From the NCBI RefSeq assembly GCF_001517835.1, contig NZ_LOQG01000001.1:124001-188000 (forward strand): DNA of 64,000 bases, in the 5' to 3' direction. Positions 1 through 64,000 of this stretch are shown piece by piece (position 1 is the first letter of the stretch; each line of letters begins with the position of its first letter). A model generated the notes under the pieces. That model ran no database searches, was not told where the DNA came from, and worked only from the letters and a program-made list of their open reading frames with translations. Made by a program: the position numbers and the translations under genes. The stretch comes from Caviibacter abscessus (GTDB taxonomy: Bacteria > Fusobacteriota > Fusobacteriia > Fusobacteriales > Leptotrichiaceae).

Positions 1-390
1 GGTCGTATCATCAATTCGCTTGTATGTGATGGGTGTAAGATTGAAGGAATGGTAGAAAATTCTGTTATAGGTCCAAATGTTACTGTTAGAGTAGGAACAA
101 CAATAAAAAATAGTATTATATTTGAAAACACATATATTGCAGAAAATTCTCATATTGATACTGCCATAATAGATAAAAATGTTATAATTGGTAAATTTGC
201 ATTAGTGGGTCACGGAAATAATTATTTACCTAATAAAGAAAAATCTGATTTATTATATAACGGTATAAGTGTAATTGGTAAAGGCTCATTAGTAGAAGAT
301 AACAGTATTATCGGACGTAATGTAAGAATTTTTTCAAATATGAGAATATTTAATGGCTCAAATATTGAAAGTGGAGAAACTATTAAATAG
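1..390 (+). CDS. glgD: Glucose-1-phosphate adenylyltransferase regulatory subunit GlgD, C-terminal part
   Basis: The frame is open from the first base, so the gene starts upstream of the window; 129 residues are visible. They form a left-handed beta-helix pattern of hexapeptide-type repeats (short runs such as VIGPNV, TTIKNSI, AIIDKNVIIG), typical of the C-terminal domain of GlgC/GlgD ADP-glucose pyrophosphorylases, and end in the family-like stretch VIGKGSLVEDNSIIG. ADP-glucose made by GlgC/GlgD is the donor for glycogen synthase, whose gene begins 11 bases after this stop. GlgD is preferred over GlgC because the closing part resembles the regulatory subunit, but the catalytic N-terminus is not visible, so GlgC is not fully excluded. 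Confidence 0.8.
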   Translation, partial: GRIINSLVCDGCKIEGMVENSVIGPNVTVRVGTTIKNSIIFENTYIAENSHIDTAIIDKNVIIGKFALVGHGNNYLPNKEKSDLLYNGISVIGKGSLVEDNSIIGRNVRIFSNMRIFNGSNIESGETIK

Positions 391-401
391 GAGGTACAAT
401 C

Positions 402-1787
402 ATGAACATTGTTTACTTAGCATCTGAAGCTCAGCCCTTTATAAAAACAGGTGGACTTGGTGATGTTATTTACGCATTACCTAAAAAAATGTCACTATTA
501 GGACATAATATTACTGTCATATTACCTAAATACGATATCATAAAATTTGAGAATATAAATAAACTGGAATACATTGACTCAATTGATATGCAAGGTGAAA
601 TTTATAATTTATTAAGATATGATAATGAAAATATAACTTATTTGTTCATTGAAAATAGAACTTTATATGAAAGAGGACATATATACGGTGACTTAGACGA
701 AGATGTACAATATGCTAACTTTTGTGAAATAGTTTTAAGATTTATAAAAAAATTAAATTTAAAAATAGATATTATACATTGCAATGATTGGCAAACAGGA
801 CCAATTGCGTATTTTATAAAAAATAGATACAAACATGAAAGTCTCTTTTCTAATATAAAAATTGTATACACTATACATAATTTAAAATATCAAGGAAAAT
901 TCAATAATTATTCATTTGAAAAACTAGGTTATGAATATGACTCATATAATATTAATTTTATGGAAATTGGTATGAGTCATGCTGATATTGTAAATACAGT
1001 AAGTCCAACTTATGCGAATGAAATTAAATACCCTTATTTTTCAGAAGGTCTTGAATGGCTAACAAATAGTATAGATATTTATGGAATTTTAAATGGTATT
1101 GATTATGATTTATACAATCCTAAATCAACTGTTGGAATTATTCCTATTAATGATAATATAATTGAATATAAATTGGAAAATAGAAAAAAATTATTAAGAT
1201 TTTTTGATTTAGTTGATAATAATGAAATGATTATATCTGTGGTAAGTAGACTTGTTGAAGGTAAGGGTCTTGATTTAATTATATCAAGAATAGAGGAAAT
1301 AATAAAAACCATAAATGTAAAATTTATAATACTTGGAACTGGTTCAAGATACTATGAAGAATTTTTCAATCATCTTGCCATAAAATATCCAGAAAAATTT
1401 AAAATATATATAGGTTGCAATGAAAAATTAGCTAATTTAATATATGCCGGTTCAGATTTATTTTTAATGCCGTCAAGATATGAACCGTGCGGCTTGTCTC
1501 AAATGATAGCAATGAGATTTGGAACTATACCACTTGTTAGAGAAACAGGTGGACTAAAAGATACAGTTACTGCATATAATCGTATAACAAAAGAAGGTAA
1601 CGGATTTAGTTTTACAAATTTTAATGCGGATGATATGGCATATGTCATTAAATATGCAAATCAAGTTTTTGAAGAAGATAAAATAACTTGGTTAAATTTA
1701 ATAAAGAAAAATATGAAATTAGATTTATCGTGGGAAAAATCAGCAAAAGAATATGAAAAATTATATTTAAAAGCTATAAACATGTAA
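402..1787 (+). CDS. glgA: Glycogen synthase GlgA
   Basis: This is a full-length (461 aa) GT5-family glycogen synthase that transfers glucose from ADP-glucose to a growing alpha-1,4-glucan in the cytoplasm. The N-terminus carries the ADP-glucose-binding KTGGLGDV motif at residues 15-22. The C-terminal GT-B half has PSRYEPCGLSQ and the RETGGLKDTV motif expected of the family. AGGAGG at 390-395 precedes the ATG with normal spacing. The gene directly follows glgD and is closed by a hairpin terminator, so it is the last gene of a glycogen operon that begins outside the window. Confidence 0.97.
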   Translation: MNIVYLASEAQPFIKTGGLGDVIYALPKKMSLLGHNITVILPKYDIIKFENINKLEYIDSIDMQGEIYNLLRYDNENITYLFIENRTLYERGHIYGDLDEDVQYANFCEIVLRFIKKLNLKIDIIHCNDWQTGPIAYFIKNRYKHESLFSNIKIVYTIHNLKYQGKFNNYSFEKLGYEYDSYNINFMEIGMSHADIVNTVSPTYANEIKYPYFSEGLEWLTNSIDIYGILNGIDYDLYNPKSTVGIIPINDNIIEYKLENRKKLLRFFDLVDNNEMIISVVSRLVEGKGLDLIISRIEEIIKTINVKFIILGTGSRYYEEFFNHLAIKYPEKFKIYIGCNEKLANLIYAGSDLFLMPSRYEPCGLSQMIAMRFGTIPLVRETGGLKDTVTAYNRITKEGNGFSFTNFNADDMAYVIKYANQVFEEDKITWLNLIKKNMKLDLSWEKSAKEYEKLYLKAINM

Positions 1788-1791
1788 ATAA

Positions 1792-1827
1792 AAAAAGTTG
1801 ATAGGTTTTTGTACTTATCAACTTTTT
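1792..1827. terminator. Bidirectional intrinsic terminator between glgA and a small membrane protein gene
   Basis: A 12-bp perfect stem (1792-1803 with 1816-1827) has A-runs on the left arm and T-runs on the right. It can therefore end transcription from glgA on the plus strand and from the convergent gene at 1831-2190. Confidence 0.85.
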
Positions 1828-1830
1828 AAT

Positions 1831-2190
1831 TTATAATAACAAAACTATATAACCCATTATTGATGATATAAAATAAATTGAAACTAACATTCTATGAAAA
1901 TTTCTAAAATTATCATTTAATCCAGCATAAAATATTAGTAAAATCATGTCAATTATTATATATGCTATAAATACATTCCAATTTTTATAATATAAAAATA
2001 AAAAATAAGGTAAAAATATTTTAACTTTATCCGTAAAAATAGAAATAATAATTAAAATTAAATCAATTAAAAGCAACGGTATTGCCATAAGTTCAACTTT
2101 TTTTAAGCTACTTTTAAATTGAAACATAATAATTATTCCTGTAATTAATTTTAAAATTATAAATAATATTTCAACTAAATTAATAAGCAT
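1831..2190 (-). CDS. Hypothetical four-helix membrane protein
   Basis: This 119-residue protein is almost entirely hydrophobic, with about four membrane segments (roughly residues 5-22, 35-52, 58-86 and 100-118) separated by short charged loops. An AGGTG ribosome binding site lies just upstream of the ATG. It is a single gene, convergent with glgA and divergent from nifJ. I do not recognise a family and assign no function. Its reality rests on the ribosome binding site, the terminator and the consistent membrane topology. Confidence 0.65.
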   Translation of the reverse strand: MLINLVEILFIILKLITGIIIMFQFKSSLKKVELMAIPLLLIDLILIIISIFTDKVKIFLPYFLFLYYKNWNVFIAYIIIDMILLIFYAGLNDNFRNFHRMLVSIYFISSIMGYIVLLL

Positions 2191-2220
2191 CTCTACACCT
2201 CATAGCAATTATATCACATA

Positions 2221-2249
2221 TTGACTAAAATTATAATAAAATGTATAAT
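2221..2249 (+). promoter_or_regulatory. Housekeeping-type promoter for nifJ
   Basis: TTGACT (2221-2226) and TATAAT (2244-2249) are separated by exactly 17 bases, a near-consensus sigma-70/A promoter. Transcription would start near 2256, about 55 bases before the nifJ start codon. Confidence 0.85.
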
Positions 2250-2309
2250 AATCTTACAAATTTCTAACTATTGCAATCTAAATAATTGCCTAGAAAACGG
2301 AGGACTAAA

Positions 2310-5300
2310 TTGAAAACAATGGATGGTAATCAAGCTGCGGCATATATTGCATATGCTTTGACTGAAGTAGCAGCTATTTATCCTATAACTCCTTCATCAT
2401 CAATGTCTGAATACATTGATGAATGGGCTTCGCAAGGTAAAAAAAATATTTTTGGTCAAACAGTTAGACTAATTGAAATGCAATCGGAAGCTGGTGCAGC
2501 AGGTACAGTTCACGGTTCGCTTCAAGCTGGTGCTTTGACAACAACTTTTACCGCATCGCAAGGATTGCTACTTAAAATTCCAAATATGTTTAAAATTTCA
2601 GGTGAGTTATTACCAGGTGTAATACATGTTGCATCAAGAAGTATATCAACTCACGCACTTTCCATTTTTTGCGATCATCAAGATATTTATAGTGCCCGAA
2701 TGACAGGTTTTGCAATCTTATCCAGTAATAATGTGCAAGCTGTAATGGATTTAGCACCAATAGCACATCTTAGTGCAATAAAAGGTAGAGTTCCATTTCT
2801 ACATTTTTTTGATGGATTTAGAACTTCACATGAAATACAAAAAATAGAAGAAATTGATTATAAAGATATTGAAAAACTTATTGATAAAAAAGCTTTAAAA
2901 AAATTTAGAGACAATGCACTTAACCCTGAGCATCCTGTAACAAGAGGAACATCACAAACAGAAGATATCTTTTTTCAAGTAAGAGAATCACAAAATAGAT
3001 TTTATGATGCAATTCCTGATATCGTAAATAGCTACATGCAAAAAATATCAAAAATAACTAAAAGGGAATATAAACCATTTACATATTATGGTGATGAAAA
3101 TGCAACTAAAATAATAATTGCAATGGGTAGTGTTACAGATACAATAAGTCAGGTAGTTGATTATTTAAATGAACAAGGTGAAAAAGTTGGGCTTATTACA
3201 GTTCACCTTTATAGACCTTTTTCTTTTAAATATTTATTTAATGTAGTACCAAAAACTGTAAAAGCAATTGCCGTTTTAGATAGAACAAAAGAACCTGGAA
3301 GTTCTCAACCATTATACTTAGATATACGTGATGCGTTTTACAACTCAAATTTAAGACCTATAATTGTAGGAGGTAGATACGGTCTTTCATCAAAAGATAC
3401 AACACCTGCACAAATATTATCGGTTTTTAACAATTTAAGTCTTAAAGAACCTAAAAATGATTTTACAATAGGTATAATAGATGATGTTACTTATAAATCA
3501 TTAGCTGTTGCTTCTGAATTAGACTTAAGTAAAAACGAGTTAGAATGTATATTTTACGGTATGGGTTCTGATGGAACAGTAAGTGCAAATAAAAATACTA
3601 TAAAAATAATTGGAGATAAAACCGATAATTATATTCAAGGCTTTTTTTCATATGATTCAAAAAAAGCAGGTGGACTTACCAGGTCTTATCTTAGAATTAG
3701 TAAAAATCAAATAAAGTCACCTTATCTTATACAAAAACCAAATTTTGTTGCTTGCTCAACATTTTCATATTTAACTAAATACGATATGCTCGAAAATATG
3801 AAAGACAATGGTATTTTTTTATTAAATACTATGTATGACAAAGAAACAATAATAAATAAATTGCCAGATAATTTTAAAAAGCAATTAGCTAAAAAAAATA
3901 TAAGGTTATTTATAATAAATGCAACAAAATTATCGTATGAACTTAAACTTGGAAATAGAACAAATACTATATTACAATCAGCTTTTTTTAAATTAACGAA
4001 TATTATTGATTATAAAGAAGCTAAAAATTTCATGAAAGAGTATGCGTTAAAAACATATTCAAAAAAAGGTATGGATATAGTTGAAAAAAACTATAATGCC
4101 ATTGATGCCGGAGATAGAATTGAAGAGGTTATTGTAGATAAAAATTGGGAAAATATCGAAACATTTTTTAAAGAAATGAAGTTAAGTACATTTATGCAAA
4201 AAATATCAAATCCAATCAATTCATTGAAAGGTTATGATATACCTGTATCTGCATTCGTAGGTCATGAAGACGGTACTTTTGAGCATGGATCAGCTGCACT
4301 TGAAAAAAGAAGTATTGCAACTATGGTTCCAAGATGGCGTCCCCAAGAGTGTATACAATGTAATCAGTGTGCTTTTGTATGTCCACATGCAACAATAAGA
4401 CCTTTTTTAATTGACGATGAAGAGTATAAAAATGCTCCAAATATATTGCAGACTATCAAACCTATAGGTAAAGGCATGGAAAACTTGAGATACATTATAC
4501 AAGTGTCTCCGGAAGACTGTACAGGATGTACAGCTTGTGTTGATATATGTCCTGCAAAAAATAAAGCTTTAGTAATGGTTCCAATTGAAGAAGAAATTGA
4601 AAGAAAAGAAGATGAAAATGCAAGATATTTATATGAAAAAGTAAGCTATAAAGATAATTACTTACCAAAAACAACAGTAAAAGGTTCTCAATTTGCAAAA
4701 CCACTATTTGAATTTTCAGGTGCTTGTGCAGGTTGTGGTGAAACTCCATATATTAAATTACTTACACAATTATATGGTGAAAGAATGATAATAGCAAATG
4801 CAACAGGCTGTTCTTCAATATATGGAGGCTCGGTTCCATCAACAGTTTATACAACTAATTCTTGTGGTCAAGGTCCTGCTTGGTCTTCTTCACTATTTGA
4901 AGATAATGCAGAATATGGATATGGGTTATATGAAGCATCTGAAACATTAAGAAAAAAAGTTATTTCACTAATGAAAGATGCAATTAATAATGACAATATT
5001 GATTTAACCTTAAAAGAAAAATTTAACTTATTTATTGAAAATGAAGATGAAAATTTGAAAAATGAAATTGTAGCTTATATTGAAAAATTAGAAGATAAGG
5101 AAATAATTTTAAATAAAATTTATGAGTTGCGACAATATATGTTAAAAAAATCAGTCTGGATAATTGGTGGAGATGGTTGGGCATACGATATAGGGTATGG
5201 AGGACTAGATCATGTTTTATCTACAGGAGCTGATGTAAATGTTTTAGTATTAGATACAGAAGTATATTCAAATACTGGAGGACAAGCATCTAAAGCTACA

Positions 5301-5810
5301 CCTACAGCAGCTATTGCAAAATTTTCAGCATCTGGTAAAAGAACAACTAAAAAAGATTTGGCATCTCTTATGATGACATACCAAAATATATATATTGCAA
5401 GAGTAGCAATGGGAGCAAATCAAAATCAAACGATACGTGCATTTAAAGAAGCTCAAGAATTTAAAGGACCATCACTTATAATAGCTTATTCACCTTGTAT
5501 AGAACACGGAATAAAAGGTGGTCTTATGAGTCAAACAGAAGAAAAATTAGCAACTGAAGTAGGATATTGGCCTTTAATCAGATTTAATCCTGATTTAATT
5601 GAAAAAGGGAAAAATCCTTTACAAATTGACTTTAAAAAACCAGATTGGGATAAATATGAAGATTTTTTAATGAATGAAAACAGATTTGTACGTTTAAAAA
5701 ATGAATTTCCTGACGAAGCAGAGAGATTATTAAAATTAAACAAGCAATCCGCTATGCAAATATTTAATTATTACGAGAAACTAGCATCACTTGATTATTC
5801 AAAGGAATAA
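2310..5810 (+). CDS. nifJ: Pyruvate:ferredoxin (flavodoxin) oxidoreductase
   Basis: This is a single-chain PFOR that oxidises pyruvate to acetyl-CoA and CO2 and passes electrons to ferredoxin or flavodoxin, the central step of anaerobic fermentation. I place the start at TTG 2310 (protein begins MKTMDGNQ, 1166 aa) because GGAGG at 2299-2303 lies six bases before it; an upstream in-frame TTG at 2286 has no such site. Visible parts, in order, are the N-terminal pyruvate-binding region (PITPSS), two ferredoxin-type 4Fe-4S motifs (CIQCNQC near residue 681 and CTGCTAC near 737), the cysteine pair CAGCGE, and the thiamine-diphosphate region (GGDGWAYDIGYGG) with the C-terminal SNTGGQASK motif. Two downstream competence-type genes follow with almost no gap. 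Confidence 0.97.
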   Translation: MKTMDGNQAAAYIAYALTEVAAIYPITPSSSMSEYIDEWASQGKKNIFGQTVRLIEMQSEAGAAGTVHGSLQAGALTTTFTASQGLLLKIPNMFKISGELLPGVIHVASRSISTHALSIFCDHQDIYSARMTGFAILSSNNVQAVMDLAPIAHLSAIKGRVPFLHFFDGFRTSHEIQKIEEIDYKDIEKLIDKKALKKFRDNALNPEHPVTRGTSQTEDIFFQVRESQNRFYDAIPDIVNSYMQKISKITKREYKPFTYYGDENATKIIIAMGSVTDTISQVVDYLNEQGEKVGLITVHLYRPFSFKYLFNVVPKTVKAIAVLDRTKEPGSSQPLYLDIRDAFYNSNLRPIIVGGRYGLSSKDTTPAQILSVFNNLSLKEPKNDFTIGIIDDVTYKSLAVASELDLSKNELECIFYGMGSDGTVSANKNTIKIIGDKTDNYIQGFFSYDSKKAGGLTRSYLRISKNQIKSPYLIQKPNFVACSTFSYLTKYDMLENMKDNGIFLLNTMYDKETIINKLPDNFKKQLAKKNIRLFIINATKLSYELKLGNRTNTILQSAFFKLTNIIDYKEAKNFMKEYALKTYSKKGMDIVEKNYNAIDAGDRIEEVIVDKNWENIETFFKEMKLSTFMQKISNPINSLKGYDIPVSAFVGHEDGTFEHGSAALEKRSIATMVPRWRPQECIQCNQCAFVCPHATIRPFLIDDEEYKNAPNILQTIKPIGKGMENLRYIIQVSPEDCTGCTACVDICPAKNKALVMVPIEEEIERKEDENARYLYEKVSYKDNYLPKTTVKGSQFAKPLFEFSGACAGCGETPYIKLLTQLYGERMIIANATGCSSIYGGSVPSTVYTTNSCGQGPAWSSSLFEDNAEYGYGLYEASETLRKKVISLMKDAINNDNIDLTLKEKFNLFIENEDENLKNEIVAYIEKLEDKEIILNKIYELRQYMLKKSVWIIGGDGWAYDIGYGGLDHVLSTGADVNVLVLDTEVYSNTGGQASKATPTAAIAKFSASGKRTTKKDLASLMMTYQNIYIARVAMGANQNQTIRAFKEAQEFKGPSLIIAYSPCIEHGIKGGLMSQTEEKLATEVGYWPLIRFNPDLIEKGKNPLQIDFKKPDWDKYEDFLMNENRFVRLKNEFPDEAERLLKLNKQSAMQIFNYYEKLASLDYSKE

Positions 5811-5812
5811 AA

Positions 5813-6247
5813 ATGAAAAGAAAAAACAAAGGATTTACATTGACAGAAATTATAATAGTCTTATTTTTAGTTTCTGTAGCATACTTGTTTACTACACGAT
5901 TACTTGAATATTTTAATGAAATAAGAGCATTTAGAACTAGAGTTAAAATTGTGAATGCAATAAACTACATACAAAACAAAGCAATATATGAAAATAAAGG
6001 ATATGAAATTAACTTTAATCTAAGTAATAAAAAAATAAAGTATATAGATAATGTGATAACATTAGATAATAAATTTGATTATATAACAAAAAATAAAAGT
6101 AATGATTTTACAAGATATACTACAAAATATGGAAATTTTGACAAGGGATTTACAATACAAATAAAAAGAAAAAATAAGTTGTATTATAACATAATTGTTG
6201 ATACAACTAACGCATTAAATGTCCCAATAGTTAAGGTGTCAAAATGA
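5813..6247 (+). CDS. Type IV pilin-like protein (pseudopilin) with prepilin leader
   Basis: The protein is 144 aa. It opens with a short basic leader and the class III prepilin signature KGFTLTE, followed by a hydrophobic helix. A prepilin peptidase would cut after the glycine at residue 7, leaving an N-terminal Phe with Glu at position 5 of the mature protein. The rest is a small Lys- and Asn-rich globular domain without a recognised subclass. It starts two bases after the nifJ stop and overlaps the comEC-like gene by four bases (ATGA). The neighbouring DNA-uptake channel gene makes a minor competence pseudopilin the most likely role, which is inference from context. Confidence 0.75.
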   Translation: MKRKNKGFTLTEIIIVLFLVSVAYLFTTRLLEYFNEIRAFRTRVKIVNAINYIQNKAIYENKGYEINFNLSNKKIKYIDNVITLDNKFDYITKNKSNDFTRYTTKYGNFDKGFTIQIKRKNKLYYNIIVDTTNALNVPIVKVSK

Positions 6248-7293
6248 AAAAATATATAACTTTTTTGATTATATATCTAATATATATTTTCTTTACTACA
6301 TATAAAGGAGAAGTCATATATACAAAGAGTGTATATATTGATAGTAATCTAGTATATGTCAATAAAATTAATAATAAATTTTTGTTTAAACCTTTAGTTG
6401 AATCAAATAAATACGGAATAGAGAGTAGTGGTAATTTTACTCTCTATTTCAATAATGAAGAATTAATATATGTAAAAGAAAGTAAATTAAATATTTTTAG
6501 AAACTATATAAGAAATAGAATTAATAAAAAATTAAATTTCAAATTAAATAAAATATCAAAATCAATTATTTTAAATGAAAAATCACATTTAAATAAAAAA
6601 ATATATAAAAATTTAGGGCTAAATCATTTGATAAGCATATCTGGTTTACACATTTCAATAATATATATGTTACTTTCAAACTTTCTATATTTTAGCAATA
6701 AAAAAATAAAAATTATAATAATCTTATTAATTTTAGCTTTATATACAGCAATTTTAGGATTTAATATACCTATTTTAAGAGCATATTTTATGATTTTTTG
6801 CATTTCAATATCAAAATTACTAAATAAAAAAATTTCTAGTAAAGATTCTTATTTTATATCAATGGTTTTAATATTATTAATTAATCCACTTCAAATTTTT
6901 CACTTATCATTTGCTTTAAGTTATTTACCTTTATTTGTAATTATTTTTATAAAAGAAAAAAATATTATAATTAAAAGTATATACATTCAAATAATTTTAT
7001 TTCCAATAAATTTATATTTTTTCAAATGTATATATCTTTTTTCATTTATATTAAATCTCATATTTATACCTATATACAGCATATTACTTCAATTGATATT
7101 TATATGCATTATCTTTCCAATTCAATTTTTGAATTTTATAACCGTAAGATATTACATTACAATTGAAATAATATTGACTTATTTATCAAAATTTAAAATA
7201 TTTTGTATAAAATTCGAAAACAGCAGTATACTAATTTTAGTTATTTTATACATGCTAATATTTTATTGCATAAAAAAATTTCAGATGATATAA
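6244..7293 (+). CDS. comEC: Short ComEC/Rec2-family DNA uptake channel protein
   Basis: ComEC forms the inner-membrane channel for single-stranded DNA in natural transformation. The core Competence-domain signature is visible as HLISISGLHIS (near residue 130), followed by NIPILRAYFM and NPLQIFHLSFALSYL, amid about nine or ten hydrophobic segments. At 349 aa it is about half the length of full ComEC (usually 700-800 aa). The N-terminal extracytoplasmic domain is reduced and the C-terminal metallo-beta-lactamase-like domain is absent. No frameshift is seen, and the frame ends cleanly just before the next promoter and gene. It is translationally coupled to the pseudopilin gene. Confidence 0.8.
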   Translation: MKKYITFLIIYLIYIFFTTYKGEVIYTKSVYIDSNLVYVNKINNKFLFKPLVESNKYGIESSGNFTLYFNNEELIYVKESKLNIFRNYIRNRINKKLNFKLNKISKSIILNEKSHLNKKIYKNLGLNHLISISGLHISIIYMLLSNFLYFSNKKIKIIIILLILALYTAILGFNIPILRAYFMIFCISISKLLNKKISSKDSYFISMVLILLINPLQIFHLSFALSYLPLFVIIFIKEKNIIIKSIYIQIILFPINLYFFKCIYLFSFILNLIFIPIYSILLQLIFICIIFPIQFLNFITVRYYITIEIILTYLSKFKIFCIKFENSSILILVILYMLIFYCIKKFQMI

Positions 7294-7294
7294 T
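7266..7294 (+). promoter_or_regulatory. Extended -10 promoter inside the end of comEC
   Basis: TTGCAT (7266-7271), a 17-base spacer ending in TGA, and TATAAT (7289-7294) make a plausible extended -10 promoter. It lies in the last codons of the comEC-like gene and would start transcription of the membrane protein gene at 7328. Confidence 0.55.
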
Positions 7295-7327
7295 ACACTT
7301 AATTAAATGTAGGAGGAATATAAATTA

Positions 7328-8026
7328 ATGCTTCATAAATTTAATTATTTTGAACCACTACATATACAGTCATTTATATTTTACCTTATATTAACAATCG
7401 TAATTATATCTGTTCCTTTTATTATAAGAACAGATTATAAGGGGTATTACACAAGATTTTTAGGCTATTTTTTATTATTTGCTAAAATTTTTGATATATG
7501 GTATAGAATATTTATAGAACAAGAAAAATGGTTTTATACAATACCACTTAATTTATGTAATATATCTCTTATTATATCAGGTTTATTCTTTATTAAGCGA
7601 AGTAATCATTTGTTTAATTTAGTTTATTTCTGGTTTACAGGAGCAATACTAGCTGTAATATTACCAGGAATTGAATATTACCATACAAGATTTTATGTAC
7701 ATGTATTTATGGGTACACATTTTCTTGAAATAATGACTGTAATATATGGATTTATTCATCTTGATGTTAGAATTACAAAAAATGGATTAAAATGGGCAAT
7801 ATTGGGATATATCGGTATGTGTATAACAGGTTTATTAATTAATAATATTTTAGGCACAAATTTTATGTTTGTAAATGATTATATTATTTCAGCAGTAAGT
7901 TTTATTAGACCTTTTTGGATATATGTAATAATATTGATCTCACTATTTGTTTTATCAATGATACTTACATATTTACCGTTTTTACACATTGACAATGAAG
8001 AAATTGAAGAAAAGAGTATAAATTAA
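7328..8026 (+). CDS. YwaF/TMEM164-like (TIGR02206-type) integral membrane protein
   Basis: The protein is 232 aa with about seven hydrophobic helices. The pattern IPLNLCN in the third segment, the conserved histidines in the middle helices (YYHTRFYVH, GTHFLEI) and the late FVNDYIISAVSF segment resemble the TIGR02206/YwaF family (related to TMEM164), whose bacterial function is not established. AGGAGG at 7311-7316 precedes the ATG by 11 bases, slightly long. It appears monocistronic, between its own promoter and a strong terminator. The family assignment comes from recalled motif resemblance only. Confidence 0.6.
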   Translation: MLHKFNYFEPLHIQSFIFYLILTIVIISVPFIIRTDYKGYYTRFLGYFLLFAKIFDIWYRIFIEQEKWFYTIPLNLCNISLIISGLFFIKRSNHLFNLVYFWFTGAILAVILPGIEYYHTRFYVHVFMGTHFLEIMTVIYGFIHLDVRITKNGLKWAILGYIGMCITGLLINNILGTNFMFVNDYIISAVSFIRPFWIYVIILISLFVLSMILTYLPFLHIDNEEIEEKSIN

Positions 8027-8059
8027 AAGGGTAAAGATCAAAAATCTTTATCCTTTTTT
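8025..8059. terminator. Bidirectional intrinsic terminator
   Basis: Left arm 8025-8038 and right arm 8044-8057 form a stem of about 13-14 bp (AAGGGTAAAGAT against ATCTTTATCCTT, one G-T-type mismatch) with flanking A and T runs. It lies between convergent genes ending at 8026 and 8061. Confidence 0.8.
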
Positions 8060-8060
8060 A

Positions 8061-8336
8061 TTATAATAATCTATTGCAAACTATTCCTATTATTGCAAAA
8101 ATAACTAAAGATAATACTTGCAAGCTAAATTTTTTCTTATAAATCATAAATATAAAAGGTAAAAATAATAAAACAATTCCAAGATATAAATTAAAAGTTG
8201 CTAATATTAAAAATATGAAATAAATAATACCCATTCTTTGATTATTTCTTTTTTCACTAGGTGTATTTGAAAATATTTCACTGTAATCACCTGAACAGCA
8301 TGAACAATGTTGTTCCTTGTTGCAATCATCTTGCAT
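8061..8336 (-). CDS. Small cysteine-rich membrane protein, unknown
   Basis: The protein is 91 aa. The first 35 residues are polar and contain five cysteines, including the cluster CSCC near residues 11-14. Two or three hydrophobic segments follow (about residues 36-66 and 72-90). AGGCGG lies about ten bases upstream of the ATG. It is a single gene convergent with the YwaF-like gene and divergent from ribF. I do not recognise the family. The cysteine cluster could bind metal or be acylated, but nothing in the sequence decides this. Confidence 0.55.
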   Translation of the reverse strand: MQDDCNKEQHCSCCSGDYSEIFSNTPSEKRNNQRMGIIYFIFLILATFNLYLGIVLLFLPFIFMIYKKKFSLQVLSLVIFAIIGIVCNRLL

Positions 8337-8467
8337 AATATATAACCGCCTTTCATATATTTGATAATATTATGTATACCACTAAATTATGATAAAATCT
8401 ACCCTTATTATAGAATTTTATAAAATATTATAGTATAATTATATAAAAAAGAACGGGGAAATATATA

Positions 8468-9340
8468 GTGCAAGTAATTGAAAATAATAATGTTGTTATA
8501 TTAGGAAATTTTGATGGCGTACATATAGGTCATAAAAAATTAATAAACGAAGCAATCATATATGCAAAAAAGAATAAGTTAAAAACATTAATATATATAT
8601 TTGAAAATTTTCCATATAAAAATAAAGTGATTACGACTTTAGAAGAAAAAATAACAATTTTAAAGGATTTAGGAATAGATGAAATATATTTAGATGATTT
8701 TAATGTTATAAAAAACTTAAATGAAATTGAATTTGTAAATAACATATTAAAACAAAAATTAAATGCTAAGATAGTATTTTGCGGTTTTAATTACACATTT
8801 GGTCATAATAAGTCAGGAAATGCAAATAAACTTAAAGAATTAATAGAAACTAATATAATTGAAGAGGTTAAACTTAAAGGAATTACCGTATCTAGTACAT
8901 TAATTAGAAATTTAATTTTATCTGGCTACATGGAAACAGCTTCTAAATTTTTAGGGAGACCGTATAATTGTAGCGGCATAGTTGTTAAAGGAAAACAAAT
9001 TGGTAGAACAATAGGTTTTCCAACTGCAAATATATTACCTGAAGAAAATAAAATATATCCTCCATACGGAGCTTATGGAACAACAGTTAGAATAGAAGGC
9101 ATGGATAAAACTTATCAAAGTATAATGAATATTGGAAAAAATCCCACTATAGATAATAAAAATAGAGTAACTATTGAAACAAATATATTTGATTTTAATT
9201 CTAATATTTATGGAAAAAAAATTAAAGTTATTTTACATAAAAGACTCAGATGTGAGAAAAAATTTGACTCACTAATTCAATTAAAAGAACAAATATATCT
9301 TGATACACTTGGTTGGAGAATGATTAATGATAAATATTAA
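8468..9340 (+). CDS. ribF: Bifunctional riboflavin kinase / FAD synthetase RibF
   Basis: RibF converts riboflavin to FMN and then FAD. The N-terminal adenylyltransferase domain has GNFDGVHIGHKK (residues 13-24) and the STLIR motif. The C-terminal kinase domain has GRTIGFPTAN and NIGKNPTID. The start is GTG 8468, preceded by CGGGGAA; the length (290 aa) is normal. A TATAAT at 8434-8439 may be its -10 element, but no good -35 is visible. The last 14 bases overlap scpA, so ribF, scpA and murJ form one translation-coupled operon. Confidence 0.95.
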   Translation: MQVIENNNVVILGNFDGVHIGHKKLINEAIIYAKKNKLKTLIYIFENFPYKNKVITTLEEKITILKDLGIDEIYLDDFNVIKNLNEIEFVNNILKQKLNAKIVFCGFNYTFGHNKSGNANKLKELIETNIIEEVKLKGITVSSTLIRNLILSGYMETASKFLGRPYNCSGIVVKGKQIGRTIGFPTANILPEENKIYPPYGAYGTTVRIEGMDKTYQSIMNIGKNPTIDNKNRVTIETNIFDFNSNIYGKKIKVILHKRLRCEKKFDSLIQLKEQIYLDTLGWRMINDKY

Positions 9341-10028
9341 AATTGACAATTTTGAAGGTCCATTAGATTTATTACTACATCTTATTGACATAAAAAAGAT
9401 GAATATAAAAAATATTGTTATCAGTAATATAATCAATGAATATCTGGAAATTATAAAAACTCATGAAAAAAATAATTTTAAATTTAAAGTTGAATTTTTA
9501 CAAATGGCATCCGAATTACTTGAAATTAAAGCATATTCTGTATTAAAGAGTGAAAAAAATAAGGAAAAACTTGTTGATTTGGAAAGAAGAATACTTGAAT
9601 ATAAAATATTTAAAGAATTGTCAGCAGAACTTTCAAAAACAGAAAATGAAAAGTACATTAGATTTACAAGAAAAAATATAAATACTAATGATGACGATGA
9701 AATTATACATGATAATTCAATACTAAATATAGAAAATTTGCAATTATGTTTAAATAACATATTTAATAAATTAAATAAAAAAAATGAATATAGTATAAAA
9801 ATTGACATCGAAGAAGAATATACAGTTGAGAATGCAAAAAATGAAATACAAATTTTAGATAAGAACACAGTATACAGCTTCAGTTCATTGCTTAACGGAA
9901 AATTTAGTAAAGCCAGAATAGTTTCATTTTTCATGGCAATACTTGAATTATATAAAAATAACGAAATTGAAATTATAATCGATAATACTGATTTTTATAT
10001 CACTAAGGAGAGAAAACAGAATGTTTAA
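9327..10028 (+). CDS. scpA: Segregation and condensation protein A
   Basis: ScpA is the kleisin subunit that links the SMC dimer to ScpB in bacterial condensin. The diagnostic N-terminal motif FEGPLDLLLHLI is at residues 9-20, and the C-terminal winged-helix region (SFFMAILELYKNNEI) closes the protein. Length is 233 aa, typical. GGAG at 9315-9318 inside the ribF end supports the ATG at 9327. It overlaps ribF by 14 bases and murJ by 8. scpB is not in the window. Confidence 0.92.
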   Translation: MINIKIDNFEGPLDLLLHLIDIKKMNIKNIVISNIINEYLEIIKTHEKNNFKFKVEFLQMASELLEIKAYSVLKSEKNKEKLVDLERRILEYKIFKELSAELSKTENEKYIRFTRKNINTNDDDEIIHDNSILNIENLQLCLNNIFNKLNKKNEYSIKIDIEEEYTVENAKNEIQILDKNTVYSFSSLLNGKFSKARIVSFFMAILELYKNNEIEIIIDNTDFYITKERKQNV

Positions 10029-11484
10029 GTCAAGTTTCATAGTTATGGGTATAAATACACTAAGTAGAATACTTGGTCTAATTCGTGAAATTTTAATTGC
10101 TAATCTTTATGGACTAACTGGAGCAACTGATGCATATTTTGCAAGTTCCAGAATTTCTAATTTTTTTACAACTTTATTAGGAGAAGGCTCTTTAGGAACA
10201 GTATTCATACCTTTATATACAGAAAAAAAAGAAAAATTGGGTGTAGATAAAGCTAATGAATTTGTTTATTCTATTATAACATTAGTCTTCAACTTTACCG
10301 TTTGTATATCCCTTTTAACAATAATATTTTCAAGACCTATATTAAAATATATAATTGGTTTTCATAATGATTCTAGAATGGAAACTGCCAATATACTATT
10401 AAAAATTATGGCATCTTATCTAATATTCATAGCTTTATCTGGAGTATTAGCTTCTTTTTTAAATAATTATAAGAAATTTTTCATTTCAACATTAACAGGA
10501 GTTGTATTCAACTTAACTATTATAATTGGTACTATATTATCAAAATTTAAAGGTGGAATATATACCTTAGCAATTTCATTTTTAATATCAGGTATATTAC
10601 AATTTGTAATTCAAGTTCCAAGCTTTATAAAAATAATCAAAAATGTTAAATTAAAAATTGATTTTAATGATATATATGTAAAAAATTTCTTTAAATTAAT
10701 GATACCTACATTAATTGGTATATTTGGGTATCAAATTAATGAAATTGTCGATACAAATTTTGCATCATCACTTAAAATTGGAACTATAAGTGCTATAAAC
10801 TATGCAAGTAGACTATATTTATTACCTGTTGGAATATTTGCAATTTCTTTATCTGTCGTTATATTTCCACAATTGTCAAGTGCAGTTGTCAAAAAAAATA
10901 AAAAAGCAGAACTATTACTATTTACTAGAGGACTTAATTTACTTACTTTTTTAATTATTCCATCTGTAATTGGATTATTTTTTTATTCAAAAGATATAAT
11001 AACTTTAATATTTGGAAGTGGTAAATTAGGCAAAGAAGGAATACAAATTACTACAGAAATACTTAAATGTTATGCCTTAGGATTAGTGTTTTTTTCGACA
11101 AATCACTTACTTACAAGGACACATTATGTTCACAAAAATAGAAAATTACCTGTAATTGCATCTTTTGTTGCAATAGGTTTAAATATATTACTTGACTATT
11201 TACTATATAAAAAATATACACATATAGGTTTAACATTAGCTACATCAATTTCAGCAATGTTAAATTATCTAATTTTACTTACATCAATTAAAATAAAATA
11301 TGTTGATTATAATATATTAAAATATTTATTTTTTATTGTTAAATCGTTAATTGCATCTTTTGTTTGCTTATTTGTGTCATCATATTTTTCAAATATAATA
11401 ATAAAATTATTAGTATTTTCGACTGTTTATTTTATTTTATGGTCATACCCATTATATAAGAAAAAAATCAACATTTTTGATTAA
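10021..11484 (+). CDS. murJ: Lipid II flippase MurJ (MviN family)
   Basis: The protein is 487 aa with about 14 hydrophobic helices. It belongs to the MOP superfamily flippase that moves lipid II across the inner membrane for peptidoglycan synthesis. The opening (INTLSRILGLIREILIANLYG, without a signal peptide) and the segment GEGSLGTVFIPLY are characteristic of MurJ. GGAG eight to eleven bases upstream supports the ATG. It is the last gene of the ribF operon; no clear terminator follows, and a new promoter begins seven bases downstream. Confidence 0.94.
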   Translation: MFKSSFIVMGINTLSRILGLIREILIANLYGLTGATDAYFASSRISNFFTTLLGEGSLGTVFIPLYTEKKEKLGVDKANEFVYSIITLVFNFTVCISLLTIIFSRPILKYIIGFHNDSRMETANILLKIMASYLIFIALSGVLASFLNNYKKFFISTLTGVVFNLTIIIGTILSKFKGGIYTLAISFLISGILQFVIQVPSFIKIIKNVKLKIDFNDIYVKNFFKLMIPTLIGIFGYQINEIVDTNFASSLKIGTISAINYASRLYLLPVGIFAISLSVVIFPQLSSAVVKKNKKAELLLFTRGLNLLTFLIIPSVIGLFFYSKDIITLIFGSGKLGKEGIQITTEILKCYALGLVFFSTNHLLTRTHYVHKNRKLPVIASFVAIGLNILLDYLLYKKYTHIGLTLATSISAMLNYLILLTSIKIKYVDYNILKYLFFIVKSLIASFVCLFVSSYFSNIIIKLLVFSTVYFILWSYPLYKKKINIFD

Positions 11485-11490
11485 GCTTTA

Positions 11491-11519
11491 TTGACAAATA
11501 GAAAAGCATGGTGTAATAT
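11491..11519 (+). promoter_or_regulatory. Promoter for the TolC-MacAB-like exporter operon
   Basis: TTGACA (11491-11496, full consensus) and TAATAT (11514-11519) are 17 bases apart. The promoter lies just after the murJ stop and about 34 bases before the exporter operon's first ATG. Confidence 0.75.
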
Positions 11520-11552
11520 ATACCTGCGACAGTGAATGAAGGAGGAAAAAAT

Positions 11553-12755
11553 ATGAAAAAATATCAATTATTTATTTTATTATTAATTGGTCTTAATTCA
11601 TTTTCAATAAATGCTTTAAAGTCTAATACATACAATAATAAAATAAATGAATTAAATAATATAAAAAATAAAAAAATCATTGCATCTGTCTTAGATGATT
11701 TTAAATATGTTACAAATGATTTAGGATATAATTATGATAGTAGCTCAAAACATAATTTAAAAAATACATTAAAATGGGGAGCATTTACATACACAATTAC
11801 ATATGGAAATGGTAATGGAAATAATGGCAGTAGTAACGGAAAAGTGAGTAATAGCATAGGTGTATCAAAAGACTTAAATGACTTTTTTTATAACAAATGG
11901 GACTTAAATAAACAACTTGCAATTTCTGAATATAATAAAAATTATGATGCAATCAAAAATGAATATTTTTCATTAGTTGATCTTTATGCTGATTTACTTG
12001 TAAAAAAAGGGGAATATGACAATTCAAAATCTGTGCTTGATAAATTAAATTCTGATGAAAAAATAATTGAAACTAAATATAAATCAGGTTCAGTTTCAAA
12101 AATTGATTATGAAAATTTTAAACTACAAATTGAAATAAAAAAACATGAAATTATAATTTTACAAGAAGAACTTAATAAAATTTTAAATCAATTAAAAGCA
12201 AAAAATGTTAGTATTGATATAAATAATTTAGAAGATTTTGAAATAAAAGAAATTAAAATAAAAGATCAAACAAATGAATTGAAAAATAAAATAAAAGTTG
12301 AAAAAAGAATTGCTGAATTACAATACAATAAATATATTGCTAGTAAAGTAGTTCCTACTATAAATGTTAATGCAATGTATAATATTGAAAATAAATCATA
12401 CAGTGTTGGACTAAACGTATTCAAAAGTTTTGATTTAACAGGCGTTGATCTTGATGAAGCAAAATATAATAAAAAACATTCAATAATAGAATATGATAAC
12501 AAGTTAAAGGCTGTTGATAATAAATATAATGATGATTTATCTGAATATGCTTTATTAAAAAATACATATAAACTTGAACTTTCAAAAGAGCAATTAGCAA
12601 AAAAAGAACTTGAAATAGCAAATTTAAAATACAGATTAGGAAGTATAAAATATAATGATTTACTAAAAGCAATTAATGAATATCATAGTTCTAAATTAAA
12701 TACAATAAAAGCAAAAAGCAAATTAGGTGCTTTCATTTTAAAAAAGGAGATATAA
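11553..12755 (+). CDS. TolC-family outer-membrane channel protein
   Basis: The protein is 400 aa from ATG 11553, chosen because GGAGG at 11541-11545 lies seven bases upstream; an earlier in-frame GTG at 11532 precedes that site and is unlikely. A signal peptide (MKK, hydrophobic core, cut near residue 22) is followed by long heptad-like helices (about residues 130-290 and 310-395), the two-repeat helical hairpin plan of TolC. A Gly/Asn-rich loop sits near residues 84-97. It should form the outer-membrane exit duct for the adaptor, ATPase and permease encoded directly downstream. The sequence is diverged, so the assignment rests on fold pattern and operon context. Confidence 0.8.
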   Translation: MKKYQLFILLLIGLNSFSINALKSNTYNNKINELNNIKNKKIIASVLDDFKYVTNDLGYNYDSSSKHNLKNTLKWGAFTYTITYGNGNGNNGSSNGKVSNSIGVSKDLNDFFYNKWDLNKQLAISEYNKNYDAIKNEYFSLVDLYADLLVKKGEYDNSKSVLDKLNSDEKIIETKYKSGSVSKIDYENFKLQIEIKKHEIIILQEELNKILNQLKAKNVSIDINNLEDFEIKEIKIKDQTNELKNKIKVEKRIAELQYNKYIASKVVPTINVNAMYNIENKSYSVGLNVFKSFDLTGVDLDEAKYNKKHSIIEYDNKLKAVDNKYNDDLSEYALLKNTYKLELSKEQLAKKELEIANLKYRLGSIKYNDLLKAINEYHSSKLNTIKAKSKLGAFILKKEI

Positions 12756-12758
12756 AAA

Positions 12759-13814
12759 ATGGCTATTAAAAGAAAGAAAATTATACTATTATTAATATTA
12801 ACTTTAATATTTGGGGGAATATTTTTATTTATTAAATCGAGAACAGGCACAAGTGCACCTGCAAACATATACACAGTAAAAAATCAAAACTTAGTACTTT
12901 CATATACTTTTAGTGGGGCTGTTGTACCACAAAAAGAAATTTCAATTTTTTCAGAAACATTAGCACAAGTTGAAAAAGTAAATTTTAGAACTGGAGACTC
13001 AGTAAAACAAGGTGATGTATTATTATCATTAAAAGCAAGTTCATTAGATGATGCTAAACTTAAATATAAAAGACTTGCATTACAAGTTGAAAAAAATAGA
13101 AGAGATTATCATGCAATAACACAATTATTTAATAATGGTGGTGCATCTAAAAATGAAGTAAATGATGCTAAATTAACTTTAGAAACTTCAATAATAGATA
13201 TGAATATTGCAAAAAAAGAATTTTCTGACTTTAAAAAAGATATAAAATCACCTATTTCAGGAGTTATATTAGCATTAAACGCTGATGAAAACTATAAAGT
13301 TGAACCTACAAAACCACTATTTAAAATCGCTGATACGGAAAATTTACAAATTATTGTAAATGCAATAAATATAAAAGCTAAAAAACTTGCAGAAGGTCAG
13401 AAGGTAACTGTTACATCTGATTCATTAGAAAGTAATAAAATTTTAACAGGTAAAATTAAATCTATATCACAAATAGCACAAAAAACTGATGGTTCTGCTG
13501 AAAATACAACAAGAGTAGTAATAGAACTTGATAATTATAGTACATTAAAACCTGGTGATTCTGCTGAAGTAAATATTATATATAAAGAAATAAAAGATAA
13601 AATTGTAATTCCATATAACTATATTTCAACAGATTTAGCGACTAACAAGTCATATGTATTAGTTGTTAATAAGGATAATGTCCTTGAAAAAAGATATATT
13701 AAACTTGGAGAAAATAATACTATAAATTTTGAAATATTAGAAGGTCTTAAAGTAAACGATAGAATCATTGAAAATACAAACAATTTATACAAAGAGGGAG
13801 TAAAAATAAAATGA
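12759..13814 (+). CDS. MacA/HlyD-like periplasmic adaptor subunit
   Basis: The protein is 351 aa with an N-terminal membrane anchor (about residues 7-27). It then has the split lipoyl halves (VEKVNFRTGDSVKQGDVLLSL and IKSPISGVILALN), a coiled-coil hairpin between them (about residues 90-160), and beta-barrel and membrane-proximal domains. This is the membrane-fusion protein of an ABC-type tripartite exporter, bridging the inner-membrane permease and the TolC-like channel. It lies three bases after the channel gene and overlaps the ATPase gene by four bases. Confidence 0.88.
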   Translation: MAIKRKKIILLLILTLIFGGIFLFIKSRTGTSAPANIYTVKNQNLVLSYTFSGAVVPQKEISIFSETLAQVEKVNFRTGDSVKQGDVLLSLKASSLDDAKLKYKRLALQVEKNRRDYHAITQLFNNGGASKNEVNDAKLTLETSIIDMNIAKKEFSDFKKDIKSPISGVILALNADENYKVEPTKPLFKIADTENLQIIVNAINIKAKKLAEGQKVTVTSDSLESNKILTGKIKSISQIAQKTDGSAENTTRVVIELDNYSTLKPGDSAEVNIIYKEIKDKIVIPYNYISTDLATNKSYVLVVNKDNVLEKRYIKLGENNTINFEILEGLKVNDRIIENTNNLYKEGVKIK

Positions 13815-14503
13815 TAAGCATTAAAGACATAAGAAAAACTTACTTCATCGGAAAAAATGAAATAGAAATTTTAAAAGGAGTAAACCTTGAAGTAAGTGAA
13901 GGTGAATATGTTGCAATAATGGGTACATCTGGAAGTGGAAAAAGTACATTTCTTAATATAATTGGTTGTCTTGACAAAGCAACATCAGGAACATATGTTT
14001 TAGATGGTAAAAATATCGCTGAACTTAATGATGATCAGTTATCTGAAATAAGATGCCAAAAAGTTGGCTTTGTATTTCAGGCATACAATTTACTACCGAA
14101 ATTAAATGCTATTGACAATGTAGAATTACCAGCAAAATATTTAGGTATGGATAAAGAAACAAGGCATAAAAGAGCAGAAGAGCTTCTTATAAAAGTCGGA
14201 CTGGAAGATAGAATGTTACATTTTCCAAATGAACTTTCAGGAGGACAAAAACAAAGAATAGCAATTGCAAGAGCATTAATTAATAATCCTAGAATAATAT
14301 TTGCAGATGAAGCAACAGGAAATCTTGACAGTAAATCAACAGAAGAGATACTTCAAATTTTTAAAACATTAAATGATTCAGGTGTAACTATAATTATGGT
14401 TACACACGAAGAAGATGTTGCAAGACATACTAAAAGAATTGTAAGATTAAAAGATGGTGTAATACAAAGCGATAGTATAGTAACAGAAAGATTGGGGGTA
14501 TAA
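13811..14503 (+). CDS. MacB/LolD-type ABC transporter ATP-binding protein
   Basis: This 230-aa nucleotide-binding domain has Walker A GTSGSGKST, a Q-loop (VFQAYNLLP), the signature LSGGQKQR, Walker B FADEATGNLD and the H-loop THE. The subfamily is MacB/LolD/FtsE-like, which powers extracytoplasmic mechanotransmission rather than classic import. In Escherichia coli MacB this domain is fused to the permease. Here it is a separate gene that overlaps the adaptor by four bases and is six bases before the permease. Confidence 0.93.
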   Translation: MISIKDIRKTYFIGKNEIEILKGVNLEVSEGEYVAIMGTSGSGKSTFLNIIGCLDKATSGTYVLDGKNIAELNDDQLSEIRCQKVGFVFQAYNLLPKLNAIDNVELPAKYLGMDKETRHKRAEELLIKVGLEDRMLHFPNELSGGQKQRIAIARALINNPRIIFADEATGNLDSKSTEEILQIFKTLNDSGVTIIMVTHEEDVARHTKRIVRLKDGVIQSDSIVTERLGV

Positions 14504-14509
14504 AATAAT

Positions 14510-15733
14510 ATGAATATATTAGAAATTATACAACTTTCAATTAGTAATTTAAAAAGCTTTAAATTTAGATCATTTTTGACTATGTTAGGTATAATAATGG
14601 GAATAGGTTCAGTTGTTTTAATATCATCACTTGGGGCAGGATTTGAAAGAAAACTTTTAGCTGATATAAAAAATTCAGTTAAAAATGGTGTGAGTGTTGA
14701 ATTTTCAAAATTATATACAACTACAAACAAAGAAGCTATTAAACAGAAACACTATTTTACTGATGAAGACATAGCAGCAATTAATAAATTACCATTTATA
14801 AAATCTGCATTACCTTTAGTTAGTGTTAATGCAGAAATTAATGATAGATTTACATACATATCAGGAAACTACAGTAATAATTCATTTTATATTAAATCAT
14901 CACAATTAACATCAGGAAGACTTTTTTTTCCTGAAGAGTATACAAAAGATTCAAATGTCGTTTTAATTGATAGACTCTCTGCAAAATCACTATTTAAAAA
15001 TGAAAGTCCAATTGGTAAAACAATAAATATAAATAGTTATAATAATGAACTAATAGGTAAATACACAATAATTGGTACATTTAAATCGTATTCTGAAAAT
15101 GCATCAACTATATTTAAAAATGATTACATAGAACTTGTCGCACCAATACAACATGTTAACCAATTAGCAGGAAATATCAATAATATATATAGTTCTTTAC
15201 AACTTGATTTTAAAAACAAGGATACTTTACAAGATGATATTCAAAAATTTAAACAATACCTTTTACAAAAAGAACCTATAAAAAGTGATTTCTATGAAAT
15301 AAAACCACTTAGTGAAGAACTAAATCAAGTTTCAAGAATACTTAATTTAGCTTCAGGATTTATTTCAGTTGTAGCAGCTATATCATTAATAGTTGGAGGT
15401 ATAGGAGTTATGAATATAATGCTTGTAAGTGTTAATGAAAGAATAACTGAAATTGGTTTAAGAAAAGCTATAGGAGCTAAAAATAAAGATATTAAATTGC
15501 AATTTTTAATAGAATCTATGATAGTAACTGTTGTGGGTGGTATGATAGGAATATTAATAGGATTTGGTATAGCATCAATTATAGGAATATTTATAAAAAT
15601 TGTGCCATTCTTAAGATTAGATATATTACTAATTTCAATATTTGTATCAATGACAATAGGATTATTATTTGGAATATATCCAGCAAAACAAGCGGCTAAA
15701 TTATCACCAATAGAAGCATTAAGAAAAGAGTAA
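14510..15733 (+). CDS. MacB-like FtsX-type ABC permease
   Basis: The protein is 407 aa with the four-helix MacB plan: one helix at residues 20-42, a large periplasmic domain (MacB_PCD, about 45-280), then three helices in the C-terminal FtsX domain. The family motifs GGIGVMNIMLVSVNERITEIGLRKAIGAKN and the C-terminal PAKQAAKLSPIEALR are present in broken form here as adjacent short blocks. With the preceding three genes it makes a complete tripartite exporter. The substrate (drug, peptide, siderophore or lipoprotein) cannot be told from sequence. Confidence 0.92.
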   Translation: MNILEIIQLSISNLKSFKFRSFLTMLGIIMGIGSVVLISSLGAGFERKLLADIKNSVKNGVSVEFSKLYTTTNKEAIKQKHYFTDEDIAAINKLPFIKSALPLVSVNAEINDRFTYISGNYSNNSFYIKSSQLTSGRLFFPEEYTKDSNVVLIDRLSAKSLFKNESPIGKTININSYNNELIGKYTIIGTFKSYSENASTIFKNDYIELVAPIQHVNQLAGNINNIYSSLQLDFKNKDTLQDDIQKFKQYLLQKEPIKSDFYEIKPLSEELNQVSRILNLASGFISVVAAISLIVGGIGVMNIMLVSVNERITEIGLRKAIGAKNKDIKLQFLIESMIVTVVGGMIGILIGFGIASIIGIFIKIVPFLRLDILLISIFVSMTIGLLFGIYPAKQAAKLSPIEALRKE

Positions 15734-15742
15734 AATATGTAG

Positions 15743-15779
15743 AAAACTTCAAGTATAAAAATATATTTGAAGTTTTTTT
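15743..15779 (+). terminator. Intrinsic terminator of the exporter operon
   Basis: AAAACTTCAA (15743-15752) pairs with TTGAAGTTTT (15767-15776), followed by further Ts, nine bases after the permease stop codon. Confidence 0.8.
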
Positions 15780-16038
15780 ATAAATTCAATCATTAAATAA
15801 CATAAGATACATTATCGGACTTCAAATATTTTTTATTATATGAATAAAAAAATTTTTATGAATTTTATAAAATTTTATTTATAATACAACATTTCAGTTT
15901 CCTTATTAATTTTTCATCAACTATGTTGAAAACTGACTGTGTTTCGTGTTTTGAACAAGCAAAATCAATGTACACTTTTTTTGTACTTCGTACCATTTTT
16001 TCCACTTTTCAACAAAAAAATGTAAACCATTTTATAGT
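15780..16038. other. Largest gene-free gap: possible decayed coding relic
   Basis: This gap lies between convergent operons. The left third is plain AT-rich sequence. The part at about 15865-16030 has higher G+C and, read on the minus strand, holds two protein-like open segments in different frames. One contains VEKWKKWYEVQKK and the other VYIDFACSKHETQSVF; they join if one base is added to a run of seven A at 15976-15982. Neither has a start codon with a ribosome binding site. A diverged 12-base inverted pair (GTTGAAAA core at 15925-15932 and 16006-16013) brackets part of it. It may be the remains of a gene or mobile element; I do not recognise the parent. Confidence 0.3.
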
Positions 16039-16047
16039 TTACATTTC
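16014..16047 (-). terminator. Intrinsic terminator of the nnr operon
   Basis: Reading the minus strand, AAATGTAAAC and GTTTACATTT (10-bp perfect stem, plus-strand 16018-16027 with 16038-16047) are followed by a seven-base T run. The left arm overlaps the nnr stop codon. Confidence 0.88.
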
Positions 16048-17370
16048 GTTTGATATCATTGTAGGATTAACAATTTCATGATGTTTTGATAGTCTTCTAC
16101 CAATATTTGCGTGATTATATGCTCCATATATAGCTGCGTGAAGTGGTTTATATCCTTGTGCATAATACGAACTTATCATACCAAGCAATAAATCACCCAT
16201 ACCCGCATTTGCCATTTTACTATTTCCTATATTAATAACATAATATTTATCATCATAACTTATAATTGTATTTTTTCCTTTTAATAAAATTACCCCTTTA
16301 AATTTGCGTTTAAACTGCTTAATCGCTTCAAAGGGATACTTTAGTATCTCTTCAACTGAAAAATCGCTTATACGGGCAAATTCTAAGATATGAGGTGTTA
16401 AAATGCAATCTTCATTTAATAAAGTTATCATTTCTTTATGTTTTGCCAAAACATTTATAGCATCTGCATCTAACACCAGCTTTTTATCAATATTTTCCAT
16501 TATTATATTTTTTAATTGTTCATCAGCAGAAAGTCCAGGTCCTATTCCAATGACATTAATTTTATTTATTTCTTCCATATCTTTTATGTTTATACATTCC
16601 GGAGTTTTAATTAAATTAGCAGCACAAGTTTTAGAGTCCGATAATAAATATGTGTATCCGCTTCCGACTTTTACACTTCCAGAAACCGCTAATAATGCAG
16701 CACCATTTTTCGCAATAATTAACGTTCTTCCAAAATCACCTTTATTTGCAAATATATCTCTTTTAATTTTTATAGAATTTATATATTCCTCATCCACTAA
16801 ATATTTACTACTTATTTTTTCATACATGCATTGAGGTACACCTATATTTTCAACTATTACAGGGGCATCAATATTTAACATTTCTTCCTTATATGATGAA
16901 AGCATAATAACTAAGTCAGGTTTTATACTAGGTGTAGGTAAATCAACAGAAACTATTGTATATTTAAAATCATTGTTATTGATATTATTTACAATTTCCT
17001 TATATTTTCCTGTCAATTTTCCATTAATTCCAGTTCCAAATATACAATCAATCAAAATATCACAATTTTCAACTTCAGTTATAAAATCAATATTTATTTT
17101 TCTTGCAATATCATAATGAATACTCTTATTTTCAGGACAAATGACCTTGACTTCTTTTTTCAATGTTTTTAGTTGCCTTGCTATACATAGTCCATCAGCT
17201 CCATTATTTCCAGGACCACATACAACAATATATTTATTCTTAGTTAAATCAAGATTTTTCACAACATTTATAGCAACATTTTCCATTAAAATATTTAAAG
17301 GTATACCATATTCATTTATCAGAATATTATCAATTTCTTTCGATTGATTATTATCTGTTATTATAATCAT
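16039..17370 (-). CDS. nnr: Bifunctional NAD(P)H-hydrate epimerase / ADP-dependent dehydratase
   Basis: This enzyme repairs damaged NAD(P)H hydrates. The N-terminal YjeF_N epimerase domain (about residues 1-195) shows GPGNNGADGL and DCIFGTGING. The C-terminal dehydratase domain (about 200-443, ribokinase fold) shows GDFGRTLIIA, GIGPGLS, LDADAIN, LTPH and the ATP-binding ANAGMGDLL. At 443 aa it is more compact than the usual 490-510 aa. It overlaps galU by four bases (ATGA) and is the last gene of the long rsuA-to-nnr run. Confidence 0.93.
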   Translation of the reverse strand: MIIITDNNQSKEIDNILINEYGIPLNILMENVAINVVKNLDLTKNKYIVVCGPGNNGADGLCIARQLKTLKKEVKVICPENKSIHYDIARKINIDFITEVENCDILIDCIFGTGINGKLTGKYKEIVNNINNNDFKYTIVSVDLPTPSIKPDLVIMLSSYKEEMLNIDAPVIVENIGVPQCMYEKISSKYLVDEEYINSIKIKRDIFANKGDFGRTLIIAKNGAALLAVSGSVKVGSGYTYLLSDSKTCAANLIKTPECINIKDMEEINKINVIGIGPGLSADEQLKNIIMENIDKKLVLDADAINVLAKHKEMITLLNEDCILTPHILEFARISDFSVEEILKYPFEAIKQFKRKFKGVILLKGKNTIISYDDKYYVINIGNSKMANAGMGDLLLGMISSYYAQGYKPLHAAIYGAYNHANIGRRLSKHHEIVNPTMISNEM

Positions 17371-18251
17371 AATTCATCAACAAGTTTCTTTAAATACTCT
17401 CTAACTCTATCTTTAAGTTCATCATGTCTTAAGCTAAATTCAACATTAGCACAAAACATTCCAAATTTATCTCCTGTATCATATCTTTTAGCATCAAAAC
17501 TATATGAATACAAATTATCCATATCTTTTGCCATAGCTAATATTGCATCCGTTAATTGAATTTCACCTGTTTTATCAATATTTGTTTTGTTAATATACTT
17601 AAATATTTCAGGTTCTAATACATATCTTCCAAGTGCTGCATACTGACTTGGTGCCTTATCATCATCTGGCTTTTCAATAAAGTTTTTAACTTTGTATGTT
17701 TTTTCATCAACCATGTAATCAGGTTCTATAATACCATATTTATGAACTTCATTTTTGGGTACTTTTTGTACACCTAATATGTTTCCACCACCGATTTCTT
17801 CATATTTTTCAATCAATTGTTTAGTAACTGGTTTTTCTTTTGCATACATTATGTCATCACCTAAAAGTACAACAAAAGGCTCATCACCTACAAAACTTTC
17901 TGCTCTTGATATAGCATGTCCTAGACCAAGTGGTTCTTTTTGTCTTACATAATAAATATTTGACATATTTGAAATATCTTGAACTACCTTCAATAAATTA
18001 TCTTTTCCTTTTTCTTTTAATATCGTTTCTAATTCATAAGAAAAATCAAAATGATTTTCTATTGAATCTTTATTTCTACCTGTTACTATTAAAATTTCAG
18101 TAATTCCTGATGCAATTATCTCTTCTACTAAATACTGCATTGCTGGTTTATCAACAATAGCTAACATTTCCTTCGGTTGAGCCTTTGTTGCTGGTAAAAC
18201 TCTTGTCCCTAATCCAGCTGCTGGGATTACTGCTTTTCTTATTTTTTTCAT
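17367..18251 (-). CDS. galU: UTP--glucose-1-phosphate uridylyltransferase
   Basis: GalU makes UDP-glucose from UTP and glucose-1-phosphate for envelope glycans. The N-terminal nucleotide-binding block AVIPAAGLGTRVLPATKAQPKEML, seen here from residue 7, is diagnostic. IEKPDDDKAPS and the GRYVLEPEIF motif follow. Length 294 aa is normal. AGGAGG seven bases before the ATG is a strong ribosome binding site. Confidence 0.96.
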   Translation of the reverse strand: MKKIRKAVIPAAGLGTRVLPATKAQPKEMLAIVDKPAMQYLVEEIIASGITEILIVTGRNKDSIENHFDFSYELETILKEKGKDNLLKVVQDISNMSNIYYVRQKEPLGLGHAISRAESFVGDEPFVVLLGDDIMYAKEKPVTKQLIEKYEEIGGGNILGVQKVPKNEVHKYGIIEPDYMVDEKTYKVKNFIEKPDDDKAPSQYAALGRYVLEPEIFKYINKTNIDKTGEIQLTDAILAMAKDMDNLYSYSFDAKRYDTGDKFGMFCANVEFSLRHDELKDRVREYLKKLVDEL

Positions 18252-18266
18252 ATTTAACCTCCTAAT

Positions 18267-19115
18267 CTACTCAAAAAATTTTGTTCTTTTTAAATAAATA
18301 TCACAATTTTTTCTATCAATAATTTTTATTATTCCTACATAATTATTTTCATAATAAGCATGTAACAATTCACTAGTTTCATTGAATTTATTACTGCAAA
18401 TTATAGTCATTCCATTTTTTAATTCAAAATACTGCTTATAACTAAGATATATTTTTTCTAACTTTATCGCATTATCTACATCAATTTCACTAACATCAGG
18501 AGGTAATTTAAAATCTCCAATTTGAACTCTTTTAAGTGCTGTCATTGTTGCATAAGTTCCTAATTTTATTGCAATATCACGTACAAGTGATCTTATATAC
18601 GTTCCTGATGAAACTTTAGTAGTAAATGATATTTTATCGTCATCTTTTGTTTTTATATTTTCAATATAGTAAATATTTACAGGTCTTTCTGGAACGTCAA
18701 GAAATATTTCTTTTCTAGCCAAATTATATAATTTTTTACCATTTATTTTAATTGCTGAATACATGGGAGGTTTTTGTAATATTTCTCCTATAAAAGCATT
18801 CATTGCATTTGTTATATCTTCAATATTATATTTTTCTCTGATGTCATCACTATATACTATTTTACCTTCTAAATCTAAGGTGTCAGTTTGATAATACAAC
18901 TGCATTTCAACCTCATATATCTTATCTTGTTTCATCAAAAAATTAGAAAGCTTGGTCGCATTATCGCTTATTGCCATTATTAAACCCTCAGCCATCGGAT
19001 CTAATGTACCTACGTGACCTATTTTATTAAATCTATATTGTTTTTGTACTTCTCTAATTTTTTTATATGAACTAATTCCTCTTTCTTTATTTATAAGTAA
19101 AATTTTACTATTCAT
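18267..19115 (-). CDS. truB: tRNA pseudouridine(55) synthase
   Basis: TruB makes pseudouridine 55 in the T-loop of tRNAs. The catalytic block GHVGTLDPMAEGL near residues 37-49 includes the essential aspartate, and the later motifs YSAIKINGKKLYN and GTYIRSLVRDI are those of the TruB family. Length is 282 aa. AAAGGA lies just before the ATG. It sits between the two-component system and galU in the same transcriptional direction with short gaps. Confidence 0.95.
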   Translation of the reverse strand: MNSKILLINKERGISSYKKIREVQKQYRFNKIGHVGTLDPMAEGLIMAISDNATKLSNFLMKQDKIYEVEMQLYYQTDTLDLEGKIVYSDDIREKYNIEDITNAMNAFIGEILQKPPMYSAIKINGKKLYNLARKEIFLDVPERPVNIYYIENIKTKDDDKISFTTKVSSGTYIRSLVRDIAIKLGTYATMTALKRVQIGDFKLPPDVSEIDVDNAIKLEKIYLSYKQYFELKNGMTIICSNKFNETSELLHAYYENNYVGIIKIIDRKNCDIYLKRTKFFE

Positions 19116-19152
19116 TTATATCCTTTTCTAAAAAAGCTAGTAATTTTAAATA

Positions 19153-20658
19153 CTAGCTCCATTTTTCTATTTTATTATTGCCTTTTGATGGAATTAATAG
19201 TATAAATTCAGAACCTTTATTAAGTTCAGACTTTAATTCAATCTTACCATTATGTAATGAAACTATTTTTTTTACTATTGAAAGTCCTAATCCTGTTCCT
19301 CCTGTTTGTTTTGTTCTTGATTCATCAATTCTATAAAATCTTTCAAATACTTTTTCAAAATATTCTTTAGAAATTCCAATACCTTGGTCTTTTATAGAAA
19401 TAACCGCAGCCTTTCTAGATGAATCATAATATGATTTTATATATATATTTGTACCAGTATCTGAATATTTTACACAATTCTCAAGTATAGCTCTTATTGC
19501 TTGTAATAATAAACTTTTATCTGCATATAGTGCATATTTTTCATTTCTTTCTATAATTAAATTATGATCTCTTATAAAAAATAAAGAACCACTTTGAAGC
19601 TGATTAATAAAATCTTCTGAATCAAACGTTTCCATTTTAAGTTTTATTGTACTTGCATCTCCTCTAGCCAAAAATAAAAGTTTATCAACTAAATCTTTCA
19701 TATTATTTACTTCGCTGACTATAAATTCAAGTGATTCTGTAGATATTTTAGAATCATTTTCACCATGTCTTAATGCTAATTCTGCATAACCTCTAATTAT
19801 TGTAAGTGGTGTTCTTAATTCATGTGATACATCTGATATAAATTTAGATTGATTATCAAAAGCAATATTAAGTCTGTCCAACATTCCATTAATAATTTCA
19901 ATTAAATTATCAAGTTCATCATTAGTATCTGTTGGTGTGATTCTAATACTTAAATCGTCAGTAGAAATTAAATCAGCAATTTGTATAATATTATTAATTG
20001 GTTTTAATATATTTTTACTAAGCTTATTTGATAAAAATACTACAATTACTAATCCTATTAAAGTATATAAAGTCAGTAATAATATAAGTGTTTTATATAT
20101 CAAATTCTCATCCGTTTTATCCTTTAAAATATAGATATCAAAAGTATTACCACCAATATGTCTGCTAATTCTTATAACAGTGTATATTGAATTAGCACTC
20201 CCATTTATATTAACAGGTATATTTTTATTTATATATGAACTTTTAATACTTTTATTAATCGTTTCAATTTTTTCTATAAGTTTATCTTTGCTAATAGTTG
20301 AGTTAATATATGTATTAAGTGGTATTTCATCATAACCATTTGAATTTCTAATTCTAACAATATATCTATATTCAAATCCATTACTATCAAATGGCTTTGA
20401 ATATATCATCATATTATTTTTTATTTTTGGATTAAAGTCTAGCGTTATACTATTATACTTTTTTGAAAAATCTTCTAATTTATCAAAAAAATCATTTATT
20501 TCTTGTATTTTTTGTGAATACAAAATTCTATTATTTTCATAATTTTGTTTTCTAAGAAAATATATAACAAAAAACTCACAAAAAATCATAAAAATAATAA
20601 ACATTAATATATATGCGAATGAAATCTTATTAGCTAATTTTAATTTTATTTTCTTCAT
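19153..20658 (-). CDS. Membrane sensor histidine kinase
   Basis: The protein is 501 aa with a first transmembrane helix at about residues 12-34, an extracytoplasmic sensor of about 150 residues and a second helix near 186-210. These are followed by a HAMP domain, the HisKA box (FISDVSHELRTPL, phospho-acceptor His) and an HATPase domain with N box (AILENCVKYSD), DQGIGIS and GGTGLGLSIVKK. It is an EnvZ/ArlS-type kinase. The response regulator gene ends eight bases upstream, so they form a cognate pair. The signal is unknown; the sensor region has no named domain that I recognise. Confidence 0.94.
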   Translation of the reverse strand: MKKIKLKLANKISFAYILMFIIFMIFCEFFVIYFLRKQNYENNRILYSQKIQEINDFFDKLEDFSKKYNSITLDFNPKIKNNMMIYSKPFDSNGFEYRYIVRIRNSNGYDEIPLNTYINSTISKDKLIEKIETINKSIKSSYINKNIPVNINGSANSIYTVIRISRHIGGNTFDIYILKDKTDENLIYKTLILLLTLYTLIGLVIVVFLSNKLSKNILKPINNIIQIADLISTDDLSIRITPTDTNDELDNLIEIINGMLDRLNIAFDNQSKFISDVSHELRTPLTIIRGYAELALRHGENDSKISTESLEFIVSEVNNMKDLVDKLLFLARGDASTIKLKMETFDSEDFINQLQSGSLFFIRDHNLIIERNEKYALYADKSLLLQAIRAILENCVKYSDTGTNIYIKSYYDSSRKAAVISIKDQGIGISKEYFEKVFERFYRIDESRTKQTGGTGLGLSIVKKIVSLHNGKIELKSELNKGSEFILLIPSKGNNKIEKWS

Positions 20659-20666
20659 ATTTCACC

Positions 20667-21341
20667 TTATTTAAAAACAAAGCCTACACCACGTATTGTT
20701 TGAATAAATTTTCTGTCATAATTTTTATCAACTTTATCTCTTAAGTACTTAATATATAAGTCTAGAATATTATCATTACCTATATATTCAAATCCCCATA
20801 TTTCTTCCAATATCTTATCTCTAGATAAAACTATACCACGATTTCTGACTAAATAGTCTAATAATTCAAATTCTCTTTTTGATAATACAATTAAATTTTT
20901 ATTTCTACGTACTTCATAAGCAGTATAGTCTATTTCTAAATCTTCAAACTGAAGATTTTCAGAAACATTAGCAACTTTTTCTGTTCTTCTTAATAATGCC
21001 CTTATTCTTGCAATAAGTTCTTCAATTGAAAATGGTTTTGTAATATAATCATCTGCTCCATAATCAAAACCAACAACTTTATCGCTAATTTCATCTTTTG
21101 CAGTTAAAATTATTATAGGTACATTTGATTCTTCTCTAATTCTTTTGCATACTTCTATGCCATTCATTTTTGGTAACATTAAATCAAGTAAAACTAAATC
21201 AAACTTTTGATATCTTGCTTTTGCTAATCCATCTTTACCGTCAAATGCAACTTCAACATCAAATTTTTCAAATCTTAGTTCCATTTCTATTAATTTTGAT
21301 ATTTTCATATCATCTTCAATAACTAGTATTCTACTTTTCAT
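20667..21341 (-). CDS. OmpR/PhoB-family response regulator
   Basis: The protein is 224 aa. The receiver domain has the acidic pair at residues 10-11, the phospho-acceptor D53 in LLDLMLP and the conserved Thr/Lys switch residues (ILTAKDE, ITKPFSIEEL). The C-terminal winged helix (LSKREFELLDYL, DNILDLYIKYLRDKVD, TIRGVGFVF) binds DNA. It is encoded immediately before its histidine kinase. Targets cannot be inferred from the window. Confidence 0.96.
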   Translation of the reverse strand: MKSRILVIEDDMKISKLIEMELRFEKFDVEVAFDGKDGLAKARYQKFDLVLLDLMLPKMNGIEVCKRIREESNVPIIILTAKDEISDKVVGFDYGADDYITKPFSIEELIARIRALLRRTEKVANVSENLQFEDLEIDYTAYEVRRNKNLIVLSKREFELLDYLVRNRGIVLSRDKILEEIWGFEYIGNDNILDLYIKYLRDKVDKNYDRKFIQTIRGVGFVFK

Positions 21342-21343
21342 AA

Positions 21344-22606
21344 TTATATATCCTTAGTATCAATATCAGTAACAGAATAACCAACAGGAAGTTTAACTCT
21401 TATAAGATCCATTTCATCCATCTTAATATTTGTTTTAATCACAGCTATAGTATTAGGATTTACAACATCTGTATATTCATTCGTTTTTATATTAAAAAAT
21501 TTATCTATTCTAAATTTAACCGGATCTTCATTTGGTCTTATTAATTCAAGTTCAACTTCACTTGCAATTATTTTATTACGTATATATAGTTGATATTCAT
21601 CATTTCCTAAATTTTCAAGTACATTTGCAACAAGCTGATATGTTTGACTATACGATAAACTTGTATTGTAGTTTTGGTCTTCTTCTGTTGTTTTACCAAA
21701 GAAAAAACCTTTTGAATAAAGTCTATGACTAATTGTTTGTAATTCATACAACCATTTTTCATCAAAACTATAATTTCCGCTGTAGTATTTATCTATTGCT
21801 TCTCTATATTGTTTTGTAACTATTGAATTATAATAAATACTTTTCATTCTACCTTCAATCTTTAATGAGTCAACACCAGCTTTTATTATTTCATCTATAA
21901 ATTCAATAGTACATAAATCTTTTGCATTGAATATATATGTTCCTTCAGCATCTTCAATTATATCATGTGCACCAGCATTTTCATGATCTTGTGCTACCAC
22001 TTTATAATTCCATCTGCAATCTTGAGCACATACACCTCTATTTGCATCTCTATTAGTAAAATAGTTACTTAGTAGACATCTTCCTGAATAAGCCATACAC
22101 ATAGCTCCATGTACAAACACTTCTATTTCAATATTTGGTACTTTTTCTTTAATTTCTTTAATTTCTTTAAGAGTCATTTCACGGGCAAGTATTACTCTAG
22201 TAGCTCCTAAGTCTCTCCAAGCTTTTACTGTTGCCCAGTTTATGCTGTTTGCCTGTGTACTTATATGTATTTCAAGATTAGGTGCATTTTCTTTTACAGT
22301 ATGAAAAACTCCCAAATCTGATACAATTACTCCATCAACTTTTATACTTTCAAGATATTTAATAAATCTTGGCATATAATTAATATCTTGGTTATGTGCA
22401 AAAATATTTAAAGTTACATATATTTTTTTTCCTAAACTATGAGCATATTCAATTGCCTGCGCTAACTCTTTATCTCTAAAATTAGCTGACATTCCTCTTA
22501 AATTAAAAGCTCCACCACCAATATAGCAAGCATCTGCTCCAAAATGAAATGCTTCTTTCAACTTTTCCATATTACCTGCCGGTGATAAAAGTTCTACTTT
22601 TCTCAA
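21344..22606 (-). CDS. U32-family tRNA hydroxylation protein (TrhP-like)
   Basis: The protein is 420 aa. The conserved U32 core reads VFVHGAMCMAYSGRCLLSNY followed by NRGVCAQDCRW, with the Cys set that binds an Fe-S cluster. Escherichia coli TrhP (YegQ), with this arrangement, takes part in prephenate-dependent 5-hydroxyuridine formation in tRNA; RlhA is a paralogue acting on 23S rRNA. The start is TTG 22606 with GGAGG six bases before it. That TTG overlaps the dnaB stop (TTGA), so the two are translationally coupled. TrhP rather than RlhA is favoured by length and the C-terminal region, with moderate certainty. Confidence 0.85.
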   Translation of the reverse strand: MRKVELLSPAGNMEKLKEAFHFGADACYIGGGAFNLRGMSANFRDKELAQAIEYAHSLGKKIYVTLNIFAHNQDINYMPRFIKYLESIKVDGVIVSDLGVFHTVKENAPNLEIHISTQANSINWATVKAWRDLGATRVILAREMTLKEIKEIKEKVPNIEIEVFVHGAMCMAYSGRCLLSNYFTNRDANRGVCAQDCRWNYKVVAQDHENAGAHDIIEDAEGTYIFNAKDLCTIEFIDEIIKAGVDSLKIEGRMKSIYYNSIVTKQYREAIDKYYSGNYSFDEKWLYELQTISHRLYSKGFFFGKTTEEDQNYNTSLSYSQTYQLVANVLENLGNDEYQLYIRNKIIASEVELELIRPNEDPVKFRIDKFFNIKTNEYTDVVNPNTIAVIKTNIKMDEMDLIRVKLPVGYSVTDIDTKDI

Positions 22607-23931
22607 TGTTCTCCTCCTGATTGAACTTTATGAATATTTATAAATTTTTGACATTCTTGTCTAAATGCTAACTGTAATTCTCCTATTGAACCATTTCTAT
22701 GTTTTCCTATTATTACATTAGTCATCGTTTCTTCTGCCCCCTCAACTCTAGGTTCTTTTGATAAAAACATTACTATGTCGGCATCTTGTTCTATCGCACC
22801 AGATTCTCTTAAATCTGATAACATCGGTGTTTTATCCGTTCTATTTTCAACAGATCTTGAAAGTTGCGATAACGTTAAAATGGGAACTTGAAGTTCTTTT
22901 GCAAGAATTTTTAAACCTCTTGATATTTCAGAAACCTGTTGTTCTCTGACTTTAGAAGCATCAGCTGTTGGAGTTATAAGTTGTAGGTAATCAACAATTA
23001 CGAAATCAATACCATCGGTTGTCTTTAATTTTCTACATATATTTTTTATATCTAATAAATTTACACCTGGAACATCAGTAATATATAAATCATATTTTGA
23101 CATTCTTTCTATATGTTTATTTAACATGATTGTTTCATTTTCACTAAGTGCATTATTTCTAATTTTACTAAGAGAAAAGCCTGATTCTATTGCAAGTAAT
23201 CTGTCATATAATTGTTCGTTACCCATTTCTAAAGAAAATATTAATACCTTCTTATGATTTTTTGAGGCATTCAATGCTAAATTAAGTGCAAATGCAGTTT
23301 TACCGACACCAGGTCTTGCTGCAAGTATTAATAAATCAGATTTATGAAATCCTCCCGTTATTCTGTCATATTCATTATATCCAGAAGGTATTCCTATATG
23401 TTCATTTGCATCATGTTCACTAAGTTTAATAATTTTTTCTATTCTTTGCTTTCCTAAATCTTCAAGAGTTAATACATCACTTGTGTTATTATCAGAAGTT
23501 AATTTAATTATTTTAGATTGAGCTATATCTAAAATATCATTATAACTTCCATAATCTCTTTTAATTAAATCAGTCAAGTAATGACAAATTTCAATTACTT
23601 TTCTTTTTACAGATTTATCTTTAACTATACCTGCAAATATATCAATACTAGTTTCTAAAGGGGCCATTTCAAAAAGTTCATTTAATCTTTCTCTTCCACC
23701 AATATTTTCATAAACCTGTAATTTCTTTAACTCTTCTTCCAGTACTATTAAATTAATATCACCATTTCTACTATATATTGAATACATAGCTGAATATATT
23801 GAACTGTTATTTTTGTTATTAAAATCATCAGGCTTTAAAAATCTACTGATTTCTCCCATTAAACTTCCTTCACAAAGCAACATTCCAAGTAAATATTCTT
23901 CTGCACCAATATTTTCAAAATTATCTTGCAT
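22603..23931 (-). CDS. dnaB: Replicative DNA helicase DnaB
   Basis: This 442-aa hexameric helicase unwinds DNA ahead of the replisome. The N-terminal domain (GAEEYLLGMLL) is followed by the RecA-like domain with Walker A ARPGVGKTAF, ILIFSLEMG-type motif H1a, Walker B FVIVDYLQL and the DNA-binding/arginine-finger region LSRSVENRTDK. It lies two bases downstream of rplI, an arrangement common in bacteria. Confidence 0.97.
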   Translation of the reverse strand: MQDNFENIGAEEYLLGMLLCEGSLMGEISRFLKPDDFNNKNNSSIYSAMYSIYSRNGDINLIVLEEELKKLQVYENIGGRERLNELFEMAPLETSIDIFAGIVKDKSVKRKVIEICHYLTDLIKRDYGSYNDILDIAQSKIIKLTSDNNTSDVLTLEDLGKQRIEKIIKLSEHDANEHIGIPSGYNEYDRITGGFHKSDLLILAARPGVGKTAFALNLALNASKNHKKVLIFSLEMGNEQLYDRLLAIESGFSLSKIRNNALSENETIMLNKHIERMSKYDLYITDVPGVNLLDIKNICRKLKTTDGIDFVIVDYLQLITPTADASKVREQQVSEISRGLKILAKELQVPILTLSQLSRSVENRTDKTPMLSDLRESGAIEQDADIVMFLSKEPRVEGAEETMTNVIIGKHRNGSIGELQLAFRQECQKFINIHKVQSGGEH

Positions 23932-23932
23932 T

Positions 23933-24385
23933 TTATAATCCTTTCACTTCAACTTTTATAAATGCCTTCACTTCGCTATGTAATTTAAGTTCAACACTAT
24001 GAATTCCCAATGACTTAATACGTGCATCATTTGAAAATTTCTTTTTATCAACTGATATATTTAATTGTTTTAGCATTTCATCAGCAATTTCTTTTGCACC
24101 TATTGACCCAAATACCTTACCGTTTTCACCAGCTTTAACTTGTAAAATAACAACTTTATCTTTTAAATTTTCAGCTAAAGTTTTTGCAAGATCTATTTCC
24201 TTTTCATAAGTTTTTTTTGTTTTTTCAGATTTGGCTTTAAGTTTATTTAAATTTTCAGGAGTTGCCGGCACTGCTTTTTTTTGTGGATATAAAAAGTTAT
24301 TAGCATATCCGTCTTTTACCTCAATTACTTCATCTTTTTTCCCAATAGATTTAATATTATCAAGCAAGATTACTTTTACTTTCAT
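23933..24385 (-). CDS. rplI: 50S ribosomal protein L9
   Basis: This 150-aa protein of the large ribosomal subunit starts at ATG 24385 (MKVKVILLDNI), with AAGGAGGTAT immediately upstream; a longer in-frame extension reaching into dnaX has no such support. The N-terminal domain shows the L9 signature GYANNFLYPQKKAVPAT, followed by the long connecting helix and the C-terminal domain (GSIGAKEIADEM). It lies between dnaX and dnaB. Confidence 0.97.
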   Translation of the reverse strand: MKVKVILLDNIKSIGKKDEVIEVKDGYANNFLYPQKKAVPATPENLNKLKAKSEKTKKTYEKEIDLAKTLAENLKDKVVILQVKAGENGKVFGSIGAKEIADEMLKQLNISVDKKKFSNDARIKSLGIHSVELKLHSEVKAFIKVEVKGL

Positions 24386-24398
24386 TTTATATACCTCC

Positions 24399-25781
24399 TT
24401 AAATTTCTTGTGCACTGAATAAATTAACAACTGTATTATTAAATTCAATGTCTTTATCTTTATTTTTTATACTGTCATTATTAGTAACAGATAAATTAAA
24501 TCTTCTATTATATAAATTAAAAATTTCTTCTTCTATAATTCTAATATGTTCCTCATTTGATAATATCAAAGAAGCATATTTAAAATCACTTATTGGTGTT
24601 ATAAATACCGTATCATCTTCAAATTTAACAAAACGATATTCTCTAAGCACATTATTATAAAATATCTGACCTTGATTTATTAAATGATCTAATAATTTTT
24701 CATAACTAAAATCCTCTTTAGACTCATTAGTCTTTTTTTGTTTTTTTTCATCATTTTTTCCGGTTATAACTGTATAATTTAAATTAAATAGTTCGTAAAC
24801 AAGTACATAAGCTAATATCCTCTTATCATCTTCATACTTAAATTCATTTATATTTTTATAAATTATACCAATGTCTCTAATTTTTTTATTTATATCTTGT
24901 TCATTTTCCTTCAAATAATCACAAAAATCTTTAAAAAATACATCTATTTGAAAAGCATTTTTATATAACACATCAATAAAATTAAATGCTTCTTGTTTGT
25001 TATTTTCTAAAAGAATATTATAAAATTTTTCTAAATAAGTTATAGGAATAATTCCTAACGCATTCTGTGTCTTCTCTAATGTTATATCTTCATCTATATA
25101 AGTTGAGATCAATTTTTCCAATATTGAAAAACTGTCTCTTGCACTTCCACCAGATTTTAAATAAACAAGTTCCAAACTTTCATTATTAATATTAATATTT
25201 TCAGAACTAACACAATAGCTTAGCATATCCAATATTTCTGTTTTTGATAATATTTTAAAATCATAACAACCACATCTTGATATTATTGTATCTGGTATTT
25301 TATCAATTTCTGTTGTTGCAAGTATAAAAATAACATGCTCAGGCGGTTCTTCTAAAGTTTTTAAAAGTGCATTAAATGCTTCTTTTGTAAGCATATGAAC
25401 TTCATCAATTATATATACTTTTTTTCTACATTTTACTGGTTGATACTGTATATTTTCCTTTAATTGTCTAATTTCTTGTATACCTCTATTAGAAGCTGCA
25501 TCTATTTCTATAACATCAAGTGATGACCCATTTGCAATTTCTATACAGTTTTCACATTCCATACAAGGCTTATCACTAATTCCATTAACTAAACAATTAA
25601 CACTTTTGGCAATAAGTCTTGCAATAGTAGTCTTTCCTACACCACGAGGTCCATTAAATAAATAAGCATGAGATAATTTATTTTCTTTCAAAGCATTACT
25701 TATAGCTCTTTTTATATGTTCTTGTCCAAAAACATTTTCAAAACTCTCAGGTCTATATTTTCTATATAATGTTAAATTCAT
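24399..25781 (-). CDS. dnaX: DNA polymerase III subunit tau (and probable gamma)
   Basis: DnaX is the ATPase of the clamp loader. The 460-aa product has Walker A GPRGVGKTT, a zinc site (CMECENC), Walker B IIDEVHML, and SRC as sensor/arginine-finger motif; domain III ends near residue 340. Codons 348-350 (plus-strand 24732-24740) read CAA AAA AAG and so contain the heptamer A_AAA_AAG in the phase used for -1 frameshifting in Escherichia coli dnaX. The -1 frame reads GAC TAA directly after it, giving a 351-residue gamma-like form ending just after domain III. GGGG precedes the ATG. Confidence 0.96.
   Translation of the reverse strand: MNLTLYRKYRPESFENVFGQEHIKRAISNALKENKLSHAYLFNGPRGVGKTTIARLIAKSVNCLVNGISDKPCMECENCIEIANGSSLDVIEIDAASNRGIQEIRQLKENIQYQPVKCRKKVYIIDEVHMLTKEAFNALLKTLEEPPEHVIFILATTEIDKIPDTIISRCGCYDFKILSKTEILDMLSYCVSSENININNESLELVYLKSGGSARDSFSILEKLISTYIDEDITLEKTQNALGIIPITYLEKFYNILLENNKQEAFNFIDVLYKNAFQIDVFFKDFCDYLKENEQDINKKIRDIGIIYKNINEFKYEDDKRILAYVLVYELFNLNYTVITGKNDEKKQKKTNESKEDFSYEKLLDHLINQGQIFYNNVLREYRFVKFEDDTVFITPISDFKYASLILSNEEHIRIIEEEIFNLYNRRFNLSVTNNDSIKNKDKDIEFNNTVVNLFSAQEI
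24727..24752 (-). promoter_or_regulatory. Putative programmed -1 frameshift site in dnaX
   Basis: Reading the minus strand, A-runs of eight and seven give two in-phase slippery heptamers: A_AAA_AAA at about 24747-24741 and A_AAA_AAG at 24738-24732. Slippage by -1 at either leads to GAC TAA (stop at 24729-24727). A small hairpin (AGACT, loop AATG, AGTCT) and a second one (CTAAA/TTTAG) lie at or just after the site. Function is inferred by analogy with E. coli dnaX; transcriptional slippage on the A-runs would give similar products. Confidence 0.6.
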
Positions 25782-25789
25782 TTTTTCCC

Positions 25790-26755
25790 CTAAATTTTAA
25801 ATATTTTTTTTGCTAATTTTTGTATAAAATTATATTTTTTTGTTTCAATTTTAACTTCTCGTGTTTTAAAAAACTCATCAAGCATGTGTCTATGTTCATT
25901 AAAAATTCTGTCTTTTTCATGAATTAATTTTGTAGGTATTTTATCAACAGACAATTTTATATCTGTAAAATATTCAATTCTTGCATAATTAGGTGATTTA
26001 ATAATGTCTTTTATTATCATATCATTAGCAATTACTGAACTTTGTAAAAATAAATTAGGAAGTGTAAATCCCCAACCTACTATACCCCATTTTTTATCAC
26101 CTTTAGAAAATGGAATAGATAAAGGTTCAATTTCTTTTTTAGAAATATTTTTACCTGTTCCTATTGATAATATTTTAATTTCATCAATGGATTTATTAAA
26201 TTCTTTTTCAGATACAGCTTGTGATAATCCAACAAGAACAGGATTGTTAGCCCATATACATCCATCTGTAAAATATGTATCCTCTACAGGAAAAGGATCA
26301 AAGTAACAAGGTGCACTACTTGAACTTAATACTGAATCAATTAAATTTAATTTATTTTTTTTCCAAGATTTTATAATAATTGGAAGTCCAGTTGTTACAT
26401 CTGTTGCAGTAATAATAACCTTAGTTTTTAAATCTTCAAAACTCTTATTTTGATATTTATTATGTATTAAATTACTTATATATTCTCTTGAAAATTTACT
26501 TCCAATTGCTCCATTATTTGGAAAAGGTCTAGTTTTAAAAATCATTTTACTTTGATTTAAATACATATCAATTATTTCATTAATATCAATCCCTAAACCT
26601 ATTGCTCCAGCAATCAAAGCCCCAGTACTTGTTCCAACAATTAAATCAAAATATTCATATGCTTTTATATTATATTCTTCTTCTATTTTTTTTATCATAT
26701 AAGAAGTAAAATAACCTCTAGCTCCTCCACCATCTAAACAAAGTATTTTAAACAT
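25790..26755 (-). CDS. Patatin-like phospholipase family protein
   Basis: The protein is 321 aa. The patatin catalytic elements are present: oxyanion-hole DGGGARG (residues 8-14), nucleophile elbow GTSTG with Ser43, and the dyad aspartate D164 in DGC, where most patatins have DGG or DGA. Such proteins are serine lipid acyl hydrolases. No signal peptide is seen, so the enzyme is likely cytoplasmic or membrane-peripheral. AAGGAG lies before the ATG. It follows two unknown genes and precedes dnaX in the run. Its physiological substrate is not known. Confidence 0.88.
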   Translation of the reverse strand: MFKILCLDGGGARGYFTSYMIKKIEEEYNIKAYEYFDLIVGTSTGALIAGAIGLGIDINEIIDMYLNQSKMIFKTRPFPNNGAIGSKFSREYISNLIHNKYQNKSFEDLKTKVIITATDVTTGLPIIIKSWKKNKLNLIDSVLSSSSAPCYFDPFPVEDTYFTDGCIWANNPVLVGLSQAVSEKEFNKSIDEIKILSIGTGKNISKKEIEPLSIPFSKGDKKWGIVGWGFTLPNLFLQSSVIANDMIIKDIIKSPNYARIEYFTDIKLSVDKIPTKLIHEKDRIFNEHRHMLDEFFKTREVKIETKKYNFIQKLAKKIFKI

Positions 26756-26767
26756 AATATTTGCTCC

Positions 26768-27451
26768 TTATAATACTAATTCTATACATTCGTTAGGTAC
26801 ATTATGTAAGTTGTAGTTTTTCTTTACAAGTGGATTAAATAATGTCTGATAAATTCCACTATTTTTATCAAGCTCTATATAATCACCTGCTTGTACAAAT
26901 TCAATATTTTCTATTTCCTTTGTTACTACATATATTTCTCCGTATATTTCTTCTAATTTCTTAAAATCAAATACCATAAATAAATCAGAATTTTGATTTT
27001 TGATTTCCTTTAAAATAGAATTGGGTAAAATATAGTAAATATTTGATTCAAACCCTACATTTATTCCAAAAATTTCTAATTTTATATTTTTAAAATTATA
27101 TTTTATTTCAGAAAGTAATATATCAAATAAAGTTTCTCTGTATGTATTTTCTTTATTAATAAATGATTCATAATCAATGTTTAAAGTTTCTATATTGTTT
27201 TTTTCAAGAAAGTTTTGAATATTTTTTGTATATCCATTTGATTTAAAATTATGAAAAAAACAATTAGTATTATCTGCTAAATAGTAATACCAAAAATCTG
27301 TAAATCCTTGTATTTCTTCATCTTCATATCCAAAATACTTTACAATTGCACTTTTTCTGTCATTAAAAAAATCTGTTTTAGCACTAAAATATTTTTCTTT
27401 ATTTACGCCTAATAAAAGTGCTACATTATCTAATTTTTCATATTTTTCCAT
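26768..27451 (-). CDS. Hypothetical protein, unrecognised
   Basis: This 227-aa protein is acidic and rich in Asn, Phe, Tyr and Glu, with no signal peptide or membrane helix. The C-terminal third (YIELDKNSGIYQTLFNPLV) looks like a compact alpha/beta domain. AAAGGAG is well placed before the ATG. It sits between the AroE-like and patatin-like genes with gaps of 12-14 bases, so it is surely expressed as part of this operon. I cannot name a family. Confidence 0.75.
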   Translation of the reverse strand: MEKYEKLDNVALLLGVNKEKYFSAKTDFFNDRKSAIVKYFGYEDEEIQGFTDFWYYYLADNTNCFFHNFKSNGYTKNIQNFLEKNNIETLNIDYESFINKENTYRETLFDILLSEIKYNFKNIKLEIFGINVGFESNIYYILPNSILKEIKNQNSDLFMVFDFKKLEEIYGEIYVVTKEIENIEFVQAGDYIELDKNSGIYQTLFNPLVKKNYNLHNVPNECIELVL

Positions 27452-27465
27452 TATGTATACTCCTT

Positions 27466-28242
27466 TTAATTTGTATCCAAAAGCTTATACAAATAATCAT
27501 AAACTTCATCAAATTTTTCAAAATATTCATACTTATTTGTAATTTTACATATTGCGTAAAGTGTTTGATATATAATTACATTAAGCCCTGAATATATCTT
27601 TGACCCTTTATTTTCATATTTTCTAATAAAAGTTGTTTTTACTGGATAATATACCATATCTAAAACTTCTCTTGATGGCACTTCTTTTTCATTATCAAGT
27701 AAACAGTAATTTTCTTGATTAATATTTCCTAGTTCTGTTGTATTAATAATAAAATCAACTTTTTCTAAATTCATTATTTCAACTTTTTTTATACGTATAT
27801 CTCCAGGTCTAAGTTTTTTATTTACTTCTTTAGTTATTGAAGCTATATATACAGTTGATAAAAATTTATCTTTTATAACTTCATATACAACTCTTGATGT
27901 ATATGAACTACCTAAAATAACTGTAGTTTTATTATTTAAATTTACATTCATATCATCAAAAAATCTACTTAATCCCTCATATAAAGAATTATAAAAAGTT
28001 ATATTATCATTTTTTTTATAAATTAAATCTATTCCTTTATTCTTTTGAAACTCTTGTTTATATTTATTCTCAAGATATTCTCTAAATCCTAATCCAAAAA
28101 GTATACCTGTATAATTATCTGAATTTATCAAATCATCTAATTCACTATATGATGGTTCATATAGCTTATAGTCAATATTTAATTTATCAAAAATATATTT
28201 TTGTATATTATTTGTTAAATCTACATCTACTATATATATCAT
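27466..28242 (-). CDS. Shikimate dehydrogenase-like protein lacking catalytic residues
   Basis: The 258-aa protein follows the AroE layout. The second half has a Rossmann-type segment (VILGSSYTSRVVYEV, near residue 108), INTTELGN in the place of NATPxGM, and the C-terminal YYPVKTTFIRKYENKG with GLNVIIYQ, closely matching the shikimate dehydrogenase C-terminus. In the N-terminal half the SxS substrate motif is absent. The NVTxPHK lysine position reads GLGFR (R54), and the NTD aspartate position reads NSL (L87). The protein is probably not a working shikimate dehydrogenase. It overlaps rsuA by four bases. Confidence 0.7.
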   Translation of the reverse strand: MIYIVDVDLTNNIQKYIFDKLNIDYKLYEPSYSELDDLINSDNYTGILFGLGFREYLENKYKQEFQKNKGIDLIYKKNDNITFYNSLYEGLSRFFDDMNVNLNNKTTVILGSSYTSRVVYEVIKDKFLSTVYIASITKEVNKKLRPGDIRIKKVEIMNLEKVDFIINTTELGNINQENYCLLDNEKEVPSREVLDMVYYPVKTTFIRKYENKGSKIYSGLNVIIYQTLYAICKITNKYEYFEKFDEVYDYLYKLLDTN

Positions 28243-28943
28243 AATTCTCCTTTTAAAAGTGAAAATTCTTCATTTGTTAATTCTTTATACTCACCAACTT
28301 TTAAAGTTTCATCAAGATATAAATTATTCATCATAACCCTTTTTAAATAAATCACTTCATTAGAAACTGCTTGGAACATTTTTTTTACTTGATGAAATTT
28401 GCCTTCTGTTATAGTTAAATAGCATGAATTTTTATTTATAAGTTCAATATAAGCATCATCTTTTGTTATATAATCACCAATATTTACACCATTTTGAATG
28501 CTTTCTATTTGATAATTTGTTATTTCTTTTTGAGTTTCAACATAATACTTTTTCTTAACATGTTTTTTAGGGCTCAAAAGATTATGAGATAAATCTCCAT
28601 CGTTAGTTAAAATTAAAAGACCCTCTGTATCAATATCTAATCTTCCAATGGGAAAAACTTTATAAGTAGAAAAATCATTATTTAACAAATCAACTACCGT
28701 TTTCATTTTTTTATCATTAGTTGCACTTAAATAACCTTTTGGCTTATTTAACATAATGTATACAAAGGGTCTATATAAAATATTTTTTCCGTTTACTTTT
28801 ATATTATCTTCATTTTCTACTACATTGTAATCAGGCGATTTAATAAACTTATCATTAACACTTACAACTCCAGATTTTATAAGAAGCCTAACATTACTTC
28901 TTGTTCCCACTCCAGAATTTGCTAAAAATTTATCTATTCTCAT
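28239..28943 (-). CDS. rsuA: rRNA pseudouridine synthase, RsuA/RluB family
   Basis: The 234-aa protein has an N-terminal S4 RNA-binding domain (MRIDKFLANSGVGTR) and the catalytic domain with MLNKPKGYLSA and the active-site motif GRLDIDTEGLLILTNDG. It converts uridine to pseudouridine in ribosomal RNA; the length and single-S4 plan fit RsuA (16S position 516) best. AAAGG lies eight bases before the ATG. TATAAT-like -10 boxes occur at 28971-28976 and 28981-28986 (minus strand) without a convincing -35. It is the first gene of the long run ending at nnr. Confidence 0.88.
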   Translation of the reverse strand: MRIDKFLANSGVGTRSNVRLLIKSGVVSVNDKFIKSPDYNVVENEDNIKVNGKNILYRPFVYIMLNKPKGYLSATNDKKMKTVVDLLNNDFSTYKVFPIGRLDIDTEGLLILTNDGDLSHNLLSPKKHVKKKYYVETQKEITNYQIESIQNGVNIGDYITKDDAYIELINKNSCYLTITEGKFHQVKKMFQAVSNEVIYLKRVMMNNLYLDETLKVGEYKELTNEEFSLLKGEL

Positions 28944-28991
28944 AGTTATAACCTTTCAATTGTTCATTAAATTATATCATATTATACCCAA

Positions 28992-29018
28992 TAAAAAAAG
29001 AGCAATTACTGCTCTTTT
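28992..29018 (-). terminator. Intrinsic terminator of the tdk operon
   Basis: On the minus strand AAAAGAGCA pairs with TGCTCTTTT (plus-strand 29010-29018 with 28996-29004), followed by a T run, directly after the stop of the gene at 29020. Confidence 0.87.
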
Positions 29019-29019
29019 A

Positions 29020-29397
29020 TTATAATTCATAAGCTCCTGTTTCGCCTTTTTCACTTTTTTCAATTAGAAATTTATATAACTTTTTAAATTCAATATTTGT
29101 AATTGAATCAAAATTAATTACTATTCCATCAATAGAATTATGTCTTACTATTTCTCTTGAAATAGCTGTTTTCTTTTCCCTAAAATCTTTACCGGCAGGT
29201 GTCAATGAATAACTAATTCCTTCTTCTGTTTTCTTATCAAAATCTATTGAAATTATTTTTGATTTTTTTACTATTATACTCATATTTACTGTTTTCCCTT
29301 TTGATACAGAACTAACAGCATATCTTCCATCTTTTAAAGTTGAACTAAATATAAAGGAACTTATCATTAATGTTAAAAACATTATTGTTTTTTTCAT
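29020..29397 (-). CDS. Small exported protein, FMN-binding/pheromone-lipoprotein-like
   Basis: The protein is 125 aa from ATG 29397, chosen because AGGAG lies nine bases upstream and a signal peptide (MKKTIMFLTLMISSFIFSS) begins there. The mature part starts LKDGRYAV and has a beta-rich pattern (SIIVKKSKIISIDFD) reminiscent of FMN-binding and pheromone-precursor domains in which DGxY and KxGKI repeats recur. No Cys lipobox is present, so it should be periplasmic rather than a lipoprotein. The resemblance is weak, and function is not assigned. Confidence 0.65.
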   Translation of the reverse strand: MKKTIMFLTLMISSFIFSSTLKDGRYAVSSVSKGKTVNMSIIVKKSKIISIDFDKKTEEGISYSLTPAGKDFREKKTAISREIVRHNSIDGIVINFDSITNIEFKKLYKFLIEKSEKGETGAYEL

Positions 29398-29444
29398 ATC
29401 ACTGCTCTCCTTTTTAATTTTTATTAATGGTATCACATTAATTA

Positions 29445-30131
29445 TTAAATTTCAAGTATAGTCCTAACTACATACGATGTTATGTATAAACCGGCAACAG
29501 AAGGTACAAATGATGTACTTCCTAACGCATTACCTTTTTTATTTTTTATATGCTCTGTTGAGTAGACAACAGTTAAATCTGTATAACCTTCTTTTAATAA
29601 TTCATGTCTAATTTTTCTAGCTAAAGGACAAACCGTTGTATTTTTTATCTTACCAATTTTTAGCATTTCAGGGTTTAATTTATTTGCTGCTCCCATAGAA
29701 GAAATAATTCTAATTTTATTTTTTAAACAATATTTTATAAGTGCTATTTTTGAAGTAATATCATCTATTGCATCTATTACAAAATCATAAGATGCTAAAT
29801 CAAATTCTTCCATATTTGAATCATTTAGTCTGGTTTCGTATATTTTTACATTGCATTCAGGATTTATTGACAAAATCCTATTTTTCATTTCTTGAGTTTT
29901 CCATTTTCCAATACTTTTAAAATTGGCATGTAATTGTCTATTTATATTTGTAATTGAAATTTTATCAAAATCAACTAAAGTTAATTCTCCAATAAATGAT
30001 CTGGCAAGTGATTCAGTAACATATGAACCAACTCCACCAAGACCAAAAATTATACATTTTGTATTTTTTAATTTATTAATTCCATCTTTTTGTACTAATA
30101 ATTCTAATCTGTCATATGCAAATTCTGCCAT
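29445..30131 (-). CDS. tcdA: tRNA threonylcarbamoyladenosine dehydratase TcdA (ThiF/E1-like)
   Basis: This E1-like enzyme uses ATP to cyclise t6A37 of tRNA to ct6A. It has the nucleotide-binding GLGGVGSYVTESLARS, DFDKISITNINRQ and the lineage motif SMGAANKLNPEML. Length is 228 aa from ATG 30131, preferred over a TTG four codons upstream because GGTG lies eight bases before the ATG. Its start follows the permease stop with one base between them. The closest alternative is another ThiF/MoeB-type E1, but the C-terminal FVPSVAGLYITSYV stretch fits TcdA. Confidence 0.88.
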   Translation of the reverse strand: MAEFAYDRLELLVQKDGINKLKNTKCIIFGLGGVGSYVTESLARSFIGELTLVDFDKISITNINRQLHANFKSIGKWKTQEMKNRILSINPECNVKIYETRLNDSNMEEFDLASYDFVIDAIDDITSKIALIKYCLKNKIRIISSMGAANKLNPEMLKIGKIKNTTVCPLARKIRHELLKEGYTDLTVVYSTEHIKNKKGNALGSTSFVPSVAGLYITSYVVRTILEI

Positions 30132-30132
30132 T

Positions 30133-33105
30133 TTATTCACCAAGCTTTAAAGCTTCAAGCATATCTATTTTTTTAATTTTACTTGACAATACTGATATAA
30201 CAAAGAATATTACCACAAGTATTATTAAAGTAGAAATAATAAATGGTTCAAATTCCAATGATGTAACAAATCTTAATGGAGAAACTTTAAATTGATCTGC
30301 AACAAATAATTGTAGCTGTCTACCAAGATATAGACCAAGAACTATCGAACAAACAGTAAGTATTATCATTTCTCTAAAAATATACATTCGCATTTCAAAC
30401 CAATTATATCCTAAAACTTGTAGAGTACTTAATTCTCTTTTTCTCTCAAGTATATTTATATTTCCAAGATTATAACTTACAACTATTGCAAGACTTATTC
30501 CAAGAGATATCATAAATAAGACAACAAATGTAAGATTTCCAACTTGTTTATCAAACATTTCTTTTGTTTCTTGTTCTGAAATAATATTATACACTATATC
30601 TTTATTATACAATTTATTAATATTTGTATCTTTATTTTTAAATTTAACTATAACAGCGTTAGCAGTTTTTGTTCCATCATTTTTAATATAGATATATTGA
30701 GAAATATAGTTTTCAAATATATTATCAATTTTGAAAACAAGAGGCTTATTATAACTATTATATACTGTAATATTGTCATTTTTCTTTAATTTTAATATTG
30801 ATGCTGTTTTTTCAGATATTGTAGCATTTGACGTAGGAACAAAATTGAAAAATTCTTTTTTATAATCAATTAAATAAGTTAATTCACTTACATATTCAAA
30901 TTTTTCACTTTTAATTTTAACCGTTTCTGTATTTACTCTATTAACATCTGCATATTTTGATATTTCATTAATATATTCTTCTTTTTTATCATTCGTAACA
31001 TCATATTTGAAATACACTGTTGCATCAAACTTTCTAACCCTACTGTATTGATATTTTGTAATATTTTTAAGTGATCCTTGTAATGATATTCCTAAATATA
31101 TAAGTGCCGTACAACCACCAACACCCACAATAGTCATAATAAATCTACCTTTATATTTCAAAAGATTTCTAATTAATATTTTCGTTGAAAACTTAAATTT
31201 CTTCCATATTGAAAATCTTTCAATTAATATTCTTTTAGCAAGATTTGTTTCTTTTCCAATAAGTAATGAAACTATCGGCTCTTTAAGCTGAACTTTTACA
31301 ACTACAACTATTGCAGTTATTATTGCAGCTACAAATATTATAAATATAATAAAAGTATATTTTGGAATAAAATTAATTGTAATTTCATTAAATGGAGCTA
31401 TAAATTCTGCAACATAAGGTGGATATATTATTCTTGGCACCACATATGTACCAACTAATGAACTTAAAATAATACCTATTATTGTTGGTATAAGTGCATA
31501 TGTTAAAAACTTTTTATATATTGCTTTATTATCATAGCCTAAAAATCTATATAACCCTATTGCCTTTCTTTGTTCAAATGCAAATCTAATCATCGTTGTT
31601 GTAACAACAAATAGAACTATTACGAAAAAGCAAAGCGGGAAAAAGATACTCATAATTTTCATTGCTTCACTATTGTTATACAGTGCAGAAAATGAAAAAT
31701 TATCAAATCTTGTTCCTACTGTATATGTTGGAGCAATTAAAAATTCACTTTTAGTTTTCAATTCGTCTTTCTTAGAATTTAACTCTTCTTTAGCGTCCGA
31801 TAACTTATTGCTTCCCTCTAATATTTTATTTTTTGCTTCTTCAATTTGTTTATATCCATTTTTTATGCTGTTAAGGTTAGCGTTATAATTTTTCTTATAA
31901 TTTAATTCTTCTTTATTTATATTCTCAAGAGCTTTTAAAATTTTACTTTCATTTTCTTTTATTGTTAAAAGACCATTTTCTATTTTTAATTTATTTTCTT
32001 CAAGTTGTTTTTTCTGGTTTACAACTTCATTAAGTTTATCTTTTTGCTCTTTTAAAGTTTTTTTACCTTCTTCAATTTGTTTTTTATACCCGTCTATTTT
32101 TTTCTGAGAAACAAAAATACTAGGTTTTAAACCATTAACACGTGTTTCGTTAGCAGCTAATTTCTTTTCTTCTTCTGCTATTTTTTCAAGTCCTGCAACA
32201 ACTTGACTATAATTTTTTTCAATTTGTTCTAAACCATTTTCAACTAATTTTAAATTAGAATTTAATTCTTCTTTTTTAGTATTAATTAAATTTAAATTTT
32301 CACTGATTTTTTTCTTACCTTCTTTAATTTTATTTGGAGCTTCTTCAAACTCTTTCTTTTTTTCATCCAGTAATTTAATTTGTTTGTTTAATTCAATTTT
32401 TTTACTATTTAAATCTTCAAATGAATTAGCTATTTTATCAAGATTTTTTGTTATTGTCTCAATACCTGAACTTATTTCATCTTGAATTTCTTTTTCACGA
32501 ACAAATGGTCTATTTTTTAAAAGCGTATTTATTTCTTCTTTAGATTTACTTACGTATTCTATATATTTTTTATCAAATGTTTTATAATCTTTTGTTCCTT
32601 TTAATTTTATAACCGCTACATTTTCTGTTCCTGTTAAATTATTAACTAAAAATGCTTGCTTTATTTTAATACCATTTTTATTAATTTCATTTTGTAAATA
32701 GCTTATATCAACAGCTTCTCCTATAACGTTATAACCTTCTAACGTTTTTTTATCTTTAGTATTAACCAAACTTAATGCATTATTACCACTAACTTTATTG
32801 GAATTAATAAGTAAAGTTGATGTGTCTGAATTAACTTCTTCAATATAATAATTTATAGTATCTATATTTTTATAACTACTTAGTATTTTTTTGTCTTCTT
32901 CTGTAAATCCCGCAACTGCATCAATTCTAATATCATATAAATTATTTTCTCTAGTTACTTTATCAGCAGTATTAATAAGAACTGAATTAGTTTGATTCAT
33001 ACCGATATAAGTTAATGTACCAATAAATACTATAAGTAATATTATTAAAAATCTACTTTTTGATTTTATTATTTCTTTGTATATATCCTTGTTTGCTGCC
33101 TTCAT
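30133..33105 (-). CDS. Large FtsX-family ABC permease with periplasmic coiled coil
   Basis: The protein is 990 aa from ATG 33105. Layout: membrane helix near residues 20-40; an extracytoplasmic region containing a long heptad-rich coiled coil (about residues 200-450); three helices with an FtsX domain (about 480-625); a further helix near 665 with a second extracytoplasmic domain; and a final FtsX domain (about 860-985). The protein ends KIDMLEALKLGE, like many FtsX permeases. The ATPase gene directly upstream overlaps the start region. The plan fits a two-FtsX-domain permease of the MacB/LolCDE superfamily. The substrate is unknown. Confidence 0.85.
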   Translation of the reverse strand: MKAANKDIYKEIIKSKSRFLIILLIVFIGTLTYIGMNQTNSVLINTADKVTRENNLYDIRIDAVAGFTEEDKKILSSYKNIDTINYYIEEVNSDTSTLLINSNKVSGNNALSLVNTKDKKTLEGYNVIGEAVDISYLQNEINKNGIKIKQAFLVNNLTGTENVAVIKLKGTKDYKTFDKKYIEYVSKSKEEINTLLKNRPFVREKEIQDEISSGIETITKNLDKIANSFEDLNSKKIELNKQIKLLDEKKKEFEEAPNKIKEGKKKISENLNLINTKKEELNSNLKLVENGLEQIEKNYSQVVAGLEKIAEEEKKLAANETRVNGLKPSIFVSQKKIDGYKKQIEEGKKTLKEQKDKLNEVVNQKKQLEENKLKIENGLLTIKENESKILKALENINKEELNYKKNYNANLNSIKNGYKQIEEAKNKILEGSNKLSDAKEELNSKKDELKTKSEFLIAPTYTVGTRFDNFSFSALYNNSEAMKIMSIFFPLCFFVIVLFVVTTTMIRFAFEQRKAIGLYRFLGYDNKAIYKKFLTYALIPTIIGIILSSLVGTYVVPRIIYPPYVAEFIAPFNEITINFIPKYTFIIFIIFVAAIITAIVVVVKVQLKEPIVSLLIGKETNLAKRILIERFSIWKKFKFSTKILIRNLLKYKGRFIMTIVGVGGCTALIYLGISLQGSLKNITKYQYSRVRKFDATVYFKYDVTNDKKEEYINEISKYADVNRVNTETVKIKSEKFEYVSELTYLIDYKKEFFNFVPTSNATISEKTASILKLKKNDNITVYNSYNKPLVFKIDNIFENYISQYIYIKNDGTKTANAVIVKFKNKDTNINKLYNKDIVYNIISEQETKEMFDKQVGNLTFVVLFMISLGISLAIVVSYNLGNINILERKRELSTLQVLGYNWFEMRMYIFREMIILTVCSIVLGLYLGRQLQLFVADQFKVSPLRFVTSLEFEPFIISTLIILVVIFFVISVLSSKIKKIDMLEALKLGE

Positions 33106-33107
33106 AA

Positions 33108-33794
33108 TTACCACTCAATTTCTTCAATAGGTATTTTAATTTCATTAACATATTCAGTTCTTACCTTAGCATCACTAATTTCTATTACTTTATCTGCCAT
33201 TTTTGATATAGCTTTATTATGCGTAATTATTAAAACAGTTGTATTTGTCGTTTTACATATATCATATAATAATTTTAATACTAATTTCCCTGTTTTATAA
33301 TCTAATGCTCCCGTAGGTTCATCACATAATAATAATCTTGGTTTTTTAGCTATTGCTCTTGCTATTGCAACTCTTTGTTGTTCTCCACCTGAAAGTTCTT
33401 GTGGAAAATTATGTAACTTATCTTTTAAACCAACTAATTCCAATGCTTCTTTTGAATCAATACTATCTTTTACTAACTCGCTTGCTAATTCAACATTTTC
33501 AAGTGCTGTGAGATTAGGTATTAAATTATAGAACTGAAAAACAAAACCTACATAATTTCTTCTATAATCAATTAATTCCTTTTCTCCAAGTTTTGATATA
33601 TCAATATCATCTACAATTATTTGTCCTGAAGTAAGTACATCTATACCTCCAAGTATATTTAAAAGTGTACTTTTTCCTGCCCCTGATTGTCCTAAAATTA
33701 CTACAAATTCTCCTGTATCAATACTAAAGTTTATATTATTATTTGCAATAACATCACCATATTTTTTACACTCATTTATAACTTTTATACTCAT
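33108..33794 (-). CDS. ABC transporter ATP-binding protein (LolD/MacB-type)
   Basis: This 228-aa nucleotide-binding domain has Walker [11 protein letters not shown]-loop VFQFYNLIP, signature LSGGEQQR, Walker [12 protein letters not shown] and the H-loop ITHN. It is translation-coupled with the large permease downstream and shares one base with the stop of the exported protein gene upstream. It should energise the 990-residue permease. Confidence 0.94.
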
Positions 33795-34333
33795 TATTTT
33801 ATACTTCCTTCTAATTCACTTAATGTATCAATTATTACTTCTAATCTTTCCTTAAATGTCTTTTTAGATTCTTCAACAACTATATTACGATCGATTTTAA
33901 CTAAAACGAAATATAGTCCTGAATTTTCTGATTGCCAAGCTCCTGCTATTGTATATAACTTTTTATCCATAATATTTCTTGCAATATTGTTGGCAAATTT
34001 ACGAAATGTAAATTCATCAAAACCAGGACCTGTTAAGTTTGATTTTTTAAAATATGATATTAATTCTGAATATGCAAAATCTGAAATTGTTTTTTCAAGT
34101 CCTAATAAAGCATCTTCTGTTGCCAATCCTTTATAGTTATGTTTTTTTATGTTTGTTTCTTTTGATATTACTGCTATTTCTTTTTCATTATTAAAACTAT
34201 CTTCAATTTTATTCATAACTCTTGAACTTACTGATACTTTATCAATAAATGTTCTTTCATTTAATGATACTATTTTATAACTAAAACTATTCAACGCTAA
34301 TCCTATAAACGATAAAATTAAACACTTTTTCAT
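33794..34333 (-). CDS. Exported protein of unknown function
   Basis: The 179-aa protein has a signal peptide (MKKCLILSFIGLALNSFS) with no clear lipobox. The mature part is mixed alpha/beta; the C-terminal block AGAWQSENSGLYFVLVKIDRN faintly resembles LPP20-like envelope proteins. A ribosome binding site (GGAG) lies ten bases before the ATG, which overlaps the tdk stop by four bases. Its place next to the ABC ATPase and permease suggests a periplasmic partner of that exporter, which is inference only. Confidence 0.68.
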   Translation of the reverse strand: MKKCLILSFIGLALNSFSYKIVSLNERTFIDKVSVSSRVMNKIEDSFNNEKEIAVISKETNIKKHNYKGLATEDALLGLEKTISDFAYSELISYFKKSNLTGPGFDEFTFRKFANNIARNIMDKKLYTIAGAWQSENSGLYFVLVKIDRNIVVEESKKTFKERLEVIIDTLSELEGSIK

Positions 34334-35301
34334 TTTAACTCATCTCCTTTTATTTCTATATTATCCATAAAAATTTTCTTAACTTTTAAATCATTTTTCA
34401 TTAAAATGTCGGCTATTGTTTGTAAATAAAATACCATTGCATCTTTATTTTGAGAAACTAATGTAATATTTGAATTTTTTCTATATTCTGAAATGAAATT
34501 TATAATTGTATAATTTCTTTCCATTTTTGTAACTATACTCTCAAAGATGTTTAGTACAACTTTTCCGTTACATTCATCAATTAATTTTCTTAATTCACAT
34601 ACATCTGTTCCTGCTTTTACTTCTATTATTTTATAATCTCTAATATTTAAATTTTTTAAAATTTCACTATTATCCAGTTTGTGTGTATTAATAATAATTT
34701 CAACAGGTACTTTTTGTGAATTTCTTATACGTATTTTATGATGTCTTCTACATCTTGCTTCATAGTTTTCAGAAGCTCCAACTAAAACTAACGGATCATC
34801 TTCATATGCAGGTTCACCATTTATTAATCTTTGACTTGCATATCCAGGTTTACCACAAATCATACATATTGCAGAAAGTTTACTGACTTCATCTGCTATT
34901 GCCATTAGTTCAGGTAAAGGAACAAAAGGTTTAGCCCTAAAATCTAAATCAAGACCTGCTACTACTATTCTTTTCCCCAATTCAACATATTTTTTGCAAA
35001 ATTCAACAACTTCAGGTGGAAAAAATTGTATTTCATCTATCCCTATAACTTCAGCATCTGTATTTTGTGACATAACATGTTCCATTTGTTCTGTTGTATA
35101 AACAGAATATGCTTCTACATTATTCTTATTATGAGAATAAATCGCATTTTCTCCGTATCTTTTGTCAATTGAAGGACTAAAAACAATTACTCTTTGTTTT
35201 GCATATTTAGCTCTTCTTATTCTTCTAATCAATTCTTCACTTTTACCTGAAAACATGCTTCCAGTAATTACTTCAAGTCTTCCAATAGCATTTTCTAACA
35301 T
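34330..35301 (-). CDS. tdk: Thymidine kinase with an extra C-terminal domain
   Basis: Thymidine kinase phosphorylates thymidine to dTMP. Residues 1-192 are a complete type II enzyme: P-loop GSMFSGKS (14-21), catalytic E90 in GIDEIQFF, the lasso region with zinc ligands C146, C149, C184 and H187. Bacterial type II enzymes normally end there (about 190-210 aa), but this one continues to 323 aa with a roughly 130-residue alternating alpha/beta region of no recognised family. The start is ATG 35301 because AAGGAG lies seven bases upstream; a longer in-frame extension lacks support. It is the first gene of its operon. Confidence 0.93.
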   Translation of the reverse strand: MLENAIGRLEVITGSMFSGKSEELIRRIRRAKYAKQRVIVFSPSIDKRYGENAIYSHNKNNVEAYSVYTTEQMEHVMSQNTDAEVIGIDEIQFFPPEVVEFCKKYVELGKRIVVAGLDLDFRAKPFVPLPELMAIADEVSKLSAICMICGKPGYASQRLINGEPAYEDDPLVLVGASENYEARCRRHHKIRIRNSQKVPVEIIINTHKLDNSEILKNLNIRDYKIIEVKAGTDVCELRKLIDECNGKVVLNIFESIVTKMERNYTIINFISEYRKNSNITLVSQNKDAMVFYLQTIADILMKNDLKVKKIFMDNIEIKGDELK

Positions 35302-35329
35302 TTTATTTCTCCTTACACTAATTGTGTAT

Positions 35330-35358
35330 ATTATAATAAATTTATAGTTTTTTTTCAA
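35330..35358 (-). promoter_or_regulatory. Promoter of the tdk operon
   Basis: On the minus strand TTGAAA (35353-35358) and TATAAT (35330-35335) are separated by 17 bases, about 30 bases upstream of the tdk ATG. Confidence 0.82.
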
Positions 35359-35378
35359 TTTAAATAAAGCTGTCTAGT

Positions 35379-35407
35379 TTGATTTTTTTCTGTTAGTATG
35401 TTAAAAT
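35379..35407 (+). promoter_or_regulatory. Promoter for the HAD phosphatase / ABC-F pair
   Basis: TTGATT (35379-35384) and TAAAAT (35402-35407) are 17 bases apart, divergent from the tdk promoter with about 20 bases between the two -35 boxes. Confidence 0.7.
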
Positions 35408-35433
35408 TGGTAGAAAAAAGGGGGATTTTTAAT

Positions 35434-36171
35434 ATGAAAAATATTGCTGTTTTTTTTGATATTGATGGAACCATTTTTAGAAATTCATTATTAATTGAAC
35501 ATTTTAAATTATTGATAAAATACGAATTTATAAGTACAGATGCTTGGACTAGTTCACTTAAAGAAAAATTTGAAAAATGGGCTAACCGTGAAGGCGATTA
35601 TGATGAATATTTACTTGAATTAGCAGACATCTATCTTAGTGCATTAAAAAATATATCTCCTGATGATGTAGACTATATTGCTAAAAGAGTTATAGAATTA
35701 AAAAGTGATAAAGTATACAAATTTACAAAAAATAGAATTAAATGGCATAAAAAAATGAATCATAAAATTATAATAATCTCTGGAAGTCCTGACTTTTTAG
35801 TTGAAAAAATGGCACATAAACTAGGAATTACTGATTTTATGGCAACACAATATATAGTAAAAAATGGAAAATATACAGGCGAAAAAATTCCAATGTGGGA
35901 TAGCGAAAGCAAAGATACAGCAATAAAAAAATATTGTGAAAAATACAATATTGACTTAGAAAACTCATATTCTTACGGAGATACAAGCGGGGACTTTTCA
36001 ATGCTTGTAAATGTAGGTCATCCTTATGCTATAAATCCTGCAAAAAGATTACTTCTTTTGATAAAACAAAATGAAAAATTATGTGAAAAAATAAAAATAA
36101 TTGTTGAAAGAAAAGATGTAATATATGATATAAATCCAAATACACCAATATATAACGAGGGGGAAAATTAA
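35434..36171 (+). CDS. HAD superfamily IB phosphatase (SerB-like)
   Basis: The protein is 245 aa from ATG 35434, with GGGGG eight bases upstream; an earlier in-frame ATG lies inside the promoter. HAD motifs are clear: motif I FFDIDGTIF, motif II IISGSPDF, the motif III lysine, and motif IV YGDTSGDFSML. The small cap between motifs I and II places it in subfamily IB, the group of phosphoserine phosphatase and similar phosphohydrolases. The substrate is not determinable here. Its stop overlaps the ABC-F start by one base. Confidence 0.88.
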   Translation: MKNIAVFFDIDGTIFRNSLLIEHFKLLIKYEFISTDAWTSSLKEKFEKWANREGDYDEYLLELADIYLSALKNISPDDVDYIAKRVIELKSDKVYKFTKNRIKWHKKMNHKIIIISGSPDFLVEKMAHKLGITDFMATQYIVKNGKYTGEKIPMWDSESKDTAIKKYCEKYNIDLENSYSYGDTSGDFSMLVNVGHPYAINPAKRLLLLIKQNEKLCEKIKIIVERKDVIYDINPNTPIYNEGEN

Positions 36172-37754
36172 TGATACAAACAAGTAATCTATCAGTTCAA
36201 TATGGTAGCAGAAAGTTATTTGATGATGTAAATGTAAAATTTACACCAGGAAATTGCTACGGTATTATAGGAGCAAATGGAGCTGGTAAATCTACTTTTT
36301 TAAAAATATTAAGTGGTGAAATTGATTCAACTACCGGAGAAGTAATTATTGAAAAAGGAAAAAGATTATCATTCCTAAAACAAGATCACTTCGCACATGA
36401 AAATGAAATAGTTTTAGATGTTGTAATAAAAGGTCATACTGCTTTATATGATGTTATGCAAAAAAGAAATGAACTTTATTCAAAAGCTGAATTTACTGAA
36501 GAAGATGGAATCTTAGCTTCTGAACTTGAAGGCGAATTTGCAGAACTTGACGGTTGGGATGCTGAAACTAATGCCGAAAAAATCTTAGTAGGTCTTGGTA
36601 TAACATCAGATATGCACCAAAAATTAATGAGTGATTTAATTGAAGCTGATAAAGTAAAAGTATTACTAGCACAAGCATTATTTGGAAATCCAGATATACT
36701 TTTATTAGATGAGCCTACAAACGGACTTGACATTAAAGCTAGTTCTTGGTTGGAATCATTTTTAATGGATCTTGAAAATTCAACAGTACTTGTTGTTTCA
36801 CACGATAGACACTTTTTAAATAAAGTATGTACTCACATAGCAGATATAGACTATGGTAAAATTAAAATATTCGTTGGAAACTATAATTTCTGGTATGAAT
36901 CAAGTCAATTAATGCAAGAACTTTTAAGAAATCAAAATAAGAAAATTGAACAAAAAAGAAAAGAATTACAAGAATTTATTGCAAGATTTTCTGCTAATGC
37001 TTCTAAATCAAAACAAGCAACAAGTAGAAAAAAACAACTTGAAAAACTACAACTTGAAGATATGCAAGTATCTAATAGAAAATACCCATGGATAGATTTT
37101 AAACCTGAGCGTGAAGCTGGAAATAATATGCTTAAAGTTGAAAATATTTCAAAAACAATTAATGGTGAAGTAATATTAAATAATGTAAGTTTTAACATTA
37201 ATACAGGTGAAAAAGTTGTATTTATAAGCGAAAATGACCTTGCAATAACTACTTTATTTAAAATACTTATAGGAGAAGAAACTGCTGACAGTGGTTCATA
37301 TGAATGGGGTGTTACAACTTCAAGATCATACTTTCCTAAAGATAATACTCAATATTTTGAAGGTGTAGACTTGTCATTAATTGATTGGTTAAGACAATAT
37401 TCTAAAGATGAACATGAAGAATATATTAGAGGATATTTAGGTAGAATGTTATTTTCGGGAGATGAAGCAAAAAAAGAAGCAAAAGTATTATCTGGTGGAG
37501 AAAAAGTTAGATGTATGTTATCAAAGATGATGTTGTCTGATGCAAATGTTCTAATTTTAGATAACCCAACAGATCACCTTGATCTTGAATCAATTACATC
37601 ACTTAATAAAGCTCTTATTAAATTTAATGGTACTATTTTATTCACAACTAAAGACCATGAATTTAATCAAACTGTTTCAGATAAAATCATTGATTTACAA
37701 AAAGATAAGACAATTGAAAAAGTAATAAGCTATGATGAATATATAGGAATTTAA
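36171..37754 (+). CDS. ABC-F family ATPase (YbiT/YkpA-like) with a degenerate second site
   Basis: The 527-aa protein is a soluble tandem ABC protein without membrane segments, typical of ABC-F translation factors. NBD1 has an intact Walker A (GANGAGKST) and Walker B (LLLDEPTNGLD), but its signature position reads LIEADKV, as in the YbiT subgroup. The inter-domain linker is Lys/Gln-rich (about residues 245-300). NBD2 has an intact signature (LSGGEKVR). Its Walker A reads SENDLAITT with no lysine, and its Walker B reads LILDNPTDHLD with Asn for the catalytic Glu. So one composite ATP site looks intact and the other dead. Confidence 0.92.
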   Translation: MIQTSNLSVQYGSRKLFDDVNVKFTPGNCYGIIGANGAGKSTFLKILSGEIDSTTGEVIIEKGKRLSFLKQDHFAHENEIVLDVVIKGHTALYDVMQKRNELYSKAEFTEEDGILASELEGEFAELDGWDAETNAEKILVGLGITSDMHQKLMSDLIEADKVKVLLAQALFGNPDILLLDEPTNGLDIKASSWLESFLMDLENSTVLVVSHDRHFLNKVCTHIADIDYGKIKIFVGNYNFWYESSQLMQELLRNQNKKIEQKRKELQEFIARFSANASKSKQATSRKKQLEKLQLEDMQVSNRKYPWIDFKPEREAGNNMLKVENISKTINGEVILNNVSFNINTGEKVVFISENDLAITTLFKILIGEETADSGSYEWGVTTSRSYFPKDNTQYFEGVDLSLIDWLRQYSKDEHEEYIRGYLGRMLFSGDEAKKEAKVLSGGEKVRCMLSKMMLSDANVLILDNPTDHLDLESITSLNKALIKFNGTILFTTKDHEFNQTVSDKIIDLQKDKTIEKVISYDEYIGI

Positions 37755-37779
37755 TAAAAAAATAGACTAAATAAATTAT

Positions 37780-37806
37780 ATAACCCCTCTAAATGAGGGG
37801 TTATTT
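37780..37806. terminator. Bidirectional intrinsic terminator between the ABC-F gene and secA
   Basis: ATAACCCCTC (37780-37789) pairs with GAGGGGTTAT (37795-37804) around a five-base loop, the most GC-rich hairpin in the window, between convergent genes. Confidence 0.9.
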
Positions 37807-37816
37807 ATTTAAAAGC

Positions 37817-40360
37817 CTATTTATTTCTTCTTTGTCTTCTTGTCACAAATTCATCATCACCAGATTGCTCTTCTACTTTTTCTTCTTCAACTCTAGGTCT
37901 TATTTTTACTAAGAACGATGTTGTATCTCTTTGAATAGATGATATCATATCATTATATATGTCCGCACTTGCTATCTTATACTCGTTTACTGGATTTTTT
38001 TGACCATATGATTGAAGATTTATTCCTTCTCTAAGTTCAGTAAGATTTTTTAAATTATCTCTCCATTTTGCATCAAGAACTTCCAACATTATATATTTTT
38101 CAATTTTTTCAAAATATTCATTTCCAAATAATTCAATTTTAGAATTATATATTGCTTCAAGTTCATCGTATATTTTATTTAATAAATCTTTTTCTTCATC
38201 TAAACTAAATGATGGTTCATAACCATATACTTCCAGTAATTTTTCTGAAAGCACGTCTTTGTCACCGGCACAATCTTCAATAATATCAGCTATATGACTA
38301 TATAACATATCTAAAATTACATTTCTTAGATCTTGATTATATAATATTTGATCTCTTTGTTTATAAATAATTTCTCTTTGTTTATTATTTACGTCATCAA
38401 ACTCTATTAAGCTTTTTCTTGTTCCAAAGTTTCTGCTTTCTATTCTCTTTTGAGCTCCTTCAACTGATTTACTTACAGATTTTGCACTAATTTCTTCATC
38501 TTCACCAAGTTTTAAAACTGCCATAATTCTTTTCAATTTATCTCCACCGAAAAGTCTCATAAGATCATCTTCAAGTGATAAATAAAATTCTGATTTACCA
38601 GGATCTCCTTGACGTCCTGATCTTCCTCTTAATTGGTTATCAATTCTTCTACTTTCATGTCTTTCAGTACCAAGTATAAATAATCCTCCGGCATTTATAA
38701 CTTTCTCTCTATTTTCAGCACATTCCTTTTCATAAAGGTTTAATGCTTCTATATATTCTTCTGTACCTCTTTCAGCTACTTTTATTGCTAATGAATCTGG
38801 ATCTCCACCTAATTTTATATCAGTTCCACGACCTGCCATATTAGTTGCTATTGTAACTGTTTTATATCTTCCTGCTTGAGCTACAATTTCTGCTTCTCTT
38901 TCATGATATTTTGCATTTAATACTTCATGAGGAATTTTTGCTTTGTGTAAAAGTCTTGATAGTTCTTCTGAATGAGCTATTGATGCTGTCCCAACTAAAA
39001 CAGGTTGTCCTTTTTCAAATAACTCAACTATTTTATTAACTACTGCTTTATATTTTGCTCTTGTTGTTTGATATATTACATCAGGTAAATCTTCTCTTTG
39101 TACAGGTTTATTTGTAGGAACTACAACAACCTTTAAATTGTATATTTGTTTAAACTCCTCTTCTTCTGTTTTTGCAGTACCTGTCATTCCTGATAATTTT
39201 GTATACATTCTAAAATAATTTTGTAAAGTTATTGTCGCTAATGTTTGATTTTCTCCTGCAACTTTAACATGTTCTTTTGCTTCTATAGCTTGATGAAGTC
39301 CATCTGAGTATCTACGACCTTCCATAAGTCTTCCTGTAAATTCATCAACTATTATTATTTCACCTGCTTGATTTATTATATAATCTCTATCTCTTTTAAA
39401 TAATTCTTTTGCTTTTAATGCTTGTGATAAGAAGTGAGTTAATTCAACATAATCAGGTGCATATAAGTTTTCAATACCTAATATTTTTTCTACATTTTTT
39501 ATACCTTTATCTGTTATTGTTACTGTATGTGCTTTCTCATCAACTTCATAATCTTCCCAATCACTATCAGGTATTACTGTATTTTTCTTATCTTTAATTT
39601 CTTCTGTTTTATAACTTCTTTTAAGTTTTGTAGCAACTGTTGCAAACGTATCATACCATTCTGTTGATTCTTCTGCTGCACCTGAAATTATTAATGGTGT
39701 TCTAGCTTCATCAATTAAGATTGAATCCACTTCATCAACTATTGCAAAATTATGTCCTCTTTGAACCTTTTCATCAGGTTCATGAACCATATTATCTCTT
39801 AAATAATCAAAACCAAATTCATTATTTGTTCCATAAGTTATATCTGCATTATATGCTTGCTTTCTAACCGAATTGTCCATATTTGCAATTATTACGCCTG
39901 AACTTAATCCTAAAAATGAATAGATAACTCCCATAGTATCTCTATCTCTTTTTGCAAGATAGTCATTTACTGTAACAACATGCACTCCATTTCCAGTTAA
40001 AGCATTAAGATATACAGGAAAAGCCGACATCAATGTTTTACCTTCCCCAGTTTTCATCTCTGCAATTTGACCTGAATGTAATATCATACCACCTATTAAT
40101 TGAACATCATAAGCTCTTAAATTTAATAATCTTTTTGCAGCTTCTCTTACAGTAGCATACGCTTCAACAAGTATATCATCTAAAGTTTCACCATTTTTTA
40201 ATCTTTCTTTAAACTCTTGTGTTTTAGCTTGCAACTGTTCATTTGACATTGCTATATATTCAGGCTCTATGGCATTTATTTTTGCCACTTTTTTTCTTAA
40301 TTGTTTTATTATTTTTTCATCTGTTGTTCCAAATAATTTATTTAAAATATTTTCAAACAT
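37817..40360 (-). CDS. secA: Preprotein translocase ATPase SecA
   Basis: SecA drives preproteins through SecYEG. The 847-aa protein has Walker [28 protein letters not shown], the second motor domain with [12 protein letters not shown] and [25 protein letters not shown]-type motifs, seen here as consecutive blocks. The C-terminus ends in basic residues (TRRQRRNK) with no Cys-rich SEC-C zinc motif, so binding to SecB through that motif is not expected. It is the last gene of the prfA run and faces a strong terminator. Confidence 0.98.
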
Positions 40361-40408
40361 TTTTGCTCCTTTTTTATTTTTTTGTTATGTAATTATTTAA
40401 AAATATTT

Positions 40409-40693
40409 TTACCATAAATACCTTAAATCATTTAAATAATTATAGTTTATTTTATTAAAATAATTATATTTTGGTAAACTCAAAAAACTATGTACTAAAT
40501 TTAAGAATTTATAAAAAAATGGTAATAACTTTAATTTTAGTTCTTTTATTGATATTCTTTTTTTATTTTCTTCATAAAAATTAATACATATAAGTTCATA
40601 GTAGTTATTTACATTAAATGTATAGTTCTTATTTGAATATGCCAAAAATAGCAGTATAAATGTAACAAATAAGATAGATTTTTTATTTTTCAT
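40409..40693 (-). CDS. Small hypothetical protein with N-terminal membrane segment
   Basis: The protein is 94 aa from ATG 40693 (GGAG seven bases before it), overlapping the pgeF stop. A hydrophobic segment spans about residues 5-20 with no clear cleavage site. The remainder is rich in Asn, Tyr, Lys and Leu (NKINYNYLNDLRYLW at the end). It lies between pgeF and secA in the same direction. No family recognised. Confidence 0.55.
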   Translation of the reverse strand: MKNKKSILFVTFILLFLAYSNKNYTFNVNNYYELICINFYEENKKRISIKELKLKLLPFFYKFLNLVHSFLSLPKYNYFNKINYNYLNDLRYLW

Positions 40694-40695
40694 TT

Positions 40696-41391
40696 TTAAC
40701 TCCATCTTGTAAATATTGCTGCACTACGATCTTGAGTTTTATCTTTTCTGTATGAATAAAAATTATTTTTATAAGTACAGTAATTATTTGAATAAATATT
40801 TTCTTCTTTTATACCTTCTCTTATAGCTAATTCATAATTTAGCTTTTTATTATCTAGGTATATTTTTTCATTATTATACAATATCATATTATTAAAATCT
40901 AGTTTTTTAGCTAATTCATTAACCGTATCCGTTTGTATTTCATAATTTCGACTACTTATTGAAGCACCAAATACAACAAGTATATTCTCGGGTTTACAAT
41001 TATATTTTTCTTTCATTAAATTAATTGCTTTAGACAATATTTTATTACTACTTCCACGCCAGCCACTATGTATAAGCCCATAAACATTATTTGTTTTATC
41101 AAGTAAAAAAATAGGTAAACAATCTGCAAAATACATTAAAAACACAAAATCATTTTTATCAGTAATAAATCCATCAATATTTTCCAAATTTGTAATATCT
41201 GTTTCATTATCAACACATAAAATATTTGTGCTATGTGTCTGGATTGCATTAACAATTTTTTTATTATTTAATTTAAGTTCAAGTAATATATTATCTCTAT
41301 TTTGCACATTTTTCATATTTCCTGCATTTTTTGTTGTTTGAATTGCAATATATCCGTAATTTTTCAAAATATCAAATTCTATATATTTCAT
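40696..41391 (-). CDS. pgeF: Peptidoglycan editing factor PgeF (laccase-domain, YfiH family)
   Basis: The 231-aa protein shows the multicopper-like DUF152 motifs: QTHSTN, FADCLPI with the conserved Cys, and GLIHSGWRGS with the conserved His. PgeF-type proteins act as a purine nucleoside phosphorylase/hydrolase-like activity and prevent misincorporation in peptidoglycan precursors in Escherichia coli. ATG 41391 is chosen because AAAGG lies upstream and the family start aligns there. It follows the prenyltransferase gene closely. Confidence 0.9.
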   Translation of the reverse strand: MKYIEFDILKNYGYIAIQTTKNAGNMKNVQNRDNILLELKLNNKKIVNAIQTHSTNILCVDNETDITNLENIDGFITDKNDFVFLMYFADCLPIFLLDKTNNVYGLIHSGWRGSSNKILSKAINLMKEKYNCKPENILVVFGASISSRNYEIQTDTVNELAKKLDFNNMILYNNEKIYLDNKKLNYELAIREGIKEENIYSNNYCTYKNNFYSYRKDKTQDRSAAIFTRWS

Positions 41392-41395
41392 ATAC

Positions 41396-42223
41396 TTAAC
41401 CTTTTCTTTTAATAATTGTATCAATAAATTTATCTAAATTTGGATAATCTTTTGAAACATTTTTAATACTCTCAAAAATGTTATCCAAAATATCCAAAGA
41501 TTTATTTAAGCCTAATATACTAACATATGTTGACTTATTATTTCTGTCATCACTTTTTTCTTTTCCGCTATCTTCAAAATTACCAATAACATCAATAATA
41601 TCGTCTTGTATTTGATATGCTAAACCTAAATTATTAATCATATCAATAAATTTTAATTTTTGTTCATTTTCTATTTCAAGTTCCATAAGAACAAGCTCAA
41701 TGCAAGCTTTTAATAATGCTCCTGTCTTATTTTTATGTATAATATTTAAAGTATCTAAATTAATTTTATGGTTTTCATACTTAATGTCTAATTCCTGACC
41801 ATATATCATTCCATTTACTCCGGCATAATACGTAAGCTTTTCAATTATTTCAACTTTATGCTTTAATTTTGATCTTGCAATAATAGAAAATGCTTCTGTT
41901 AAAAGAGCATCTCCCGCTAATATTCCAAGTGCTTGACCATATTTTGCATGAGTTGTAAGCTCTCCTCTTCTATATGTATCATTATCCATTCCGGGTAAAT
42001 CATCATGTACCAATGAATATGAATGTATAAATTCAATAGCTATTGCTATATCAATCACTCTATCATATGAAGCATTAAATATATCAGCCATATGTAAGCA
42101 AAGCATAGGTCTTATTCTTTTGCCTCCATTTAGCACTGAATAACACATCGCATGATATAGATCAGTATTTCGCTTATAGTATAATAATGCTTTTTTTAAA
42201 TTATCTTCAATATATTTTTTCAT
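41396..42223 (-). CDS. ispA: Polyprenyl (farnesyl-type) diphosphate synthase
   Basis: IspA condenses isopentenyl diphosphate with allylic diphosphates. Both aspartate-rich motifs are present: DDLPGMDND (first) and DDIIDV (second), along with GGKRIRPML. The 275-aa length and the residues before the first motif (SLVH) fit a short-chain farnesyl diphosphate synthase. Start ATG 42223 is chosen over an upstream TTG by family alignment; its ribosome binding site is weak (GTGAT). It follows xseB, a neighbour pair common in many bacteria. Confidence 0.92.
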   Translation of the reverse strand: MKKYIEDNLKKALLYYKRNTDLYHAMCYSVLNGGKRIRPMLCLHMADIFNASYDRVIDIAIAIEFIHSYSLVHDDLPGMDNDTYRRGELTTHAKYGQALGILAGDALLTEAFSIIARSKLKHKVEIIEKLTYYAGVNGMIYGQELDIKYENHKINLDTLNIIHKNKTGALLKACIELVLMELEIENEQKLKFIDMINNLGLAYQIQDDIIDVIGNFEDSGKEKSDDRNNKSTYVSILGLNKSLDILDNIFESIKNVSKDYPNLDKFIDTIIKRKG

Positions 42224-42233
42224 ATTAATCACA

Positions 42234-42449
42234 TTAAAAATCAACTATTTCAAGTGATTTCCCATTTTCAATTACTCTTTTTACTTTACCATTAGCTTCT
42301 TCTAAAATTTTTGTAACTTCTCTTAGTAATTCTTGTGTTTTTTCATATATAGCTATTGATTCATCTAAAGTTGTTTCATTTGATTCCAATTTTTTCATAT
42401 TTTCTTCTATTTTTGTAAGTTTTGCTTCAAAACTTTCTTTTTTTGCCAT
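42234..42449 (-). CDS. xseB: Exodeoxyribonuclease VII small subunit
   Basis: The protein is 71 aa with the XseB pattern SFEAKLTKIEENMKKLES followed by TLDESIAIYEKTQEL. It forms the helical partner of XseA, which is not in this window. AGGGG lies five bases before the ATG. Confidence 0.92.
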   Translation of the reverse strand: MAKKESFEAKLTKIEENMKKLESNETTLDESIAIYEKTQELLREVTKILEEANGKVKRVIENGKSLEIVDF

Positions 42450-42451
42450 AT

Positions 42452-43006
42452 TTACCCCTTCTTTTTAAAAAAAGTTACTATTTTGGTATTATATTCTCTT
42501 TCATCATATTTTATAAATCCACAAACTTCATTTTCAAATTTTTCATATTTTCCATGTTCACAAATAATTATACCGTCATCGTTTAAAATATCAAATTTTT
42601 GTAATTTTTCTAAAGTTAGTTTAGTTAAATTTTCTTTATAAGGTGGATCCATAAAAATTATGTCAAATTTTTCATTTTTATTTTTTAAGATTTCTATAGC
42701 TCTTAAAACATCATTTTTGTATGCTCTACACAATTTTTCAAGACCAAGTCTTGTTACATTATCAATAATAACCTTAAGAGCAGAGACATCTTTTTCAATC
42801 ATAATTGCTTTTGATGCTCCTCTTGATAATGCTTCAAAACTCATATTTCCAGTTCCGGAATATAAATCAAGAAAATTAGCATCATCAATTTTATCATATA
42901 TTATACTAAATATCGCTTCCTTAACTCTTTCAAGTGTTGGTCTAGTATCTTTACCTTCTCTTGACAATATAACTCTATTTTTTAATTTACCTGAAGTTAT
43001 TCTCAT
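42452..43006 (-). CDS. rsmD: 16S rRNA (guanine(966)-N2)-methyltransferase
   Basis: The 184-aa SAM-dependent enzyme starts MRITSGKLKNRVI, has the RPTxxRVKEAIFSI block, the SAM-binding LDLYSGTGNMSFEALSRGA and the catalytic DPPYKE. It methylates 16S rRNA during small-subunit assembly. Its start overlaps the queA stop by four bases (ATGA). Confidence 0.94.
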   Translation of the reverse strand: MRITSGKLKNRVILSREGKDTRPTLERVKEAIFSIIYDKIDDANFLDLYSGTGNMSFEALSRGASKAIMIEKDVSALKVIIDNVTRLGLEKLCRAYKNDVLRAIEILKNKNEKFDIIFMDPPYKENLTKLTLEKLQKFDILNDDGIIICEHGKYEKFENEVCGFIKYDEREYNTKIVTFFKKKG

Positions 43007-44034
43007 ACATTATCACCTATATACATTGAATCACCAAAACTAAAAAATCTATATTTATTTTTAATTGCATTAGAATATGCATTAAATAAATTATTTTTCC
43101 CCATAAATGCTGAAATTAACATAACAAGAGTTGATTTTGGCAAATGAAAATTTGTAATTACAGCATCAACAATTTTAAAATTATAGTCTCCGTATATAAA
43201 TATATCTGTACTGCTTTTTTGAGCTATTAGTTTTCCCTTATTATCAACTGAAGACTCTAATGCTCTAATTGAAGTTGTACCCACTGCAACTATCCTTCTA
43301 CCTTGTAATTTTGCTTGATTTATAATATTAGCTGTTTCATCTGGTATTTGATACTCTTCACTATGCATTATATGTTCTTCCACTTTATCACATTTAACAG
43401 GTCTAAAAGTTCCTAAACCAACAGTAAGATAAACTTCAACAATACTTATACCTTTTTCTCTTATTTTATCAAGCAATTCATTTGTAAAATGAAGTCCAGC
43501 AGTAGGAGCCGCAACCGATTCTCCTTCTTTAGCATAAACGGTTTGATATCTATTTTTATCAGCTAATTTTTCATGAATATATGGTGGTAATGGCATTTCT
43601 CCCAATTCATCTAAAATTTGTTCAAATGTTTCTTTAAATTCAAATTCTACTACTCTATTTCCATCTTCTTTAATATCTTTGACTATAAAACTTAATTTAT
43701 TTTCAACTATTATTACCCTTTGTCCTATTTTAAGTCTTTTTGCTGGTTTTAATAAAACTTCCCAAGTTTTTAAATCCATTCTTTTAAGAAGCAAACATTC
43801 TATAATAACACCATTTTCTTTATGTCCTATTAGTCTTGCAGGTATTACTTTAGTTCTATTTATAACCATTACATCATCTTTTTTTAAATAATCAATTATG
43901 TTATAAAAATACTTATGTTCTATTTTACCATTATATCTATTAACCGCTAATAATTTTGAATGATCTCTCGGATTTATTGCATGTTGAGCTATAAGCTCTT
44001 CCGGAAGATTAAAATCAAATTCGTTTATATCCAT
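43003..44034 (-). CDS. queA: tRNA preQ1(34) S-adenosylmethionine ribosyltransferase-isomerase
   Basis: QueA transfers the ribosyl part of SAM to preQ1 in tRNA to make epoxyqueuosine. The 343-aa protein has FDFNLPEELIAQ near the N-terminus, LPPYIH, the signature GESVAAPTAGLHFT and NFHLPKSTLVMLISAF. No other queuosine gene is in the window. It lies one base after prmC and overlaps rsmD by four. Confidence 0.96.
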   Translation of the reverse strand: MDINEFDFNLPEELIAQHAINPRDHSKLLAVNRYNGKIEHKYFYNIIDYLKKDDVMVINRTKVIPARLIGHKENGVIIECLLLKRMDLKTWEVLLKPAKRLKIGQRVIIVENKLSFIVKDIKEDGNRVVEFEFKETFEQILDELGEMPLPPYIHEKLADKNRYQTVYAKEGESVAAPTAGLHFTNELLDKIREKGISIVEVYLTVGLGTFRPVKCDKVEEHIMHSEEYQIPDETANIINQAKLQGRRIVAVGTTSIRALESSVDNKGKLIAQKSSTDIFIYGDYNFKIVDAVITNFHLPKSTLVMLISAFMGKNNLFNAYSNAIKNKYRFFSFGDSMYIGDNV

Positions 44035-44035
44035 T

Positions 44036-45091
44036 CTAACCCTTTCTTGCTATAATTACTCTGTCTTTTCCATTCATATCTTTATATTGTTTTATATCTT
44101 TATAATCTAATTTAGTTAAAATTTCAGTAACTGCCTTACTTTGTTTAAAACCTATCTCAAATGCCAAATACCCACCTGATTTTAAATAATATCTAGCTTG
44201 TCTTGATATTTCATAATAAAAATACAAGCCATCATTTTCTGCAAATAGTGCTTCCATCGGCTCATGTAATAATGTATCTGTACTTACATATTTTATTTCA
44301 TCATTAGAAATGTATGGAGGATTTGAAACTATAATATCAAATGTATTGTAACTCACATTTGAAAATATATCAGATTTAATAATTTTAACATTAGATGCAT
44401 TTAATTTTTCTTTATTTATATTTGAAATTTCTATTGCTTTGTCAGATATATCAACTGCTAAAACTTTAGTACTAGGAACTTCTAAAGCAATTGTAAGTGC
44501 TATAATTCCAGAGCCAGTGCCTATATCTAATATTGTATTATTAGGTTTTACAAGTTCTATTACTTTTTCAACCAATATTTCAGTATCATATCTTGGAATT
44601 AATACACCTTTATCAATATAAAAATTTCTACCATAAAAATTTTGCTCATTAAATAAATATTGATAAGGTACTTTTTCTTTGGCTATTTTCAAAATATATT
44701 CTTTAATTTTTAATTTTTCATCATTACTTATTTTATGATTATATTTCATAAATAATGTCATATGACTTATATTAAGAACTTTTGAAAAAATTAACTCTGC
44801 TATTATTCTCGCTTCATTAATATTATGCTTTAATAAATACTCAATGCTACTATCTAATAATGATTTTAAGGTATCTTTTTCATCTTCAAAATCATCTGAA
44901 AGTTCCATAGTTTTTCTTATTTGTTCCTTTTGACTTTCAGTAATATTTTTATCAAAATAAGCATAAAGCATTATCCTATCCATGTTTAAAGCTTTAGCAA
45001 ATAACTTTTCTGCTGATACTCTAGGATTATCATAACCTTTTTTTTCATAATAATTTGTTGCCTTTTTTAAAAGTTCTAATAAAGTTGACAT
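44036..45091 (-). CDS. prmC: Release factor glutamine methyltransferase PrmC with duplicated N-terminal domain
   Basis: PrmC methylates the GGQ glutamine of release factors. The C-terminal domain has the SAM motif LDIGTGSGIIAL and the catalytic NPPY. At 351 aa it exceeds the usual 270-290 aa because the small helical PrmC_N domain occurs twice: residues about 1-65 (SAEKLFAKALNMDRIMLYAY) and about 75-140 (IIAELIFSKVLNISHMTLFM). The second copy is in the usual position next to the methyltransferase. It follows its substrate's gene, prfA, directly (stop and start adjacent). Confidence 0.94.
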   Translation of the reverse strand: MSTLLELLKKATNYYEKKGYDNPRVSAEKLFAKALNMDRIMLYAYFDKNITESQKEQIRKTMELSDDFEDEKDTLKSLLDSSIEYLLKHNINEARIIAELIFSKVLNISHMTLFMKYNHKISNDEKLKIKEYILKIAKEKVPYQYLFNEQNFYGRNFYIDKGVLIPRYDTEILVEKVIELVKPNNTILDIGTGSGIIALTIALEVPSTKVLAVDISDKAIEISNINKEKLNASNVKIIKSDIFSNVSYNTFDIIVSNPPYISNDEIKYVSTDTLLHEPMEALFAENDGLYFYYEISRQARYYLKSGGYLAFEIGFKQSKAVTEILTKLDYKDIKQYKDMNGKDRVIIARKG

Positions 45092-46171
45092 TTATTCATT
45101 ATCCCCTACTGATTTTAGTAATTCCGCTTGATTATATGCAATTAATGCATCTATCATTTCATCTAAATCACCATCTAAATATGATTCTAATCTATGTAAT
45201 GTTAATTTTATTCTATGATCTGTAATACGACCCTGAGGAAAATTATATGTTCTTATCTTTTCAGATCTATCTCCCATTCCTACTTGTGATCTTCTTTGAG
45301 ATTCTATTTCTTTTCTTTGTGCTTCAGCTTCCATTTCAAATAATTTAGAAGCTAATACTTTCATTGCAGCTTCTTTATTTTTTATTTGCGATCTTCCATC
45401 TTGTGATGTAACAACTATACCTGTAGGTTTATGCGTAATACGAACTGCTGAATCTGTTGTATTTACGTGTTGACCTCCTGCACCAGATGATCTGTATGTA
45501 TCAATTATTAAATCACTTGGATTAATATTAACTTGTTCTATGTCATCAACTTCAGGTAAAACTGCAACTGTTATTGTTGATGTATGAATTCTACCTGATG
45601 ATTCAGTTTCTGGAACTCTTTGAACTCTATGTACTCCACTTTCATATTTTAATCTTGAAAATGCACCGTTACCTTTTATTAAAAATGTTATTTCCTTGAT
45701 CCCACCAACACCTGTTTCATTTTTATCAAGTATTTCAACTTTCCATTTTGATCTTTCAGCATATCTTGCAAACATTCTAAATATATCAGAAGCAAATAAT
45801 GCAGCTTCATCACCACCTGCTGCCGCACGTATTTCAACTATAACATTTTTTTCATCATTAGGATCTTTAGGTAATAATAAGATCTTCAATTCATTTTCAA
45901 GTTCAGGTATATCTTGCTCTAATATTGATATTTCTTCTTGTATAATTTCTTTCATTTCATGATCTTTTTCAGATTTCAAATCATTTTTTAAAGATTCTAA
46001 TTCTTTACTTTTATTCTTATATTCTGTATATTTTTCAACTATATCATTTATGCTATTTAATGCCTTATTATATTCCATCAACTTTTTAGGATCTGCTGCT
46101 ACATTTGGATCCATTAGTAGTTCTGTTATTTCATTATGTTTTTTTACTACATCATCTAATTTTGTGAACAT
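45092..46171 (-). CDS. prfA: Peptide chain release factor 1
   Basis: RF1 reads UAA and UAG and triggers peptide release. The 359-aa protein carries the GGQ motif in [17 protein letters not shown] and the codon-recognition tripeptide region typical of RF1 ([14 protein letters not shown]). It is the first gene of the run prfA-prmC-queA-rsmD-xseB-ispA-pgeF-small-secA. GGGAG lies upstream of the ATG. Upstream, only a weak promoter candidate (TACAAT-like -10) is visible. Confidence 0.97.
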
Positions 46172-46241
46172 TTATTAATTCTCCCTTTTTACTTTACTTT
46201 ATCGTATTATTGTATCATATAATCATGCTATTTTCTATAAA

Positions 46242-46266
46242 AAAATCAGGCAATATGCCTGATTTT
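46242..46266 (-). terminator. Intrinsic terminator of the first DUF2147 gene
   Basis: Perfect 11-bp stem (46242-46252 with 46256-46266) around a three-base loop; on the minus strand it is followed by a T run. It lies just after the stop at 46269 and before the prfA promoter region. Confidence 0.88.
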
Positions 46267-46268
46267 CA

Positions 46269-46712
46269 TTAATATCTTTTCCAAATTTGAGTTTTACCCA
46301 AAAATTTAAATCCTTTTAAATAACCTCTAAGCTTAAGAGTCCCATTATTTTGAACTTGTAAATAACTTCCATAAGAGTTTCCACTTGAAGGATCATATAT
46401 AGTTCCATTAATGTATTTATTTTCTGATTCTACATATACAAAATCAGTTAAAAATTCAAGTCCTTGTAATGTTTTATCTCTTTTTGCAGGATCAGGATTT
46501 TTTATATCACGTTTTAATTTTCCATCACTATCATACTTGTCAGTCATAAAAATGAAACGACCATAGATTTTTCCATTTCTTTCGTAAAATTCTACAACTG
46601 CCCAATTTCCATCACTAGTTTTTTCAGTCACCCATTTACCATAAACATCGCTAATGTTTGAAAATACAGTAAATGATAACATAGTAAATATTAGTAATAA
46701 TATTTTTTTCAT
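46269..46712 (-). CDS. DUF2147-family exported protein (copy 1)
   Basis: The protein is 147 aa from ATG 46712 (GGAGG six bases upstream) with a signal peptide (about residues 1-18). The mature protein has the DUF2147 pattern GKWVTEK, VVEFYERNGKIYGRF, a KxxKRDKTLQGLEFL block, the GTIYDPSSGNSYGSYL core and the C-terminal LKLRGYL/TQIWKR. DUF2147 proteins are periplasmic beta-rich domains of unknown role. It shares about half its residues by eye with the gene at 46823-47269, its tandem paralogue. Confidence 0.85.
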   Translation of the reverse strand: MKKILLLIFTMLSFTVFSNISDVYGKWVTEKTSDGNWAVVEFYERNGKIYGRFIFMTDKYDSDGKLKRDIKNPDPAKRDKTLQGLEFLTDFVYVESENKYINGTIYDPSSGNSYGSYLQVQNNGTLKLRGYLKGFKFLGKTQIWKRY

Positions 46713-46736
46713 TATGCCTCCTATTTTTAATAATTT

Positions 46737-46765
46737 ATTATACAATATAGCGATTAACAAATCAA
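46737..46765 (-). promoter_or_regulatory. Promoter for the first DUF2147 gene
   Basis: On the minus strand TTGATT (46760-46765) and TATAAT (46737-46742) are separated by 17 bases. A related block (GTTTGTTAAT-type spacer) precedes the second paralogue near 47315-47337, with a poorer -10. Confidence 0.75.
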
Positions 46766-46822
46766 GTTAAAAATTGGTTCAAGAGGCTGATATTATTACC
46801 AAATCCTTAAAACATTACAATT

Positions 46823-47269
46823 TTATTTTAATCTTTTCCATATTTGAGTTTTTCCTATGAAACTTAGCCCTTTTAAATGACCTCTTACCTTTAAAGTTCC
46901 ATCTCCTTGTAATTGCATATAACAAGCATAAGTTTTCCCACTTGAAGGATCATAAATTGTTCCGTCTAAATACATATTATCTTTTTCTGAATATGTAAAA
47001 TCACTTACAAAATCTATCCCTTCTAAAGTTCTATTTTGTTTTTCTTTATCAGGATTATTTGTATCTTTTTTCAAATTACCTTCTAAATCAAATCTATCTG
47101 TCAATCTATGAATACGTCCATATATTTTTGAATTTTTTTCATAAATTTCAACTACAATTCTATTCCCAGATGATGATTTTTCTGTAACCCATCTTCCAAA
47201 TGCATCTTCTTTTGCTGCAAATAATATATTTGATAATATTAAAACTATTCCAAGTAGTACTTTTTTCAT
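46823..47269 (-). CDS. DUF2147-family exported protein (copy 2)
   Basis: The protein is 148 aa from ATG 47269 (GGGAGG five bases upstream), with a signal peptide cut after residue 17-19. It shows the same block order as copy 1: GRWVTEKSS, IYEKNSKIYGRI, DKEKQNRTLEGIDFV, GTIYDPSSGKTYACYM, LKVRGHL and the ending TQIWKRLK. There is one cysteine in the core. It is separated from copy 1 by about 110 bases with a promoter, so the two are independently transcribed. Confidence 0.85.
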   Translation of the reverse strand: MKKVLLGIVLILSNILFAAKEDAFGRWVTEKSSSGNRIVVEIYEKNSKIYGRIHRLTDRFDLEGNLKKDTNNPDKEKQNRTLEGIDFVSDFTYSEKDNMYLDGTIYDPSSGKTYACYMQLQGDGTLKVRGHLKGLSFIGKTQIWKRLK

Positions 47270-47357
47270 TTTTCCTCCCAAATTATTTGTTATACTTTTT
47301 TTGTATTAGTTAATTAATATATCCATTAACAAACCAAAATAAGTTTACTATAATTTC

Positions 47358-47391
47358 AAAAAAAAAGCAAGATATTCTTCTTGCATTTTTT
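47358..47391 (-). terminator. Intrinsic terminator of the lepA operon
   Basis: GCAAGA (47367-47372) pairs with TCTTGC (47379-47384), extended by A and T runs on both sides with one mismatch; on the minus strand a T run follows. It lies after the TRIC-channel gene stop. Confidence 0.8.
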
Positions 47392-47402
47392 CTATATATA
47401 CT

Positions 47403-48008
47403 CTATTTAGGTAAATTCAACTTATATTTTATAACTATTATTCTAATTGAAAGTATTACACAAAATATTATAGTAGATGATATAAACTCATTATTAATTA
47501 TCTTAATAAAAAAAACATAAAATATTGAACCAAAAAAGCACAGTATAGCATAGATATCTTCTTTTAACACTATTGGAATTTCATTACTTAACATGTCACG
47601 TAATACTCCACCTCCAACACCTGTTATAGTTGATATAATAGCAATTGATATTATTGACATATTTGCACTTATTGCTACTCTCGCACCTATAATAGTAAAT
47701 ACAGATAAACCTACAGCATCTAGTATCAAAAGTTTTGCGTTGTACTTATTTTCAATATCAGTCTTTTTAGTAACTAAATAAAGGACAACTGCCACTATAA
47801 TAGCTACATAAATATCTTGTGTACGATATAAAACAAAAGGTATTCTATTTAAAATAGTATCTCTTATTATTCCGCCACCTACAGCGGTCACAACAGCTAA
47901 TACAATTATTCCCAATATGTCTAATTTATACTTAAATCCTTTAAATGCACCTGATGCTGCAAAAGCAATTACACCTATAAAATTTGCTATTGTTATAAAC
48001 TCATTCAT
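47403..48008 (-). CDS. TRIC-family (UPF0126) cation channel membrane protein
   Basis: The 201-aa protein has about seven hydrophobic helices and the two-fold repeated motif GGGIIRDTIL/RIPFVL and GGGVLRDMLSNEIPIVL, characteristic of YadS/YicG UPF0126 proteins. Structures of prokaryotic relatives show TRIC-type K+ channels. It ends the lepA-exonuclease-channel run, starting two bases after the exonuclease stop. Confidence 0.88.
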   Translation of the reverse strand: MNEFITIANFIGVIAFAASGAFKGFKYKLDILGIIVLAVVTAVGGGIIRDTILNRIPFVLYRTQDIYVAIIVAVVLYLVTKKTDIENKYNAKLLILDAVGLSVFTIIGARVAISANMSIISIAIISTITGVGGGVLRDMLSNEIPIVLKEDIYAILCFFGSIFYVFFIKIINNEFISSTIIFCVILSIRIIVIKYKLNLPK

Positions 48009-48010
48009 TG

Positions 48011-48628
48011 TTATCCCTCAAATTTTGTGCCAATATTATCTTTTACAAATTCAAGTATTCTATTTTTAGTAAAGTTATTTTTAGTCATTTTATAAAATAC
48101 TCTTGCCATTATTAAAACATCATACATACTTTGATGTAATTCACTGTCTTCAAGTGGTACATTATAAAATTTAGCACATTCATTAAGTTTAGGCCATTTA
48201 TATCCCCCATATGTTTCATTGGGAATTTTTACCATACTAATATTTTCAATCATAGTATCAAATTGTACAGGTAAAATAAAAGGAATAAAACTTCTGTCAA
48301 ATCTAATATTATGTGCTATAAAATGATTTGCACCATCACAAAAATCAACAAAACTTTGGACATCTTCTTTAAATGTCTTAGCATAATCTACATTTGATTT
48401 TGATCTTCTAATTTCAATCTCTTCATCAGTTAGACCATTTACGCTAATTGCACCATAATTTATTTCTTCACCATAATTTCTAAAATAAAATCTGTCAAAT
48501 TCCCCTGTTTTATACATTTCATTCTTTTCTACATTGTACTCAACTTTCATTGCTGATATAGACAAAACAGATGAACCTTTAAGACCATTTGTTTCAACAT
48601 CAAAAAATATTAATTTTATTCTTTCCAT
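48011..48628 (-). CDS. 3'-5' exonuclease, DnaQ/RNase T family
   Basis: The 205-aa protein from ATG 48628 (AGGA seven bases upstream) has the DEDDh exonuclease motifs: Exo I FFDVETNG, Exo II with HNIRFDRSF and the late His/Asp pair (LHQSMYDVLIMARVF). The family includes DNA polymerase III epsilon, RNase T and oligoribonuclease. No second domain is present, so it could be a stand-alone proofreading subunit or an RNA/DNA trimming enzyme. It follows lepA with a 13-base gap. Confidence 0.85.
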   Translation of the reverse strand: MERIKLIFFDVETNGLKGSSVLSISAMKVEYNVEKNEMYKTGEFDRFYFRNYGEEINYGAISVNGLTDEEIEIRRSKSNVDYAKTFKEDVQSFVDFCDGANHFIAHNIRFDRSFIPFILPVQFDTMIENISMVKIPNETYGGYKWPKLNECAKFYNVPLEDSELHQSMYDVLIMARVFYKMTKNNFTKNRILEFVKDNIGTKFEG

Positions 48629-48641
48629 TTGAATTTCCTTT

Positions 48642-50441
48642 TTATTCATCATTTAATTTAAGTACTGCTAAAAATGCTTCTTGAGGTATTTCAACATTAC
48701 CTATTGCTTTCATACGCTTTTTACCTTCTTTTTGTTTTTCAAGAAGCTTTTTCTTACGAGTAATATCCCCACCATAACATTTGGCTAAAACATTTTTTCT
48801 AAGTGCCTTTATTGTTTCTCTAGCAATTATTTTTGAACCTAATGCTGCTTGAATAGGTATTTCAAACTGTTGTCTAGGTATTACATCTTTTAATCTTTCT
48901 GCTATTGCTCTACCTCTTGTATATGCATTATCAACATGTGCTATAAAAGAAAAAGCATCTATAGCCTCTCCTGAAACAAGTATATCTACTTTTACAAGAT
49001 CTGATTCCTTATATCCAATAAGTTCATACTCAAAAGAAGCATAACCTTTCGTTCTTGATTTTAATTTATCATAAAAATCAATAACAATTTCTGCAAGAGG
49101 TAAATCATATTCTATCATAACACGAGTTTCATCTAAGTAATTCATATTTAAAAATGTACCTCTTTTTTCTTGACATAATTCCATTACATTTCCAACATAA
49201 TCTTTAGGTACAATAACTGTTCCTTTTACATATGGTTCTTCAATATATTTTCTACCTTCAGGAAATTCTGCTGGATTATCAATCATAAGTGTAGTCCCAT
49301 TTTCAGGAGTTACATAATATTGAACAGATGGTGCTGTTGAAATTAAATCAATTTCAAATTCTCTTCTAAGTCTTTCAACTATTATTTCCATGTGTAATAA
49401 ACCTAAAAATCCACATCTAAATCCAAATCCTAATGCTAATGAAGTTTCAGGTGTATAAGATAATGATGCATCATTAAGTTGCAATTTTTCTAATGCTTCT
49501 CTTAAATCTTCATAATCATCTGTTGATATTGGGTATATCCCTGCAAATACCATACTTTGTGCAGGTTTATATCCTTCTAAAGGTTTATCTGTAGGATTAT
49601 TAACTAATGTTACAGTATCTCCTACTTGAGTGTCTTTTATTGATTTTATACCGGTAACTAAATATCCTACTGAACCTGTATTTAAAACATCAACTTCTTT
49701 CATTTTAGGTGCAAAAATACCAACTTCAAGTACTTCAAATTCTTTTCCTGTTGACATTATTTTAATTTTATCACCTTTTTTTATACTTCCATCTATTATT
49801 CTAATATATGTAATTACACCTCTAAAATCATTGTAATGAGAGTCAAAAATAAGTGCCTTTAGTGGTGCATTTTCATCACCTTTTGGCTCAGGTAAATGCG
49901 TTACTATTTTTTCAAGTAAATCATCTATTCCAAGTCCTGTTTTAGCTGATGTTAATACTGCATCATCTATAGGAAGTCCAATTACATCTTCAATTTCAAG
50001 TAATACTTTTGTTGGATCAGCTGATGGTAAATCAATTTTATTTACTACAGGTAAAATATCTAAATCATTTTCTAATGCTAAATATACATTTGCAAGTGTT
50101 TGAGCTTCTATACCTTGTGCTGCATCAACAACTAACAGTGTTCCATCACATGCTGCAAGTGATCTTGAAACTTCGTATATAAAGTCAACGTGTCCAGGTG
50201 TATCTATAAGATTTAATTCATATGTATTACCGTCTTTTGCATGATAATTAAGAGTAACTGCTTGAGCTTTAATTGTTATACCCTTCTCTCTTTCAAGCTC
50301 CATACTATCTAATAATTGTTCTTTCATTTCACGTTCAGATACTGTATCGGTCTTTTCAATAAGTCTATCTGCTATCGTAGACTTACCATGATCTATGTGT
50401 GCAATAATAGAAAAATTCCTTTTAAATTTTTTATCTACCAT
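48642..50441 (-). CDS. lepA: Elongation factor 4 (LepA)
   Basis: This ribosomal back-translocation GTPase of 599 aa has the G motifs [17 protein letters not shown] and [12 protein letters not shown]-like domains and the LepA-specific C-terminal domain ([18 protein letters not shown]). An ATG at 50441 follows GGAG. It heads a three-gene run with an exonuclease and the TRIC channel. Confidence 0.97.
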
Positions 50442-50468
50442 TTTTTTCTCCTAAATTTTATATAATTG

Positions 50469-50477
50469 ATTATATCA
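50469..50477 (-). promoter_or_regulatory. Extended -10 promoter of lepA
   Basis: On the minus strand TGA-TATAAT (TGN extended -10) lies about 28 bases before the lepA ATG. The -35 region is a poor match. Confidence 0.5.
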
Positions 50478-50515
50478 TAATTTTAAATAAAATAAAAAGG
50501 ATTATCATTTTAATA

Positions 50516-50544
50516 TTTACTTTTGCATAAAACTTAGCTATAAT
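50516..50544 (+). promoter_or_regulatory. Promoter for lemA
   Basis: TTTACT (50516-50521) and TATAAT (50539-50544) are separated by 17 bases, about 31 bases before the lemA ATG, and diverge from the lepA promoter. Confidence 0.65.
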
Positions 50545-50575
50545 TTATATAATAACTAATAGAAAGGATTAAAAT

Positions 50576-51145
50576 ATGAATATTTATTTCATTATTATCG
50601 TATCTATTTTAGCAGTTATATTTCTATTTTCATTATCAATAAAAAATAGATATGTTACTTTAGATAATTATAACAAAGAAGCATGGAGTAATGTTAAAGT
50701 TTATCTTCAAAAAAGATTAGATTTAATTCCCAACTTGGTAAACACTGTTAAAGGATATGCAGCTCACGAAAAATCTACACTTGAAGCAGTTATAAATGCC
50801 AGAAATCAAATGATAAGTATAGATATGGGAAATATTGAAAACGTTGATAAAATATTACAACAAGAAAACGTTCTTTCAAAAACATTAAGATCTATTATGA
50901 TGCTTCATGAAGCATATCCAGAATTAAAAGCAGATACTTCATTCTTAAATTTACAAGAAGAGTTAAAAAATGTAGAAAACGAAATACTTTCAGTTAGAAA
51001 ATATTATAACGGAACTTGCAGAGAATTAAATATTTTTGTAGAAAAATTCCCTAATTCACTATTTTTCTCAATATTTAATTTTAGAAAAGCAGTACTATTT
51101 GAACCAACAAACGATGTAGAACAAAATGTAAAAGTTGAATTTTAA
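50576..51145 (+). CDS. lemA: LemA family protein
   Basis: The 189-aa protein starts with one membrane helix (residues 3-21) and continues with the LemA helical bundle (RLDLIPNLVNTVKGYAAHEKS). The later YNGTCRELNIFVEKFPNSL is the family's characteristic closing motif. LemA proteins are membrane-anchored helical bundles of unsettled role. AAAGGA lies nine bases upstream. It is a single gene ended by a strong bidirectional terminator. Confidence 0.92.
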   Translation: MNIYFIIIVSILAVIFLFSLSIKNRYVTLDNYNKEAWSNVKVYLQKRLDLIPNLVNTVKGYAAHEKSTLEAVINARNQMISIDMGNIENVDKILQQENVLSKTLRSIMMLHEAYPELKADTSFLNLQEELKNVENEILSVRKYYNGTCRELNIFVEKFPNSLFFSIFNFRKAVLFEPTNDVEQNVKVEF

Positions 51146-51146
51146 T

Positions 51147-51174
51147 AAAAAATACAGGTTTCCCTGTATTTTTT
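51147..51174. terminator. Bidirectional intrinsic terminator between lemA and envC-like gene
   Basis: AAAAAATACAGG (51147-51158) pairs with CCTGTATTTTTT (51163-51174) around a four-base loop; T run beyond. It serves both convergent genes. Confidence 0.9.
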
Positions 51175-51176
51175 TT

Positions 51177-52412
51177 TTATAAATAACTCATTGGATTTAC
51201 TATATTTACACCTTGTCTTGTTTCAAAGTATAAAACTGTGTCTTTTGAAGTCGAATCTCTTCCTAATGTCCCAATAGCTTGACCTTTTTTTACACTAGTT
51301 CCTTTTGAAACTTTAATACCTGATAAATTACCATAAACCGTAATTATTCCACCGTGATTTATTATTACAACTCCACCTAAATTTCCTAAATTTCCTGAGT
51401 ATATAACAGTTCCGGTATCAGCTGCTTTTACAGTTTGACCTAATGTTCCTTTTATTTCAATACCATTACTCTTAAGTCCTGGTATTTTTTCTTGCTTAAA
51501 TCCTACAACAACTTTACCATTTATAGGCATAGTTAATTGTCCAGTACCTTTTACTATGTTCTTTATAGTAGAATTATTATCAGATTTGTTGCTATTTGCA
51601 CTCTTTTGTGCCGCTGCAATTATAGCTTTAATTTGAGCTTCTAATCTATTCTTTTCACTTATTAATTTTTTATTATCAGATTCAATATTTTTATTTTCTT
51701 TTTGAAGTCTGTTTTGTAAATTTTTAAGTTCTGCAACTGCTCTATCCTTAGAATTTTTAGCAGAGTTTAATTCCTTTTTCTTATTTTCTAACGCTATTCT
51801 AGCTTTCTTTATTTTTTCTGCTTCATTCATATTTTTTTGCTTAATAATTTCAACCTTAGCTTTATTTTGCTCCACACCCGATTTATATTCTTCAATTTGT
51901 TTGATTTTATTTTGTTGAAGTTCAAGAATAATTTTACCATCGTGTTTTCTTTTTGCTCTTGAAGCAGGATCAACGCTATTTTCACTAGGTATGCTTGTTG
52001 TTCTTCTTATTTTATCTAAAGTTAATATTCTAGTAGCATATTCAGATTTATTAATTTGTATTTTTTCATTACTACTATTAATTTTTCTTATACTATCTCT
52101 AATTTCACTTTCATTTTTACCAATAGCTTTCAATAATTCAACATATTTTGCTTCCAAAATATTATATTCATTTTGTAATGTAACAATTTTTTGATTTAAT
52201 TGCTTTATTTCTTTTTGAATATCCGCTTCTGTTCTTTTAGCGTTACTTATTTGTTTATTATTACTGTTAATTTTATTTTTATTTTTATCTACCTGACTAT
52301 TTATTTGATTTATTCTTTTTTGATTTTTATCAATTTGACTGTCTGCTGTTGAAATTATTGTACATATAGAAAATAAAATTAAAAATATTAAATTACTCTT
52401 TAATCTCTTCAT
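51177..52412 (-). CDS. envC: EnvC-like murein hydrolase activator (degenerate LytM/M23 domain)
   Basis: The 411-aa protein from ATG 52412 (AGGTG upstream) has a signal peptide or anchor, then two long coiled-coil stretches (about residues 30-130 and 165-270) and a C-terminal LytM domain (about 290-411). Active M23 peptidases carry a His/Asp pair and an HxH; here the corresponding segments read KSNGIEIKG and LYFETRQG, so the zinc ligands are missing. This is the plan of EnvC, which activates amidases at the division site under FtsEX control. Its gene overlaps ftsX, directly supporting that pairing. Confidence 0.85.
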   Translation of the reverse strand: MKRLKSNLIFLILFSICTIISTADSQIDKNQKRINQINSQVDKNKNKINSNNKQISNAKRTEADIQKEIKQLNQKIVTLQNEYNILEAKYVELLKAIGKNESEIRDSIRKINSSNEKIQINKSEYATRILTLDKIRRTTSIPSENSVDPASRAKRKHDGKIILELQQNKIKQIEEYKSGVEQNKAKVEIIKQKNMNEAEKIKKARIALENKKKELNSAKNSKDRAVAELKNLQNRLQKENKNIESDNKKLISEKNRLEAQIKAIIAAAQKSANSNKSDNNSTIKNIVKGTGQLTMPINGKVVVGFKQEKIPGLKSNGIEIKGTLGQTVKAADTGTVIYSGNLGNLGGVVIINHGGIITVYGNLSGIKVSKGTSVKKGQAIGTLGRDSTSKDTVLYFETRQGVNIVNPMSYL

Positions 52413-53379
52413 CTTCAACACCTAATTCCAAGTCAATGTCTTCAATATTTTCATCAGTATTTTCAATGTTTTCTTCAACAGTACTTTCAATTAATTCATC
52501 CATTTTTTCTTTTTCAGTTTCATAATAAGACATTTTATAATACTTATTCATCATTAAGAAATTTATTATTAATGCAATTATTATTGTTATTACTGCTATT
52601 GCTATAGCTATTTCAATTTCAGTTACTAAAAATATTGATGCTGTATAAGCAGGTATTAAAATAGTAATACTTTCAATTAAAAACTTCTTTAAAATAATAT
52701 ATATTCCAAAGCTTAAAACTGTTGCAATTATTGTTGTAATTACACTTTCCATAAAAAATGCAATTTTTAATGATTGCGGATCAACTTTACTAAGTAAATT
52801 AGCATGTATTACTCTTCTTCTTGATTTCACAGAAAATCCAACTATATTATATATCATAAGAGCACCAAATAATGCTAAAACTATTGTTACATTGTATGTT
52901 AGTGTTCTAATATTCTTATTAAATGCCATTGATGATTCTATTGCTTTAGTTCTAAAATCAATTTCTTTTATTTCACTCATTTTTGTTAAACTATCTTTTA
53001 ATTTATTAATGTTCACATCATTTTTTAAGTAAATATAAAATACATCATTTAATGGATTTTCTTCGTTTGATAATTCTACTCCTAACTCCTTTGCACTTAT
53101 TTTAAGTGCAACTTCTTTTGATTCATATCTTATTGATGCAACTCCAGGAACTTCTAATATTTTTTTATTAAGTTCTATTTTATTCTCTTCACTTAAGTCA
53201 TTAAGATACGCAATTATTTGATTTGAATCTTCATATTTGGTGCTATAACTTTTAAGACTAAGTAGTCCAAAAGAAAAAGTATACGTTAATATAAAGATTA
53301 TTATAAGTGTTATAACTGATGAAAATACAATACTTTTATCCACAAGCAGCTTTTTAACACTAAATTTATGATTGTTCAT
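52393..53379 (-). CDS. ftsX: Cell-division protein FtsX
   Basis: The 328-aa protein has one helix near residue 20, an extracytoplasmic domain (IIAYLNDLSEENK onward), three further helices and an acidic C-terminal tail (EIDENIEDIDLE-type). The layout is that of FtsX, the permease-like partner of FtsE. ATG 53379 is better spaced from GGGGG than the in-frame ATG three bases before it. The tail overlaps the envC-like gene by 20 bases. No ftsE is adjacent. Confidence 0.88.
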   Translation of the reverse strand: MNNHKFSVKKLLVDKSIVFSSVITLIIIFILTYTFSFGLLSLKSYSTKYEDSNQIIAYLNDLSEENKIELNKKILEVPGVASIRYESKEVALKISAKELGVELSNEENPLNDVFYIYLKNDVNINKLKDSLTKMSEIKEIDFRTKAIESSMAFNKNIRTLTYNVTIVLALFGALMIYNIVGFSVKSRRRVIHANLLSKVDPQSLKIAFFMESVITTIIATVLSFGIYIILKKFLIESITILIPAYTASIFLVTEIEIAIAIAVITIIIALIINFLMMNKYYKMSYYETEKEKMDELIESTVEENIENTDENIEDIDLELGVEDEEIKE

Positions 53380-53396
53380 CATTCCCCCTTGTGCGA

Positions 53397-54326
53397 TTAT
53401 CTATTGTTTAAAACAATTTCAACTATGTCTTTTGCTCTTAAGTTATATTTGTCAAGCATTTCATTTCCTTCTCCACTTTGACCAAATATATCTTTTACAC
53501 CATGTCTAATTACTTTTGTAGGATTTACTTCTGATAAATATTCAGAAACAGCTGAACCTAAACCACCAATTATTGAATGTTCTTCAACTGTTACAATAAA
53601 GCTACATTCTTTTGAAGCATTAAGCACCATATCATTATCAAGAGGTTTTATTGTTGACATATTTATTACTCTTGCGTTAATATTATGTTCATTTTTTAAA
53701 ATGTCACTTGCAACCATTGCTTCATATACCATAAGCCCTGTTGCTATTATAGCTACATCATTTCCATCTTTTACTTTTACAGCCTTCCCTATTTCAAATT
53801 TATAGTTTTCATCAAATATTGTAGGTACTACAAGTCTTCCAAGTCTAATGTATACAGGTCCTTTATATTTTGCTACTTCAAATATCATTTTTTCTGTTTC
53901 AACTGCATCTGCCGGAGATAATACAACCATATTTGGTAATACTCTCATAAGTGCTATATCCTCTATTGATTGATGAGATCCTCCATCTTCTCCAAGCGAT
54001 ATTCCAGCATGAGTTGGACATATTTTTACATTTAAATTAGGATATGCAATACTATTTCTTATTTGATCATATGCACGCCCTGCTGCAAATACTGCAAAAG
54101 TTGATGCAAATGGTATTTTACCTGTAGTTGCTATACCAGCTGCTGTTGTCATCATATTTGCTTCAGCTATTCCCATATTTAAATGTCTTTTAGGAAATTC
54201 CTTTTGAAAAAATGTAGTCATTGTAGATTTTGTTAAATCGGCGTCTAACACAACTATATTTTCATTTTCTTTTCCAAGTTTAACTAACGCATCACCAAAT
54301 GCTTGTCTTGTTGCCTTTTTTTCCAT
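53397..54326 (-). CDS. Transketolase C-terminal subunit
   Basis: This 309-aa subunit contains the pyrimidine-binding and C-terminal transketolase domains (KRHLNMGIAEANM, AGISLGEDGGSHQSIEDI). With the next gene it makes a split transketolase of the pentose phosphate pathway. ATG 54326 has GGAGG seven bases upstream. It starts 11 bases after the N-terminal subunit's stop. Confidence 0.95.
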   Translation of the reverse strand: MEKKATRQAFGDALVKLGKENENIVVLDADLTKSTMTTFFQKEFPKRHLNMGIAEANMMTTAAGIATTGKIPFASTFAVFAAGRAYDQIRNSIAYPNLNVKICPTHAGISLGEDGGSHQSIEDIALMRVLPNMVVLSPADAVETEKMIFEVAKYKGPVYIRLGRLVVPTIFDENYKFEIGKAVKVKDGNDVAIIATGLMVYEAMVASDILKNEHNINARVINMSTIKPLDNDMVLNASKECSFIVTVEEHSIIGGLGSAVSEYLSEVNPTKVIRHGVKDIFGQSGEGNEMLDKYNLRAKDIVEIVLNNR

Positions 54327-54337
54327 TTTCATACCTC

Positions 54338-55147
54338 CTACATTAATTCTTTAATCGCTAATTCAAATTCTTCTTTACTAGGTGCTTTACCGTGCCAACC
54401 AGCTTGATTTTCCATAAATGATACACCTTTACCTTTTATAGTTTTTGCTATTATTGCTGTTGGTTTATTTTTTATTTCTCTTGCTCTTTTTAGTGCATTT
54501 CTTATTTCATCATAATTATGACCATCTATTTCAATTACTTCCCAACCAAAAGAAGCAAATTTTTCTTTAAGTGGATAAATGCTCATTACTTTATCAACAT
54601 CTCCATCTATTTGTAAATTATTATTATCAATAATTGCAACTAAGTTATCAAGATTATAGTGGCTTGCAGCCATTGCAGCTTCATAACATTGTCCTTCTTG
54701 TAATTCACCATCTCCTAGTATAGTATACACTCTAAATTCAGGACCAAACATTTTAGATGATAATGCCATACCGTTTGCTGCTGAAAGTCCTTGTCCTAAT
54801 GAACCTGTTGACATTTCAATTGATTCAATTTTCTTTAAATCAGGATGTCCTTGTAGTGGAGAACCAAATTTTCTAAGTTGAGTTACTAATGATTTATCCA
54901 TAAATCCTTTTTCCATCAAAGCCGCATATAAAGCAGGTGCTGCATGCCCTTTACTTAATACAAATCTATCTCTATCAACCATTTTCGGATTTGTAACATC
55001 AATATTCATTTCTTCAAAATACAGAACAGTTAAAATATCAGCTATTGATAATGAACCACCCGGATGCCCTGATTTAGCATGATATATCATTTCAACTATT
55101 TTTTTTCTAATTTCTTTTGAAATAGATTCCAACTCTCTATTTTGCAT
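54338..55147 (-). CDS. Transketolase N-terminal subunit
   Basis: The 269-aa thiamine-diphosphate-binding half has KSGHPGGSLSIADI, SKGHAAPALYA and GDGELQEGQCYEAAMAA with the downstream NNN. ATG 55147 has GGAGG six bases upstream. It is co-transcribed with its partner and follows a sugar-type transporter gene, consistent with pentose or sugar use. Confidence 0.95.
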   Translation of the reverse strand: MQNRELESISKEIRKKIVEMIYHAKSGHPGGSLSIADILTVLYFEEMNIDVTNPKMVDRDRFVLSKGHAAPALYAALMEKGFMDKSLVTQLRKFGSPLQGHPDLKKIESIEMSTGSLGQGLSAANGMALSSKMFGPEFRVYTILGDGELQEGQCYEAAMAASHYNLDNLVAIIDNNNLQIDGDVDKVMSIYPLKEKFASFGWEVIEIDGHNYDEIRNALKRAREIKNKPTAIIAKTIKGKGVSFMENQAGWHGKAPSKEEFELAIKELM

Positions 55148-55158
55148 TTTAACCTCCA

Positions 55159-56475
55159 TTAAATTTCATTTTTTTTCATAGTATAAAATATCATTGATAA
55201 TATAAATAAAATAACTGCTATTAGTAAACTTAACATTACTCCATCATAACTTGCAGACTTAAGTCCTAAACTATTAGGTTTACTATTATAAATAAGTGCA
55301 GAAATTGATATTATTGCTTGTACCATAAATGCAAGTTTCAAAAAGAATCCTTGTATTCCAAATAATAGTCCTTCAACTGAAATTCCTGTTTTATTTGCTA
55401 TTCCGGTAGATATTTCACTAAGCATTGCTGGTGGGAATATAAATGCCGCACCACTAATACCTGTTCCTATTATAGCATAAAAAAAGTAAATTATTGATAA
55501 ATTATTATTTCTAAATACCATAAGTCCTATTGTCCCTAATATTATCGCTGATATATTTGATATCATCATTTTTTTAAATCCAAATATTTTAGTAAGTTTA
55601 TTTGTTATCGGGAAAAATATTGCTGCAATACCAAAAATTATCACAGATATTAAAGTAACTGAACTCGTACTTTTCCCCATTACTATTACTACATAATAAT
55701 TTATTACATTTCTTAAAATATTAAATGCACTAAAGAAAAAGAAAAATCCTAAGAAATATAAAATTATTTCTCTATTATATAATTGTTTTACAGTTTCTCT
55801 AAAACTAGCACCTTTTGATATTTCTTTTTTATTTTTAATTTCTCTTTCACCAAGAAATAAGGCACACGCATATACACCTATTAATGATAATAAAGAAAAT
55901 AAAATAATAGTTTTTCTAAATCCATGTAATTCAGTTGAACCTTTTGAAAATATTGCTATTAATTTTGGTGATAAAATCATAGGTATTGCTGTAAATACAA
56001 GTCTAAAGATTGATTGAACTGTTGATAAGTTTATTCTTTCATTTTTTGTATTTGCCAAGTCAGGTATTAGTGAATTATACGGACCTCCTACTAAAGTATA
56101 CGCTATAAAATAAACAGCACCTATTATAGAAAAGTACGCTAATAATTGCAATTGACTATTACCTTGCGGAAAATAAAAAAGTATCATTGATAAGGCTAAC
56201 GGTATTCCACCTATTATCATAAAAAATGAACGACGTCCAAATTTAGAATTGTTATGATCTGACATATATCCAACTATCGGATCTGCAATAGAATCAATAA
56301 ATCTCATAAATATAAAACCAAATATTAAGTATCTTGCTGTAAGAATTGGTTGTAATGTAGAGTTTTCAGGTGGTAAATAAAAATAATTTAACCACTGCAC
56401 AAATAATTGATCTAACATAAAATATGAAACACCTAATCCATAAAGAATATAGGATTTTTTACTTAATTTATTCAC
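55159..56475 (-). CDS. GPH-family (MelB-like) sugar:cation symporter
   Basis: The 438-aa membrane protein has about 12 helices. The N-terminal cation-binding region RFIDSIADPIVGYMSDHNNSKFGRRSFF, visible near residue 55-85, is the signature of the glycoside-pentoside-hexuronide family. Start GTG 56475 overlaps the hydrolase stop (GTGA), so it is coupled. The sugar and cation are not predictable. Confidence 0.85.
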   Translation of the reverse strand: MNKLSKKSYILYGLGVSYFMLDQLFVQWLNYFYLPPENSTLQPILTARYLIFGFIFMRFIDSIADPIVGYMSDHNNSKFGRRSFFMIIGGIPLALSMILFYFPQGNSQLQLLAYFSIIGAVYFIAYTLVGGPYNSLIPDLANTKNERINLSTVQSIFRLVFTAIPMILSPKLIAIFSKGSTELHGFRKTIILFSLLSLIGVYACALFLGEREIKNKKEISKGASFRETVKQLYNREIILYFLGFFFFFSAFNILRNVINYYVVIVMGKSTSSVTLISVIIFGIAAIFFPITNKLTKIFGFKKMMISNISAIILGTIGLMVFRNNNLSIIYFFYAIIGTGISGAAFIFPPAMLSEISTGIANKTGISVEGLLFGIQGFFLKLAFMVQAIISISALIYNSKPNSLGLKSASYDGVMLSLLIAVILFILSMIFYTMKKNEI

Positions 56476-57389
56476 AATTTCTCACTTTCTAAAAATTTAT
56501 TTATTGTTTGCGTATATTCTTGCTTATATTCTAAGTATGTTCTTACATGTTGCCCTTTTCTAAAAGCTTTAAATTGAACACTAGCAAGCGTTTGATCTTT
56601 TTCTTTTCTAATATTAAATTTTTCAAATTCATCTTTAACAATATCATACGGTGTTAAGTTATCTTTTTCTGATTGAATTATAAGAGTCGAAACTATTCCT
56701 AGTAATGTTGATAACTTCATATCATCTAACCTATAATCAATATGTTTATTAAATATTTTAAGCGATAAATAAGTTATTAATCTAGGTATTGGTATACCTT
56801 TTATTTTAGCATTTTTTAATATCAATTTTTTTATATTTGCAACAGGACTATCTAATATTAATTTTTCAATTTTAATATTTTCATTTTTTAATTCTTCTTT
56901 ATATAAATAAGGAACTGCACTACAACCCATAGCACCTTGTGAAAATCCATAAAGTATAAAATTATTATATGAAAATTCTGATTTTAACATTTTAATTGTA
57001 CTGTATATATCCCTTGCAAAAAAATAACCAAAACCAGTTTTAGCAATATCAGACTTTCCTGAATTTCTAAAATCAGGAATAAAGATATTGTAACTTTCAC
57101 TTAAATTCATATCTAAAAAAAGTTGTAGAAATCTTAGGCAAAATATTCTATTATTATTTCTTCCATGGCAAAAAATAAGAGTTTTTGTAGCATTTTCAGA
57201 TTTAATAAGCCAACCATACAAAGTTATTCCATCAATAGAACTATATTTAATCTCCTCATACTTCATATTAAATATTATAGGAGAATATATACCACCTATC
57301 ATTTTATTTTTACTTTTCATAACTTCACTTAGTGACTGTTCCAGTGTTTTTCTTGGATATTTTTCAATTTTATCTAGTAAAAACATCAT
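56472..57389 (-). CDS. Alpha/beta hydrolase
   Basis: The 305-aa protein has the oxyanion-hole region FCHGRNNN, the nucleophile elbow GFSQGAMG (Ser in GxSxG) and a C-terminal His region (RKGQHVRTY). No signal peptide is seen, so the enzyme is probably cytoplasmic. It begins MMF with two in-frame ATGs just after the tmcAL stop. The substrate (lipid or ester) is not known; the adjacent genes do not clearly indicate one. Confidence 0.8.
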   Translation of the reverse strand: MMFLLDKIEKYPRKTLEQSLSEVMKSKNKMIGGIYSPIIFNMKYEEIKYSSIDGITLYGWLIKSENATKTLIFCHGRNNNRIFCLRFLQLFLDMNLSESYNIFIPDFRNSGKSDIAKTGFGYFFARDIYSTIKMLKSEFSYNNFILYGFSQGAMGCSAVPYLYKEELKNENIKIEKLILDSPVANIKKLILKNAKIKGIPIPRLITYLSLKIFNKHIDYRLDDMKLSTLLGIVSTLIIQSEKDNLTPYDIVKDEFEKFNIRKEKDQTLASVQFKAFRKGQHVRTYLEYKQEYTQTINKFLESEKL

Positions 57390-58462
57390 TTCTCACTTTC
57401 CCAATATATTAATTTATTGAATTTTTTTGACTCAAATAAATACTCTTTTAATAATAAAAATCCTTCTTCAGATTCTTTAAATTGACTATAGTCAACATAT
57501 GCTTTTTCTATATTTTTTATGTATTTTCCGCCTTTTTTATTTAGACCTAAAATTTTTATTTCTTTAATTTCATCTTCTTTATTTATATCAAAATCTTTAA
57601 TATTAAGAATAACATTTAACATTAATCTTTTAATTCTTGTTTTTGATACATTTCTACAATTTATATTATTAATGAAATCAAAATAATTATTTGATATTTT
57701 TAATTTATTTTTTATTATGTTGTAAATTTCTTTTGTCATATCATATATATTATCATTATTTCTAGTCAAAAATATATATTTAAATAATGAAAATAATTTC
57801 TCTTCATATGAATGAATGTAATTTAATTTATGTTTATATGGTACTAAATATTCAAAAGATTCATTACTTTTTATTAATTCTCTTATTTTACTTGCACTTG
57901 CAAAATTACTTCTAATTATCTGGTCATTATAATCTGTATTTATCCTTTTTATTGACAAAGGTTTTATATTTAAATTATATTTTTTTATAGCTTTTATGTA
58001 TTCCATGGCAAGTATATTATTAGATGTATATAAATAAGACTTATCACCTAAAGCTAAACTTATTGATTTATTATAGCTATAACCTTGTTTTAAATAGGGC
58101 TTTATATCTACATTTTCAACAGTCTCAATTAAAGCATAAATATCAGAAATATCATTTGATTCTACGCCAAATATTTGATAATCCACTCCTAATTCATTAA
58201 GAATTTTAACAGCAAAACTACAATATATTTCTGCATTTTGTATACTATACTTATCAGGAATTGCAGCAACTATATCATAGCCCATTTCAAGTGCTATTCT
58301 AGTTTTATCATAAGTACTTAGTATACTTAATTCTCCTCTTTGAACAAAATCACCTGAAATAAGTGCTATCTTTATATCAGGATTAAGCTTATTTATTTCA
58401 TCTAATTGATACTTATGTCCATTATGAAATGGATTAAATTCTGCAACTACACCACATATCAT
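57386..58462 (-). CDS. tmcAL: tRNA(Met) cytidine acetate ligase TmcAL
   Basis: The 358-aa protein begins MICGVVAEFNPFHNGHKYQL, the nucleotidyltransferase HxGH signature of the YlbM/TmcAL family, followed by SGDFVQRGELSI. TmcAL uses ATP and acetate to make N4-acetylcytidine at the wobble position of elongator tRNA(Met). GAGG lies upstream of the ATG. Confidence 0.9.
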   Translation of the reverse strand: MICGVVAEFNPFHNGHKYQLDEINKLNPDIKIALISGDFVQRGELSILSTYDKTRIALEMGYDIVAAIPDKYSIQNAEIYCSFAVKILNELGVDYQIFGVESNDISDIYALIETVENVDIKPYLKQGYSYNKSISLALGDKSYLYTSNNILAMEYIKAIKKYNLNIKPLSIKRINTDYNDQIIRSNFASASKIRELIKSNESFEYLVPYKHKLNYIHSYEEKLFSLFKYIFLTRNNDNIYDMTKEIYNIIKNKLKISNNYFDFINNINCRNVSKTRIKRLMLNVILNIKDFDINKEDEIKEIKILGLNKKGGKYIKNIEKAYVDYSQFKESEEGFLLLKEYLFESKKFNKLIYWESEK

Positions 58463-58472
58463 AAATTTTGCC

Positions 58473-59495
58473 TCATTTTAATTTTATATCATTCCATATT
58501 TTATCTTGTTTTTCTTTTGAAACTTCATCAAGTGGTTCAGGCAATGTTGAATTTTTCAAAACTTCTTCCAACGTAAGTATAGTTTTAATATCTTCTAGAC
58601 CTTTTAACACACTTGGTGTTTTAAATTTTAATACAGTTTTTTTATAATTTTCTTTTGAATACAAGTAGTTTAAAAATTTATATGCATTTTCTTTATTTTT
58701 TGCTTTTTCTAAAATAGCCATACTATCAATGTACATTAATGCACCCTTAGGAAGATAAAATATGTAATCTTTGTAATCCTTTTCATCAAGTTCATAAAAT
58801 ATGTCCTGATAACCATGTACGATATAAAACTCACCGGCTATAAGACCCTTACCATAATTTAAGTTATCAAGTTTTACAAGATTTGATTTCCACTCCTGTA
58901 ATAATTTCTTGGCTTCTTCAAGTTCTTTATCATTTGAAGTTGATGTTTTGTAACCTAAATAACTTAAAGCTAAGCCTAAGGTTTCTCTTGCATCATCTAA
59001 CATTGTCATTTTTTTATAGTACTTTTTGTTTGAAAAAATATTTGCACTTTGTGATAAAATATCTTTATCATTTTCATCAACATATTTTTTATTAATACTT
59101 ATACCTGTTGCAAATATTTGATATGGAATTGAATATTCCAAGTTCTTATCATACTTATCTATGATATCTTTATTTATTCTGATATTTTCAAATATTCCAT
59201 TTAACTTTGATTTATCTAATTTTGATATTAAATTTAATTTTTTCATAGTGATTATAAAATCAGTTGATGGAGATACTATGTCATATTCATCTGTTCCAGA
59301 TAATAATTTTGATAACATCATATCATTTGTTTCATAGTAACTTACATTGACTTTTATATTCTCTTTTTTCTCAAATTCTTCTATAACTTCTTCAGGTATA
59401 AACTCGCTCCAAGTATAAATATTTAATTCCTCTCTATTGCCACTACAGCTTATAAGAGTAAATATAATAATAAAAATATAAAGTATTTTTTTCAT
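58473..59495 (-). CDS. PotD-like spermidine/putrescine substrate-binding lipoprotein
   Basis: The 340-aa protein has a lipobox (LISC at about residues 14-17) and the PotD/PotF pattern: NIYTWSEFIPEEVI near the N-terminus, DIVSPSTDF and the later YIDSMAILEKAKNKENAYKFLNYL. It should be anchored to a membrane and bind polyamines for an ABC importer. PotA, PotB and PotC genes are not in the window. It lies between disA and tmcAL. Confidence 0.88.
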   Translation of the reverse strand: MKKILYIFIIIFTLISCSGNREELNIYTWSEFIPEEVIEEFEKKENIKVNVSYYETNDMMLSKLLSGTDEYDIVSPSTDFIITMKKLNLISKLDKSKLNGIFENIRINKDIIDKYDKNLEYSIPYQIFATGISINKKYVDENDKDILSQSANIFSNKKYYKKMTMLDDARETLGLALSYLGYKTSTSNDKELEEAKKLLQEWKSNLVKLDNLNYGKGLIAGEFYIVHGYQDIFYELDEKDYKDYIFYLPKGALMYIDSMAILEKAKNKENAYKFLNYLYSKENYKKTVLKFKTPSVLKGLEDIKTILTLEEVLKNSTLPEPLDEVSKEKQDKIWNDIKLK

Positions 59496-59517
59496 TTTTC
59501 ACCTTCCTTCAAACTGC

Positions 59518-60597
59518 TTATTGTTTTTCATATTTTATTGTGTTTCTATATCTTGTATTAACTTTAATTATTTTTTCAGCTTTATTTTTATTAATCCCTT
59601 TTATATGTTGTATATCATCTAATGTAGCACTTAATATACCATGAATATCTTTAAATTCTTCAATAATATTATCTATATCTTTTTTACTAAGCCTATTTAT
59701 ATTATTAAGTAGTCTATATCCTTTAGGAATTAATATATCTTCTGTCATAACAACTTTCAAATTATATCCAAGTAATTTAGCAATTACCTCATCATCTGTT
59801 ATATCTAAATTTTCAACTTGTGTGATTTTTTCATATATTTTTTCGGGTTTTTCTATTTTATCATTTTCATAATTTGAATAATCTTTTATTAAATTTATAA
59901 AATTATTTTTTTGCCCTAGCATAATTTCAGTATGCTGCAATTGTAAAGTTTTTCCTTCTGTTCCAAGTTCTGATATATATTGAATAACCTTATCATCCAT
60001 ATTAAATAACAGTGAATAAAATCTGATTCCACTTATTATATCATCAAGAGTTACCATATTTTCTAATTCAGAATAATTAAGATTATTTAAATACTTTGTC
60101 GTTATACTAGAATATTTTTCAAGAGACATAATAGCTTGTGATGATTTAATTAAAACGTCACCTATAGAATCAAATATATACTTAAATTTGTCTTTAAAAA
60201 CAGTAATTTTGTTTCTTCTTTCAGATATGGTAATTACCATATGACCTGTTTGTATTGCCATTCTATGTGCTGTTCTATGTCTTGTTCCACTTTCATCCGT
60301 TTCTATATTATGATCCGGTTGTAATTGAATATTTGCACCATATATTTTTTTTATATCCTTTGATATTATTACTGCACCGTCCATTTTCGCAAGTTCATAT
60401 AATTTTTGAGGTGTAAAATCAGTATAAAGAGTAAATCCGCCTTCAATTATATTTTTTAATTCATCTGGTTCTGCTAAAACTATAAGGGCACCAAGTGAAG
60501 CTTCTTTTATTCTATCAACACCTTTTCTAAGTGGTTGTCCTGGAGCCATTATACTAAACACTTGGTCAAATAGCTCATTTCTATCTCTATATGACAT
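59518..60597 (-). CDS. disA: Diadenylate cyclase DisA (c-di-AMP synthase)
   Basis: The 359-aa protein has the DAC domain with D73-G74-A75 (KMDGAVIIS) and R106-H107-R108 (GTRHRTAHR), the two signature motifs of c-di-AMP synthesis, then a helical linker and a C-terminal helix-hairpin-helix DNA-binding domain. DisA scans DNA and makes c-di-AMP from two ATP. It shares one base with the radA stop, a pairing familiar from Gram-positive genomes. Confidence 0.96.
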   Translation of the reverse strand: MSYRDRNELFDQVFSIMAPGQPLRKGVDRIKEASLGALIVLAEPDELKNIIEGGFTLYTDFTPQKLYELAKMDGAVIISKDIKKIYGANIQLQPDHNIETDESGTRHRTAHRMAIQTGHMVITISERRNKITVFKDKFKYIFDSIGDVLIKSSQAIMSLEKYSSITTKYLNNLNYSELENMVTLDDIISGIRFYSLLFNMDDKVIQYISELGTEGKTLQLQHTEIMLGQKNNFINLIKDYSNYENDKIEKPEKIYEKITQVENLDITDDEVIAKLLGYNLKVVMTEDILIPKGYRLLNNINRLSKKDIDNIIEEFKDIHGILSATLDDIQHIKGINKNKAEKIIKVNTRYRNTIKYEKQ

Positions 60598-61946
60598 TAG
60601 TTTATCCTTTCTATAAGCTCACTTATATTGTTAATATAATTAAGCTTTATATTTAACTTTTCTTTTTTTAAGTCCTCTTCATGAACTTTTGGTAAATATA
60701 CTCCTGTAAAACCTAATTTGATTAGCTCTTTTATCCTTTTTTTTATAAATGATACCGCTCTTACCTCACCTCTTAAACCAAGCTCTCCTAATGCTGCAAT
60801 TTTTGCACTCACAGCTTGTTCTTTAATGGTTGAAATAAGTGATAAAATAATAGCCATATCACTTGCCCTTTCATCTAGTTCTATTCCACCGGGTATATTT
60901 ATATATACATCTTTTGTATTAAAGTCTGTTTTCATATTTTTAGATAAAACCGCAAGTAATATTTCCATTCTGTTTTTATCAAATCCTTGTATTATTCTTT
61001 TGGGATAACCATAAATAGCATTTGATATCAGTGATTGTATCTCAAATAATATTACTCTACTTCCTTCAATACAAGGTACTATTATACTTCCAATATTTTT
61101 TTCTTCTCTTGAAGCTATAAAAAATTCGGAAGGATTTTTAACCTCTTCAATCCCAGTTTCTTTCATATCAAATATTGATATTTCATTTGTAGAACCATAT
61201 CTATTTTTTGTACTTCTTACTATTCTATAATAATTATTTTCATCACCTTCAAAAGAAATAACGCAATCAACCATATGTTCTAATAATTTTGGACCTGCAA
61301 GTTTCCCATCTTTTGTGACATGCCCAACAATATAGAAAGCAATATCATATTTTTTAGCAATTTCTATTAATTTTAAAGAACATTCTTTTATTTGACTTAT
61401 ACTGGCAGGCAATGAATTAATATTTTCAGAATAAAGAGTTTGTATTGAATCAATTACAACAACACTCGGTTTATTTTCAATTATAGTTCCGATAATATTT
61501 TCTAATTTAGTTTCATTTAATAAAAATAAATTATTTGAAGATATAGACAACCTATTGGCTCTTTCTTTTATTTGTCTTAAAGATTCTTCGCCCGAAACAT
61601 ATAAAGTGCTAACTTTTTTTGAATATTCATTAAGCAATGATATTAAAAAAGTTGACTTTCCAATTCCAGGAGCTCCTGTTACTAAAACCACTTCCGCTTT
61701 AGTTAAACCTCCACCTAACACTCTATCAAATTCAATATATTTAGTATTTATTCTAAATTCTTTTTCTATATTTATATCGTCTAATTTTTGTGCCGGTACA
61801 GATTTAGTAATTAATTTATCCAAATCTTTCATAATTATTTCTTCATCAATAGTTCCCCAAGCACCACAATTAGGACATTTCCCTACCCATTTTATAGTTT
61901 TATAAGAACAATCTGAACATATATATGTTACTCTTTCTTTAGCCAT
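60597..61946 (-). CDS. radA: DNA repair protein RadA
   Basis: The 449-aa protein has an N-terminal zinc finger (C10, C13, C24, C27), a RecA-like core with Walker A GAPGIGKST, the RadA-specific KNRYGS motif, and a C-terminal Lon-like domain (GGIELDERASDMAI). RadA promotes branch migration in recombination. It overlaps coaD by eight bases and is coupled to disA. Confidence 0.97.
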   Translation of the reverse strand: MAKERVTYICSDCSYKTIKWVGKCPNCGAWGTIDEEIIMKDLDKLITKSVPAQKLDDINIEKEFRINTKYIEFDRVLGGGLTKAEVVLVTGAPGIGKSTFLISLLNEYSKKVSTLYVSGEESLRQIKERANRLSISSNNLFLLNETKLENIIGTIIENKPSVVVIDSIQTLYSENINSLPASISQIKECSLKLIEIAKKYDIAFYIVGHVTKDGKLAGPKLLEHMVDCVISFEGDENNYYRIVRSTKNRYGSTNEISIFDMKETGIEEVKNPSEFFIASREEKNIGSIIVPCIEGSRVILFEIQSLISNAIYGYPKRIIQGFDKNRMEILLAVLSKNMKTDFNTKDVYINIPGGIELDERASDMAIILSLISTIKEQAVSAKIAALGELGLRGEVRAVSFIKKRIKELIKLGFTGVYLPKVHEEDLKKEKLNIKLNYINNISELIERIN

Positions 61947-62448
61947 TTATTTTTTCAACCTTTTCTCTTAACATTTTTGCTACATTGTTTGTAACAAAGT
62001 ATGATAATTCTCCGTTATTTACTGCTACTTCTTTTACTACACTTGAACTAAGATATAGATATTGTCTTGAAGCATTTAAAAATATTGTTTCAAATGATTT
62101 TTTGCTAAGCATATCATTAATTAAATTAATTTGTACTTCATATTCATAATCAGATATTGCTCTCAATCCTCTTATTAATACGTCAATTTTTTCTTGTTCT
62201 ATAAGTTCAACTAAAAGTCCATTAAAAGAAATAACTTTGATATTGTCTAAGCTATGTCCCATCTCAATTATGCTATTTTTAATCATTTCTATACGTTCAT
62301 CAACAGTAAACCAATAATCTTTTTTATTTATATTATATAAAACTCCTATTACTAATTCATCTGTAAGATTTTTTGCTCTTGTTATTATATCTAAATGACC
62401 TTTAGTTATAGGATCAAAACTACCCGCATAAATTGCTTTTTTTATCAT
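61939..62448 (-). CDS. coaD: Phosphopantetheine adenylyltransferase
   Basis: The 169-aa enzyme adds AMP to 4'-phosphopantetheine, the penultimate step of coenzyme A synthesis. The motif GSFDPITKGHLDI and the later ISDYEYE region are typical. ATG 62448 has GGGAG five bases upstream. It overlaps radA by eight bases. Confidence 0.96.
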   Translation of the reverse strand: MIKKAIYAGSFDPITKGHLDIITRAKNLTDELVIGVLYNINKKDYWFTVDERIEMIKNSIIEMGHSLDNIKVISFNGLLVELIEQEKIDVLIRGLRAISDYEYEVQINLINDMLSKKSFETIFLNASRQYLYLSSSVVKEVAVNNGELSYFVTNNVAKMLREKVEKING

Positions 62449-62450
62449 AA

Positions 62451-63149
62451 TTACTCCCAATTTTCAAGTGCATTCTTAGCAGCAGATTTTTCAGCTTCTT
62501 TTTTGCTCTTAGCAATTCCTTCTCCCCTAATTTGACCATTTACAATGACATTAACTTTAAATATTTTGTCATGGTCTGGACCTGCTGTATCAACAAGTAT
62601 ATATTCCGGTGTTATCTTATACTTTGATTGTACATATTCTTGTAAATCCGTTTTATAATCTCTTACACCTTCTATTTCATTTATATGTTCTATTTTATTT
62701 TTTAATAAATTCAGTGCCACTTCTCTAGTTGTATAATAATCAGAGTCTTTAAATACTGCCCCAATTAACGCCTCAAAAGCATCTCCTAATATCGATTTTC
62801 TATATTTACCGCCTGATGCTATTTCTCCATTACTAAAATATAAGTAATCTCCTAATCCTATTTCTGTTGAAATTGATGAAAAAACAGTTTCACTTATTAT
62901 CTGACTTTTTAATTTAGATAGCTCTCCCTCATTAAATGTCTTATGTGTTTCTATAAGATATTCAGTAGTTATTAAATCTAAAACAGAGTCACCTAAAAAT
63001 TCTAATTTTTCATTATTTTTTATACCTAGATAAGAATGTTCATGTGCATATGAACTATGAGTTATAGCTTCTAATAAATATTTCTCATTTTTAAATTTAT
63101 AACCGATTTTCTCCATAAGGTTTAATAATCTAGCTCTCAAAGTTATCAC
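62451..63149 (-). CDS. rnc: Ribonuclease III
   Basis: The 232-aa enzyme cleaves double-stranded RNA in rRNA processing. The catalytic block NEKLEFLGDSVLDL and a C-terminal dsRNA-binding domain (DYKTDLQEYVQSKYK to the end) are present. The start is taken as GTG 63149, which overlaps the acpP stop (GTGA); an in-frame TTG at 63140, nine bases after AAGG, is a plausible alternative. acpP directly precedes it, a common bacterial arrangement. Confidence 0.95.
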   Translation of the reverse strand: MITLRARLLNLMEKIGYKFKNEKYLLEAITHSSYAHEHSYLGIKNNEKLEFLGDSVLDLITTEYLIETHKTFNEGELSKLKSQIISETVFSSISTEIGLGDYLYFSNGEIASGGKYRKSILGDAFEALIGAVFKDSDYYTTREVALNLLKNKIEHINEIEGVRDYKTDLQEYVQSKYKITPEYILVDTAGPDHDKIFKVNVIVNGQIRGEGIAKSKKEAEKSAAKNALENWE

Positions 63150-63376
63150 CCTTGTTTATGATTTTCAATATATGCCACTAAATCTTTTATTTTTTTTATT
63201 TTTTCAACATCTTTTGGATTTAATTCAACATCAAATTCATCTTGAAATGATGACATAAGTTCTGCAATATCTAAAGAATCTGCTCCCAAGTCTTCAACTA
63301 AAGAACTTTCCATAGTTATTTCATTCTCTTCAACGTCAAGTTGATCCATTATAATTTCTTTTATTTTTTCTATCAT
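63146..63376 (-). CDS. acpP: Acyl carrier protein
   Basis: The 76-aa protein carries the phosphopantetheine attachment serine S34 in GADSLDIAEL. GGAGG lies eight bases before ATG 63376; an upstream in-frame TTG is not needed. It is the first gene of a 13-gene colinear run to the envC-like gene. CoaD in the same run makes a CoA precursor from which its prosthetic group derives. Confidence 0.97.
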   Translation of the reverse strand: MIEKIKEIIMDQLDVEENEITMESSLVEDLGADSLDIAELMSSFQDEFDVELNPKDVEKIKKIKDLVAYIENHKQG

Positions 63377-63399
63377 TTTTTCTCCTCCCAATTATATAG

Positions 63400-63429
63400 A
63401 TTATACTACATTTTATCCCATATTTTCAA
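63400..63429 (-). promoter_or_regulatory. Promoter of the acpP operon
   Basis: On the minus strand TTGAAA (63424-63429) and TATAAT (63400-63405) are separated by 18 bases, about 24 bases before the acpP ATG. Confidence 0.75.
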
Positions 63430-63470
63430 GTATTTATAATACTTGTGTACGAATATCTAAAAACAAAAAA

Positions 63471-63496
63471 TGCCAATTAAAAAAATTTAATTGACA
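63471..63496 (-). terminator. Intrinsic terminator of the glycosylase gene
   Basis: TGCCAATTAAA (63471-63481) pairs with TTTAATTGACA (63486-63496) with one G-T-type mismatch; on the minus strand a T run follows. Confidence 0.8.
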
Positions 63497-63512
63497 CTTT
63501 CTTTATATGTTT

Positions 63513-64000
63513 TTATTTAAATATATATCCAACTTGTCTATACCATAATACTAAATCAAGTCTATCCATTGTAATTTTAGAATATTTTGAATATTCTCTC
63601 ATTTTATCTTCAATTTCTATATATTTTTTATATGTTAATGTTTTAGGAATTTCATCTATAACATGTAAATCTTTAAGCACTCTTAATATATGTCTATCTA
63701 AAATTGCAATATCTTCTCCCATACCTAAATTTCTAAGTACATGACTTGCTTCTTTAAGACCCATACCATTTATGTTTTTAATTATCCATTCCCTTATTTT
63801 TTTTACATCTCCATTACTCATTAAAACTTTTTTAGGATTTAGCTCTCCATTTACAGTCATTAACTCTCTTAACATTATTAGTCTTTTTGCTTTAGTATTT
63901 TTAAATCTTATTGCATTTAAATAATCTACTATATCTTCATATTGCCCGTTATAAAGTAAACCATTTTCATCTAAAGTTTGAATTATCTCCCATGATTTAA
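63513..64000 (-). CDS. ogg: 8-oxoguanine DNA glycosylase/AP lyase (Ogg family), N-terminus outside window
   Basis: The frame is open to the right edge (the visible part begins SWEIIQTLDENG), so an internal ATG at 63875 is not the start. About 161 residues are visible. RFKNTKAKRL, GMGLKEASHVLRNLG (with the catalytic Lys) and the ILDRHILR aspartate motif match archaeal-type Ogg (as in Methanocaldococcus jannaschii Ogg). This bifunctional base-excision enzyme removes 8-oxoguanine. It ends at a terminator just before the acpP promoter region. Confidence 0.88.
   Translation of the reverse strand, partial: KSWEIIQTLDENGLLYNGQYEDIVDYLNAIRFKNTKAKRLIMLRELMTVNGELNPKKVLMSNGDVKKIREWIIKNINGMGLKEASHVLRNLGMGEDIAILDRHILRVLKDLHVIDEIPKTLTYKKYIEIEDKMREYSKYSKITMDRLDLVLWYRQVGYIFK

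What the first reader, a model, noticed from the sequence alone, without database searches (positions are those of the whole stretch)
5813..7293. Pseudopilin and a half-length ComEC are attached to the nifJ transcript
The prepilin-type gene begins two bases after the nifJ stop and overlaps the comEC-like gene by four. So a minor pilin and a DNA-channel gene appear to be read from the strong nifJ promoter. The ComEC has the Competence core but lacks the C-terminal metallo-beta-lactamase-like domain and most of the N-terminal domain. This suggests either a minimal uptake channel or a decaying one, and possible coupling of competence to fermentative metabolism.
Basis: partly seen in the sequence, partly recalled or inferred. 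Interest (0 to 1): 0.5.

Follow-up and report, generated by a model that had tools for sequence, protein, structure and literature searches.

The report
Competence pilin and channel behind nifJ
A small bacterium makes a probable DNA-grabbing pilus tip protein and a cut-down DNA import channel from the end of a metabolic gene's message; the parts are of known kinds, and the unusual points are their pairing and their attachment to that message.

Summary
nifJ (2286-5810), a prepilin gene (5813-6247) and a short comEC (6244-7293) lie head to tail with a 2-base gap and a 4-base overlap; a TMEM164-type gene and a terminator follow. The prepilin is a GspH/FimU/FimT/ComGD-type minor pilin by family, profile and fold, and sits directly upstream of comEC in 29 of 29 family genomes examined. 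In a sister family its counterpart opens the pilus operon. The short ComEC is no local decay product: none of 19 ComECs scanned in the order matches the nuclease domain or DUF4131, and comEC is needed for transformation in Fusobacterium nucleatum (cited work). Attachment to nifJ is derived: nifJ genes of other genera end in a hairpin, absent here and in two relatives of genus g5, where the gap has shrunk to 2-10 bases. Pilin, PilD, secretin, PilC and ComEA-like genes exist elsewhere. Motor ATPase and DprA were not found, but part of this assembly is withheld and an essential control gene is missing too, so no loss can be claimed. Coupling to fermentation is untested. Best reading: a working nuclease-less competence system whose pilin-channel pair was fused to nifJ by genome compaction.

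The parts
1792..1827 (+). intrinsic terminator-like hairpin that ends the upstream (glycogen synthase-like) unit
   Evidence: 15-pair stem with T-run
2221..2249 (+). promoter-like site upstream of nifJ (TTGACT, 17, TATAAT)
   Evidence: 11 of 12 consensus; the number of such sites in the region is what chance gives
2286..5810 (+). nifJ, pyruvate:ferredoxin (flavodoxin) oxidoreductase, 1174 aa
   Evidence: NCBIfam TIGR02176, 1749 bits, cut-off 911
5813..6247 (+). GspH/FimU/FimT/ComGD-type minor pilin, 144 aa
   Evidence: N_methyl 8.3e-6; ComGD model 8e-12, below its cut-off; AlphaFold pLDDT 87, best folds FimU, Xcp pseudopilus chain, EpsH, GspH, FimT
6244..7293 (+). comEC, Competence domain only, 349 aa
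   Evidence: PF03772 4.7e-35; profile of 19 order members matches solved ComEC 9vc6 (E 1.1e-35) and 30bt
7328..8026 (+). TMEM164/TP0381-type membrane protein, probably last gene of the transcript
   Evidence: TIGR02206 108.7 bits, cut-off 75; 34 bases after comEC
8025..8057 (+). intrinsic terminator-like hairpin, first one listed after nifJ
   Evidence: 14-pair stem with T-run

Best explanation
The pair is a two-gene competence unit of the Leptotrichiaceae: a tip-type minor pilin (the ComGD/GspH/FimU position) that probably helps to catch DNA, and the inner-membrane DNA channel ComEC in its nuclease-less form. The rest of the machine is encoded elsewhere: major-type pilin, PilD, three further pilin-like genes, two membrane-complex candidates, secretin and PilC in one operon, plus a ComEA-like protein. 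The pilus brings DNA through the secretin, ComEA holds it in the periplasm, and ComEC passes one strand inwards. In the lineage of this genome and its nearest relatives the terminator after nifJ and the spacer before the pilin have gone, so the two genes are read from the nifJ transcript and are probably made whenever nifJ is. Shown: gene order, families, predicted fold of the pilin, lost hairpin, clade-wide lack of the nuclease domain. Inferred: co-transcription, DNA capture by this pilin, working transformation, compaction as the cause.
For: Pilin directly upstream of comEC in 29 of 29 family genomes examined, of 33 listed. Full-length profile match to the first pilin of the pilus operon of family f4 (148 columns, E 2.7e-15) against 21-64 N-terminal columns for three other pilins of that operon. 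Fold matches at Z 8.6-12.4 to FimU, Xcp pseudopilus, EpsH, GspH and DNA-binding FimT; the next row is Z 3.5. Own pilus operon with secretin 3.9e-27 and T2SSF 1.2e-40 and PilD; ComEA-like protein with two HHH matches, 3.4e-10. 19 of 19 ComECs scanned lack Lactamase_B and DUF4131 matches. 100 nt after the nifJ stop: z +0.19, +0.03, -0.14 in this genome, G004, G013; -2.8 to -5.5 in 7 others. Gaps 2, 10, 9 against 78 to about 197. Literature: deleting comEC and pilQ abolished uptake in F. nucleatum (PMC12940168, passages, citing Sanders 2023).
Against: The pilus ATPase was not found in this genome although 59 of 60 genomes have it, nor DprA (55 of 60 have it). Part of the assembly is withheld and PRPP synthetase is not found either, so this neither supports nor refutes loss. 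The pilin falls below the curated ComGD cut-off (45.7 against 70 bits), and its Foldseek matches stay above E 0.001. The ComEC structure prediction failed (pLDDT 47). In 7 other genomes (G013, G040, G052, G055, G056, G057, G059) the ComEC domain match runs through 1-3 stops, which may be C-terminal shortening; not in this genome. pilin and comEC evolve fast (42-45% identity to the g5 genomes, nifJ 73-74%). The strict terminator scan picked up the nifJ hairpin in 1 of 4 relatives scanned, and G012 shows no clear one (z -1.07). No expression or transformation data exist here.
Confidence: 0.68

Rival explanations
1. Relic in decay: the organism has lost transformation and these genes linger in a shrinking genome.
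For: Small genome (1.22 Mb), shortest ComECs of the family in this group (324-360 aa), fast divergence, ATPase and DprA not found; in the g5 genome G013 the domain match runs past the end of the frame through three stops.
Against: Both frames are intact in this genome; first and second codon positions change less than third in pilin and comEC; pilus operon, PilD, secretin and ComEA-like gene are kept. Short ComEC is clade-wide. The absences are void because part of the assembly is withheld.
Confidence: 0.17
2. The pilin and comEC keep a promoter of their own inside the 3' part of nifJ, so that they are not really driven by nifJ.
For: In L063, L058, L092 and L097 a promoter-like site of 10 or 11 of 12 lies between nifJ and the pilin, so separate control looks like the older state. 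In the window the scan lists sites inside nifJ at 5080 (10 of 12), 5035 and 5358 (9 of 12).
Against: Such matches are as frequent as in shuffles, and the intergenic space is gone.
Confidence: 0.22
3. The pilus serves adhesion or type II-like secretion, and ComEC is only genomically linked.
For: Fold matches include type II pseudopilins (Xcp, EpsH, GspH), and Competence-domain proteins are nearly universal in bacteria (PMC6299819, passages).
Against: The pilin is fixed next to comEC in 29 of 29 family genomes examined and also in G034 of another family, where a ComEA-like gene is close by. In F. nucleatum pilQ and comEC are both needed for DNA uptake (PMC12940168).
Confidence: 0.1

Closest known systems
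ComGD and the Com pilus (Streptococcus sanguinis, Bacillus)
   Same: Best NCBIfam model for the pilin; ComGD is a tip minor pilin that binds DNA together with ComGF (PMC12153270, passages); the own pilus operon has a weak ComGF match (1.8e-4).
   Different: Score below the equivalog cut-off; the gene sits with comEC and not in the pilin operon; the machine has a secretin.
GspH / FimU / FimT minor pilins
   Same: Predicted fold, Z 8.6-12.4, FimT being the DNA-binding pilin of Legionella.
   Different: About 10% identity; no DNA binding tested.
Fusobacterium nucleatum type IV pilus competence system
   Same: Experimentally competent, with comEC and pilQ needed (PMC12940168).
   Different: In four f4 genomes (L074, L076, L078, L081) the pilin opens the pilus operon, before the ATPase; in the f4 genomes examined comEC is not beside it.
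Helicobacter pylori ComEC
   Same: Ends before the nuclease domain (PMC5031224); no EndA homologue (PMC12455585).
   Different: H. pylori uses an atypical type IV secretion system for DNA uptake, not a pilus (PMC13395361, title and start of abstract in listing).

Membership tests
ComEC / Rec2 | Competence channel domain (PF03772) | tested here: met
   121.7 bits, cut-off 23; profile alignment to solved ComEC chains
ComEC / Rec2 | C-terminal metallo-beta-lactamase-like nuclease domain (optional in the family) | tested here: not met
   no Pfam match in 19 of 19; Competence-only profile known in 6 of 51 competent strains (PMC6299819, passages)
ComEC / Rec2 | DUF4131 / OB fold | tested here: inconclusive
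   no Pfam match in 19 of 19; three predicted strands after helix 1, but in a model of pLDDT 47
ComEC / Rec2 | DNA import into the cytoplasm | not testable with these tools
   needs transformation assay
Type IV prepilin | N-terminal cleavage/methylation motif GFTLTE | tested here: met
   PF07963 25.6 bits over 21.2; TIGR02532 23.4 over 16.3
ComGD equivalog | score over curated cut-off | tested here: not met
   45.7 bits, cut-off 70
GspH/FimU/FimT fold class | long helix plus H-type beta domain | tested here: met
   pLDDT 87; Z 8.6-12.4 in 8 entries, next row 3.5; Foldseek best E 0.011
Type IV pilus competence machine in this genome | PilD, platform PilC, secretin, several pilins, ComEA | tested here: met
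   ComEA-like and three of the pilin-like genes only by weak or no family match
Type IV pilus competence machine in this genome | motor ATPase and DprA | tested here: inconclusive
   not found, but part of the assembly is withheld and PRPP synthetase is not found either

The most novel reading that the evidence does not exclude
A constitutive, nuclease-free DNA import module: the DNA-receptor tip pilin and a 349-residue ComEC stripped to its channel are made on the pyruvate:ferredoxin oxidoreductase message, so that DNA uptake follows the fermentative state, and the second strand is disposed of by a route without ComEC nuclease or EndA. An EndA-type match (PF01223; that EndA belongs to it is recalled) over cut-off was seen in 0 of 60 genomes, this partly withheld one included.
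Probability: 0.15. Interest if true: 0.62.

Novelty: new variant of a known kind. Interest (0 to 1): 0.4.

Why it matters
[quoted passage not shown] pylori do (PMC12455585, passages). An order that uses such a ComEC, with one experimentally competent member, makes this directly testable. The fixed pairing of one minor pilin with comEC also nominates that pilin as the DNA receptor. The nifJ fusion is a clean natural case of a competence pair losing its own promoter region and upstream terminator in a lineage with small genomes.

Tried and rejected
Loss of the pilus ATPase: at first this genome looked like the only one of 60 without it. A joined query also missed Sua5 and its neighbour gene, and a second missed GlmU (only weak hits in part of it), PRPP synthetase and TruA; PRPP synthetase was missed again by family. 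PRPP synthetase should be present in such an organism (general knowledge), and fetched sequence showed a run of N, so I dropped every absence claim for this genome. The completeness figure of 99.44% is no guarantee here.

Decay by truncation: rejected as cause of the missing nuclease domain, since open frames in the 58 genomes with a match run from 325 to 597 aa (G003, at a contig end, 178), and B. subtilis ComEC has 776 (PMC5031224, passages). Shortening at the very C-terminus in some relatives (stops inside the match) remains possible.

ComEC fold: predicted from 5 sequences only, pLDDT 47; not searched. Profiles of the two membrane-complex candidates against solved structures gave nothing or chance-level hits. 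The pilin profile against PDB sequences gave no convincing relative; only the fold did. The search with the window ComEC alone in genome contigs found nothing. A paper on nifJ together with comEC was looked for and not found: two papers held both terms, neither about this by title; Leptotrichia with competence and type IV pili gave four, none about this by title; the Sneathia genome paper has no hit for competence, ComEC, pilus, pilin, nifJ, the Leptotrichiaceae genome paper none for competence, pilus, pyruvate, DNA uptake. This covers only the open library.

Full report
What is there. The window holds nifJ 2286-5810, a prepilin gene 5813-6247, comEC 6244-7293 and a TMEM164-type gene 7328-8026, all on the + strand, closed by a terminator-like hairpin at 8025-8057; another hairpin at 1792-1827 ends the unit before. 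Ribosome-binding-like AAGGA and AAGG lie 6 and 7 bases before the pilin and comEC starts, the first just inside the end of nifJ (by eye). Between nifJ and the pilin there are 2 bases. The promoter-like site before nifJ is good (11 of 12) but such sites are no more frequent in the region than in shuffles, so 'strong promoter' is not established.

Whose genome. The window's assembly has 1,219,211 bases in 40 contigs. Named Leptotrichia records whose contig lengths, 2,261,073 and 84,769, equal those of G021 and G011 place the family as Leptotrichiaceae. A size of 1.22 Mb is the one given for Caviibacter abscessus, the smallest in the family (PMC5093955, passages); that this is Caviibacter is inference.

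The pilin. By family it is a type IV prepilin, nearest to ComGD (8e-12) and, among minor pilins, then GspH (5e-5), below both curated cut-offs. A model from five sequences has pLDDT 87. Foldseek gives chains of FimU, Xcp pseudopilus and EpsH in ranks 1-11, best E 0.011, none below 0.001; the second aligner gives FimU 12.4, Xcp 11.8, EpsH 11.7, GspH 10.4 and FimT 8.6, then nothing above 3.5. A profile of eight such pilins matches the first pilin of the f4 pilus operon over 148 columns (E 2.7e-15), but three other pilins of that operon only over 35, 21 and 64 N-terminal columns (a further one was not tested). So the same minor pilin is first in the pilus operon in four f4 genomes (L074, L076, L078, L081; in L079 it was not seen there) and next to comEC in Leptotrichiaceae. 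ComGD, FimT and, by prediction, ComN of Pasteurellaceae are DNA-receptor pilins (PMC12153270 passages; FimT from a structure title, and PMC8897410 and PMC12616744 in listing). DNA binding by this one is inference.

The ComEC. It has the Competence domain only. The profile of 19 order members matches solved ComEC 9vc6 over 284 residues and 30bt over 258. I scanned 19 of the 58 genomes with a ComEC: 19 of 19 match Competence, none Lactamase_B or DUF4131. Open frames in the 58 are at most 597 aa. In 7 genomes (G013, G040, G052, G055, G056, G057, G059) the match runs through 1-3 stops; where I compared coordinates (G013, G056, G059) these lie at its end, so some ComECs may be shortened further. 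This genome has none. This genome and its g4-g6 relatives have the shortest family members fetched, 324-360 aa. Pimentel and Zhang found a ComEC-type protein in every Fusobacteria strain and a Competence-only form in 6 of 51 competent strains, whose ComECs are 417 to 872 aa long (PMC6299819, passages), so 349 aa is below their range. H. pylori transforms without the nuclease domain (PMC5031224, PMC12455585, passages). In F. nucleatum deletion of pilQ and comEC abolished uptake (PMC12940168, passages; the original by Sanders 2023 is not held). An EndA-type nuclease over cut-off was seen in 0 of 60 genomes, one weak match below it.

Linkage in relatives. Of 33 family genomes listed, 29 were examined at the comEC locus and 29 have the pilin directly upstream (for G019). 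Not examined: G003 (contig end), G009 and G023 (no ComEC match), G020 (not fetched). Of 15 genomes of other families examined, 7 of them with only about 1.2 kb upstream held, one, G034, has such a pilin 87 bases before comEC, with a ComEA-like gene 2.7 kb further upstream; weak hits in G043 and G051 are not adjacent. nifJ is the next gene before the pilin in 10 of 29; in 2 it is further up (gldA-like gene between in G012, a 2075-aa ORF in G014); in 8 there is none on that strand within at least 6.4 kb (G015 has it on the other strand); in G019 none within 2.8 kb (L096); in 8 too little DNA was held to tell.

The fusion is derived. Gaps from nifJ to the pilin are 2, 10 and 9 bases here, in G004 and in G013, but 78 to about 197 in g6, g2 and g3, depending on the start codon taken. 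Folding the 100 bases after each nifJ stop, 11 loci in all: z +0.19, +0.03 and -0.14 for the three fused ones, -1.07 for G012, and -2.82 to -5.49 for the other seven, each with a hairpin and mostly a T-run; in two of the seven (G014, G015) nifJ is not next to the pilin. The strict scan saw the hairpin only in L058 of four scanned; the others have long or bulged loops. Those four gaps also hold a promoter-like site of 10-11 of 12 (same calls). A nifJ tree of 10 rows puts this genome, g5 and g4 in one group (100/100), with this genome outside g4+g5 (98/98); the fused label needs two changes, for instance one fusion and a later insertion in g4 (midpoint root).

Rest of the machine here. One operon elsewhere in the genome holds a GspG/ComGC-like pilin, PilD, three more pilin-like genes (one weakly ComGF-like, the others without a convincing family match), two proteins without family match, a secretin and PilC. 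A protein of about 180 aa with a hydrophobic start and two HHH matches is ComEA-like. Motor ATPase and DprA were not found. This cannot be read as loss: part of the assembly is withheld, and GlmU, PRPP synthetase and Sua5 are missing in the same kind of search. In the five relatives looked at that share the block, the ATPase lies near GlmU, Prs and Sua5, away from the pilus operon.

Selection. Between this genome and G004 or G013 differences by codon position 1, 2, 3 are 0.44, 0.30, 0.50 and 0.44, 0.29, 0.55 for comEC and 0.44, 0.34, 0.58 and 0.39, 0.31, 0.49 for the pilin; nifJ against G004 0.24, 0.13, 0.44. This is the order expected of maintained genes, but third positions are near saturation, and recent decay would not show.

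Verdict. Known parts in a new arrangement. The pair is best read as DNA-receptor-type pilin plus channel, kept working, and fused to nifJ as genomes shrank. Coupling to fermentation is possible but untested.

Noticed in passing
L046:11033-12470 and equivalents in L048, L051, L053, L056, L059, L061, L064: Two adjacent genes of the pilus operon (about 300 and 180 aa; 20-39% identity of the others to this genome's copies) match no family; by position they could be divergent PilM/PilN-type proteins, which a review says Fusobacterium lacks (PMC12940168). PDB profile searches gave nothing convincing.
   Followed up: partly
L049, L052, L057, L062, L065: In these Leptotrichiaceae the pilus ATPase is away from the pilus operon, near Sua5, Prs and GlmU, in four of the five followed by a HAD-type gene.
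   Followed up: partly
genus g6 (G005, G014, G018, G022): DprA is not found or below cut-off in 4 of 4 genomes, although pilus ATPase and comEC are present; masked stretches were not excluded.
   Followed up: no
L014, L016 (G050, G058): ComEC of 553 aa with a C-terminal extension; L014 has no Lactamase_B match, L016 was not scanned; possibly a remnant nuclease domain.
   Followed up: no
L055:1112-7339: A 2075-aa ORF, autotransporter-like by eye, lies between nifJ and the pilin-comEC pair in G014.
   Followed up: no
L083:3073-8250 (G034): ComEA-like, GspH-type pilin and comEC genes cluster within about 5 kb in a genome of another family of the order.
   Followed up: partly
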